Below are positions 1 to 38,191 of a stretch of DNA of 38,191 nucleotides, piece by piece. The stretch comes from an uncultured SAR86 cluster bacterium. Its GTDB lineage: Bacteria > Pseudomonadota > Gammaproteobacteria > Magnimaribacterales > AG-339-G14. The translations under genes and the position numbers were made by a program. The stretch is from positions 1 through 38,191 of the forward strand of contig CABZRA010000007.1 of the NCBI GenBank assembly GCA_902527995.1, read 5' to 3'. The notes beneath the pieces are model-generated. The model was not told the origin of the DNA, did not search any database, and saw nothing but the letters and a program-made list of their open reading frames with translations. The first letter of the stretch is position 1. Every line of letters begins with the position of its first letter.

Positions 1-2
1 CA

Positions 3-512
3 ATACTTTTTCTTATTTACGTTTTATTTAGGTTCTTTGAATTAAGCTTCTTGAATCCAATAGTAAAATACTCATTTTCAATTTTAGAGCCCTTTACGAA
101 ACCATTTAGGTTAATTTTGCCAGTTATTTTTAAGATAGATCTTGCAAGTTTGGCCTTGTCTATTATTTTTAAAGGTTTGTCTTTTTATCTTTACGTAGAA
201 AGCCAATCTCTAGAAACTAATTCAATCGAGTCAATATCCTGGTCTGTTTTAAGTGTCTTTTTAACTATTTCTTTAGTATTAAGGTATTCACTATTTATTT
301 CAATTATAGGAAGTTGGATTGCTCCTTCAAGTAATAATGCTTTTTTAATCATTTGCCATGGCATCACTCAACCTCTTTTAAGACCCTTTCAGAGATTTAC
401 AGCAATGGGTGGGATAGATTTTTCTCCAATCATTGTCTTTTTTATTTTGATTCAAGTCGATCGCATGATCCATAACTTTAGATTCTATCTAGAACTACCA
501 GGTTTGTTTTAA
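3..512 (+). CDS. yggT: YggT family membrane protein (5' end cut by window)
   Basis: Integral membrane protein of the YggT/YCF19 family, whose role is poorly defined (linked to envelope and osmotic physiology in other bacteria). The frame is open to the first base of the window. The family's opening pattern of a hydrophobic helix, then NPIV and PFTKPFRLILP, already begins before the only nearby start-like codon (TTG at 51), so the true start lies outside the window and that TTG codes Leu. The second half repeats the pattern as QPLLRPFQRFTAMGGIDFSP followed by a hydrophobic tail, which is the classic duplicated YggT layout. Its stop overlaps the metX start by one base, so the two are probably co-transcribed. 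In related bacteria proC often lies just upstream; that cannot be seen here. Confidence 0.9.
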   Translation: MLFLIYVLFRFFELSFLNPIVKYSFSILEPFTKPFRLILPVIFKIDLASLALSIIFKGLSFYLYVESQSLETNSIESISWSVLSVFLTISLVLRYSLFISIIGSWIAPSSNNAFLIICHGITQPLLRPFQRFTAMGGIDFSPIIVFFILIQVDRMIHNFRFYLELPGLF

Positions 513-1612
513 TGAAAAGTGAAAGTCTAGGAATAATAGAACCAAAATTCTTTAAATTCGAAGAAAACTTTGAACTTGAGTCAGGAAAAATTCTAAAAGG
601 TTTTGAAATAATTTATGAAACCTATGGAGAATTAAATAAAGACAAATCTAATGCAGTCTTGATATGTCATGCGTTAAGTGGGAATCATCACGCTGCGGGT
701 TATTCTCATGATGAACAAGACAAATCAGGATGGTGGAATGAATTAATTGGTCCCAATAAAGCCTTTGATACAAATAAATATTTTATTGTCTCCTTAAATA
801 ACCTCGGAGGTTGTCACGGTTCTTCTGGTCCAAGCTCAATCGATCCGGAAACCTCTCAACCCTTCGGTAAAAATTTTCCGCTGGTCACTGTAAAGGACTG
901 GGTCAAAAGCCAGGATCTATTACGTTTACACTTAGGTTTAGATTTTTGGCATGCGGTAGCTGGTGGCAGTCTTGGAGGTATGCAAGCGCTTCAGTGGGCT
1001 ATAGATTTTGAGGGTCATATTAAAAAAAGTATTGTCATCGCCGCAGCACCCAAACTTAGCGCTCAAAATATTGCTTTTAACGAAGTTGCTAGGCAGGCAA
1101 TAGTTACCGATCCAGATTTTGATCAAGGCAGTTATCATCCAAAGAGAGGTCTCGGATTAGCTAGAATGCTTGGTCATATTACTTATTTATCTGAAGAAAT
1201 GATGAAGGAAAAATTTGGTAGAGATTTAAAGAAAGAAAATTACGAATACGGGTTTGATGTTGAATTTGAAGTTGAAAGTTATTTGAGATATCAGGCAGAC
1301 ACATTTTCGGATAAGTTTAATGCACATACTTATTTACTTATGACAAAAGCTCTTGATTATTTTGATCCCTCTCGAGATTATGAGAATGATTTAAATAAAG
1401 CGCTTGAAAAAACTACCTCAGATTTTCTAATTTTATCTTTCTCTTCAGACTGGAGATTTTCTCCAGAACGTTCAAAAGAAATTGTAAATGCGCTTGTCTC
1501 GTCTAAAAAATCTGTAAGTTATGCAGAAATAAAAAGTTATCAAGGACATGACGGTTTTTTATTTCCTGATAAAAGATACGTGCAAAGTATTAAGACTTTT
1601 TTAAAGAAATGA
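512..1612 (+). CDS. metX: Homoserine O-acyltransferase MetX
   Basis: Acylates L-homoserine on its hydroxyl group, the first committed step of methionine synthesis, in the cytoplasm. The protein has 366 residues, normal for MetX, and an alpha/beta-hydrolase fold. Visible motifs are GWWNELIGP (73-81), NNLGGCHGSSGPSS (96-109), the nucleophile elbow GGSLGG with Ser153, the acid Asp313 in SSDWRFSPER, and His346 in GHDGF. ATG at 512 overlaps the yggT stop, and metW overlaps its end as ATGA, so translation is probably coupled. Gammaproteobacterial MetX paired with MetW often uses succinyl-CoA rather than acetyl-CoA. The sequence alone does not tell me which donor is used here. Confidence 0.95.
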   Translation: MKSESLGIIEPKFFKFEENFELESGKILKGFEIIYETYGELNKDKSNAVLICHALSGNHHAAGYSHDEQDKSGWWNELIGPNKAFDTNKYFIVSLNNLGGCHGSSGPSSIDPETSQPFGKNFPLVTVKDWVKSQDLLRLHLGLDFWHAVAGGSLGGMQALQWAIDFEGHIKKSIVIAAAPKLSAQNIAFNEVARQAIVTDPDFDQGSYHPKRGLGLARMLGHITYLSEEMMKEKFGRDLKKENYEYGFDVEFEVESYLRYQADTFSDKFNAHTYLLMTKALDYFDPSRDYENDLNKALEKTTSDFLILSFSSDWRFSPERSKEIVNALVSSKKSVSYAEIKSYQGHDGFLFPDKRYVQSIKTFLKK

Positions 1613-2196
1613 ACAATATTTTAAAATCTTGGATTCCAAAAGACTCAGAGGTTCTAGATCTAGGTTGCGGTGATGGAACATTACTTGCTAGTTTAAAAGA
1701 TCATCTCAATGTTTCGGGCTACGGAGTAGATATTTCTGAAAAAAAGATTGAACTCTCAATGGATAAGGGCCTAAACGTTATCGAACAGGACATTGATGCA
1801 GGTTTAGACAATTTCATAGATAACTCATTTGATGTAGTAATTATGAGTCAATCCATCCAAGCATTGAAAAAACCCGAAAATGCACTAAAAGAAATTGTAA
1901 GGATTGGTAACGAGTGTATTGTAAGTATCCCAAATTTTGCCAACCTGAGATGTAGATTTCAATTAGCACTAACTGGAAAGATGCCAGTTTCCAAAGCTTT
2001 GCCACATGAATGGTACTCAACTCCTAACCTTCACCTCTGTTCGCTAAAAGACTTTGAATCATTATGCAAGAAATTAAATATTCAAATCATTGAAAGAAAA
2101 TTAATCCGAAGCGACGGTAAGCCTTCAGTTTTAATGAAAGTGTTTCCAAATCTATTTACTGAAGTTGCTCTTTATAAACTTAAGCAAAAACTTTGA
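1609..2196 (+). CDS. metW: Methionine biosynthesis protein MetW
   Basis: SAM-methyltransferase-fold protein found next to metX across Proteobacteria. In some species it is needed for, or enhances, MetX activity. It has 195 residues. Motif I is VLDLGCGDGTLLASLK (15-30), followed by the family-typical stretches DVVIMSQSIQALKKPE and SIPNFANLRCRFQLALTGKMP, then LPHEWYSTPNLHLCSLKDFE. The start overlaps the metX stop by four bases (ATGA), and the stop overlaps the TTG start of rdgB. The tight metX-metW coupling supports a joint function in homoserine acylation. Whether it methylates anything is not evident. Confidence 0.93.
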   Translation: MNNILKSWIPKDSEVLDLGCGDGTLLASLKDHLNVSGYGVDISEKKIELSMDKGLNVIEQDIDAGLDNFIDNSFDVVIMSQSIQALKKPENALKEIVRIGNECIVSIPNFANLRCRFQLALTGKMPVSKALPHEWYSTPNLHLCSLKDFESLCKKLNIQIIERKLIRSDGKPSVLMKVFPNLFTEVALYKLKQKL

Positions 2197-2783
2197 AAAT
2201 AGTTTTAGCATCTAGTAATAAAGGAAAAATAAAAGAATTTAATTTCTTATTCAAGAATTCGAATTTTAAAATTATCCCATTCAGCGAGTTTTCTGACATC
2301 GAAATTCCCGAAACAGGAAATAGTTATGAAGAAAATGCTTTTTTGAAAGCCAAAAAAGCTTTTGAAATCTCAGGACTTCCCGTTTTAGCAGACGATTCAG
2401 GTTTAGAGGTCGAAAGTTTAAATAATGAGCCAGGAATTTTTTCTGCGAGGTATTCTGGGGAAGATGTTAAAGACGAAGACAATAATAAAAAGTTACTGAG
2501 AAAATTAAAAAATAAGCCCAATAGAAAGGCAAAATATGTATCAGTATTAATTTTTTATGACCCTATGAAAAAAATAGAAATTTACACCTACGGTGAACTT
2601 AAAGGAATTATAGGAAATAAAGAAATAGGAGCCCAAGGTTTTGGATATGATCCTCTATTTAAAATTAAAAATACAAACATAACCATGGCCGAAATTTCAT
2701 TTGAAGAGAGAATGAAAGTGAGTCATCGTGCAGAATCAACAATTAAAATGCTAACAGAGCTTAATAAGTTTCAAAGGAAGTGA
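2193..2783 (+). CDS. rdgB: Non-canonical purine NTP pyrophosphatase RdgB (HAM1)
   Basis: Hydrolyses dITP, ITP and XTP to monophosphates, keeping deaminated purines out of DNA and RNA. It has 196 residues, typical of the Ham1/ITPase family. Motifs are the N-terminal ASSNKGKIKEF, ADDSGLEVE with the catalytic Asp region, PGIFSARYSG, and GFGYDPLF near residue 150. The only start that keeps the conserved N-terminus (MKIVLASSNKGK) is TTG at 2193, which overlaps the metW stop as TTGA. The 3' end overlaps the convergent trmB by 23 bases, leaving no room for a terminator between them. In Pseudomonas hemW follows rdgB; it is absent here. Confidence 0.95.
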   Translation: MKIVLASSNKGKIKEFNFLFKNSNFKIIPFSEFSDIEIPETGNSYEENAFLKAKKAFEISGLPVLADDSGLEVESLNNEPGIFSARYSGEDVKDEDNNKKLLRKLKNKPNRKAKYVSVLIFYDPMKKIEIYTYGELKGIIGNKEIGAQGFGYDPLFKIKNTNITMAEISFEERMKVSHRAESTIKMLTELNKFQRK

Positions 2784-3402
2784 TTTTTCTATTTTCTTTC
2801 AAAGCAATTTTTTCGTATTTAGTAACTAGATTTGATTTTTTATCTAACGACTTTTTGTAACGTCCGAAAACTTTTTTTACATTTTGTTCAATTTCTTCAG
2901 CGTATTCTTTCCAATCAGTTTTTATAATTAATACGCCGTCTTTCTTTAAAATTTTTTTTATCTCAAATAAAAAATCTTCTGAAACAAGCCTTCTTTTATT
3001 ATGTTTTCTCTTAGGCCATGGATCAGGAAAGAAAATTAAAATTTCATCAAAATAGTCTTCAACAGAATTTTTTTCTAAAACTTCTTTAACATCTCCTAAA
3101 ATAATTTTTACATTACTTATTCCATTCGTTTCCATACTTTTTAAAATATTAGCAACTCCCATCTCGTAGACCTCTACCCCAAAGAAGAAAAAGTTAAGGT
3201 TATTTTGAGCGCTTGATATTAAATTCTCGCCATCGCCAAACCCAATTTCAAGAATTCTCTTATCGCTTGATTGATTACAATCAAAGCTTTCGAAATGTTC
3301 AACTTTACAAAAAGAGGCTGAAGGTGAGTTGTTGAGTAAAAATCTATTTAATTTTGAGAGTCTAGTGCGAGCCCTTACGAAACTTTTGATACTTTGATTC
3401 AA
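2761..3402 (-). CDS. trmB: tRNA (guanine-N7)-methyltransferase TrmB
   Basis: Makes m7G46 in the tRNA variable loop using SAM. It has 213 residues, normal for the family. Visible are the SAM motif ILEIGFGDGENLI, the acidic GVEVYE, and the diagnostic catalytic/tRNA-binding block FFPDPWPKRKHNKRR followed by LIIKTDWKEY. The start is TTG at 3402, overlapping the thiG stop as TTGA. No ATG lies upstream of the conserved region, and the basic N-terminal stretch RARTRLSK supports this start. The gene ends inside the 3' end of rdgB on the other strand (23-base convergent overlap). It is the last gene of the rpoH-thiS-thiG-trmB run. Confidence 0.95.
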   Translation of the reverse strand: MNQSIKSFVRARTRLSKLNRFLLNNSPSASFCKVEHFESFDCNQSSDKRILEIGFGDGENLISSAQNNLNFFFFGVEVYEMGVANILKSMETNGISNVKIILGDVKEVLEKNSVEDYFDEILIFFPDPWPKRKHNKRRLVSEDFLFEIKKILKKDGVLIIKTDWKEYAEEIEQNVKKVFGRYKKSLDKKSNLVTKYEKIALKENRKITSFETY

Positions 3403-4184
3403 GAATTGACTCTTCCCTTTTCTGGAGAACTTGGCGCACCCAATTCATTCTTGGGAATCCTTCCAGCCAAAAAAGCTTTTCTTCCTGCCACTGCAGCATC
3501 TCTCATTGCTTCAGCCATCATTACAGGATCTTTTGCTCTTGCGATTGCAGTATTTAATAAAACCGCATCGCAGCCTAATTCCATTGCTAGAGAAACTTCA
3601 GATGCAGTTCCAATTCCAGCATCCACTAAAACTGGGCAAGAAATTTTTTCTACGATTTCTTTTATCGCATCAGGATTAATAATTCCTAGACCAGATCCAA
3701 TTGGGGCAGCAAGCGGCATTACCGCACAACAACCTAAATCCTCTAATTTTAAGGCATAATCAATTTCATCCGTACAATAAACCATCACCTCAAAACCATC
3801 TTTTACCAATTCTTTGGTAGCGAGGAGGGTTTCGTCCATTAGCGGCAATAATGATTTAGGATCAGATAAAACTTCTAATTTTATTAAATTTGAATTTGAC
3901 AGGATTTCTCTTCCAAGTCTTGCAACTCTTACTGCTTCTTCAGCGCTAAAGCAGCCTGCTGTATTCGGTAAAATTGTAAATTCTTTTGGAGATATGTAAT
4001 TTAAAATGCATTCATCTCTTAAATTTGAGTCTATTTCAACTCTTCGAATTGCTACAGTAACTATTTCTGCTCCTGAAGCTCTTATGGCTTGACTTGCGCT
4101 TTTTTCATTTAAGTATTTTCCAGTTCCTACTAAAAGTCTTGACGAATATTCTTTTCCAGCGATCTTAAAATTATCTTTAACCAA
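3399..4184 (-). CDS. thiG: Thiazole synthase ThiG
   Basis: Builds the thiazole phosphate of thiamine from deoxyxylulose 5-phosphate, dehydroglycine and ThiS-thiocarboxylate. It is a 261-residue TIM-barrel protein. Motifs are SRLLVGTGKY (15-24), TVAIRRVEID, ILPNTAGC, Lys102 in LIKLEVLSD (the position of the Schiff-base lysine), VYCTDE, and the phosphate-binding MPLAAPIGSGLGI. Translation starts at TTG (4184) directly after the thiS stop with no gap; the alignment of MVKDNFKIAGKEYSSRLLVGTG fits this start. No other thiazole-branch genes (thiF, thiH/thiO, thiE, thiC) occur in the window, so pathway completeness cannot be judged. Confidence 0.95.
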   Translation of the reverse strand: MVKDNFKIAGKEYSSRLLVGTGKYLNEKSASQAIRASGAEIVTVAIRRVEIDSNLRDECILNYISPKEFTILPNTAGCFSAEEAVRVARLGREILSNSNLIKLEVLSDPKSLLPLMDETLLATKELVKDGFEVMVYCTDEIDYALKLEDLGCCAVMPLAAPIGSGLGIINPDAIKEIVEKISCPVLVDAGIGTASEVSLAMELGCDAVLLNTAIARAKDPVMMAEAMRDAAVAGRKAFLAGRIPKNELGAPSSPEKGRVNS

Positions 4185-4394
4185 TTAACCTCCTCCAATA
4201 GCTCTAACTAATTCAATTTTATCGCCCTGACTGATTAAAAATGTCTCCCAAGAATCTCTAAAAATTATCTCATTATTAACTTCAACTGCCATAAACTTGC
4301 TTGAAAGCTCCAAAATATCAAACAATTCAACAATCGAAATTTTTTTTGGTAACTCAAAAGGTTCGCCATTTAAGACAATGCTTAATTCACTCAT
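4185..4394 (-). CDS. thiS: Sulfur carrier protein ThiS
   Basis: Small ubiquitin-like carrier whose C-terminal Gly-Gly is adenylated and thiocarboxylated to deliver sulfur to ThiG. It has 69 residues and ends in the required glycines (RAIGGG). The beta-grasp pattern is visible, with IVLNGEPFELP at the start and SQGDKIELVRAIGGG at the end. The ATG is at 4394. The gene abuts thiG with zero spacing, which suggests coupled synthesis of the two partners. It follows rpoH by 12 bases on the same strand and may be read from the rpoH promoter. Confidence 0.93.
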   Translation of the reverse strand: MSELSIVLNGEPFELPKKISIVELFDILELSSKFMAVEVNNEIIFRDSWETFLISQGDKIELVRAIGGG

Positions 4395-4406
4395 AATTTC
4401 TCAAAT

Positions 4407-5258
4407 TTAGGAAATAAAGCTTTTGACTTTTTCCATGGCAGCTTTTTCTATCTGCCTAATTCTCTCGGCACTTACTCCATATTTATCTGCCAACTCGTGG
4501 AGAGTTAATTTTTGATCCTGTAACCAACGATCAATCAAAATTTCTTTACTTCTAGAATCAAGTGCAGACATAGCTTTATGCAAAAGCTCATGACTATATT
4601 CTTCAGAATCTTCTCTTTCAATTAATTCAGCTGGATCTTTTGATTCGTCAGCTAAGAAGCCAGATGGTGAAAAAGAAGCTTCGTCGTCGTTTGCTTCGGA
4701 TGGAGGATCAAACGACATATCCGATGAAGATAATCTTGACTCCATTTCTTTAATAGATTTTTCATCAACTCCTAATTCATTAGAAATTGTTTTAATTTCA
4801 TCCTGAGAGAGCCAATTTAGTTCCTTCTTTTGACTTCTGAGATTAAAAAATAGTTTTCTTTGGGCTTTAGTGGTTGCAACTTTTACAATCTTCCAGTTTT
4901 TTATGATGTATTCGTGCATTTCTGACTTTATCCAATGCACTGCAAAAGAGATTAGTCTGACTCCCACCTCAGGATTAAACTTTCTTACTGCTTTCATTAA
5001 GCCAACGTTACCTTCTTGGATTAAGTCAGCTTGTGGTAAACCGTATCCAGAATAGCCTCTTGCGATATGCACGACAAACCTCAAATGAGCCATTACCAAT
5101 TGTCTAGCAGCTTCTAAGTCATTTCTATAATAAAGGTCTTCAGCTAAGCGCTTTTCTTCTTCAGGAGTTAAAATTGCTATATTCTGAACAGAAGATAAGT
5201 ACGCTTCCAAGTTTTGACCTGGTGCTGAAACGTCCATTGGCTGTAATTCTTTACCCAT
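4407..5258 (-). CDS. rpoH: RNA polymerase heat-shock sigma factor RpoH (sigma-32)
   Basis: Sigma-70 family factor that directs transcription of heat-shock chaperone and protease genes. It has 283 residues, as in E. coli. Region 2 is clear (DLIQEGNVGLMKAVRKF, then RLISFAVHWIKSEMHEYI), followed by the RpoH box QRKLFFNLR at 133-141, which marks RpoH apart from RpoD and RpoS. The region 4 helix-turn-helix is LTLHELADKYGVSAERIRQIEKA near the C-terminus. An acidic linker (PPSEANDDEASFSPSG) lies between regions 2 and 4. In Pseudomonas rpoH is also near thiS, with other genes between; here they are adjacent. A TATAAT element lies 27 bases upstream. Confidence 0.96.
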   Translation of the reverse strand: MGKELQPMDVSAPGQNLEAYLSSVQNIAILTPEEEKRLAEDLYYRNDLEAARQLVMAHLRFVVHIARGYSGYGLPQADLIQEGNVGLMKAVRKFNPEVGVRLISFAVHWIKSEMHEYIIKNWKIVKVATTKAQRKLFFNLRSQKKELNWLSQDEIKTISNELGVDEKSIKEMESRLSSSDMSFDPPSEANDDEASFSPSGFLADESKDPAELIEREDSEEYSHELLHKAMSALDSRSKEILIDRWLQDQKLTLHELADKYGVSAERIRQIEKAAMEKVKSFIS

Positions 5259-5284
5259 ATCATGAATTTTATCTCATAATTAAA

Positions 5285-5311
5285 ATTATATACAAAGTCT
5301 AAAACTCTAAA
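5285..5311 (-). promoter_or_regulatory. Candidate sigma-70 promoter for rpoH
   Basis: On the minus strand a perfect TATAAT (bases 5290-5285) lies upstream of the rpoH ATG, with a leader of roughly 20 bases. The best -35 candidate is TTTAGA (5311-5306) at a short 15-base spacing, so the -35 is weak. The region is very AT-rich, so chance matches are common. It would let rpoH-thiS-thiG-trmB be read independently of the cysQ-like gene. Confidence 0.4.
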
Positions 5312-5324
5312 AAAGGTACAATTT

Positions 5325-6140
5325 TTACAAAAAACTAGCTATTTTGCTTATTTTTTGAATATTTTCCTTTCTAGCTAACGCAATGAATCCATTGATTTTC
5401 TTATCAAAATCAAAACTGTAGCAACTGTCTTTAGCTTTCATAAAAAAAATTGCACCTCCTAGAGACTCTATTATTGCCTGTCCAGCAGCAAGATCCCATT
5501 GAAAAACGGGTCCAAATCTAGGGTAAAAATCACTAGAGCCATTACTAAGATCGCAAAATTTAAGAGAGCTTCCTTTTTCAATCATTTTAATATTCTTATA
5601 ATCTTTTTTTAGACTATTAAGAAAAGATTTGTCTCGACTAGTGGAATGATTTTTACTGGCACTTACCACGCAATCATTAGTTGTTGATTTTGGTTTTAAA
5701 TTTTGAAAAACGTTGTTTCTAAATAACCTTGCAGGTTTATTTTTTGAGCCTATATAAATTTTATGTTGAGCGGGTTCAGAAATTACTCCTAAAACAGGAA
5801 CTCCTTTATTAATCAACGCAATATTTATAGAGAAATGCTCCGAACCATTTACGAATTCCTTTGTTCCGTCCAAAGGATCAACAAGCCAAAAATAATTTTG
5901 ATTCTTTTTTAAGTTTTTTTTAGAAAATAATTCTTCAGATAATATAGGCACTTCAGGCGTCAAGTGTTTCAGTTCTTTCAAAATAATTTCGTTAACTGCT
6001 AAATCAGCCTCAGTTACAGGAGATAAGTCACTCTTTTTTGATAAATTTAATGTTTCATAATTTTCAAAAAAATCTAAGGCTAGCTTTGATGCTGGTTTGA
6101 GAATATCAAGTAGAGAGGATTCAATTTCAGAAATTTTCAT
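5325..6140 (-). CDS. cysQ: 3'(2'),5'-bisphosphate nucleotidase CysQ-like (IMPase family)
   Basis: Metal-dependent phosphatase of the inositol monophosphatase superfamily. CysQ removes the 3' phosphate from PAP, a by-product of sulfate assimilation and phosphopantetheine transfer. It has 271 residues (CysQ is about 250-270). Metal-site motifs are SEE (LSEELF), WLVDPLDGTKEFVNG (the extended DPLDGTKEF form typical of CysQ rather than SuhB), and WDLAAGQAIIESLGGAI near the C-terminus. ATG at 6140. It lies upstream of rpoH on the same strand with a 66-base gap containing a likely rpoH promoter. Substrate assignment rests on motif resemblance; another small phosphorylated substrate remains possible. 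Confidence 0.88.
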   Translation of the reverse strand: MKISEIESSLLDILKPASKLALDFFENYETLNLSKKSDLSPVTEADLAVNEIILKELKHLTPEVPILSEELFSKKNLKKNQNYFWLVDPLDGTKEFVNGSEHFSINIALINKGVPVLGVISEPAQHKIYIGSKNKPARLFRNNVFQNLKPKSTTNDCVVSASKNHSTSRDKSFLNSLKKDYKNIKMIEKGSSLKFCDLSNGSSDFYPRFGPVFQWDLAAGQAIIESLGGAIFFMKAKDSCYSFDFDKKINGFIALARKENIQKISKIASFL

Positions 6141-6171
6141 ATCAGATCTTGTAACTTTAAAAATTATCTAA

Positions 6172-6200
6172 TTGATTTACAATGATTTCCTAGATATTAA
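6172..6200 (+). promoter_or_regulatory. Candidate promoter for the 6206 small gene
   Basis: TTGATT (6172-6177), a 17-base spacer and TATTAA (6195-6200) lie in the divergent gap between the cysQ-like gene and the gene at 6206. The predicted transcription start falls on or just before the ATG at 6206, and no Shine-Dalgarno sequence precedes that ATG. If real, the message would be leaderless or nearly so. Confidence 0.3.
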
Positions 6201-6205
6201 GAACT

Positions 6206-6388
6206 ATGAAAAACGAAGTAGAATTAGTAAAAAAAGCTGAAGAAATTTCTAAGGGGTTAAAAAGACTTAGTAAGAAAAGCAGAAAAGTTGTGCTGCCCTA
6301 TCATAGTTCTTATGATTTAATTGACGAACTAGAAGATATAGCTGATAGTTTAGTGAGCGACTTAAAGTCTAAAGAACAGGAGAGTTAA
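6206..6388 (+). CDS. Small hypothetical protein (60 residues)
   Basis: I do not recognise a family. The protein is short and highly charged, with a Lys-rich N-terminal half (VKKAEEISKGLKRLSKKSRK) and an acidic C-terminal half (DELEDIADSLVSDLKSKEQE), and probably mostly helical. It is kept as a gene for three reasons. It starts at an ATG just after the divergent cysQ-like gene. It runs without a gap into the ATG at 6389. Its last codons supply the AGGAGAG ribosome binding site of the next gene. This arrangement suggests the two are translated from one message. It has no membrane segment or signal peptide. Confidence 0.6.
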   Translation: MKNEVELVKKAEEISKGLKRLSKKSRKVVLPYHSSYDLIDELEDIADSLVSDLKSKEQES

Positions 6389-7252
6389 ATGAATTACGAA
6401 AGTTTTGATTACAGTAAAAAAGATGGTGTTGGTCACCTAATACTTAATAAGGGTGAAGAATTTAATAAAATGACGCTAAATTTTTGGTATGAACTGCCAA
6501 GAGTACTAGATGAAATAAAAAAAGATACTTCTTTGAGGGTTCTAATTCTTTCCTCCACTGGTAAACACTTTTGTGCTGGTATGGATTTAGCGAATTTTGG
6601 CACATTGGGATCTGATGAAGAAAAAAAAGATAATAGACCTGATAAAGCTAGAACAGGTGAAGTTTTATACCGAGTTGCGATGGAACTTCAAGAAAATTTA
6701 TCAAAACTCGAAAAGCTTAGAATTCCTGTCTTGTGCTGTATCCAAGGTGGTTGTATTGGAGGCGGGTTAGATCTAGCAACTGCTGCAGATATTAGATTTG
6801 CTAGTAAAGATGCTTTTTTCTGTATCCAGGAAATTAATATAGGAATGGCTGCTGACATTGGAACACTTCAACGTCTACCTCGAGTTGTACCAGAAGGAAA
6901 AGTAAGAGAATTAGCCTATACCGGAAGAAGGATGCATGCTGATGAATCCTTGGAATGTGGTTTAGTCAACAAAGTTTATGATTCTCAAGAATCTATGTTA
7001 ATGGGGATAAAAGAAATGGCTTCTGAGATTGCCTCTAAAAGTCCTTTGGCAGTTTATGGAACAAAAGCTGTTTTAAATTTTTCTAGAGACCACTCTGTTA
7101 ATGACGGACTTGAATTCAATGCTCTTTGGAGCGGTGCAATGCTTCCTCAGGAAGATATGGCTGAAGCAATGATGTCTAGAGTCGAGAAGAGAGAACCTGA
7201 ATTCGAAGATATTGCAGAAATTAAAGAATACGGAAAAGCAAAGAAAGCTTAA
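6389..7252 (+). CDS. Crotonase, probable delta(3,5)-delta(2,4)-dienoyl-CoA isomerase
   Basis: Enoyl-CoA hydratase/isomerase superfamily, 287 residues. The oxyanion-hole segments are FCAGMDL (61-67) and GGCIGGGLDLA (120-130). The block EINIGMAADIGTLQRLPRV matches the active-site segment of mammalian ECH1. It carries both acidic residues with the same spacing as the catalytic pair there (Glu148 and Asp156, eight residues apart). ECH1 shifts double bonds in 3,5-dienoyl-CoA during oxidation of unsaturated fatty acids with odd-position double bonds. The N-terminal stretch is shorter than in peroxisomal forms. It follows the small gene at 6206 and converges on yaaA with a two-base gap. Plain enoyl-CoA hydratase is the alternative but fits the motif less well. 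Confidence 0.88.
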   Translation: MNYESFDYSKKDGVGHLILNKGEEFNKMTLNFWYELPRVLDEIKKDTSLRVLILSSTGKHFCAGMDLANFGTLGSDEEKKDNRPDKARTGEVLYRVAMELQENLSKLEKLRIPVLCCIQGGCIGGGLDLATAADIRFASKDAFFCIQEINIGMAADIGTLQRLPRVVPEGKVRELAYTGRRMHADESLECGLVNKVYDSQESMLMGIKEMASEIASKSPLAVYGTKAVLNFSRDHSVNDGLEFNALWSGAMLPQEDMAEAMMSRVEKREPEFEDIAEIKEYGKAKKA

Positions 7253-7254
7253 GT

Positions 7255-8028
7255 CTAAAGATTTCTCAAAAAAACCGGAGTATTATCTTTAGATAATTTT
7301 TCAGAAAATTTATAGCCTTCATAATCAAATTTTTCTATATCTCTGGGATCTTTCAAACTATTTGACAGAATAAATCTTGTCATTAAGCCTCTTGCTTTTT
7401 TTGCATGAAAACTAATGATTTTGTAATCACCATTTTTATAATCTTTGAAAACTGGAGAAATAACTTCAGCTTCTAACTTATCTGAGTCTAAAGCTGAAAA
7501 ATATTCATTTGAAGCGAGGTTAACCAGGATTTTAGTTTTTTGAATCTTCAAGTCTCTATTTATTGCACTGGTCAAATCAGAAGTCCAATATTCATAGAGG
7601 TTTTTTGAATCTCCTATATTTAATTTCGTCCCCATTTCTAGTCTATAGGGAGCGATTAAATCTAAAGGTTTAAGCAGACCGTAAAGACCTGACAAAATCC
7701 TTAAATAATTCTGTGCATAATCAATAGAACTTTTATCCAAAGATGCTATGTCCAAACCCTTATAAACATCTCCCTTAAAAGCAAAAGCAGATTGTTTTGA
7801 TTCGGGGCCAGGAGATGAATCTTGTTTCCAGCTTTGGAATCTTTCAAAGTTTAAGAAGCCTAGGTTTTCGCTGATTTTCATCAAGGATGAAATCATTTCT
7901 GGATCATAATTACGCATCTCTTTAACTAAAGATTCTGTTTTTCCAATAAAAGAAGGCTCTGAAAAACCTATTGATGCATTTAAAGGAGAATAATCTAGAG
8001 TCTTTGCTGGAGATATAACTATTAACAT
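7255..8028 (-). CDS. yaaA: Peroxide stress protein YaaA (DUF328/UPF0246)
   Basis: Cytoplasmic DNA-binding protein that, in E. coli, lowers intracellular free iron and limits damage during hydrogen peroxide stress. It has 257 residues, as in E. coli. Family signatures are the start MLIVISPAKTLDYS, FKGDVYKGLD, YLRILSGLYGLLKPLDLI, PYRLEMGTKL, LVNLASNEYF and the end region FHAKKARGLMTRF. ATG at 8028. Only 21 bases separate it from the divergent dctQ-like gene, so their promoters must overlap or lie inside coding sequence. Its 3' end is two bases from the convergent isomerase gene. Confidence 0.95.
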   Translation of the reverse strand: MLIVISPAKTLDYSPLNASIGFSEPSFIGKTESLVKEMRNYDPEMISSLMKISENLGFLNFERFQSWKQDSSPGPESKQSAFAFKGDVYKGLDIASLDKSSIDYAQNYLRILSGLYGLLKPLDLIAPYRLEMGTKLNIGDSKNLYEYWTSDLTSAINRDLKIQKTKILVNLASNEYFSALDSDKLEAEVISPVFKDYKNGDYKIISFHAKKARGLMTRFILSNSLKDPRDIEKFDYEGYKFSEKLSKDNTPVFLRNL

Positions 8029-8049
8029 GTAAATATAATAAAACTTTTT

Positions 8050-8556
8050 ATGATATTAAAAAATATTAACCAAATTTGCCAATCTATACTAATATTTTTT
8101 CCAACCTTGCTAGGAAAAGTCAGTACTTGGTTTCTAGTACTAATGATCTTTTTAACTGCTTACGTAGTTATTGCAAGATATGTTTTCGGAGTAGGCATCT
8201 TAAGCCTGCAAGAACTGATTATTTATTCTCACGGAATTACCTTTCTTATATGTGCTGCATACGCTATGAAAGAGGATCAACATGTAAGAGTAGATATTTT
8301 GTACAGAAGATTCTCTGAAAGAAGAAAAAAATTAATTAATCTTATTGGAAACGTAATTTTTCTTCAGCCAATGTTATGGGTTATTTTATTTGTTTCTTTT
8401 GAATACGTTTCTTTCTCATGGGAAATAAAAGAGATCTCTGCAGAGCCTGGAGGGCTCCCATTTGTTTATCTTTATAAAACAGTTATTGTTATTTCTACTA
8501 TTCTTTTATTATTACAAAGTTTTGCAAACATACTTTCCTTCTTTATAAATGATTGA
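8050..8556 (+). CDS. TRAP transporter small permease (DctQ/TakQ type)
   Basis: Small membrane subunit of a tripartite ATP-independent periplasmic transporter. It has 168 residues with four predicted membrane helices (about 20-45, 55-75, 95-118, 140-163). Family marks are LQELIIYSHGITFLICAAYA, the cytoplasmic EDQHVRVDILYRR, and SWEIKEISAEPGGLPFVYLYK. This wording is typical of the subgroup that works with TakP-like 2-oxo-acid binding proteins. Its last eight bases overlap the start of the large permease (ATGATTGA). The binding protein is not adjacent; a TakP-like one lies at 13575-14675 on the other strand. Confidence 0.92.
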   Translation: MILKNINQICQSILIFFPTLLGKVSTWFLVLMIFLTAYVVIARYVFGVGILSLQELIIYSHGITFLICAAYAMKEDQHVRVDILYRRFSERRKKLINLIGNVIFLQPMLWVILFVSFEYVSFSWEIKEISAEPGGLPFVYLYKTVIVISTILLLLQSFANILSFFIND

Positions 8557-9907
8557 ATTTTTACCTCTGCTGTTATTTTTTGTAATTTGTCTCAGTCTTC
8601 TCATGGGCTTTCCAGTTGCATTTACTCTTGGGGGAGTTTCAATTCTTTTTGCTCTTTTTATTAGTATTTTTGGACTATTTGACCTTACCCTTCTAGAGAC
8701 AATCCCTAACAGACTTTACGGAATAATGACGAACGCAACATTAGTAGCTGTTCCCCTATTCATTTTCATGGGGGTAATTTTAGAAAAATCCAAAGTCGCA
8801 GAACTATTGTTAAATTCAATGTCAAAACTATTCAGTAAATACAAAAGTGGATTAGGCATATCGATTCTGTTTGTTGGGGCGCTTCTTGCGGCTAGCACTG
8901 GAATAGTTGGGGCTACTGTTATTGCCATGGGATTAATATCTTTGCCTGCAATGTTGCAAAGAGGCTACTCAGAAAAAATATCAACCGGATTAATTGCTGC
9001 AACTGGCACTCTTGGTCAAATTATCCCTCCTTCAATTGCTTTAGTTATACTGGGAGACGTATTAGCTACAGCATACCAACAATCTCAACTTAAAATTGGT
9101 AATTATGTTGCCAAGTCTCTTTCTGTCGGCGATTTATTTATGGCTGCGATTGTGCCTGGGTTAATTTTGGTGATTATTTATGGTTTATATTTTATTTTTA
9201 ATTTAAGGAAGGAAGATATTATTTCAACTAATGATTCGAGAGAAGAAAGCTTTATTAAACTCATTTCAACACTAGCACCTCCTTTCTTTCTTATTTTTGC
9301 CGTTTTAGGATCAATAATTTTCGGAGTTGCCTCGCCTACGGAAGCTGCAGGGATTGGAGCTCTTGGAGCTATATTTATTGCTTTACTCCATAAAAAGTTA
9401 AACCTAAAAATCCTTTCTGAAACCACAAAACAGAGTGCTTTTATCTCATCAATGGTTTTTTTAATTCTAATAGGTGCATCTATTTTTTCTCTAGTTTTTA
9501 GAGGTTTAGGAGGAGAAGAACTCATTACCGATATTTTTAACAAAATTCCTGGTGGATTATTTGGTTCTATGGTCTTAGTTATGCTGTTAGTTTTTATTCT
9601 AGGATTTATTTTAGATTTCATTGAAATAACTTTTATAGTTGTGCCAATAGTTGGGCCGATTTTGATGGCAATGGGTGCTGACCCATTGTGGTTAGGTGTT
9701 ATGTTGGCCATAAATTTACAAACGTCTTTTTTAACGCCGCCATTTGGATTCGCACTTTTCTATCTCAGAAGTGTCACTCCAGAACAAATTAAAACTGAAA
9801 CGATGTATCAAGGAGTTCTTCCATTTATCGTTATTCAAATTTTTGTTTTATGCTTAGTTGCATATTTTCCTTTCTTAGCTACTTACTTGCCAAAAATTAT
9901 TTTTTAG
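8549..9907 (+). CDS. TRAP transporter large permease (DctM/TakM type)
   Basis: Large membrane subunit that carries out sodium-coupled solute import with the small permease. It has 452 residues and a dozen or so hydrophobic segments. Typical DctM motifs are LLMGFPVAFTLGG at the start, VPLFIFMGVILEKS, AASTGIVGATVIAMGLISLPAML, GTLGQIIPPSIALVILGDVLA, SPTEAAGIGALGA, and FLTPPFGFALFYLR near the end. The long loop around residues 160-200 (ATAYQQSQLKIGNY...SVGDLF) marks the TakM-like / mannitol-chloroaromatic-annotated subgroup. Start ATG 8549 overlaps the small permease by eight bases. The partner binding protein is probably the TakP-like lipoprotein at 13575-14675. Confidence 0.94.
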   Translation: MIEFLPLLLFFVICLSLLMGFPVAFTLGGVSILFALFISIFGLFDLTLLETIPNRLYGIMTNATLVAVPLFIFMGVILEKSKVAELLLNSMSKLFSKYKSGLGISILFVGALLAASTGIVGATVIAMGLISLPAMLQRGYSEKISTGLIAATGTLGQIIPPSIALVILGDVLATAYQQSQLKIGNYVAKSLSVGDLFMAAIVPGLILVIIYGLYFIFNLRKEDIISTNDSREESFIKLISTLAPPFFLIFAVLGSIIFGVASPTEAAGIGALGAIFIALLHKKLNLKILSETTKQSAFISSMVFLILIGASIFSLVFRGLGGEELITDIFNKIPGGLFGSMVLVMLLVFILGFILDFIEITFIVVPIVGPILMAMGADPLWLGVMLAINLQTSFLTPPFGFALFYLRSVTPEQIKTETMYQGVLPFIVIQIFVLCLVAYFPFLATYLPKIIF

Positions 9908-9910
9908 CTG

Positions 9911-9940
9911 TTCTTAATAAAATGCATTTTCTGATATATT
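9911..9940 (+). promoter_or_regulatory. Candidate promoter for the dipeptidase unit
   Basis: In the 56-base gap after the large permease, TTCTTA (9911-9916) and TATATT (9935-9940) are 18 bases apart. TG lies one base before the -10, which gives an extended -10 element. The predicted leader is about 17 bases. A 12-base perfect palindrome, AAAATGCATTTT (9919-9930), lies within the spacer and could be an operator or chance in AT-rich DNA. Confidence 0.4.
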
Positions 9941-9963
9941 TAAAAAAATTTAAAAGATAAAAC

Positions 9964-11055
9964 ATGTTTAAAAATTACCTAATTTTATTTTTCCTAGTAT
10001 TAACTTCTTGTTCAGAAGACTTAAGTCAAAAAGCGAAAGATTTTAGTAAAGAAAAAATAATTATCGACTCTCATATCGATACCCCCTTTCAAATTTGGCG
10101 TCAAAAGAATAATACTGGCTCTAGTGATGACATCACAAAAAACACTTCTTATCACTTTGACTACCCGAGAGCAATTGAAGGTGGCTTGAATCTTCCTTTC
10201 TTTGCAATTTTTATTCCTGCCAGAACTGAAACGGAAGGTACTTCATTCAATTTAGCAGTCGAGTTAATTGGAATGATGAATGAGATCATTAAAGATAATC
10301 CTGAAAAATTTACTTTTATTAATGACCCTTCCGATATAAAAGTTTTAGAGGAGAATAAAAACTTGGTAGGAATAGCCTATGGAATTGAAAATGGAGCACC
10401 AATTGAAGGCAAGCTTGAAAATATAAAATATTTCGCTGATTTAGGAGTGAATTATATTACTTTAGCTCACGCTAAGAGCAATCACATATCCGACAGTTCT
10501 TATGACGAAAATAAAAGATGGAAGGACGGGCTAAGCCCTTTTGGGTTCGAAGTGGTGAAAGAAATGAACAAACAGGGAGTAATGATAGATATCAGTCATG
10601 TGTCAGATAAAGCTTTTATGAAAGTGTTAGAGATTAGCGAAGCGCCTGTCTTGGCTACTCATAGTTCTTTAAGACACTTCACTCCTGGATGGGAGAGAAA
10701 TGTCTCCGATGAAATGTTGATAGCTTTGGCAAAGAATAATGGCGTCATTCAAATTTGTTTTGGATCTGACTTTGTTGCTGATAGAAAATCAAATCCAGAT
10801 ATGAAAGTTACAGTAAAGAATGTGGTTGACAATATAGACCATGTAAAAAATCTAGTTGGTATTGATCATGTTGGCTTAGGTTCGGACTTCGATGGAGAAG
10901 TGCCTTTACCTGAAGACATAGATGATGTCTCAAAATTTCCTAACTTAATCGAAGAACTTCTTTTAAGAGGTTACACAGAAGATGAGATAGATAAAATTCT
11001 TAATGGAAATATTTTAAGAGTCTGGAAAGCAGTAAGAGCATTCGCAAAAAAATAA
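9964..11055 (+). CDS. Membrane dipeptidase-like lipoprotein (peptidase family M19)
   Basis: Zinc dipeptidase of the renal dipeptidase family, 363 residues. The N-terminus is a lipoprotein signal ending in the lipobox LTSC with Cys16, so the enzyme should be anchored on the periplasmic side. Metal ligands of the family are all visible: His37 and Asp39 (DSHIDT), Glu132 (YGIENGAP), His202 (DISHVSD) and His223 (ATHSS). GLGSDFDG near residue 305 completes the TIM-barrel site. It probably cleaves dipeptides or related amides in the periplasm. The acyl-CoA dehydrogenase gene follows after eight bases, so they may share a message, though the functional link is not obvious. Confidence 0.93.
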   Translation: MFKNYLILFFLVLTSCSEDLSQKAKDFSKEKIIIDSHIDTPFQIWRQKNNTGSSDDITKNTSYHFDYPRAIEGGLNLPFFAIFIPARTETEGTSFNLAVELIGMMNEIIKDNPEKFTFINDPSDIKVLEENKNLVGIAYGIENGAPIEGKLENIKYFADLGVNYITLAHAKSNHISDSSYDENKRWKDGLSPFGFEVVKEMNKQGVMIDISHVSDKAFMKVLEISEAPVLATHSSLRHFTPGWERNVSDEMLIALAKNNGVIQICFGSDFVADRKSNPDMKVTVKNVVDNIDHVKNLVGIDHVGLGSDFDGEVPLPEDIDDVSKFPNLIEELLLRGYTEDEIDKILNGNILRVWKAVRAFAKK

Positions 11056-11063
11056 AACGCCGT

Positions 11064-12275
11064 ATGAAGAAAGAATGGACGAAAATTAGAGCTAAAGTTA
11101 AAAGCTTTATCGAAGAGGAAATATATCCTGTAGAAAAAAAATTAGCTGAAAATTCAGATGAATCTAAAGAAGTAATGAAAAGAATTACTCAGATGGCAAA
11201 AGATGAAAATATATGGGCTTTAGGACATCCTAAAGATATAGGTGGAGGCGGTATGCCTTTTATGGACTATGTTTATATTAATGAAGTTATTGGAAGATCG
11301 CCCTATGCAAATGTTGGTTTAGGTACGGTATCTCTTCAAGACTCAATAATGTTGCGAGAATTTGCCTCAGATCACTGGAGAGAAAAGTATCTACAACCTC
11401 TAGTTAAAGGAGAAATATTTCCAAGTTTTGGAATGACTGAACCAGAAGTTGCTAGTTCTGATCCTACTCAACTTCAAACTACTGCTATTTTGGATAAAGG
11501 GATGTGGAAGATCAATGGAAGGAAATGGTTCACAACAGGAGCTTCTCGTGCTGCTTATACTACAGTTATGTGTAAGACAGAATTAGACGCTTCAAATCAT
11601 GGAGCCTTTAGCATGATAATTGTTCCTACTGATAATCCAGGATATAAAATTATTAGAGAAACTCCTGTACTTGGCATAAACGGTGGTCATTACGAAGTTG
11701 AATATGACAATGTCGAGGTGCCTGAAGAAAACTTGTTGGGTCCTAGAGGCCAAGGATTTCTTATAGCTCAAAAAAGGTTGGGGCCTGGGAGGATTTTCCA
11801 TTGTATGAGATGGCTAGGCCAAGCTCAAAGGGCTTTTGATTTAATGTGTTCAAGAATGCATGAAAGAGAGACCTTTGGAACGTCTCTGACTCAAAAACAA
11901 CTTCTGCAGAAATTTGTTTTTGATAGTGCTTGTGAAATTCAATCATCAAGGCAATTAACTCTTGATGCCGCTAAAAGGATTGATCAAGGGGATGATGCGA
12001 GAATTGAAATTGGACTAATTAAAGTAATTGGCGCGCAGATGCTTCATAACGTAATTGATAGAGCAATTCAGGTTCATGGAGCAAAAGGGCTTACCGATGA
12101 CACTCCTCTCAGCCTAATGTACAGGCATGCTAGAGAGGCTAGAATTTACGATGGTCCTGATGAGGTTCACATTCAATCTGTTGCAAAAAGAATTCTCAAA
12201 AATTACGAAAATAATGGTGCTGGTTGGGATTTCGGAGAGCGCGACGCTTCCTTACAAAACCAACTAAATGGATAA
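11064..12275 (+). CDS. Acyl-CoA dehydrogenase, ACAD10/11 (LvaC-like) type
   Basis: FAD-dependent acyl-CoA dehydrogenase fold, 403 residues. It shows FGMTEPEVASSDPTQLQTTA (122-141) for FAD binding, GRKWFTTGASRA (152-163), and the C-terminal VHGAKGLTDDTPLSLMYR followed by RIYDGPDEVH (360-369). In this subgroup the usual catalytic Glu position is Asp (Asp363) inside the DGPDEVH motif. That motif is typical of relatives of mammalian ACAD10/ACAD11 and Pseudomonas LvaC. The kinase-like gene downstream overlaps its end by eight bases (ATGGATAA), the same pairing that is fused in ACAD10/11. Probable role: with the kinase, conversion of 4-phospho-acyl-CoA to 3-hydroxyacyl-CoA. The role is inferred from the family and context. 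Confidence 0.92.
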   Translation: MKKEWTKIRAKVKSFIEEEIYPVEKKLAENSDESKEVMKRITQMAKDENIWALGHPKDIGGGGMPFMDYVYINEVIGRSPYANVGLGTVSLQDSIMLREFASDHWREKYLQPLVKGEIFPSFGMTEPEVASSDPTQLQTTAILDKGMWKINGRKWFTTGASRAAYTTVMCKTELDASNHGAFSMIIVPTDNPGYKIIRETPVLGINGGHYEVEYDNVEVPEENLLGPRGQGFLIAQKRLGPGRIFHCMRWLGQAQRAFDLMCSRMHERETFGTSLTQKQLLQKFVFDSACEIQSSRQLTLDAAKRIDQGDDARIEIGLIKVIGAQMLHNVIDRAIQVHGAKGLTDDTPLSLMYRHAREARIYDGPDEVHIQSVAKRILKNYENNGAGWDFGERDASLQNQLNG

Positions 12276-13227
12276 ACTTAAAAAATTTACTGAGAATCTT
12301 CTAAACTCTGAAATTAAAGATTTTCATCAACTCTCTGGTGGAGCTTCAGCAGAAACATACAAGCTGATCCTGACTAATAAAAAGAAATATATTTTAAGAA
12401 GGACCCCAGATTCTTCCGAATCTAAGTTAGCAATCTCAAAAAAATTAGAAGCTAAAATCCAAAGGATTGTAAAACACAATAACGTTCCCGTTCCAGAAAT
12501 TTTCTATGAATTTGACGAAACAAGTGGATTTGGGAGCGGGTATGTTATGGAGTTTATTAGCGGAGAAACAATTCCAAGAAAAATACTAAGAGACGATATA
12601 TTTAAAAAAATTAGGACATCAATTACTTTTAGAATGGGAGAAATTCTAGCGAAGATCCATCAAAGCGATATCAGCAACCTCGGAGAACTAAAAGAAATGT
12701 CTTTTGACAAGTCTTTAAAAGAACTTTATAAAGTTTATTCATCATTCAAAGAGCCTCAACCAGTTTTTGAATATGCATTCAATTTTTTAGCAAAAAAAAA
12801 TCTAAAAAATCCAAATAACGTTCTGGTTCATGGAGATTATAGGCTAGGCAATTTTATTATTTCTGAAAATGCATTAAATTCAGTGATTGATTGGGAACTT
12901 TCTCATATAGGAAGCCCCTTAGAAGATTTAAGTTGGTTGTGTGTTAAATCATGGAGATTTGGAAAAAATAGAAAAAGAGTAGCTGGTCTTGGAAATCTTG
13001 ATGACCTGATAAAAGGCTACGAATCTAATTCTTCAATAAAAATTGACCTAAACGAATTAGATACTTGGCAAATTTATGGCTCTTTACGATGGGGTGTAAT
13101 TTGTATGATTCAAACCTTTTACCATTTAAATAACGACCTAAATTCACTTGAAAAAGCAGCAATTGGAAGAAGAGTTTCAGAAACGGAATTTGATTTGATG
13201 AACATGATAAAAAATAAAAAGTTTTGA
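12268..13227 (+). CDS. APH-fold kinase, probable 4-hydroxyacyl-CoA kinase (LvaA-like)
   Basis: Aminoglycoside-phosphotransferase-fold protein, 319 residues. It shows the nucleotide loop LSGGASAETY (22-31), LRRTP following the beta strand, the catalytic loop VLVHGDYRLGNFI (Asp190, Asn195), and the metal-binding VIDWELSHIGSPLEDLSWL (Asp208). These match the ACAD10/11 kinase domain and LvaA, which phosphorylates the 4-hydroxyl of 4-hydroxyvaleryl-CoA. Antibiotic modification is unlikely because it sits between an ACAD10/11-type dehydrogenase (8-base overlap) and a LvaB-like protein (TTGA overlap). Substrate chain length cannot be read from the sequence. Confidence 0.88.
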   Translation: MDKLKKFTENLLNSEIKDFHQLSGGASAETYKLILTNKKKYILRRTPDSSESKLAISKKLEAKIQRIVKHNNVPVPEIFYEFDETSGFGSGYVMEFISGETIPRKILRDDIFKKIRTSITFRMGEILAKIHQSDISNLGELKEMSFDKSLKELYKVYSSFKEPQPVFEYAFNFLAKKNLKNPNNVLVHGDYRLGNFIISENALNSVIDWELSHIGSPLEDLSWLCVKSWRFGKNRKRVAGLGNLDDLIKGYESNSSIKIDLNELDTWQIYGSLRWGVICMIQTFYHLNNDLNSLEKAAIGRRVSETEFDLMNMIKNKKF

Positions 13228-13574
13228 AAGTTTTTTTTGATAGACCATCTAAAGAAGAACTGATGGAAGTTCTACATTATTATTTTTTGAATGAGATTGA
13301 TTACAAGAATCTGCAAGAAATAAGTATTTTTGAACTTCGGATTGCATTAAATATTTTTAAAATCATAAAAAGAGAAATTAGAAATGAAAAAGAATTAATT
13401 AAAAAGCTAGAAGATCTCAGTCTAAAACTTTTTGAGCAAAAAATATCTTCAAAAAATGAACTAACAAAAATGATTAAAAATCAAAACTTTGACCCAGCCA
13501 CAATGGAAGATTTTTTACTTCGACTTGCTAAGGAAAAATTACTTATCGATAACCCTTCATACTTAGAAGATTAG
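13224..13574 (+). CDS. DUF6285/LvaB-like small partner of the kinase
   Basis: Protein of 116 residues, mostly helical and charged. It resembles the small family that follows APH-type acyl kinases, of which LvaB of the Pseudomonas levulinate pathway is an example; LvaB is needed with LvaA for 4-hydroxyvaleryl-CoA phosphorylation. Matching features are the opening RPSKEELMEVLHYY, the middle ELRIALNIFKIIKREI, and the end LAKEKLLIDNPSYLED. The start is TTG at 13224, which overlaps the kinase stop as TTGA; starting at the later ATG would remove the conserved opening. The gene ends exactly at the stop of the convergent TRAP binding protein. Family assignment is from memory of motif patterns and should be confirmed by profile search. 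Confidence 0.75.
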   Translation: MKVFFDRPSKEELMEVLHYYFLNEIDYKNLQEISIFELRIALNIFKIIKREIRNEKELIKKLEDLSLKLFEQKISSKNELTKMIKNQNFDPATMEDFLLRLAKEKLLIDNPSYLED

Positions 13575-14675
13575 CTAACGCAATTCGTAAATAGCTTGCT
13601 CAGAAATCTTATGATAGTTTGAAACACCTGCTTTAAAATCTAAGATAGATTTATAAATTTCTTTTGCAAATTCGTCTTCCGAAACAAACTCTTCAAGAAC
13701 CTCATTAGAAATTTTTTCTAGTTCAAAAAGAACTTCGTCAGGAAATTTTTTTAGAATCACATTGTGATCTTCTATCAATGATACCAACGCTTGATTATTT
13801 CTAGCTGTGTATTCATCCATCATATTTTGATTTACGGCTCTCGCGGCTGTTCTTGCTATCGCCTTCAAATCATCTGGAAGTTCATCAAAAGCTTCTTTAT
13901 TAAATATAAATTCTGTCATAGCACCAGGTTCTTGCCACCCAGGATAATAGTAATATTTAGCTACTTGATGAAATCCAAAAGTTAAGTCGTTATAAGGTCC
14001 TATCCATTCTGCTGCATCTATTACTCCTGTTTGAAGATTTGTAAAAATTTCGCTTCCAGGCATCAACACTGCCTCACCGCCTGCTCTAGTGAAAACCTCT
14101 CCAGCTAAACCAGGCATTCTAATTCTTATTCCTTTCAAATCCTCAGTAGTATTTATTTCTTTGTTAAACCATCCTCCCATTTGAACTCCAGTGTTTCCTC
14201 CAGCCATTGGTATTAAATTGAAAGGTTCATAAGCTTTCTCCCATAGTTCTAATCCCCCACCAAAGTGAAGCCACGCATTTCGTTCTTGAGCATTTAAGCC
14301 AAAAGGGAGGGTTGTAAAAAATTGTGCTGCAGGTAGTTTACCTATCCAATAATATGATGCACCATGACCCATCTCAACTGTTCCTCTTGATACAGTATCG
14401 AAAACTTCTAATGCAGGAATGAGCTCGCCATTTCCATATACCTTTATTTTCAGTCTACCATCACTCATCTCATCTACGAGTTGAGCAAAGTTTTCAGGAC
14501 CAAGTCCGACTCCGGGGTAATTTTTCGGCCAAGTTGTTACCAATTTCCAGGAAAAATTCTTTTTTTCTACCGCCTCTCCATTCTGATTTGAGCTTTCAGT
14601 ACAAGAAATAAGAAAAAAACATAAAAATATATAAGTTAAATTTTTTCTAGATTTGCAAAACTTAAAACTAACCAT
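13575..14675 (-). CDS. TRAP transporter substrate-binding lipoprotein (TakP-like, 2-oxo acids)
   Basis: Periplasmic solute receptor, 366 residues. The N-terminus KSRKNLTYIFLCFFLISC carries a lipobox with Cys25, so it is probably lipid-anchored rather than free. The body follows the TakP subgroup: WKLVTTWPKNYPG, ELIPALEVFDTVSRGTVEMGHG, YYWIGK, GNTGVQMGGWFNKEI, IRIRMPGLAGEVF, AAEWIGPYND, YYYYPGWQEPG. Gln165, Arg186, Glu223 and Trp224 sit where TakP binds the sodium ion and substrate carboxylate (from recollection of that structure). The start ATG (14675) lies 40 bases inside the end of uvrD, and no better start preserves the signal. The partner membrane subunits are at 8050-9907 on the opposite strand. 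Confidence 0.92.
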   Translation of the reverse strand: MVSFKFCKSRKNLTYIFLCFFLISCTESSNQNGEAVEKKNFSWKLVTTWPKNYPGVGLGPENFAQLVDEMSDGRLKIKVYGNGELIPALEVFDTVSRGTVEMGHGASYYWIGKLPAAQFFTTLPFGLNAQERNAWLHFGGGLELWEKAYEPFNLIPMAGGNTGVQMGGWFNKEINTTEDLKGIRIRMPGLAGEVFTRAGGEAVLMPGSEIFTNLQTGVIDAAEWIGPYNDLTFGFHQVAKYYYYPGWQEPGAMTEFIFNKEAFDELPDDLKAIARTAARAVNQNMMDEYTARNNQALVSLIEDHNVILKKFPDEVLFELEKISNEVLEEFVSEDEFAKEIYKSILDFKAGVSNYHKISEQAIYELR

Positions 14676-16804
14676 TTAGTTCCTCCATTATCAAAGTTTA
14701 CTTCTACTCTAGCATTCGAGCCATCTCCCTCATAATTAAGTATTACTCCTTCTCCAAAACTTTTATGTTCAACCCTATCTCCAAGAGAAAATCCCCCAAC
14801 TTTATGCTCAGTTCCGCCTACAATTCTTGGCTCAAAAACCTTATCTTTAACCTCAGTTTCAGAAGCTACTCTAATTTCATAAATTAGTTCTTCAGGAATC
14901 TCTTTTATAAATCTTGAAACTGGACTGAAGCTATCAATTCCATAAATTGTTCTTGTTTCGGCATGAGTCAAATACAATCTTTCCATTGCTCTTGTCATGC
15001 CGACATAGCATAGCCTTCTTTCTTCAGCTAATTGCTTAGGATCTTCTGCAGACCTTCTATGAGGGAAAAGTCCTTCCTCGCAGCCAGCCATAAAAACTAA
15101 TGGAAACTCTAAACCTTTAGATGAGTGAAAAGTCATCATTTGAATCGCATCTTCATTTTCATTTGCTTGATTCTCACCTGCATCTAAAGAAGCTTGATCC
15201 AAAAATAGTTCCAATAAAGACCTCTCATCATTCGCATCTTCGCCTAAAGAAAAATATTCAGATGTTGCAGAAATCAATTCATCTAGGTTTTCAACTCTTG
15301 ATCTTCCCTTTTCTCCTGGTTCTTTTCCATGATAATCCTTAAGACCGCTTAAGGATATTAAGTCGCCAAAAAATTTATCAAGATTTTCATTAAAATTACA
15401 TTCTTGGAGTTTGCTTATAATTTTGAAAAAAGAAGAAATATTTTTTGCTACTTTTGTATCTTTCTCTCTAAATAAAATCTCTGCAGACTTCCACAAAGAC
15501 ATATTTTCATTTTTTGAATGCTCCCTTATTTGATCCATAGTTTTAATTCCAATCCCTCTTGGAGGAATATTAATTATTCTTTCAAACTGAGAATCATTGT
15601 CAGTATTAATTGCTAATTTTGCATAGGCTAAAGCGTTTTTAATTTCCATTCGCTCATAAAACCTGACTCCGCCGTATATTCGATAAGGAAGCTCTGAATT
15701 TAAAATCGCATCCTCTAAAACTCTAGATTGTGCATTAGACCGATAAATTATTGCAGATTCCGAAAGCCTACCTCCCTCTTCTAACCATCTTTTTATGATC
15801 CCAACTATAAAATTAGCTTCATCCCTTTCATTGAAAGCTCTATAAACTTTTACTTGCTCTCCTTCATCTTTTTGAGACCATAATTCTTTGCCTAATCGAT
15901 CTGGGTTATTTCTTATGACAGAATTAGCGCAAGCTAAGATGTTTTTTGAAGATCTATAATTTTGTTCTAGTTTAATAGTTTTTACTTTATTGAAGTCTTT
16001 TGTAAATCTTTTTAAATTAGTACTTTTTGCACCTCGCCAACTATAAATTGACTGATCATCATCTCCAACTACAGTCATTGATCCATTTTTCCCTGCCAGT
16101 TTTTTCAAAAGAAGATATTGAATCTCGTTCGTATCTTGAAATTCGTCTACTAAAATATGCTGAAATCTATCTTGATAGTGTTTAAGTAACTCAGCATTTT
16201 TATCAAGAAGTTCAAAAGATCTAATTAAAATTTCAGCAAAATCTACTAAGCCCTCTCGGTCGCAAGTTCTTTGATATTCATCCATAATATCAACCATTTT
16301 TTCTTCGACAAAAGTCGCATTCATACTTAAGCTCGCTTTTCTTCTACCTTCATCTTTTTGTTTATTAATAAACCATTGAGTATCCCTAGGCTGCCATGTT
16401 TCTAAATCTAAGTTCATTCCTTGTATTACTCTTTTTAAAACTCTTATTTGATCTTCGCTGTCAATTACAGAGAAGTCCTTTATTAAATTTGCATCTTGCC
16501 AGTGGATCTTCAACATCTTGTGGAAGATCCCATGAAATGTTCCACACCACATTTGATTCAAATTTTCTTCAAGAATATTTTCTATTCTTCCTCGCATTTC
16601 TTTGGCTGCTTTGTTGGTAAAAGTTACAGTTAAAAGAGACATTGGATTTATTCCTTTTACTGATGACAGCCATGCAACTTTATGAGTAATAACTTTAGTT
16701 TTACCTGAACCAGCTCCGGCTAAAATTAGAGAATGAGACGACTCATCGGTTACCGCCTCTCTTTGTATTGGATTTAATTCGTCTAAAATGTATGAAACAT
16801 CCAT
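14636..16804 (-). CDS. uvrD: DNA helicase II UvrD
   Basis: Superfamily 1A 3'-5' helicase used in nucleotide excision repair and mismatch repair. It has 722 residues, nearly the length of E. coli UvrD, and can be aligned to it end to end by eye. Visible motifs are the Q motif (LNPIQREAV), Walker A AGAGSGKT (29-36), TFTNKAAKEM, Walker B LVDEFQDTN, GDDDQSIYSWRGA, QNYRSS, MTFHSSKGLEFP, and VGMTRA. The C-terminal Tudor-like extension GDRVEHKSFGEGVILNYEGDG...KWLVLSFANLEKI is complete. Its last 40 bases overlap the signal-peptide region of the downstream TRAP binding protein. It diverges from the PNPOx-like gene with only 27 bases between. Confidence 0.97.
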   Translation of the reverse strand: MDVSYILDELNPIQREAVTDESSHSLILAGAGSGKTKVITHKVAWLSSVKGINPMSLLTVTFTNKAAKEMRGRIENILEENLNQMWCGTFHGIFHKMLKIHWQDANLIKDFSVIDSEDQIRVLKRVIQGMNLDLETWQPRDTQWFINKQKDEGRRKASLSMNATFVEEKMVDIMDEYQRTCDREGLVDFAEILIRSFELLDKNAELLKHYQDRFQHILVDEFQDTNEIQYLLLKKLAGKNGSMTVVGDDDQSIYSWRGAKSTNLKRFTKDFNKVKTIKLEQNYRSSKNILACANSVIRNNPDRLGKELWSQKDEGEQVKVYRAFNERDEANFIVGIIKRWLEEGGRLSESAIIYRSNAQSRVLEDAILNSELPYRIYGGVRFYERMEIKNALAYAKLAINTDNDSQFERIINIPPRGIGIKTMDQIREHSKNENMSLWKSAEILFREKDTKVAKNISSFFKIISKLQECNFNENLDKFFGDLISLSGLKDYHGKEPGEKGRSRVENLDELISATSEYFSLGEDANDERSLLELFLDQASLDAGENQANENEDAIQMMTFHSSKGLEFPLVFMAGCEEGLFPHRRSAEDPKQLAEERRLCYVGMTRAMERLYLTHAETRTIYGIDSFSPVSRFIKEIPEELIYEIRVASETEVKDKVFEPRIVGGTEHKVGGFSLGDRVEHKSFGEGVILNYEGDGSNARVEVNFDNGGTKWLVLSFANLEKI

Positions 16805-16831
16805 AATTAATTGTTTAATAAGAAATAATAT

Positions 16832-17413
16832 ATGAATTCAGACCTAGATTTTTATAATTCCTTAGAACTTTCTTTGAAATATACAGAAGATTTGTTAATG
16901 GATGCTGTTACCAACTCAAAGTCTATTTTTCATTCGCCTACTCTATGTATCTCTGATTCTCCAAGAACAGTCGTATTGAGGGAATTTAATAAAGAGAAAA
17001 GATTTCTTAGATTCCATACGGATTTGAGGTCAAATAAAATTAGTTCTGTTAATAACAACGTTGTTGCATATGTTCATGCTTATGATCCTGAAATAAAAGT
17101 ACAACTTAGAATAAAAGGTAAAGTTAACTTACATAAAAAAGATGAAAGAACTTTACAAGCTTGGGAAAGTTCAAGAGATATGTCTAAACTTTGTTATTCA
17201 GTTAAAGGATCTCCAGGCCAAGTCATATCAGATCCTACTGAATATGATTTAGTTAAGTCAGAAATTGATGTTGAACAAGGATATGAAAATTTTGGTTTAA
17301 TTATCTTTGAGTATGATGAAATAGAATTTTTATTTCTCAAAAATATTGGACATAGGAGAAGCAAATTTTCTTGGATAAATAATAATGTTGCTATGGAATG
17401 GTTAATTCCTTAA
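16832..17413 (+). CDS. PNPOx-like FMN-binding protein
   Basis: Split-barrel flavoprotein of the pyridoxamine 5'-phosphate oxidase superfamily, 193 residues. It shows SPRTVVLREFNKEKRFLRFHTDLRSNKI (about 42-69), which resembles the FMN-phosphate region of PdxH (R.VVLR and FHTD.RS.K). It also shows a QLRIKGKV strand and a C-terminal GHRRSKFSW...WLIP that echoes the PdxH C-terminus. It lacks several residues I would expect in true PdxH, and its middle part differs, so I stop at superfamily level (possibly the Alr4036-like group). Its last four bases overlap the convergent SMR transporter gene. Confidence 0.8.
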   Translation: MNSDLDFYNSLELSLKYTEDLLMDAVTNSKSIFHSPTLCISDSPRTVVLREFNKEKRFLRFHTDLRSNKISSVNNNVVAYVHAYDPEIKVQLRIKGKVNLHKKDERTLQAWESSRDMSKLCYSVKGSPGQVISDPTEYDLVKSEIDVEQGYENFGLIIFEYDEIEFLFLKNIGHRRSKFSWINNNVAMEWLIP

Positions 17414-17748
17414 TAATCAGTACTGAACAGATTAATTAGAACAACTCCTACAATTACAAATCCCATTCCAATAGAAGTTAACAGATTAGGAAATTGGAAA
17501 TACTTTATTGCAGCTAGACAGGTAATTAAAAATATTCCTACGCCTGACCATGTTGCATAAGCTACTCCTATTGGAATTTCGTCTAAAGTAAATGAGAGCC
17601 AATAGAAACTTGCTGCATAAGATATTGCAGTAATTAAAGATGGAATAATTTTAGTAAATCCCTCTATTTCTCGAAGGTAAAGCGTTCCTATTACTTCTGC
17701 AACTATGGCTAATATCAAAAAAATATAAGCATTAGTAAGAGCAGACAT
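17410..17748 (-). CDS. Small multidrug resistance (SMR) exporter, EmrE type
   Basis: Four-helix proton-coupled exporter of 112 residues that works as an antiparallel dimer in the inner membrane. The essential membrane glutamate is Glu18 in AEVIGT (Glu14 of EmrE), and the substrate-site block GVAYATWSGVGIFLI carries Tyr64 and Trp67, as in EmrE and QacE. It closely follows EmrE across the whole length, including ASFYWLSFTLDEIP, so it groups with quaternary-amine exporters rather than guanidinium (Gdx) ones. It is a single gene, so a homodimer is likely. It diverges from the Bax-inhibitor-like gene and converges with the PNPOx-like gene (4-base overlap). Confidence 0.93.
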   Translation of the reverse strand: MSALTNAYIFLILAIVAEVIGTLYLREIEGFTKIIPSLITAISYAASFYWLSFTLDEIPIGVAYATWSGVGIFLITCLAAIKYFQFPNLLTSIGMGFVIVGVVLINLFSTDY

Positions 17749-17794
17749 GGTATAAATATTACTAAAAAATATTCTATTTTATTAACTTATTAAT

Positions 17795-18571
17795 ATGTCA
17801 AAACATAACGCTCTACAAATGTTTGGTCGTTCCGGCAATCCAGCTCTAAACGATGCAACTTTTTCAAATTTTAATCCCTCAGATTCGATAGGAAAAAACT
17901 TCATGACCCTTCAAGGGACAGTAAATAAAACAGGTATCTTGTTAATTTTAGTTACTTTAACCGCTTCATGGACTTGGAATCTATTTTTCGTCTCAAAAGA
18001 TCCTTCAAGTGTAATGCCTTTGGCAATAGGTGGAGCCGTCCTTGGTTTTATTCTTGCTTTAACAACTATATTTAAAAAGTCTTGGGCCGGAATCACAGCA
18101 CCAGCTTATGCTCTTGCTCAAGGATTATTCTTAGGAGCAATTTCAGCAATTTTTGAATCTCAGTATCAGGGAATCGTTATTCAAGCAGTTGGACTTACAC
18201 TAGGAACACTTGCTTCTCTTTTAGTGCTTTATAAAACTGGAATAATTAAACCAACTGAAAACTTTAGATTGATGATTGTCTCAGCAACAATGGGAATTGG
18301 ACTTCTATATATGGTGAGCATAGTGATGAATATGTTTGGTTCTAGTATCGGTTTTATTCATTCAAATGGTCTGTTTGGAATTGGTTTTAGTCTTTTTGTT
18401 GTAGCAATTGCTGCTTTAAATCTTGTGCTAGATTTTGATTTTATTGAACAAGGTTCTGAACAAAATGCTCCAAAGTATATGGAATGGTTTGGAGCTTTCT
18501 CTTTAATGGTAACTTTAATCTGGTTATATCTAGAAATGTTAAGACTACTTGCGAAACTTAGAAGTCGTTAG
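17795..18571 (+). CDS. Bax inhibitor-1/YccA family membrane protein
   Basis: Integral membrane protein of 258 residues with about seven hydrophobic segments after a soluble N-terminal tail (1-45). The tail contains FGRSGNPALNDATF, a feature of the BaxI_1 subgroup (SNP.L...F). The C-terminal part DFDFIEQGSEQNAPKYMEWFGAFSLMVTLIWLYLEMLRLL is the best conserved segment of the family (acid pair in DFD, then E/D-rich loop, then final helix). Family members elsewhere are linked to calcium leak and membrane stress; the bacterial role is unclear. The stop overlaps the GTG start of the next gene by one base. Confidence 0.9.
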   Translation: MSKHNALQMFGRSGNPALNDATFSNFNPSDSIGKNFMTLQGTVNKTGILLILVTLTASWTWNLFFVSKDPSSVMPLAIGGAVLGFILALTTIFKKSWAGITAPAYALAQGLFLGAISAIFESQYQGIVIQAVGLTLGTLASLLVLYKTGIIKPTENFRLMIVSATMGIGLLYMVSIVMNMFGSSIGFIHSNGLFGIGFSLFVVAIAALNLVLDFDFIEQGSEQNAPKYMEWFGAFSLMVTLIWLYLEMLRLLAKLRSR

Positions 18572-18783
18572 TGGATTTAAATTTAATAATTTTTTCTCTG
18601 ATTATTGTCGTTTCCTTGACGGTATTTTTTTTAATTGCTCCTATGAGAGCCTCAGCTAAACAAAGAAATAGATCAAATAGAATCGATTGGACTTCAAGAA
18701 AATATTGGAATTTTTTCAAGTATTTTTTAATCCTAATTGCCGTGGTCTTTTTGACTGCATTGCTCATAAGAATATTTATTTAA
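18571..18783 (+). CDS. Small two-helix membrane protein
   Basis: Protein of 70 residues that I do not assign to a family. It has two membrane segments (about 5-24 and 50-69) joined by a basic loop (RASAKQRNRSNRIDWTSRKYW), so both ends probably face the periplasm by the positive-inside rule. The start is GTG at 18571, sharing its G with the TAG stop of the Bax-inhibitor-like gene. nadB follows with one base between. Tight packing between two clear genes, together with sensible topology, supports a real gene. Confidence 0.75.
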   Translation: MDLNLIIFSLIIVVSLTVFFLIAPMRASAKQRNRSNRIDWTSRKYWNFFKYFLILIAVVFLTALLIRIFI

Positions 18784-18784
18784 A

Positions 18785-20341
18785 TTGATTATTAAAACAG
18801 ACATTCTGATCATAGGAAGTGGCGCAGCTGGATTAACTGCAGCCATAGAGCTCTCTGATAGATTCAAAGTTGCGGTGATTTCAAAAAATCAAATCATTGA
18901 TAGTTCTACTTGGTATGCACAAGGAGGTATCGCAGCTGTTTTAGCAAAAGAAGACTCTACCAAAAGTCATATTGAAGATACTCTTAAAGTTGGAGATGGA
19001 TTATGTAATAGAGAGGCTGTTGAATTTTGTATAGAGAATGGGAGGGAAGCTATAAGTTGGCTTGAGGACTGTGGAGTTGTATTCACAAAGAATAAGAAAA
19101 ATTCTGATCTTCATTTAACTCAGGAAGGAGGTCATTCATTCAGAAGAGTTGTTCATGCAGATGATGCAACTGGTCGGGAAGTGTCCGACTCTTTAGCAGC
19201 TAAAGTCTTAAGAAATAAAAACATAAAAATTTTAGAAAATCATTTAGCTGTTGATCTCATAATAAAAAATAAGAAATGCTTTGGAGCTTATGTCTTTAAT
19301 AAGAACAAGGAAAAAGTATTAACTATTTCAGCTGGTGCAGTTATTCTTGCAACTGGAGGAGCTAGCAAAGCTTATTTATACACAAGTAATCCTGACGGAG
19401 CCAGTGGTGACGGATATGCATTGGCTTGGAGAGCAGGTTGTCGACTAGAAAACATGGAATTCAATCAATTCCATCCAACCTGCCTTTTTCATCCGGAGGC
19501 AAAATCATTTTTAATAAGTGAGGCTCTTAGAGGTGAAGGAGCCATCTTAAAAACTCTCTCAGGTGTCCCTTTCATGAAAAAATACAATTCCAAAGGCGAT
19601 CTATCTTCAAGAGATATTGTTGCTAGGTCTATTGATAATGAAATGAAAGTGAGCGGAACAGATAATGTGTTTCTTGACATATCTCACAAGCCTCCTAAAG
19701 AAATAAAAAAATCATTTCCTAGTATTTTTAAAAAATGTTTAGAATTTGGTTTTGACATCACAAAAAGTCCTATTCCTGTTGTTCCTGCCGCTCATTATAC
19801 TTGCGGAGGCATAGTAACAGATCTAGATGGACGCACCGATATAAGTAATTTATATGCCATCGGAGAAACCTCTTGCACTGGACTTCATGGAGCTAATCGA
19901 ATGGCTAGTAATTCCTTGCTTGAATGTATAGTTTTTGCAAAAGCAGCTGCAAATGACATAAAAATTAATTTTAATCTCGATAGAAGTTCGGTACCCGAAT
20001 GGGATAATTCAAAAGTTATTAAAGCCGGTGAAAATATTTTAATAAATCATAACTGGGATGCCTCTAGGAGATTAATGTGGAACTATGTAGGCATAGTCAG
20101 GAGCAATGATCGACTTAAAAAAGCTAAAGATAAAATGAAATTAATAACTAGTGAAGTGAAAGAATTTTATAAAAATTATGAAGTTACTTCAGATTTTTTA
20201 GAATTAAGAAACCTTGTTCTAGTTTCGGAATTAATTATTAAAAGTGCCATTAAAAGAAGAGAAAGCAGAGGCCTGCACTACAATCTTGATTATCCAAAAA
20301 AATTTAAAAAAGCTAGCTCAACTATACTTTCTCCAGGTTGA
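18785..20341 (+). CDS. nadB: L-aspartate oxidase NadB
   Basis: FAD enzyme that oxidises L-aspartate to iminoaspartate, the first step of de novo NAD synthesis. It has 518 residues, slightly shorter than E. coli NadB at the C-terminus. It shows the dinucleotide motif LIIGSGAAGLTAAIEL (8-23), the family block TWYAQGGIAAVLA, EGGHSFRRVVHADDATG, LATGGASKAYLYTSNP, EFNQFHPT, and GETSCTGLHGANRMASNSLLE. The C-terminal helical domain carries RRESRGLHYNLDYP, typical of the succinate dehydrogenase/NadB flavoprotein family. Start is TTG at 18785; the motif position leaves no alternative. The stop is immediately followed by the stop of the convergent NMO-like gene. Confidence 0.95.
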   Translation: MIIKTDILIIGSGAAGLTAAIELSDRFKVAVISKNQIIDSSTWYAQGGIAAVLAKEDSTKSHIEDTLKVGDGLCNREAVEFCIENGREAISWLEDCGVVFTKNKKNSDLHLTQEGGHSFRRVVHADDATGREVSDSLAAKVLRNKNIKILENHLAVDLIIKNKKCFGAYVFNKNKEKVLTISAGAVILATGGASKAYLYTSNPDGASGDGYALAWRAGCRLENMEFNQFHPTCLFHPEAKSFLISEALRGEGAILKTLSGVPFMKKYNSKGDLSSRDIVARSIDNEMKVSGTDNVFLDISHKPPKEIKKSFPSIFKKCLEFGFDITKSPIPVVPAAHYTCGGIVTDLDGRTDISNLYAIGETSCTGLHGANRMASNSLLECIVFAKAAANDIKINFNLDRSSVPEWDNSKVIKAGENILINHNWDASRRLMWNYVGIVRSNDRLKKAKDKMKLITSEVKEFYKNYEVTSDFLELRNLVLVSELIIKSAIKRRESRGLHYNLDYPKKFKKASSTILSPG

Positions 20342-21265
20342 TCAAATTTTTGCCTGATTTAACGAATCTAAGGTTTGGTTAAATTCTTGCACTGTTAAAT
20401 TTATTATTTCCTCAACGCTTTTTACCTCATCAATTAGACCCATAGATTGCCCTGTCAATGCAGGAGCAGCATTTAAATCCCCACCAAAATACAAATCTTG
20501 AACTCCTTTAAAAACACTCATATCCATTGATCCTTTTTCATAAATTTCTTTAGAATAATCGGTCTTTATTGCTCTCAAACATGGAGAGCCAGACTTGTTT
20601 AGTACGTAAGTATCTGATTCAGTTCCTGATAAAATTGCGTCTTTCCAGTTTTGATGAACTGGACTTTCTTTACTAGACACAAATCTAGTTCCCATCTGAA
20701 TACCTTCTGCTCCACAAGCAAATGCGGCTGCCATTCCTATACCATCTGCAATACCGCCAGCAGCAATAATTGGTAATTCTATTTTTTTTCTTATTGCCTG
20801 AATTAAAACGTGAAGGCCAATTTCTTCTGGGTTCTTAAAACCTCCGCCCTCTGTTCCCTCAACTACTAACCCATCAACTCCTGCTTCTTGAGCTTTTAAC
20901 GCTCCTATCAAACTTGGAACTGCATGATAAACAATCAATCCAGCAGATTTAAGACGGTCAATATATTTAGCCGGACTCCCTGCTGATGTAGTTACGAATT
21001 TGACTCCACATTCTGCTACGAAGTCAACAATAGAGTCGTCTTGTAAAAATAGAATTGGTAAATTCACGCCAAAAGGTTGATCTGTCAAAGAAGACATTTT
21101 TTTTATTTCCTCTTTGCATGCATCTACTTCTCCCGATGAAGTTTCTATTACACCAAGACCTCCAGCGTTGGAAACTGCTGAAGCTAATTGACTTCTTGCA
21201 ATCCAGCCCATAGGAGCTTGTATTATTGGGAATTTTGTACCTAAGTGTTGTGTAACTCTATTCAT
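20342..21265 (-). CDS. Nitronate monooxygenase / 2-nitropropane dioxygenase family flavoprotein
   Basis: FMN TIM-barrel protein of 307 residues in the NMO/FabK superfamily. It shows FPIIQAPMGWIA, NAGGLGVIE, QPFGVNLPI, LPIIAAGGIADGIGMAAAFACGAEGIQMGTRF (about 168-199) and the phosphate-binding glycines. The catalytic segment, normally AGGH in class I NMO and FabK, reads EGTEGGGF here, with Phe143 in place of the His. It may therefore use another substrate (an NAD(P)H:quinone- or enoyl-reductase-like activity is possible). It has a perfect AGGAGG ribosome site six bases before the ATG, unlike most genes here. It is the last gene of the minus-strand unit that starts with the haloalkane dehalogenase. 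Confidence 0.87.
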   Translation of the reverse strand: MNRVTQHLGTKFPIIQAPMGWIARSQLASAVSNAGGLGVIETSSGEVDACKEEIKKMSSLTDQPFGVNLPILFLQDDSIVDFVAECGVKFVTTSAGSPAKYIDRLKSAGLIVYHAVPSLIGALKAQEAGVDGLVVEGTEGGGFKNPEEIGLHVLIQAIRKKIELPIIAAGGIADGIGMAAAFACGAEGIQMGTRFVSSKESPVHQNWKDAILSGTESDTYVLNKSGSPCLRAIKTDYSKEIYEKGSMDMSVFKGVQDLYFGGDLNAAPALTGQSMGLIDEVKSVEEIINLTVQEFNQTLDSLNQAKI

Positions 21266-21271
21266 ATAAAA

Positions 21272-21277
21272 CCTCCT
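21272..21277 (-). promoter_or_regulatory. Strong Shine-Dalgarno site of the NMO-like gene
   Basis: AGGAGG on the minus strand, six bases before the ATG at 21265. A full consensus site is uncommon in this window and fixes this start. The 51-base gap upstream is otherwise A/T runs with no convincing terminator. Confidence 0.75.
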
Positions 21278-21316
21278 AAGGTGAACACAAAAAAATTTTA
21301 ATTAAAAACATCAAAT

Positions 21317-21790
21317 TTATTTTATTTCTTTAGACTTTAGCGAAAGCATAAAAATTATCACTAAGAAAAATAAAACATATGGAAGCCCTTCAACGCCTGG
21401 AGTTATTCCATCTGTATATTCTGGTGAAATAGAGGGAAAATAATCCGTAAACGGATATATCCCTCTCATTCCCCATTCAAAAATATTAATTAACAACATT
21501 AAAGGTATAAAACCTTTATATTTAAAAAGAACTAATATTGTTAGAAAGGTTCTGATAACTTGTTCAAGACCCCAAAGAGAAAAAAATAAATAAATCAACG
21601 TCATTGGTTCAGGACTGCCTAATATAGGTTTGATATTGGCTACATCATGCAATCCGAATTCCCAAAATAAGAAATGTATAAAGCTTCTCCAAATTAAAAT
21701 ACCAGTAAATAGAATCAAGCCATAAAAAGCTAAATTACTGCCTTTGTAAGAAGTTGGATCATCGGGAAATATTTTTTTTAAGAAGCTCAT
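21317..21790 (-). CDS. Hypothetical four-helix membrane protein
   Basis: Protein of 157 residues that I do not recognise. Hydrophobic segments lie near 22-45, 62-85, 88-107 and 135-153. There is an aromatic-rich loop (IHFLFWEFGLHD) and a loop with WGMRGIYPFTDYFP before the last helix. The start overlaps the DUF2855 stop as ATGA, so translation is coupled and it belongs to the dehalogenase-to-NMO unit. It may be a membrane partner of that pathway; no catalytic motif is visible. A gap of 51 bases separates it from the NMO-like gene. Confidence 0.8.
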   Translation of the reverse strand: MSFLKKIFPDDPTSYKGSNLAFYGLILFTGILIWRSFIHFLFWEFGLHDVANIKPILGSPEPMTLIYLFFSLWGLEQVIRTFLTILVLFKYKGFIPLMLLINIFEWGMRGIYPFTDYFPSISPEYTDGITPGVEGLPYVLFFLVIIFMLSLKSKEIK

Positions 21791-22893
21791 TTATTCAAAT
21801 TTATTATAAGCCCCAGCTTAGGGTCAACATTTCCTGTAAGCATCGCATCATAAGTATTCGATAATTCACCAAAACCTTCAATCTCTCTAATTTCCATCCA
21901 TTTTTTACTATCTTCTGACCTTCTTTTCAGAAACTCGTTTGAATTAGTATTAAATAATTCTTGTCCTAAATCTCCAGCTCTTTTTTGAGCATGTCCTGGA
22001 GCGAAAAAAAACTCAAAGCGAGGATCTTGAGCATTGTTAACAACTTCTTCCGATGACGAAATTTTTTGCCAATGCGTTGCCCCGACGGTTAAGCATTTTC
22101 TTAAATTATCACCTAATGAAATTTTTAGCTTTTCCAAAATTGATGAATTACCTGCCATATCGACCATAACAGAGAATTTATTGAAGTCTATATTTTCTAT
22201 TTGATCATAAGATAAAACTTCGTCATAACAACCGAGCTTTTCTACAAATTGGAAATTTCCTGAAGATGTAAGACCTAAAACTTTTGGCGATATATTTTCT
22301 TCACTTAGTCCCTGTGCTAGACCAATTGCTGTTTTGCTTGAAGCACTTAAGATAATTACTTGATCACTGTCAAAATAGTTTTCACATTTTAAGGCGTCGC
22401 ATAAGCAATACGCTGTTAAATGTAAAGGAAATAGAAGCGCTCTGGTAGAGTCAGTTGATTGATCGTAATCTATTTCACCATCAAGCCTCAAGTAATTATT
22501 ATAAATAATTGGTAAATCTTTCCGGTGAGATACTGCATCTAAAAAATTTTGCTCAGTAATTTTTGTGGGCTTAAGTTTTAAATAATCTGATGGAGGAAAA
22601 TAACCAAATAACCTTTCATTCTCTTGAATTTCTTTATGTCTAGAGCTTATAACTTTTGCAAATCCCCACATCGGAATACAACCCCATTGGTCGTCGATAT
22701 TTTCCTTGGCAGGAAAAAATTGCCAGTATCCTAGTGTATCTCCAGCAACACCATAACTTATGTTGTTCGCTGTAAAAGAGAAGGTTTCAACCCTAACAAT
22801 AATTTCGTCTTCGTCTATAACGTCTAAGTCAATTTCACCTTCAAAAATTCTAGTTTTTGTTATGTCGCTTTTAAGCGTTTGAAATTCTTTCAT
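21787..22893 (-). CDS. DUF2855 family protein (MDR-like)
   Basis: Protein of 368 residues of the DUF2855 family, distantly like medium-chain dehydrogenases/reductases. It shows VETFSFTANNISYGVAGDTLGYWQFFP (about 36-62), CIPMWGFAKVI, ERLFGYFPPSDYL and LFPLHLTAYCL. It continues with a Rossmann-like region with SASSKTAIGLAQ in place of the classic GxGxxG, and later KCLTVGATHW and FFFAPGHAQKR. No zinc-binding Cys/His set is evident. The substrate is unknown. It lies two bases after the GST gene and overlaps the next membrane protein gene. Its place between a GST and an NMO-like flavoprotein suggests a redox step on a reactive carbonyl or halogenated compound (inference). Confidence 0.88.
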   Translation of the reverse strand: MKEFQTLKSDITKTRIFEGEIDLDVIDEDEIIVRVETFSFTANNISYGVAGDTLGYWQFFPAKENIDDQWGCIPMWGFAKVISSRHKEIQENERLFGYFPPSDYLKLKPTKITEQNFLDAVSHRKDLPIIYNNYLRLDGEIDYDQSTDSTRALLFPLHLTAYCLCDALKCENYFDSDQVIILSASSKTAIGLAQGLSEENISPKVLGLTSSGNFQFVEKLGCYDEVLSYDQIENIDFNKFSVMVDMAGNSSILEKLKISLGDNLRKCLTVGATHWQKISSSEEVVNNAQDPRFEFFFAPGHAQKRAGDLGQELFNTNSNEFLKRRSEDSKKWMEIREIEGFGELSNTYDAMLTGNVDPKLGLIINLNK

Positions 22894-22895
22894 TT

Positions 22896-23948
22896 TTAAT
22901 TCCTTATTAATTCTTTACATCCTGTTTTCTCTAGAAAATGCAATGTTTTAGTTTTTTCGTCTCCATCTAGCTTTTGAAATTCATCATTTATCCAATTGAG
23001 ACATTTGACCTGATAGGGAAAAGTGTTTTGTGACCAATTTGAATCGTCAATGGGAACTTCCCAAGTTTTTTCCTTTTTTTTAAACGCAATTTCATTTGCT
23101 AACAATGCAGGTACATAAACACGACCAATTTCTTTAAATATATTTTCAACAGATTCTGGTAGTTCATTTTGCATCCAGTCATCGTCAGAGACTTCAAGTC
23201 CCGACAAATCCTCCATCAAGCTGACCCAAGCAACAGTTCTTGGTGAAATTTCATGAGCAATCCTTCTCGATGTAGGATCAAATCCTATAAGCTGACTTAA
23301 CTGTCCAAACAACGAGAAATCTGAAGATGCGGGTCTTTCTCCAAGTAGGAAAGGGAACTTTGCAAAATGTTTCTCCAACAAATTAAGGAATCTTTTATAA
23401 CTTCTTTCGATTGTTTTCGCTGTTGTTTCATTTGAACCTACTACCCCTAATCTACTTACTTGTCTTTCAGCTATGTATTTTTTAAACGATGCAAGAGAGT
23501 CATCATCAAGATTCACTTTTTGATTCAAAGGCAAAAGGGTTCCAGCGTTATCAATATCCTCATCAAAGTGCCATCGAAAATGGAACATATACTTAGTTGC
23601 CCACTCGTCAGCAAAATCTTCGAGAACATAATTTATAAAACTAAGAAATTGATCTTGTGGAACACTTTTCCTTTTGTCGAATTCACCTTCAAAACGTCTT
23701 AATAGTGGTGTTGAATCTGTAAAAGCCTCTAATTCTCCTTTTTGACCTGGAATTATAAAAGTCGGTAACAAATTTGGCTTGGGAGGTTCGATATTCAAAT
23801 GACTTAGATCGCCATTTATTAATAAATCTTGAGGGTCTCCCCAGATAACTCTGTAAGGTATTCGTCTAAACCTCAGCAAGGAAATCATTTTCCTTGTATA
23901 GGGAGACGGCGGGCTTCCAATTAAAGCAAGAGGAGAGATGTCACTCAT
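22896..23948 (-). CDS. Glutathione S-transferase family protein with C-terminal extension
   Basis: Protein of 350 residues. It has an N-terminal thioredoxin-fold domain (LALIGSPPSPYTRKMISLLRF, 8-28; FTDSTPLLRRFE around 76-87 as the glutathione gamma-Glu site) and an all-helical domain with FPFLLGERPASSDFSLFGQL (about 199-218). Ser/Pro rather than Cys occupies the catalytic start of helix 1. It is over 100 residues longer than a typical GST, with an extra C-terminal region of unknown role (NEIAFKKKEKTWEVPIDD...). Its start overlaps the DUF1330 gene by eight bases (ATGAGTGA), supporting a shared operon and perhaps glutathione-dependent handling of a dehalogenation product. Confidence 0.88.
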   Translation of the reverse strand: MSDISPLALIGSPPSPYTRKMISLLRFRRIPYRVIWGDPQDLLINGDLSHLNIEPPKPNLLPTFIIPGQKGELEAFTDSTPLLRRFEGEFDKRKSVPQDQFLSFINYVLEDFADEWATKYMFHFRWHFDEDIDNAGTLLPLNQKVNLDDDSLASFKKYIAERQVSRLGVVGSNETTAKTIERSYKRFLNLLEKHFAKFPFLLGERPASSDFSLFGQLSQLIGFDPTSRRIAHEISPRTVAWVSLMEDLSGLEVSDDDWMQNELPESVENIFKEIGRVYVPALLANEIAFKKKEKTWEVPIDDSNWSQNTFPYQVKCLNWINDEFQKLDGDEKTKTLHFLEKTGCKELIRN

Positions 23949-24351
23949 TATTTTTTGTCTCTATATTGAGCTGACCTTTTAAACCTGCTGTCCTATGAAC
24001 TGAAATTTCTGCATACTCTGAGCTCATCATCATTTCGAGCATTTTTTTTCGACTAGGGTAATAAGCAATTGCAATCGAGTCCCATAATTCCTCTACTTCC
24101 CCAAGCATCAACCTGCTAACTTCTCCACCAAATAAAATTTTTCCGCCAGTTTTTTCAACTAACTTAGTAACTTCTAATGCATAGATTTGGTATGCTTCTT
24201 TTCCTGAAAGTTTTGAAACTCTTCCATCTTCATATTCAGCTTTTTCTTTGTATTTTAGAAGATTAACCATAGATATTGGACTATCTACATCCCCATCAAC
24301 GAAACCTTTCATTTGTTCTTCTGTTGGGATTACTTTATTTTCTACTTTCAT
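23941..24351 (-). CDS. DUF1330-like dimeric alpha/beta-barrel protein
   Basis: Protein of 136 residues resembling DUF1330, a ferredoxin-like dimeric barrel related to EthD and ABM proteins. Matching features are PISMVNLLKYKEKAEYEDG, SGKEAYQIYA, GGKILFGGEVS, ELWDSIAIAYYPSRKKMLEMM, and SEYAEISVHRTAGL. Such small barrels often bind reactive intermediates or act as cyclases or oxygenases, but this family has no fixed function. It follows the dehalogenase by eight bases and overlaps the GST by eight bases. Confidence 0.85.
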   Translation of the reverse strand: MKVENKVIPTEEQMKGFVDGDVDSPISMVNLLKYKEKAEYEDGRVSKLSGKEAYQIYALEVTKLVEKTGGKILFGGEVSRLMLGEVEELWDSIAIAYYPSRKKMLEMMMSSEYAEISVHRTAGLKGQLNIETKNNE

Positions 24352-24359
24352 ATTATTTT

Positions 24360-25421
24360 CTAGTTATTAATAAAATTTATCAAAAGCTCCGTCAGCTGTT
24401 TTGGCTTAGTCCACTGATAAAAATGTCCACCGCCAATATGTTCTGCGCTTTTTGCATTTGGGCACATATTCAAGACATCTCTTTCTATTCCATTGGTTAC
24501 TGGATCATCGCCAGAGAAAATACTTAAAAAAGGCTTCTCCCAATGTTTAAACACGTCTCTTGCTTTTCTTTGAGCTTCCAAAGATTGATCGGGAATAGTT
24601 GGAACATGACTGGGCATTGCTCTCGGCCCCATTTTAAAGTTTGATGATGGAAAGGGAGCATCGTAAGCTTTTGCAATTTTTGATTTGAATGGAAAATAAT
24701 TACTTATGCCTAAATTAACAAAAATTAAATACAGAATTATTTTTAATTTTGAAGGCTTCCCCATCATCTGTTCCATCAAAAAACCAATCGGTAAATCAAC
24801 TGTGTCCCAGCAAAACTTTTGCCAATACATAAATTTTAAAGCTGGATGAGACTTGCCTTTATCCATTTCTGTCACTTGCTTTAACATCGTTATCGGAGTT
24901 AACTTGAGATCACTCTCTCTAAAGGCTTTAACCTGATCTATTATCTCAAAAGGGGTATCAGGATTATAAGGAAGTCCTGTATTACCCATAGCAACTTTAG
25001 AGAAACGCTCTGGTTCATTAGCAACCATTCTTAAACCAATCAAACCTCCCCAATCTTGCCCAAAAAAAGTTAAATTGCTGAAATCGTTCTTAACCAGCCA
25101 TTCTGTCATCCAGTCTACTTGTCTTTGAAAACTATAATCTTCCCTGGAGGCAGGTTTATCAGATTTTCCATAGCCAGGTAAATCAGGACAGATTACCCTG
25201 ATACCAGCTTGGTTGAAGAAAGGAATCATTTTTACGTAAAGATAACTCCATACTGGTTGTCCATGCATGCATAATATTATTGGACCATCTTTTGGGCCAA
25301 CATCTATGTGATGAATTCTAAGATCTGAATTATCGTGTGTTTTTATAGTTGTAAAATTCGGCTCGTATTTATAGTCCTTTAGGTTCGTGAAACACTTATC
25401 TGGCGTCCTTAATATCTCCAT
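24360..25421 (-). CDS. Haloalkane dehalogenase-like alpha/beta hydrolase
   Basis: Alpha/beta hydrolase of 353 residues resembling DhlA-type haloalkane dehalogenases, which replace a halogen with hydroxyl. It shows HGQPVWSYLYVKMIP (53-67), DLPGYGKSDKP, the nucleophile elbow GQDWGG with Asp123 and the halide-binding Trp124 next to it, the cap segment AYDAPFPSSNFKMGPRAMP, a candidate acid Asp305, and His333. DhlA has Glu after the HG pair and class II enzymes have Asn; here it is Gln55. The C-terminal part is longer than DhlA. It heads the six-gene minus-strand unit. A related epoxide hydrolase is less likely because of the Asp-Trp pair and APFP cap motif. Confidence 0.88.
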   Translation of the reverse strand: MEILRTPDKCFTNLKDYKYEPNFTTIKTHDNSDLRIHHIDVGPKDGPIILCMHGQPVWSYLYVKMIPFFNQAGIRVICPDLPGYGKSDKPASREDYSFQRQVDWMTEWLVKNDFSNLTFFGQDWGGLIGLRMVANEPERFSKVAMGNTGLPYNPDTPFEIIDQVKAFRESDLKLTPITMLKQVTEMDKGKSHPALKFMYWQKFCWDTVDLPIGFLMEQMMGKPSKLKIILYLIFVNLGISNYFPFKSKIAKAYDAPFPSSNFKMGPRAMPSHVPTIPDQSLEAQRKARDVFKHWEKPFLSIFSGDDPVTNGIERDVLNMCPNAKSAEHIGGGHFYQWTKPKQLTELLINFINN

Positions 25422-25441
25422 GTGACCTCTTTTTACATTTT

Positions 25442-25470
25442 TTGACTCAACAATTTTCAGTTGCTAGAGT
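25442..25470 (+). promoter_or_regulatory. Candidate promoter for the MBL-fold gene
   Basis: TTGACT (25442-25447), a 17-base spacer and TAGAGT (25465-25470) lie in the 60-base divergent gap before the ATG at 25482. The predicted leader is only about five bases. A promoter for the dehalogenase unit must also lie in or near this gap, but I cannot pick one with confidence. Confidence 0.4.
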
Positions 25471-25481
25471 ACTAAAAATTT

Positions 25482-26540
25482 ATGTTTAAATTTTTTAAGT
25501 ATTCTATCTCAATCATAGCAATATTCGTTGTTTTAGTAATTGTTTTACTAAGGGTTCCATCTGTTCAAGACGGTATTCTAAATTTCGCAATTTCTGGTCT
25601 AATTAATACTGATAGCCCTTTGGTCAAAGATGACGCATTGAGCGCAATTGTTTGTGGATCAAGATCACCATTGCCTAACCCAGACAGAGCTGAAACATGT
25701 ATTCTAATTAAAGCTGGGAATAAGGTATTTATAATAGATGCTGGCGACGGAAGTGCGAGCAATTTAAGAACTTTCGGGATTCCATTTGAATTTGAAGCTA
25801 TTTTAATAACTCATTTACATTCTGATCACTTTTCTGACCTTCAAGATCTTCACCTTGGTAGTTGGGTTTCAGGAAGAAAAGAAAAACTAAAAGTTTATGG
25901 TCCAGAAGGAATTAACGAAATCACAGAGGGTTTTGAAAGAGCCTATGCTTTAGACGCAAAATATAGATATGATCATCACGGAGATCAAGTCCTTGTAAAA
26001 AAAGCAAATGGTTATGAAACCATAACTTTAATTCCAAACCAAAAACCTTTTTACGATGACGGATTTTTAAAAATTACCGCCTTTTTGGTAGAGCATAAAC
26101 CAGTAGAGCCTTCTTTAGGATTTAGATTTGATTACAAAGGAAGATCAATCGTATTAAGTGGAGACACAATTTATAGTGAAAACCTTATTAGTTACGCTAA
26201 AGATGCAGATGTCTTATTCATGGAGGCTTTGTCGATGGATATTATTGGCAGGCTGCAAAAGGCTCAAGAGGAAGTTGGCAATTTGAGAAATGCGAATATT
26301 ATGTTTGATATTCAGGATTATCACACTTCTCCAGTAGAAGGCGCAAAAATAGCAAAAAAAGCAAATGTTAAGCACCTGGTCTATTATCACCTAGCGCCTG
26401 CGCCTGTCATTGGTTTAATGGAAACAGTATTTACGAGAGGTGTTAGTGAGGTTTTCAGTAACTTTACTATGTCAGACGATGGGACACATATCGTATTACC
26501 TTTAAAATCAGAAGAAATTTTAATTTCAAATTTAAAATAA
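25482..26540 (+). CDS. Membrane-anchored metallo-beta-lactamase-fold hydrolase
   Basis: Protein of 352 residues. An N-terminal hydrophobic helix (about 7-24) after two lysines should anchor it with the catalytic domain in the periplasm. The metal site THLHSDHFSD (His111, His113, Asp115, His116) is intact, and later ligands appear in LVEHKPV, SGDTI and YYHLAP. The overall pattern (CGSRSPLPNPDRAETCILI, then GLGF-like SLGFRFDYKGRSIVLSGDT) resembles the arylsulfatase/tRNase Z-like branch rather than antibiotic lactamases. Its natural substrate is unknown. It diverges from the dehalogenase unit, and its stop abuts the stop of the CMD-family gene. Confidence 0.9.
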   Translation: MFKFFKYSISIIAIFVVLVIVLLRVPSVQDGILNFAISGLINTDSPLVKDDALSAIVCGSRSPLPNPDRAETCILIKAGNKVFIIDAGDGSASNLRTFGIPFEFEAILITHLHSDHFSDLQDLHLGSWVSGRKEKLKVYGPEGINEITEGFERAYALDAKYRYDHHGDQVLVKKANGYETITLIPNQKPFYDDGFLKITAFLVEHKPVEPSLGFRFDYKGRSIVLSGDTIYSENLISYAKDADVLFMEALSMDIIGRLQKAQEEVGNLRNANIMFDIQDYHTSPVEGAKIAKKANVKHLVYYHLAPAPVIGLMETVFTRGVSEVFSNFTMSDDGTHIVLPLKSEEILISNLK

Positions 26541-26927
26541 TTATTCCGAATTTTCTTCACCATCCATTTCTTTCCAAACTTCTTCAAGAACTCTTCCAGA
26601 AGTAACCGCATTAGGCCATCCTGCATAATGTGCAAGGTGAAAGATAATTTCTTCTATTTTTTTCTTGCTAATACCTAAATTTCTAGCACCACGAAAGTGT
26701 AAGCGAAGCTCGTTCTCTCTGTTAAGAGCAATAAGTCCTGCAAGTGTAATTATGCTTCTTTCTTGAATTTCTAGTCCAGGCCTCGACCAGACAGATCCAA
26801 ATAAAGTCTCAATGGTATGAGACCTAAAATCTTCAGAAAAACTGCCTTCAGCCTTATGAAGAAAATTTAGTTTCTTTAATATTTCGGTGCCTTTTTTTAA
26901 TCTTTTTTCGTCGCTTTCAAATGTCAT
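26541..26927 (-). CDS. Carboxymuconolactone decarboxylase (CMD) family protein
   Basis: All-helical protein of 128 residues resembling PcaC. It shows IQERSIITLAGLIALNRENELRLHFRGARNLGISKKKIEEIIFHLAHYAGWPNA (about 53-106), the family core. The CxxC pair of AhpD is absent, so a peroxidase role is unlikely. Real gamma-carboxymuconolactone decarboxylase needs a protocatechuate pathway that is not seen here, so the substrate is open. A good ribosome site (GAGGAG, bases 26939-26934) lies before the ATG. It is the last gene of the ceramidase-containing unit. Confidence 0.88.
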   Translation of the reverse strand: MTFESDEKRLKKGTEILKKLNFLHKAEGSFSEDFRSHTIETLFGSVWSRPGLEIQERSIITLAGLIALNRENELRLHFRGARNLGISKKKIEEIIFHLAHYAGWPNAVTSGRVLEEVWKEMDGEENSE

Positions 26928-26933
26928 AGTATT

Positions 26934-26939
26934 CTCCTC
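26934..26939 (-). promoter_or_regulatory. Shine-Dalgarno site of the CMD-family gene
   Basis: GAGGAG on the minus strand, six bases before the ATG at 26927. It fixes the start and lies in the 12-base gap behind the MAPEG gene. Confidence 0.65.
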
Positions 26940-27359
26940 TTAATTAAACAAATGCCGCCCAATATCCACCAACATAATTATAGTAACTATAAATCCTACT
27001 GAGAAAAATAAGCTTCTTAAGCTTGGGTTTTTTCTTGTAGCAACTGAATAATATATCGCAGTATAAATATACCTCGCTAATACATAAATTATTATTAATC
27101 TGGATAGTCTTATTGGATCCATAGTCAATAAAATACTCATTAAAGCTGCGCCTAAAAAAGGAATGATATTTTCTAAAGAATTTTTAAAAGCTCTATCGCT
27201 TCTAAATACAAAAGATTCTGGGCCTAAATCAGAGTTTGTCTTTCCCGGTACATATCTTTTCTGAGTTCTTGAGGCTCCAATAGAAATAATTGCTTCAATA
27301 ACTATTAGAATAAGGAGAGCCCATATCCCTACAAAACTTACGTAATATTCTTGCATCAT
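26940..27359 (-). CDS. MAPEG family membrane protein
   Basis: Membrane-associated protein of eicosanoid and glutathione metabolism family, 139 residues, four helices (about 8-28, 66-82, 86-107, 115-135). Diagnostic features are VFRSDRAFKNSLENIIPFLGAAL (about 51-73) and the ARYIYTAIYYS segment in the third helix, which carries the arginine and tyrosines that contact glutathione in relatives. It may conjugate or reduce lipid peroxides with glutathione. It sits between an acyltransferase and a CMD-family gene in the minus-strand unit. Confidence 0.88.
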   Translation of the reverse strand: MMQEYYVSFVGIWALLILIVIEAIISIGASRTQKRYVPGKTNSDLGPESFVFRSDRAFKNSLENIIPFLGAALMSILLTMDPIRLSRLIIIYVLARYIYTAIYYSVATRKNPSLRSLFFSVGFIVTIIMLVDIGRHLFN

Positions 27360-27376
27360 TACATTTTTCCCTTTTA

Positions 27377-27985
27377 TTAAAATCTTTCAGGATGTTTTCC
27401 TTTGAACTTCTTGAAATAAACCTTTAACGAATTAATATCCTTCTCATTATCTCCCGTTGGTTTAAAAATTTCACCAAAAACAAACCGCTTATGCTCAAAG
27501 TCTATTCCCGTTAAGACAATCTCGGCATTGATCTCTTCGGCAATTCTCAAAAATCCTGTCTTCCATTTAGTAACTTTTTTTCTTGTTCCTTCCGGAGTAA
27601 TGCCTAGTAAAATTGCATCTCTCTCGTATCCTAAATTAGATATAAATTTTTTTGCCCCATAAGGTGCATCTCTATTGACTGGTATGCCGCCAAGCCAATT
27701 AAAAAAATGTTTAATTCCAAATTTGAATATTGAATCTTTTGCTAAAAAGTTAACTTTTATATCCAGTGCTAAAACTAAAGGAAAAGCTCTTATAAAATCT
27801 TCATAAGATGTGTGCGGAGCAGCAGTAATGATAACCCTTTTTTTATTAGGTAAAGATCCTTCTATTTTCCAATCATAGAACTTAAAGATTAACGTGCCCA
27901 ATAGTATAAAAAACTTCGATCTTCTTGCTCTAAAGTGATCTGGAATCGAACTTCTAAATTCTCTAATTCCAGATTTATCAAACAT
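27377..27985 (-). CDS. Lysophospholipid-type acyltransferase (PlsC-like)
   Basis: Acyltransferase of 202 residues in the glycerolipid acyltransferase superfamily. Motif I is HTSYED (His58 and Asp63, the HX4D pair), and motif III is TPEGTRKK (130-137). WLGGIPVNRDA fits motif II. There is a short hydrophobic stretch near 25-37 for membrane contact. It is shorter than standard PlsC (about 240) and resembles the compact marine or Bacteroidetes group annotated as 1-acyl-sn-glycerol-3-phosphate acyltransferase. Acceptor lipid unknown. Neighbours (ceramidase-type hydrolase, reductase) point to lipid remodelling. Confidence 0.87.
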   Translation of the reverse strand: MFDKSGIREFRSSIPDHFRARRSKFFILLGTLIFKFYDWKIEGSLPNKKRVIITAAPHTSYEDFIRAFPLVLALDIKVNFLAKDSIFKFGIKHFFNWLGGIPVNRDAPYGAKKFISNLGYERDAILLGITPEGTRKKVTKWKTGFLRIAEEINAEIVLTGIDFEHKRFVFGEIFKPTGDNEKDINSLKVYFKKFKGKHPERF

Positions 27986-28018
27986 TTGAATTGAAAAAAC
28001 TTTTTAAGTAAAAATTCT

Positions 28019-29065
28019 TTAGGGAGATTTAACTATATTAAACTCAATAAGACTCTTAGCAGAGGCTACAACAGCCTCCTCTCCTGATCTAGGTTGCCAA
28101 CCTAAAAGATTTTTTGCTTTTGAATTATCAAGTTTTTTAGTTTTTCCTAATTGGTCTGCTACGGTTTTCATCAAAGGACTAAACAAACCAAGCAATTTAA
28201 TTAAAAAATCTGGCGCAGTACCTTTTGGAAGTTTCTTCTGAAATTCGGGTATTTTTTCTCTTAGAACCTCGCTTATTAAAGGTATAGCCATTGTTTCTGA
28301 GCTAGCAATGAATCTATTACCTGAAGCTTGAGGGGACTCTAAAGCCAACATATGTAACTGAGCTACATCTCTGACATCTACTATTCCAAAACTAATGTTA
28401 GGAGCTAGAGGGAATCCTCCGTTTAAAAATCGCTTCACTACTTCAACACTTGTTCCGAAATCAGATTCCAAAACTGGCCCAAGGACAAGAGAGGGATTAA
28501 TTACTGAAAGTTCCATATTACATTCATCGCTGTTAATAAAGTCCCACGCTGCTTTTTCAGCATAAGTTTTTGATTTATTGTAAGCTGAACATCCTTTAGC
28601 TTCCGTATCGGTCCAATCTTCCTCATTAAAACTGTCTTTTTCATGTCCATAGATTATTGCTGCAACTGATGAAGTCAAAACAATTTTTTTAACGCCTTCC
28701 TCGTTTGCTGCTTTAATAACTCTCATTGTCCCTTCTCTAGCAGGAACAATAAGATCGTTTTCATCTTTTGGCTCCTCTAAAGCTACTGGAGAAGCGACAT
28801 GCATGACGTAATCGCAACCTTTTACTGCTTCAGACCATCCTTCGTCTTTTGTTAAGTCTGCAATAACCCAATCAACCTCAATTTTATTGAGTCTCTCATA
28901 AGTCGAACCGGCCTTATCTAAAATTTTATTCAAGTCTGAAACTCTATCTAAATTTCTTACCGTAGATTTTATTTTATAACCAGCTGCAGCAAGTTTCAGA
29001 ATACAATGAGTTGCAATAAAGCCTGAGCCTCCCGTAACTAAAACTGTTTTGTCTTCATTTGTCAT
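28019..29065 (-). CDS. NAD(P)-dependent reductase, dihydroflavonol reductase-like (extended SDR)
   Basis: Extended short-chain dehydrogenase of about 348 residues. It has the Rossmann motif VLVTGGSGFIATHC (8-21) with a basic STVRN end of the second strand that suggests NADPH, DYVMHVASPV, TSSVAAIIYG, and the catalytic YNKSK (Tyr162, Lys166), with SVINPSLVLGP following. This matches the DFR/aldehyde-reductase group that reduces ketones and aldehydes. I chose the ATG at 29065 because GAGG lies six bases before it. A TTG at 29077, which overlaps the upstream stop as TTGA, would add four residues. It lies between the acyltransferase and the secreted methyltransferase-like gene. Confidence 0.9.
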   Translation of the reverse strand: MTNEDKTVLVTGGSGFIATHCILKLAAAGYKIKSTVRNLDRVSDLNKILDKAGSTYERLNKIEVDWVIADLTKDEGWSEAVKGCDYVMHVASPVALEEPKDENDLIVPAREGTMRVIKAANEEGVKKIVLTSSVAAIIYGHEKDSFNEEDWTDTEAKGCSAYNKSKTYAEKAAWDFINSDECNMELSVINPSLVLGPVLESDFGTSVEVVKRFLNGGFPLAPNISFGIVDVRDVAQLHMLALESPQASGNRFIASSETMAIPLISEVLREKIPEFQKKLPKGTAPDFLIKLLGLFSPLMKTVADQLGKTKKLDNSKAKNLLGWQPRSGEEAVVASAKSLIEFNIVKSP

Positions 29066-29073
29066 AGTATTCC

Positions 29074-29847
29074 TCAAATTTTTTTAAATAAAAAAGTAAA
29101 TCTATCGCTCTCTCCGATCTGTAAATACTTATCTTGATCAAGCTCTTTTAGTCTCAATACGGGGGGAAGAGTCCAAACCCCTTTAGGATGATCCTTTGTA
29201 TCCTTTGGATTTGAATTAATTTCAGATTTTGCTACCAACTTAAACCCGAGCTTTTCTATTGATTCAATAGCGTATTCTTCAGTGACATATCCTGTTTTTT
29301 TCATATTCTCTAACGAAGTTCCTTCCTTTGCTCTATGTTCAACAACTCCTAACAATCCACCTTTCTTCAGTGATTTATGGGAGTTTTTAATTATAAAATC
29401 CCAATTAGGGCCAATCCAATTGTGTAAATTTCTAAAAGTCACTACCGCATCAATTGATTCGACTTCAGAATATTTTTCATTAAGAGAAACTAACTTTACG
29501 TTATCATACACAGAACTGCTTGCTAATTTTTTTTCGAAATTACGTCTTACTCTTTTAGCAAAATCGCTCATCGAGGGATCAAAGTGGGCAGCAATCAACT
29601 CTCCTTCATCTTTGAGATAATGAGCCAGTATTTCTGTATACCACCCGCCACCAGGAGATAATTCTATTACTTTCATATCAGGTCTGATTCCAAAAAAAGA
29701 TAAAGTTTCATAAGGATTACGATAAATATCTCTCGCTATATTTTTATTAGATCTTATTTCGCTTTCAATAGCACTTTTTAATGAATCAGCTGAAACTAAT
29801 GGATTGAAAAAAATAAAAAGTATAAAAACTAAAGTCTTCATAAACAT
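29074..29847 (-). CDS. SAM-methyltransferase-fold protein with signal peptide (COG4798-like)
   Basis: Protein of 257 residues. The N-terminus MKTLVFILFIFFNPLVSADS looks like a cleavable signal peptide (cut near VSA), which is odd because SAM is cytoplasmic. The mature part shows YRNPYETLSFFGIRPDMKVIELSPGGGWYTEIL (about 42-74), a clear SAM-binding motif I variant, and VVTFRNLHNW and GGLLGVVEHRA further on. It belongs to a group of predicted exported methyltransferases whose function is unsettled. An alternative start two codons downstream (MKT) is equally good. It follows the ceramidase-type gene by three bases. Confidence 0.87.
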   Translation of the reverse strand: MFMKTLVFILFIFFNPLVSADSLKSAIESEIRSNKNIARDIYRNPYETLSFFGIRPDMKVIELSPGGGWYTEILAHYLKDEGELIAAHFDPSMSDFAKRVRRNFEKKLASSSVYDNVKLVSLNEKYSEVESIDAVVTFRNLHNWIGPNWDFIIKNSHKSLKKGGLLGVVEHRAKEGTSLENMKKTGYVTEEYAIESIEKLGFKLVAKSEINSNPKDTKDHPKGVWTLPPVLRLKELDQDKYLQIGESDRFTFLFKKI

Positions 29848-29850
29848 AAT

Positions 29851-30816
29851 TTAACTCGTATTTGATCTTTTTTCTGTTCTATAAAAAAAGAAAAAAGAAA
29901 GTGTCGCCAATGCACAAATAATATGCCATAGCGCATGAGGTTGAATAATTGAATCTGGATAACACCATTCAGAATTTGGGTTAATTATTAAGTTCCCTTG
30001 TAGCCAAATGGTAAAAGCTAATATATAAAAAAAGCATCCTGCAAAAAACCAAGGATTATATCTTCTGTAACTCTCCGGTTTATTAGTGGCGATGAGCCCA
30101 GGTAGCCAAAAGAACAAAGTCCACCAGTAATCTTCAAGATTAATTAGAACTTCGTAAGGAGATGTTCCAAATAACCAAAGCACCGCATACCCAACAAATC
30201 CAGAAAAAAACCTCATATAAGACGAATAAAAATTATATAAAAACTCAGAGATTATCCATAAACCTATTGATAGCCCAAACAAACTAAAATCTATTCCAAG
30301 CTCGGAACCAAAGAACCAACTGAGAATCGAAAAAGAGATTAAAATAGAAAAATAAGCTCCCAAAAATTGATTTTCCGACCAGCCATTTAGGATTTTAAAA
30401 TTTAAAAGCCATGGGATTATTATGTAAGCAACCATGCTAACGTTATCTATCCATTGACCCCAAACAGTATGAGTTCCGTGCATCATTAAGGAACCGGGTC
30501 CTAAAAAAATTGAAGCCGATGCATATAAAACTGATATTGATGTGAATCCAATGAAAAAATTTTGACCTGTAACTTCTTCTCTCGAGAGAATCCAAACCAT
30601 AAAAATTCCAGTTAATATAAAACCTATATTACTCAAAGCATTGGAAGGCTCTCTGAAGTAACCCGAACTTATTCTTTCACACCATCTAGAAATTTCGCCT
30701 ATCTGATAACCTGATTCAACCGAAAGCATTATTCCGGAATACGCAAATAAAAAGTAAAGTAAAAAAAAAGCAACAATTGACGAAACAGCAATAGTAACAG
30801 CGTAATTTTTTAACAT
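29851..30816 (-). CDS. Ceramidase-family (CREST) membrane hydrolase
   Basis: Polytopic membrane protein of 321 residues, seven or more helices, related to alkaline ceramidases. Active-site positions match in order and spacing. Trp45-Cys-Glu47, Glu56 and Asn59 before LSNIGF resemble the calcium site region. Ser109 and His113 (GSLMMHGT) and Asp124 (eleven residues after the His) match the Ser/His/Asp set. His293 and His297 (QPHALWH) match the two C-terminal zinc ligands. The FH of eukaryotic enzymes is MH here. It may hydrolyse the amide of ceramide-like lipids; substrate unproven. It lies one base after the propeller-like gene and three bases before the methyltransferase-like gene. Confidence 0.85.
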   Translation of the reverse strand: MLKNYAVTIAVSSIVAFFLLYFLFAYSGIMLSVESGYQIGEISRWCERISSGYFREPSNALSNIGFILTGIFMVWILSREEVTGQNFFIGFTSISVLYASASIFLGPGSLMMHGTHTVWGQWIDNVSMVAYIIIPWLLNFKILNGWSENQFLGAYFSILISFSILSWFFGSELGIDFSLFGLSIGLWIISEFLYNFYSSYMRFFSGFVGYAVLWLFGTSPYEVLINLEDYWWTLFFWLPGLIATNKPESYRRYNPWFFAGCFFYILAFTIWLQGNLIINPNSEWCYPDSIIQPHALWHIICALATLSFFFFYRTEKRSNTS

Positions 30817-30817
30817 T

Positions 30818-32146
30818 TTAAGACCAACTTATTCTTGAAAAAGCTCCCGTAGAACAATAGAAGATATCTCTATTATCACCTGGAGTCAAAAACATGCCAT
30901 TTGCCAACCTAGAATCTAACCCGACTTTACTCAAAAGCTCGCCATTTGTTAAATCTAAGACAATAATATGATCCTCGCCGTTTTCATAATGATTTATAAC
31001 TAGCTCATTGCTCTCAGGGAATACAACTGGTTGCATTGTAGGCCTAAAATTTTTTAACCAAGAAACTTTAAGAGAATCTTGAGAAGTATCGATACCTGCG
31101 ATACTGCCATTTATACTATCCCAAGCTATACAAATTTTTGATTCAGGAATATTCACCGGAGGCGCAATAATACCTCCTCCTTCTTTTTGAAAGGGCTCTA
31201 TAAAATCAAGTTCTTCAGTTAATAAATCAATTTTGATTAGTCTTTGCTTTCCTTTCCAGGGAGCAGGTGATCTCCAGCTCAAAGATTTAAATTCATCAAA
31301 TCGTCCGTTGGGCTCTACTCCATAAATATCCCTTACGGACTGAATGTCTCCGTTATCCATGATCCATATATTTCCATCGGAAATACAACCATCCCATGCT
31401 AGTCCTTGAGGGCCATTAATACTTCTGTAATTAGGCGCCCAAGATTCATCAAGTTCGAGTGAAGTTTTATTTACTTTGATTTTTAAAATTTTCTCGATCC
31501 CTGGTACGTAAATAAATTCTCCCAAGTTATTTAACTCTGAGGCGATTCTTCCCATTGAACCTTCAGGCAAAGGAAAAGGCTCATCGATTAACTCCAATGT
31601 ATCAGGATCCAAACGAGTAATAAAAGAGTTACCTTGATTTTCAAGCCTGCAATCTTTTGTAACAATCGATCCATCCGAGAGAACTAATAATCCATTATGA
31701 GCTCTATCTTTTGGAAGTTTTTTTTCTTCTAATAATTCACAGTTTGCATCTAAAGAATGCATAAAATTTCCATTAACTTTTATAATATTTCCATTTTGAT
31801 GTGCAGCAATTGCGCCACACCAAACATGACCACCGCAAGGCAACTTAGGGCTCTCAGCAAGAGTTTCCAATGAAATTGGATTAAATTTTTGGAGCCAGCC
31901 ATACGGTTCTGGCCCAAAAAAATAAGGCATTGTTCCACCCAAATAATATTCACCCTTCTCTCTTTTTATAACCATGACGTTCCATTTATCTGAGGATAGA
32001 GTTTGCACTTTTGGAGACGAGCCTTTTGCGTTTAAAGAGCCTTGATAAGACTTTTGTCTTCGATTGCCTCCGCATTCAACTGGCCAAGAGGAACTAAAAT
32101 AACCAGGTAAGTTTTCGTTTCTATCAATCATATTGAAATTTGTCAT
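30818..32146 (-). CDS. Hypothetical beta-propeller-like protein
   Basis: Protein of about 443 residues without a signal peptide. Repeated short beta-strand units of the type 'NGLLVLSDGSIVTKD', 'PQGLAWDGCISDGNIWIMDNGD', 'NIPESKICIAWDSINGSIAGID' and 'PESNELVINHYENGEDHIIVLDL' suggest a six- to eight-bladed propeller of the SMP-30/quinoprotein-like type. Several histidines lie in loops (GGHVWCGAIAAH, DRAHNG, NHYENGEDH) and could bind metal. I do not recognise the exact family. I chose the ATG at 32146; a TTG at 32161 would add five residues and neither has a good ribosome site. It is the first gene of the seven-gene minus-strand unit. Confidence 0.75.
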   Translation of the reverse strand: MTNFNMIDRNENLPGYFSSSWPVECGGNRRQKSYQGSLNAKGSSPKVQTLSSDKWNVMVIKREKGEYYLGGTMPYFFGPEPYGWLQKFNPISLETLAESPKLPCGGHVWCGAIAAHQNGNIIKVNGNFMHSLDANCELLEEKKLPKDRAHNGLLVLSDGSIVTKDCRLENQGNSFITRLDPDTLELIDEPFPLPEGSMGRIASELNNLGEFIYVPGIEKILKIKVNKTSLELDESWAPNYRSINGPQGLAWDGCISDGNIWIMDNGDIQSVRDIYGVEPNGRFDEFKSLSWRSPAPWKGKQRLIKIDLLTEELDFIEPFQKEGGGIIAPPVNIPESKICIAWDSINGSIAGIDTSQDSLKVSWLKNFRPTMQPVVFPESNELVINHYENGEDHIIVLDLTNGELLSKVGLDSRLANGMFLTPGDNRDIFYCSTGAFSRISWS

Positions 32147-32174
32147 AATGAATTTTAGCAATGATGTAGAAATT

Positions 32175-32212
32175 AAATAAATTTATCTTATAAGAAATCG
32201 AAATAAATTTAT
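32175..32212. repeat. Pair of identical 12-base near-palindromic direct repeats
   Basis: AAATAAATTTAT occurs at 32175-32186 and again at 32201-32212, 26 bases apart. The second copy extends to the perfect palindrome AATAAATTTATT (32202-32213). The pair lies in the 104-base gap between the divergent propeller-like and TPR genes. The spacing is about two and a half DNA turns. It could be an operator, or chance in A/T-rich sequence. Confidence 0.35.
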
Positions 32213-32250
32213 TCGTCAATTCATCGCTCAAAAAGATTATTATCACCGTA

Positions 32251-32715
32251 ATGAAACACAACTGGAAAGTCAGCTTAATTTTTGCAGCTCTATTAACACT
32301 ATTTGCTTCATATCCAGCTTATTCAGTGAAATATGACAAAAGCAATCCAACTAAAATGTATTCGAAAGCTTATAAAATGATTGACAAAGGTCAATTCTCT
32401 AAAGCTCAAAAAATCCTTAAAAATTACACTAAATCCGAGCCAGATGATTCAGACGGTTGGACTCTCCTAGCTTTTTCATATAGAAAACTTGAAAAATACG
32501 AAGCATCCGAAGAGTCCTATTTGAAAGCCCTTAGTATAGATCCAGAAAATAAGTCAGCTTTAGAATATCAAGGTGAATTGTTTGTAGAGACGAATCGCTT
32601 AGACCTTGCAAATGTTAATTTAGATAAACTAAAAAAGCTTTGTCCTGAATCTTGCATGGAACTAGAAAAGTTGGAAAGTTATATAACTAATTCATCAAGT
32701 AAATCAAATATATAA
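32251..32715 (+). CDS. Secreted tetratricopeptide repeat protein
   Basis: Protein of 154 residues with a signal peptide (about 1-25, ending PAYS) and two or three TPR-like helical hairpins. These are KMYSKAYKMIDKGQFSKAQK (35-54), DGWTLLAFSYRKLEKYEASE with SYLKALSIDPENKSALEYQG, and ELFVETNRLDLANVNLDKLK. After them comes CPESC (Cys131, Cys135), which may form a disulfide in the periplasm. This layout recurs in small periplasmic TPR proteins of Proteobacteria, where the CP..C pair is common. It is probably a protein-protein adaptor. The promoter is unclear: TATTAT at 32238-32243 is only seven bases before the ATG. The next gene converges with a 27-base gap. Confidence 0.85.
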   Translation: MKHNWKVSLIFAALLTLFASYPAYSVKYDKSNPTKMYSKAYKMIDKGQFSKAQKILKNYTKSEPDDSDGWTLLAFSYRKLEKYEASEESYLKALSIDPENKSALEYQGELFVETNRLDLANVNLDKLKKLCPESCMELEKLESYITNSSSKSNI

Positions 32716-32742
32716 ATTTAAAAGCTAGCCAAACTATCGGTC

Positions 32743-33699
32743 TTATTCAAGAATAAAATTTAAAACGCCCTCAAACCTTTTCCCAAAATCTTTAGGATTA
32801 TGGCCAAAACCTTCAAAAACCAAACTTTGGAAAGTTAAGGCATTAGAGGAAAATATCTCGTCTATTTTATTTTGAGGTCCCTCATAAAACTGATCTAGGC
32901 TTTCAGTTCCTCGATCTAAGTAAATTTTTTTATCTCTAAGTACATCAATATTCTCGGTAATATAAGAATATATTGCCTTTGTAGTATACGGATCTCCAAA
33001 AAATCTAATTTCACTTCTAAAAGGAAATAAGGCGTAATCTAAAGGTCTAATGCCTATCCAATGGGTTGATACAGATGCTGCAAATCCAAACCTATGTGGT
33101 AATTCAATCAAAGCATTTAATGAAATTAGCCCTCCCATACTAGATCCTAAAATTCCCATGTTTTTTGAATTCATGTCTCTTTCAAACCTACTCTCTAAAT
33201 ATGGAATTAATTCCTTTTCTAAGAATTTTATATAATCAAATTTCTCAAGATCGACAAAATTCCGATAAGCAAATTTTCTAAATCCAAAGCCAAAATAACT
33301 AATTGCTTGCTTTGGAAAGTATTCGGCGTATCTTTTAGATTCATCAACTAATTTTCCTCCATTTGTTCGCGCCGCATTCTCTACACCAACAATGACTATG
33401 TTTGGTAATTTATTTTTTTTGTTCAGAGATTGAAGGGTTTCGTCTATACCCCATTCCTCATCTCTCCAATTTACTTTACCGTCAAAGAGATACTGACCGT
33501 CTTGTATGATTATAAAAGTAGTATCTTGATCAATTACATCTTTGCTGGGATAGTAAATCAATAATCTTCTCTCTCCCAAAAATTTAGATTCAAATACTTC
33601 TTCCGAAAGCATTCCGTACACTACTTCTTCAGTCGATGCAAAACCAGTTGTGAGGCTAAGCAAAAAAATTACAAAAACTTTAAAAATATCTTTAATCAA
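32743..33699 (-). CDS. Secreted alpha/beta-hydrolase esterase (esterase D/Fes-like)
   Basis: Protein of 318 residues with an N-terminal signal peptide (about 1-21, cut near GFA). It belongs to the putative-esterase family: FIIIQDGQYLFD, PNIVIVGVENAARTNG, nucleophile elbow GILGSSMGGL with Ser187, and His300 in FEGFGHNPKDF. Family members cleave carboxylic esters such as siderophore, cinnamoyl or S-formylglutathione esters; the substrate is not evident. The start is TTG at 33699, overlapping the GH84 stop by eight bases (TTGATTAA). The next ATG would remove the signal peptide, so TTG is preferred. It probably works in the periplasm while its operon partner is cytoplasmic. Confidence 0.85.
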   Translation of the reverse strand: MIKDIFKVFVIFLLSLTTGFASTEEVVYGMLSEEVFESKFLGERRLLIYYPSKDVIDQDTTFIIIQDGQYLFDGKVNWRDEEWGIDETLQSLNKKNKLPNIVIVGVENAARTNGGKLVDESKRYAEYFPKQAISYFGFGFRKFAYRNFVDLEKFDYIKFLEKELIPYLESRFERDMNSKNMGILGSSMGGLISLNALIELPHRFGFAASVSTHWIGIRPLDYALFPFRSEIRFFGDPYTTKAIYSYITENIDVLRDKKIYLDRGTESLDQFYEGPQNKIDEIFSSNALTFQSLVFEGFGHNPKDFGKRFEGVLNFILE

Positions 33700-34735
33700 T
33701 TTTCTTCAAATTAAAACGTGATTCAAGCAAACCTGAGGAACCATCTTCTTTTAAAAACTTTCTCAAAATATGTAAGTAGGGATATATTTCTTGTTTTATT
33801 GGCGCAGTCCATTCCCATAATAAAAATTCAACTGTCTTAATTTCCTCTTCTGATCTAGAGTAGCTCGCATCTAATCTAAACAGAGTTGAAATTTTCTCGA
33901 ACTCCTTAGGAAGTCCAGCTTTTTCAAAAAGCGCAGTAATTTCTTCTTGTCGGTTGAAAATTTTGTTCGATAAAGCTTCTAAACAAAACTTATCCACATT
34001 TAGTAACCCTGTTCCATTTATCAAAATTCCTTCAAGATTTTCCAACTTGGATTGTTCATTACTATCAAACGCTTCCATGACAACTTTAGGAACACAATGA
34101 TCGTTAGCATAAAAATTATCCCAAATAATGAGTTTATGGTTAAGCACTTCGCCCCATCCTTCAATAGCTTCTTGAGTATATTTTGATGACACTACTTTTG
34201 GTCCAGTCCAAAATATTGGGATTTCTTCATCTAAATCTTTTGAAAGTTCTTTTAAATAAATGCTTTCTGTAAATGTCGGCTTTGCGAGTTGTTCACAATA
34301 TTCTGAAGGCACGCAATAAAAGTTTATATCTTTGTACTTATCATTACATCTATTCACAATCTCAGCATGATGCCTTCCACTTTGCTCTTGAAAGAGATCA
34401 TCAAAAAGAATTACGATGTCTGAAATTTTTAATAATTCGGCTTCAGAAATTTTCTTAAATAGCTCATCGTAGGAATTTTGGAAATCAATGCCGGGTGAAA
34501 TTCCAAATAGAAACTTTATCTCATTAGCTTTGCAGCTTAAGTTAAATTCATTCAGACATTTCTTTGTTTGTTCTGGATAAGGTTCCTTCCAATTTAAGCG
34601 ATGAAAAGGGTCCTCCTTAGGGCAATAAAAATAAGAATTAAGTTTTTGATCAACTATCTGCCTTAAGATTTCTTCTCGTTCACCCCAAGAAAGCAGCCTT
34701 CCAAAATATCCTTCTATGTAACCGTTTAGTTTCAT
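33692..34735 (-). CDS. GH84 beta-N-acetylglucosaminidase (O-GlcNAcase-like)
   Basis: Glycoside hydrolase family 84 catalytic domain, 347 residues. It shows GYIEGYFGRLLSWGER (5-20), YFYCPKEDPFHRLNWKEPYP (35-54, with Lys40), FLFGISPGIDF, and the catalytic aspartate pair Asp112-Asp113 in LFDDL. IFWTGPKVVSSKYT follows, then IIWDNFYANDH (Asp206, Asn207, Asn211, Asp212). These are the residues that hold the N-acetyl group and sugar in O-GlcNAcases and NagJ, which use substrate-assisted catalysis. Unlike known secreted bacterial members it has no signal peptide and no accessory domains. ATG at 34735 lies six bases after the b561 stop. It may act on imported GlcNAc-bearing fragments or on cytoplasmic glycoconjugates. 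Confidence 0.9.
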   Translation of the reverse strand: MKLNGYIEGYFGRLLSWGEREEILRQIVDQKLNSYFYCPKEDPFHRLNWKEPYPEQTKKCLNEFNLSCKANEIKFLFGISPGIDFQNSYDELFKKISEAELLKISDIVILFDDLFQEQSGRHHAEIVNRCNDKYKDINFYCVPSEYCEQLAKPTFTESIYLKELSKDLDEEIPIFWTGPKVVSSKYTQEAIEGWGEVLNHKLIIWDNFYANDHCVPKVVMEAFDSNEQSKLENLEGILINGTGLLNVDKFCLEALSNKIFNRQEEITALFEKAGLPKEFEKISTLFRLDASYSRSEEEIKTVEFLLWEWTAPIKQEIYPYLHILRKFLKEDGSSGLLESRFNLKKID

Positions 34736-34741
34736 AATCGA

Positions 34742-35284
34742 TCATTTCACAGTTTTTCTTGTCCAAAACTTAGTCATATTCTTAGTTGTGTCATCTTTAA
34801 CGATGAAGTGATGATAAAGAGCAGCCAAGATATGAATCACTATCAATGCAATAATCGCATTTGTTGCAAATTCATGAACACCTCTAATCAAATTAAACAT
34901 GTTTGAATTGTCTACCTCTGATGATAAATTGAAAGTGCCAAAAACTACTATTGGGTCACTTGTGAAATTTGCAGAAGCAATACCAGAAACAATTAAAAGC
35001 CCCATTAAAAAATACAAGCCATAATGGCCTGTCTTTGCCATGACTACCTGCCAGCCTGGCATTGATTCGGGCAAGCTAGGTGCGCCATATAAAAATCTCA
35101 AAAATATTCTTAAAATAAACAAAAAAGTTACTATGAGTCCTGCGGTAGCATGGTCAACTCTAGATTCCAAGCGATCCCAGAGTTCCATGTCCCCACCGAA
35201 TTTTTGTGCAACATTCAAATCTAACATGATGACAATTGCCATTAACCAGTGAATGACTTTTTGCGCTCTTAAATAATCTATCAT
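34742..35284 (-). CDS. Cytochrome b561 family membrane protein
   Basis: Diheme b-type cytochrome of 180 residues with four membrane helices, acting in electron transfer from quinol or to a periplasmic acceptor. Candidate heme histidines sit in helices at His12 (KVIHWLMA), His45 (VDHATAG), His87 (KTGHYGL), His137 (GVHEFATN), His151 and His158/159 (HILAALYHHFI). This matches the bacterial CybB/YceJ group. It is the first gene of a minus-strand unit with the GH84 enzyme and the esterase; the functional link is not obvious. The 81-base gap to the divergent photolyase-family gene holds the likely promoters. Confidence 0.92.
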   Translation of the reverse strand: MIDYLRAQKVIHWLMAIVIMLDLNVAQKFGGDMELWDRLESRVDHATAGLIVTFLFILRIFLRFLYGAPSLPESMPGWQVVMAKTGHYGLYFLMGLLIVSGIASANFTSDPIVVFGTFNLSSEVDNSNMFNLIRGVHEFATNAIIALIVIHILAALYHHFIVKDDTTKNMTKFWTRKTVK

Positions 35285-35288
35285 TTGA

Positions 35289-35319
35289 TTGAGCTATTCT
35301 AGCAAATTCTTTTTATATT
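35289..35319 (+). promoter_or_regulatory. Candidate promoter for the photolyase-family gene
   Basis: TTGAGC (35289-35294) and TATATT (35314-35319) are 19 bases apart in the divergent gap. The overlapping TTATAT would give 18. The predicted leader is about 40 bases. Confidence 0.35.
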
Positions 35320-35365
35320 CTTATAAGGCGATTTCCAAAAATTTTAAAGTAAGATTCTTGCTCTT

Positions 35366-36790
35366 ATGGATGTAATAATTTTGCAAAGAGACCTAAGGTT
35401 AATGGATAACCCCGCCTTATTTTATGGCTCTAAAAAAGGAAATTATTGCGTCATTTACGTTTACGATAAAAATTATTGGCAGTCTTACGGGAGATCTTCG
35501 AGACAATTGAAATTTGCAGTTGATTGTATGAAAGAGCTAAACGAAAATTTAAAAAAATTAGATTCTAAGATTTTAATTTTTAAAGGTTCATTTGAAAAAT
35601 TAGGTGTTTTACTAAAAAAAGAATTCCCTTGTTCGAAAATTCACCTCAACCACTGCACTGATAACCTTTATCACCGTAAAGAAATAAAAAAATTTTTAAG
35701 TAAGTTCGAAAATAACACATTGAATATTTACGACAATTTTGGGCTTCAACTTCACAAATTCAATAGAGACAATTGGTCTAGAGACTGGAATGCAATAATG
35801 AGCAAGCCTATATTAGGCTCTCCAAGCAATTCAACATTTAACAAGGAATTACCTCTATTAAGTTTTGAAGATTTTGAACAAAATTTAAATATAGAGAATT
35901 CTGCACTTAGGGGAATTCAAAAAGGTGGAGAAAAATTAGCTTCTGATTTACTTGACTCTTTTTTTGAATATCGTGCCGATGGATATAGTAAAAAAATGTC
36001 TTGTCCAAAAGAAGCGGAAACCGCTTGCTCAAGACTATCTCCCCATATTGCTTTTGGTTCAATTTCAATAAGAAAAATCTATCAAGAACTGAATAATGTT
36101 TTATTTCTATCGCCCTATAAAAGGGATCTTTACTCATTCAAGAAAAGACTACATTGGCATTGTCATTTTGTTCAGAAACTTGAAACAGAACCAGAACTTG
36201 AATTTAGGTCTATGCATCCATTTTGTGATGAATTAAGAACTGAAGAAGATTCTGAGCTAATAGAAAGATGGATAAAGGGTCAAACTGGATTCCCTTTTTT
36301 AGATGCTTGTATCTCCTATTTAAATTCAAACGGATGGATAAATTTTAGGATGAGAGCAATGATCATGTCCTTTGCCAGTTACAATCTTTGGCAACCATGG
36401 CAAAAAACTTCACCTTTGTTAGCAGAACTTTTTACAGACTTTGAACCTGGAATTCATATCAGCCAAGTTCAGATGCAAAGTGGAGTTACTGGAATAAACT
36501 TGCCTAGAATTTATTCAGTCTTCAAACAAAGCTTAGACCAGGATCCTACTGCCGAGTGGACTAAAAAAATAATTCCTCAACTTAAAAATGTCGAAACTGA
36601 TTTGATACATAATGCGGAATTAAGAGATCTCTACTTTGAACAAATTGTGGATCCTAAACTTTCAGCAAAAAAAGCCAGAGATACAATTTGGGCAATGAGG
36701 AAAAACAAGGATTTTAAAAAAATAGCTCGAGAAGTCTATCTCAAGCACGGAAGCAGAAAGAAGCAGCAATTTAACCGCGCTTTTAATTAA
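35366..36790 (+). CDS. Cryptochrome/photolyase-family FAD protein
   Basis: Protein of 474 residues. The N-terminal antenna-type Rossmann domain begins VIILQRDLRLMDNPAL. The C-terminal FAD domain shows CSRLSPHIAFGSISIRKIY (221-239), FKKRLHWHCHFVQKLE, and GQTGFPFLDACISYLNSNGWINFRMRAMIMSF (305-336). Two motifs depart from CPD photolyase: the HNR.RM helix reads NFRMRAM, and the loop near the flavin reads DFEPGIHISQVQMQSG (358-373) in place of D.D.A.NNGGWQWA. It therefore belongs to a distinct branch, which I recall also in marine cyanobacteria. DNA repair by blue light is likely but not certain. It converges on DUF2237 with two bases between. Confidence 0.88.
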   Translation: MDVIILQRDLRLMDNPALFYGSKKGNYCVIYVYDKNYWQSYGRSSRQLKFAVDCMKELNENLKKLDSKILIFKGSFEKLGVLLKKEFPCSKIHLNHCTDNLYHRKEIKKFLSKFENNTLNIYDNFGLQLHKFNRDNWSRDWNAIMSKPILGSPSNSTFNKELPLLSFEDFEQNLNIENSALRGIQKGGEKLASDLLDSFFEYRADGYSKKMSCPKEAETACSRLSPHIAFGSISIRKIYQELNNVLFLSPYKRDLYSFKKRLHWHCHFVQKLETEPELEFRSMHPFCDELRTEEDSELIERWIKGQTGFPFLDACISYLNSNGWINFRMRAMIMSFASYNLWQPWQKTSPLLAELFTDFEPGIHISQVQMQSGVTGINLPRIYSVFKQSLDQDPTAEWTKKIIPQLKNVETDLIHNAELRDLYFEQIVDPKLSAKKARDTIWAMRKNKDFKKIAREVYLKHGSRKKQQFNRAFN

Positions 36791-36792
36791 TT

Positions 36793-37161
36793 TTAAGAAA
36801 GATCAAGAGAAAACCTTTTTAACGTTTCTATATCAACAAATTCTAAAATCTTTTGGTTGCTTTTACGTAAAAATAATTTTGGCGCTTTGTTGTTTTCGAA
36901 TGCTTCTTTCCACCTTTCTGCACAAATACACCAATGATCGCCCTCGTTTAAACCAGGAAAATTAAATTCTGGTTTTGGCGTCGAAAGATCATTACCGCGT
37001 GACTTTGAGAACTCTAAAAACTCCTCTGTCATCTGTGCGCAAACTACGTGGAGACCTCTATCCATTTCGTCAGTTCTACAGAAGCCATCACGAAAGAAAC
37101 CTGTAATTGGATTAGAACAGCATTCTTCTAAAGGTTCTCCGAAAATATTTAACTGATTCAT
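36793..37161 (-). CDS. DUF2237 family protein
   Basis: Protein of 122 residues of DUF2237, function unknown. The family signature is nearly complete: LNIFGEPLEECCSNPITGFFRDGFCRT, CAQMTEEFLEFSKSRGNDLSTP, and FNFPGLNEGDHWCICAERWKEA. Six or more conserved cysteines (Cys14, Cys15, Cys28 and the WCIC pair among them) suggest metal or disulfide chemistry. No signal peptide. It converges with the photolyase-family gene and follows the DUF4149-like gene by four bases. Confidence 0.92.
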   Translation of the reverse strand: MNQLNIFGEPLEECCSNPITGFFRDGFCRTDEMDRGLHVVCAQMTEEFLEFSKSRGNDLSTPKPEFNFPGLNEGDHWCICAERWKEAFENNKAPKLFLRKSNQKILEFVDIETLKRFSLDLS

Positions 37162-37165
37162 TTTT

Positions 37166-37552
37166 TTAAATAAACATTATTAGAGAAATGTTCCCAAGCA
37201 AAACTAAAAGAGTTAACGCGACACTTACAAAGTGTAACCTATTAAATTGCGAGGTATTTCCTTTGTCTCTTGCTCTATTAGTCATCGGAACAAGGTAGTA
37301 ACAAGTTGCCATGAATATAACTGTGCCTAAGGATATTAAGCTTAATAATAAGTTATTGCTAAACAGAGAAATTAGAAAAGAAAAGGACCCAATAAAAGCT
37401 ATAGTCAAAAATAATTTAGGAAATATACTCCTCAAAAATGGACCCGCCTGATTTTCTGGAATAACTTTAAAAATTGTCGGGGCTACCAAAGCGGATTGGA
37501 AAATTATCATGCCAGAAATTAGCCCGGAAAAAAAAATTAAAATAGAATTCAT
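37166..37552 (-). CDS. DUF4149-like membrane protein
   Basis: Four-helix membrane protein of about 128 residues resembling the DUF4149/TMEM205 family. It shows the first-helix pattern SGMIIFQSALVAPTIFKVIPENQAGPFLRSIFPKLF, then LVPMTNRARDKGNTSQFNRLHFVSVALTLLVLL. Function unknown. I chose the ATG at 37552; a TTG two codons upstream (37558) overlaps the previous stop as TTGA, a pattern used by several other genes here, so that start is also possible. Confidence 0.85.
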   Translation of the reverse strand: MNSILIFFSGLISGMIIFQSALVAPTIFKVIPENQAGPFLRSIFPKLFLTIAFIGSFSFLISLFSNNLLLSLISLGTVIFMATCYYLVPMTNRARDKGNTSQFNRLHFVSVALTLLVLLGNISLIMFI

Positions 37553-37554
37553 TT

Positions 37555-37857
37555 TCAAATTATATGATCAAAAGTTTCTAATTTTGGCGGGCCTAAATAC
37601 AAATCACTGTGAATTCCTGCATTTTTATGGGCAAGCTTGAAAGCTTCCGATTTAGTCCAATTAACAAATGCAACATTGCTTTCCCAAATACTATGAGAAG
37701 CATAAAGCGAATAATCGTCCGTTTCTTTTCCTTTAAGTAGATTGAAACTAATGAAGCCTTTTACTCCTTCTAAATGAGTATCTCTCTCCTTCCAAACCTT
37801 CTCAAATTTTTCTTCCTTACCTTTCACAATTTTAAATCTATTCATTGCTAAAAACAT
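37555..37857 (-). CDS. ABM-domain protein, heme monooxygenase-like (IsdG/HmoB type)
   Basis: Ferredoxin-like dimeric barrel of 100 residues. It shows AMNRFKIVKGKEEKFEKVW (4-22), GVKGFISFNLLKGKE, and SHSIWESNVAFVNWTKSEAFKLAH, the pattern of heme-degrading or antibiotic-biosynthesis monooxygenases. Asn6, the Trp pair and His76 (EAFKLAH) agree with IsdG-like catalytic positions. It could free iron from heme or act on another aromatic. A strong ribosome site (AGGAGG) lies five bases before the ATG. Confidence 0.87.
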   Translation of the reverse strand: MFLAMNRFKIVKGKEEKFEKVWKERDTHLEGVKGFISFNLLKGKETDDYSLYASHSIWESNVAFVNWTKSEAFKLAHKNAGIHSDLYLGPPKLETFDHII

Positions 37858-37862
37858 TCTAT

Positions 37863-37868
37863 CCTCCT
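37863..37868 (-). promoter_or_regulatory. Strong Shine-Dalgarno site of the ABM-domain gene
   Basis: AGGAGG on the minus strand, five bases before the ATG at 37857. The 28-base gap to the crotonase stop holds nothing else I can call. Confidence 0.7.
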
Positions 37869-37885
37869 AAAAAACTTAGTTCGAT

Positions 37886-38191
37886 TTATTTTCCCGAAAA
37901 TTTCGGCTGTTGTTTTTCTACAAAAGCCTTGACTGCATTTTTATGATCAGTCGTCTGTCCACAATGCACATGATGAGTCGCTTCAAGGTCAAGGCAATCA
38001 TCTACATCTCCATTCATTGCTCGATTAAGATTCTCTTTCATATATCTGAAAGCGACCGATGGTCCGGAGGCTAGCTGTTCTGCAATTTCCTTTGTTTTGG
38101 CTTCTAAATTGTCAGCATCGACTACCCAATTTGTAAGTCCAAGGCTTAAAGCTTCTTCCGCAGAAACTCGATCCGATAGAAAATACAATTC
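37886..38191 (-). CDS. Enoyl-CoA hydratase/isomerase, C-terminal part (cut by window)
   Basis: The last 102 codons of a crotonase-superfamily protein; the frame is open to the window edge and the TTG at 38188 codes Leu, not a start. The visible part shows LYFLSDRVSAEEALSLGLTN (the end of the crotonase core), then the C-terminal helices SGPSVAFRYMKENLNRAM and EATHHVHCGQTTDHKNAVKAFVEKQQPKFSGK. These are typical of enoyl-CoA hydratases used in fatty-acid or aromatic breakdown. Active-site residues lie outside the window, so the reaction cannot be specified. It is upstream of the ABM gene in the same direction. Confidence 0.9.
   Translation of the reverse strand, partial: ELYFLSDRVSAEEALSLGLTNWVVDADNLEAKTKEIAEQLASGPSVAFRYMKENLNRAMNGDVDDCLDLEATHHVHCGQTTDHKNAVKAFVEKQQPKFSGK

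Follow-up and report, generated by a model that had tools for sequence, protein, structure and literature searches.

The locus consists of three genes on the forward strand between positions 11064 and 13574 of the window, which is the entire 38,191-nucleotide stretch analysed here from an uncultured SAR86 cluster bacterium (assembly of 777 kb, 71% complete). The first gene (11064-12275) encodes a 403-residue acyl-CoA dehydrogenase (ACAD) of the ACAD10/11/LvaC type, assigned by its Pfam ACAD domains and, by tree, to a branch with the motif FHCMRW; the second (12268-13227) a 319-residue APH-fold kinase of the LvaA type (PF01636), which by tree belongs to a clade partnered by DUF6285 proteins; and the third (13224-13574), starting with TTG, a 116-residue LvaB-like DUF6285 protein (PF19802). 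The reading frames lie as a first-pass annotation of the sequence had placed them, with the kinase ATG at 12268 preceding the ACAD stop codon (12273-12275) for an overlap of 8 bases (12268-12275) and a 4-base start/stop overlap, TTGA, joining the kinase and DUF6285 genes (13224-13227). The nearest ACADs on named contigs are those of SAR86 single-cell genomes (85-86% identical).

The same gene order recurs in SAR86 relatives and, in a comparison with four same-genus genomes, dN is well below dS in all three genes, so that the trio is no chance arrangement. With dN of about 0.04-0.05 for the ACAD, 0.15-0.19 for the kinase and 0.27-0.31 for the DUF6285 gene, all three are under purifying selection, the dN/dS ratios being rough since dS (0.84-2.5) is saturated; the ratio of about 0.03 for the ACAD reflects strong conservation in a streamlined genome. 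The co-occurrence survey covered 101 genomes of the order, in which the DUF6285 gene is found in 49 and the ACAD and the kinase in 51 each; all three are present in 48 genomes and none in 49, and two families of the order are without any trace of the trio. The four mixed cases (G020, G025, G026 and G039) are drafts, the genes being located at contig ends in the first three. Even where the kinase-DUF6285 pair is unlinked from the ACAD (G040, G055 and G073) both are retained, and the three genes are thus gained and lost together.

The surroundings of the trio differ, as it follows TRAP and M19 genes in the genus of the window, prfB-lysS in three further genera of this family and a ketoacyl synthase gene in a second family; because of these three contexts the conserved unit is the trio alone. 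That the trio and the flanking TRAP transporter form one unit for uptake and breakdown of a single hydroxy acid is quite improbable: the arrangement is kept in five of five same-genus genomes examined at the locus, but in other genera and in the second family the trio comes after lysS or a ketoacyl synthase gene and without TRAP genes, and DctP (13575-14675), downstream of the trio, is encoded on the opposite strand. Not being kept outside the genus, the transporter is disfavoured as part of the system. It appears split, with DctQM (8050-9907) upstream and the M19 peptidase and the trio between the two halves, in the genus of the window only. An SMP-30-type lactonase, a thiolase-like protein and a short-chain dehydrogenase/reductase (SDR) are encoded within about 6 kb of the trio in some relatives (L037), and in the second SAR86 family (L044:5975-15838) the trio adjoins genes for an AMP ligase, SDRs and a flavin monooxygenase besides the ketoacyl synthase; since conservation is lacking, both sets of neighbours hint only weakly at the substrate.

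Among solved structures ACAD11 is the best relative of the window ACAD. In mouse ACAD11, R626, H634 and R637 hold the 4-phosphate and D753 is the base, and altering these residues abolishes elimination (PMC12440821). Upon alignment to PDB 8v3u, R238, H246 and R249 of the window ACAD, which form the motif R238...H246-C-M-R249 (11775-11810), correspond to the three phosphate-holding residues and D363 corresponds to D753, where ordinary ACADs have Glu. D363, the catalytic Asp (PMC12440821; PMC11342911), opens the DGPDEVH motif to which the first-pass annotation had drawn attention and which is read at residues 363-369 (12150-12170). All four marker residues of phosphate-eliminating ACADs, that is the R..HCMR pocket and catalytic Asp of LvaABC-type systems, are therefore present, and the product of 11064-12275 is predicted to be a 4-phosphohydroxyacyl-CoA phosphate-eliminating flavoenzyme. 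Given the size of both protein families and the abundance of ACADs in SAR86, an ordinary beta-oxidation ACAD might happen to stand beside an unrelated small-molecule kinase; this is very improbable in view of the Asp that replaces the Glu of conventional acyl-CoA dehydrogenases, the HCMR phosphate pocket and the co-retention of the genes even if unlinked.

By overall identity the window ACAD is distant from the characterized enzymes (33.5% to LvaC and 37.6% to mouse ACAD11) and closer to a Myxococcales protein (69%). In a tree of 102 ACADs, built by quick search with SH-aLRT support and without bootstrap, it falls in a branch of 20 rows marked mainly by FHCMRW (SH-aLRT 100), separate from an HHCMR branch of 22 rows with mouse ACAD11 (SH-aLRT 100) and from a THCMRW branch of eight rows with LvaC and Thermus (SH-aLRT 95). 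Judged by these alignments and branches, the enzyme is LvaC/ACAD11-like in its active site, yet, as LvaC falls in the THCMRW branch, no LvaC orthologue but a member of a branch of its own. No activity has been reported in the literature searched for any ACAD of the FHCMRW branch or its kinase. A second SAR86 ACAD (L221, G000:C2:67601-68788) and its relatives (L202, L209-L215) are 42-44% identical to the window ACAD; L221 reads HCMN where phosphate-eliminating ACADs read HCMR and, with the last phosphate-binding Arg lost, its substrate is probably a different one. SAR86 genomes, those of trio-less families included, also encode a separate HHCMR ACAD11-type dehydrogenase (L203-L208, L216-L219), so that the order may possess two 4-hydroxyacyl routes in parallel.

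The kinase scores 105.9 bits against PF01636 and its catalytic residues, which the first-pass annotation had described as intact, are read in the catalytic loop HGDYRLGN (12829-12852), with D190 and N195 invariant in the kinase alignment, and in IDWEL, which according to the same alignment contains the metal-binding D208 (12889-12891). In a tree of 103 kinases, again a quick search with SH-aLRT support and without bootstrap, 81 form one clade on a long stem that includes LvaA and the window kinase (SH-aLRT 100). Nearly all members of this clade adjoin or are fused to DUF6285, and the three exceptions have short or cut loci, or the partner further away. Neither do antibiotic or choline kinases come close: the kinase reaches 27.8 bits for NCBIfam APH_3p (cut-off 205) and 29.3 bits for thiK (cut-off 299), and is hence no member of the APH(3') or thiamine kinases, and in a profile comparison of its family with solved structures 3dxp (1e-32) and ACAD11 (4e-30) rank first, antibiotic and choline kinases far lower. 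Mouse ACAD11 and PDB 3dxp are located outside the 81-kinase clade, as is a further kinase encoded in the same genome as the window (L228, G000:C1:64991-65797), 28% identical, which groups with 3dxp near the ACAD11 kinase and for which no ACAD partner was found in the 71%-complete assembly. The two-component kinase HpeHI, an ATP-grasp/swivel dikinase of another fold, was ruled out as an analogue, and the CoA-binding arginines R86 and R176 of the ACAD11 kinase were set aside as comparison sites since their residue numbering could not be mapped with certainty.

The assignment of the small protein, proposed to be DUF6285/LvaB-like, was borne out by profile search, in which it scores 36.6 bits against PF19802 with a gathering cut-off of 28.1. 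DUF6285 is likewise the family of the protein annotated as LvaB in the lva operon of a P. aeruginosa plasmid (85 bits), and in the account of P. putida given in PMC6692424 (citing Rand et al., 2017) LvaB binds LvaA in a pulldown and lvaA, lvaB and lvaC are each required for growth on levulinate. Natural kinase-DUF6285 fusions occur in the Actinomycetota Rhodococcus, Aldersonia, Nocardia and Actinomadura, in other Pseudomonadota and in marine Pseudomonadales; AlphaFold2 models one such fusion as a single confident unit (pLDDT 88, pTM 0.87) and the 116-residue protein itself as all-helical with moderate confidence (pLDDT 76, pTM 0.47). A fold search with the small protein by itself found nothing meaningful (best E 2.3), a profile search against the PDB likewise yielded no match, and a literature search for DUF6285 retrieved no papers. 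A histidine-phosphatase gene directly follows the DUF6285 gene in Stutzerimonas and Thermus clusters (L085:5930-7047; L082:5947-6947); replacement of LvaB by a histidine phosphatase has been suggested for P. citronellolis (PMC6692424), and in these two clusters the phosphatase is no LvaB substitute as both genes are present.

Outside SAR86, the association of DUF6285 with this type of ACAD was assessed at FHCMRW-type loci without DUF6285 at the locus by searching the rest of the genome. DUF6285 is encoded elsewhere in 16 of 16 searchable genomes that have an ACAD 55-69% identical to that of the window and no kinase-only partner beside it, against a background of 46 of 397 Pseudomonadota at large, figures for which the grouping was drawn after the search and the statistics ignore shared ancestry. 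Most of these DUF6285 copies are linked or fused to a kinase. Two FHCMRW loci with a solo kinase alongside (L136 and L149) have DUF6285 in their genomes too, and for seven other loci of the search, with an ACAD less than 54% identical or lacking the HCMR motif (e.g. L119), five genomes are without DUF6285. The natural fusions, the pairing of nearly all members of the kinase clade with DUF6285 and the genome-wide prediction that held lead us to infer that the 116-residue protein is a kinase subunit.

The closest described system is the lva operon of P. putida, compared here via its P. aeruginosa plasmid copy (L080), which encodes a regulator, A, B, C, a reductase, an acyl-CoA synthetase, a DUF485 protein and a symporter, the B protein being annotated as 4-hydroxypentanoyl-CoA kinase subunit LvaB. 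The same three protein families are shared with the DUF6285 partner in both, the kinases belong to one clade and the active-site residues of the ACADs are identical. On the other hand, the window ACAD and kinase are only 33% and 29% identical to LvaC and LvaA, the ACAD is on another branch (FHCMRW versus THCMRW), and the trio is without lvaD, lvaE, lvaF, lvaG or lvaR nearby, so that the LvaD reductase, the LvaE synthetase and the LvaR regulator linked in the levulinate operon are missing beside it, as the first-pass annotation had stated for the reductase and the ligase. It was also right that the order differs, A-B-C in Pseudomonas and C-A-B in the window; this same C-A-B order of the same families exists on pTT27 of Thermus thermophilus HB8 (TTH_RS10075-10065), although with an adjacent SDR, AMP ligase and histidine phosphatase and with a THCMRW ACAD of the LvaC branch. 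Mammalian ACAD10/ACAD11 have the R..HCMR pocket and catalytic Asp in common with the window ACAD (38% identity to mouse ACAD11), but ACAD11 reads HHCMR-T for FHCMR-W. The claim that they fuse the first two parts of the trio holds insofar as the ACAD11 kinase is fused to an ACAD; the kinase is, however, a different one, outside the DUF6285 clade, and by the trees neither the window ACAD nor its kinase belongs to the ACAD11 lineage. The nearest ACADs, up to 69% identical outside SAR86, are those of FHCMRW systems in Actinomycetota, Myxococcota and marine Pseudomonadales, none of which was found characterized; their kinases belong to the clade of the window kinase and are often one protein with DUF6285, often unlinked from the ACAD.

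Cumulatively, the LvaCAB-like reading is supported, with no contrary result from the DUF6285 profile or the kinase tree, and the trio probably provides a two-enzyme route that feeds 4-hydroxy carboxylic acids into beta-oxidation, the chemistry being assigned by homology. An unlinked acyl-CoA synthetase would form the 4-hydroxyacyl-CoA, upon which the LvaA-type kinase and its DUF6285/LvaB subunit would, as judged from the family, phosphorylate the 4-hydroxyl using ATP. R238, H246 and R249 of the FAD-bound ACAD would grip the phosphate while D363 removes the C2 proton, and, as shown or proposed for ACAD10/11, FAD would take up and then return the hydride so that phosphate is eliminated with no net redox change. 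In ACAD10/11 the kinase requires the CoA ester, the ACAD requires redox-active FAD but works without an electron acceptor, and 2-trans-enoyl-CoA is formed along with some 3-hydroxyacyl-CoA (PMC12440821; PMC11342911). The view of the first-pass annotation that LvaC yields the 3-hydroxy form thus needs amendment: the first product is the enoyl-CoA, with some of the 3-hydroxy form seen for the mammalian enzymes. The 2-enoyl-CoA would enter beta-oxidation, for which SAR86 has many enzymes and is reported to carry the genes in many copies (PMC11582366).

With neither a ligase nor a reductase or transporter linked consistently to the trio, the 4-position presumed for the hydroxyl is deduced from the ACAD active site. 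Levulinate as dedicated substrate is argued against by the best candidates in the 71%-complete genome, which reach 33% identity to LvaD and 32% to LvaE, with no orthologue of either in the window; generic acyl-CoA synthetases remain candidates for activation. Our guess is that medium-chain 4-hydroxy acids, from peroxidized lipids or gamma-lactones, are the natural substrate. A related reading with chemistry as in the best explanation, namely repair or detoxification of lipid-peroxidation 4-hydroxy acids in sunlit water instead of carbon supply, appears rather doubtful: mammalian ACAD10/11 handle 4-hydroxynonenal-derived acids and have been proposed to serve as a low-flux clearing route (PMC11342911), which would fit the strong conservation of the ACAD in a streamlined genome, but the two families without the trio indicate that such a function is not generally needed in the habitat, and no stress genes are linked.

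Many kinases with a DUF6285 partner are without an adjacent HCMR ACAD, so that their clade may act on several substrates. A Cupriavidus plasmid (L084:4908-6316) carries a kinase-DUF6285 pair with indolepyruvate ferredoxin oxidoreductase and thiolase genes and without an ACAD, hinting at other substrates for the clade. The 25-hydroxy steroid kinase (25-HSK) of Sterolibacterium denitrificans has the same APH fold and phosphorylates an alcohol to enable phosphate elimination, and its structure (9fsg) ranks first in the structural search with the kinase-DUF6285 fusion model. The trio could hence perform such chemistry on another substrate, such as a hydroxylated sterol side-chain or a branched hydroxyacyl-CoA, and wide steroid side-chain degradation reported for SAR86 (PMC11582366) is in keeping with a sterol-derived substrate; still, this is unlikely, as by profile the kinase family is far nearer to 3dxp and ACAD11 than to 25-HSK (1.8e-13) and the ACAD residues placing a 4-phosphate are all present.

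The trio is a real, conserved operon of the known kinase-plus-ACAD kind with an ACAD from a distinct branch, and seems to be a compact version of known bacterial and mammalian chemistry in an abundant surface-ocean bacterium, in which a 4-phosphate is added and then eliminated to make a fatty acid accessible to normal beta-oxidation. We tentatively propose, with more doubt than confidence, that, next to LvaABC and ACAD10/11, FHCMRW ACADs with DUF6285 kinases constitute a third lineage in which hydroxyacyl-CoA breakdown depends on phosphorylation, one that acts on a substrate class of its own and extends through SAR86, other marine Pseudomonadales and Actinomycetota. The fusions, the pairing and the prediction that held make the role of LvaB directly testable. 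As for the organism, retention of the trio as a set by two families of an order with streamlined genomes suggests that SAR86 regularly encounters 4-hydroxy or lactone-derived acids, be it as food or as damage.
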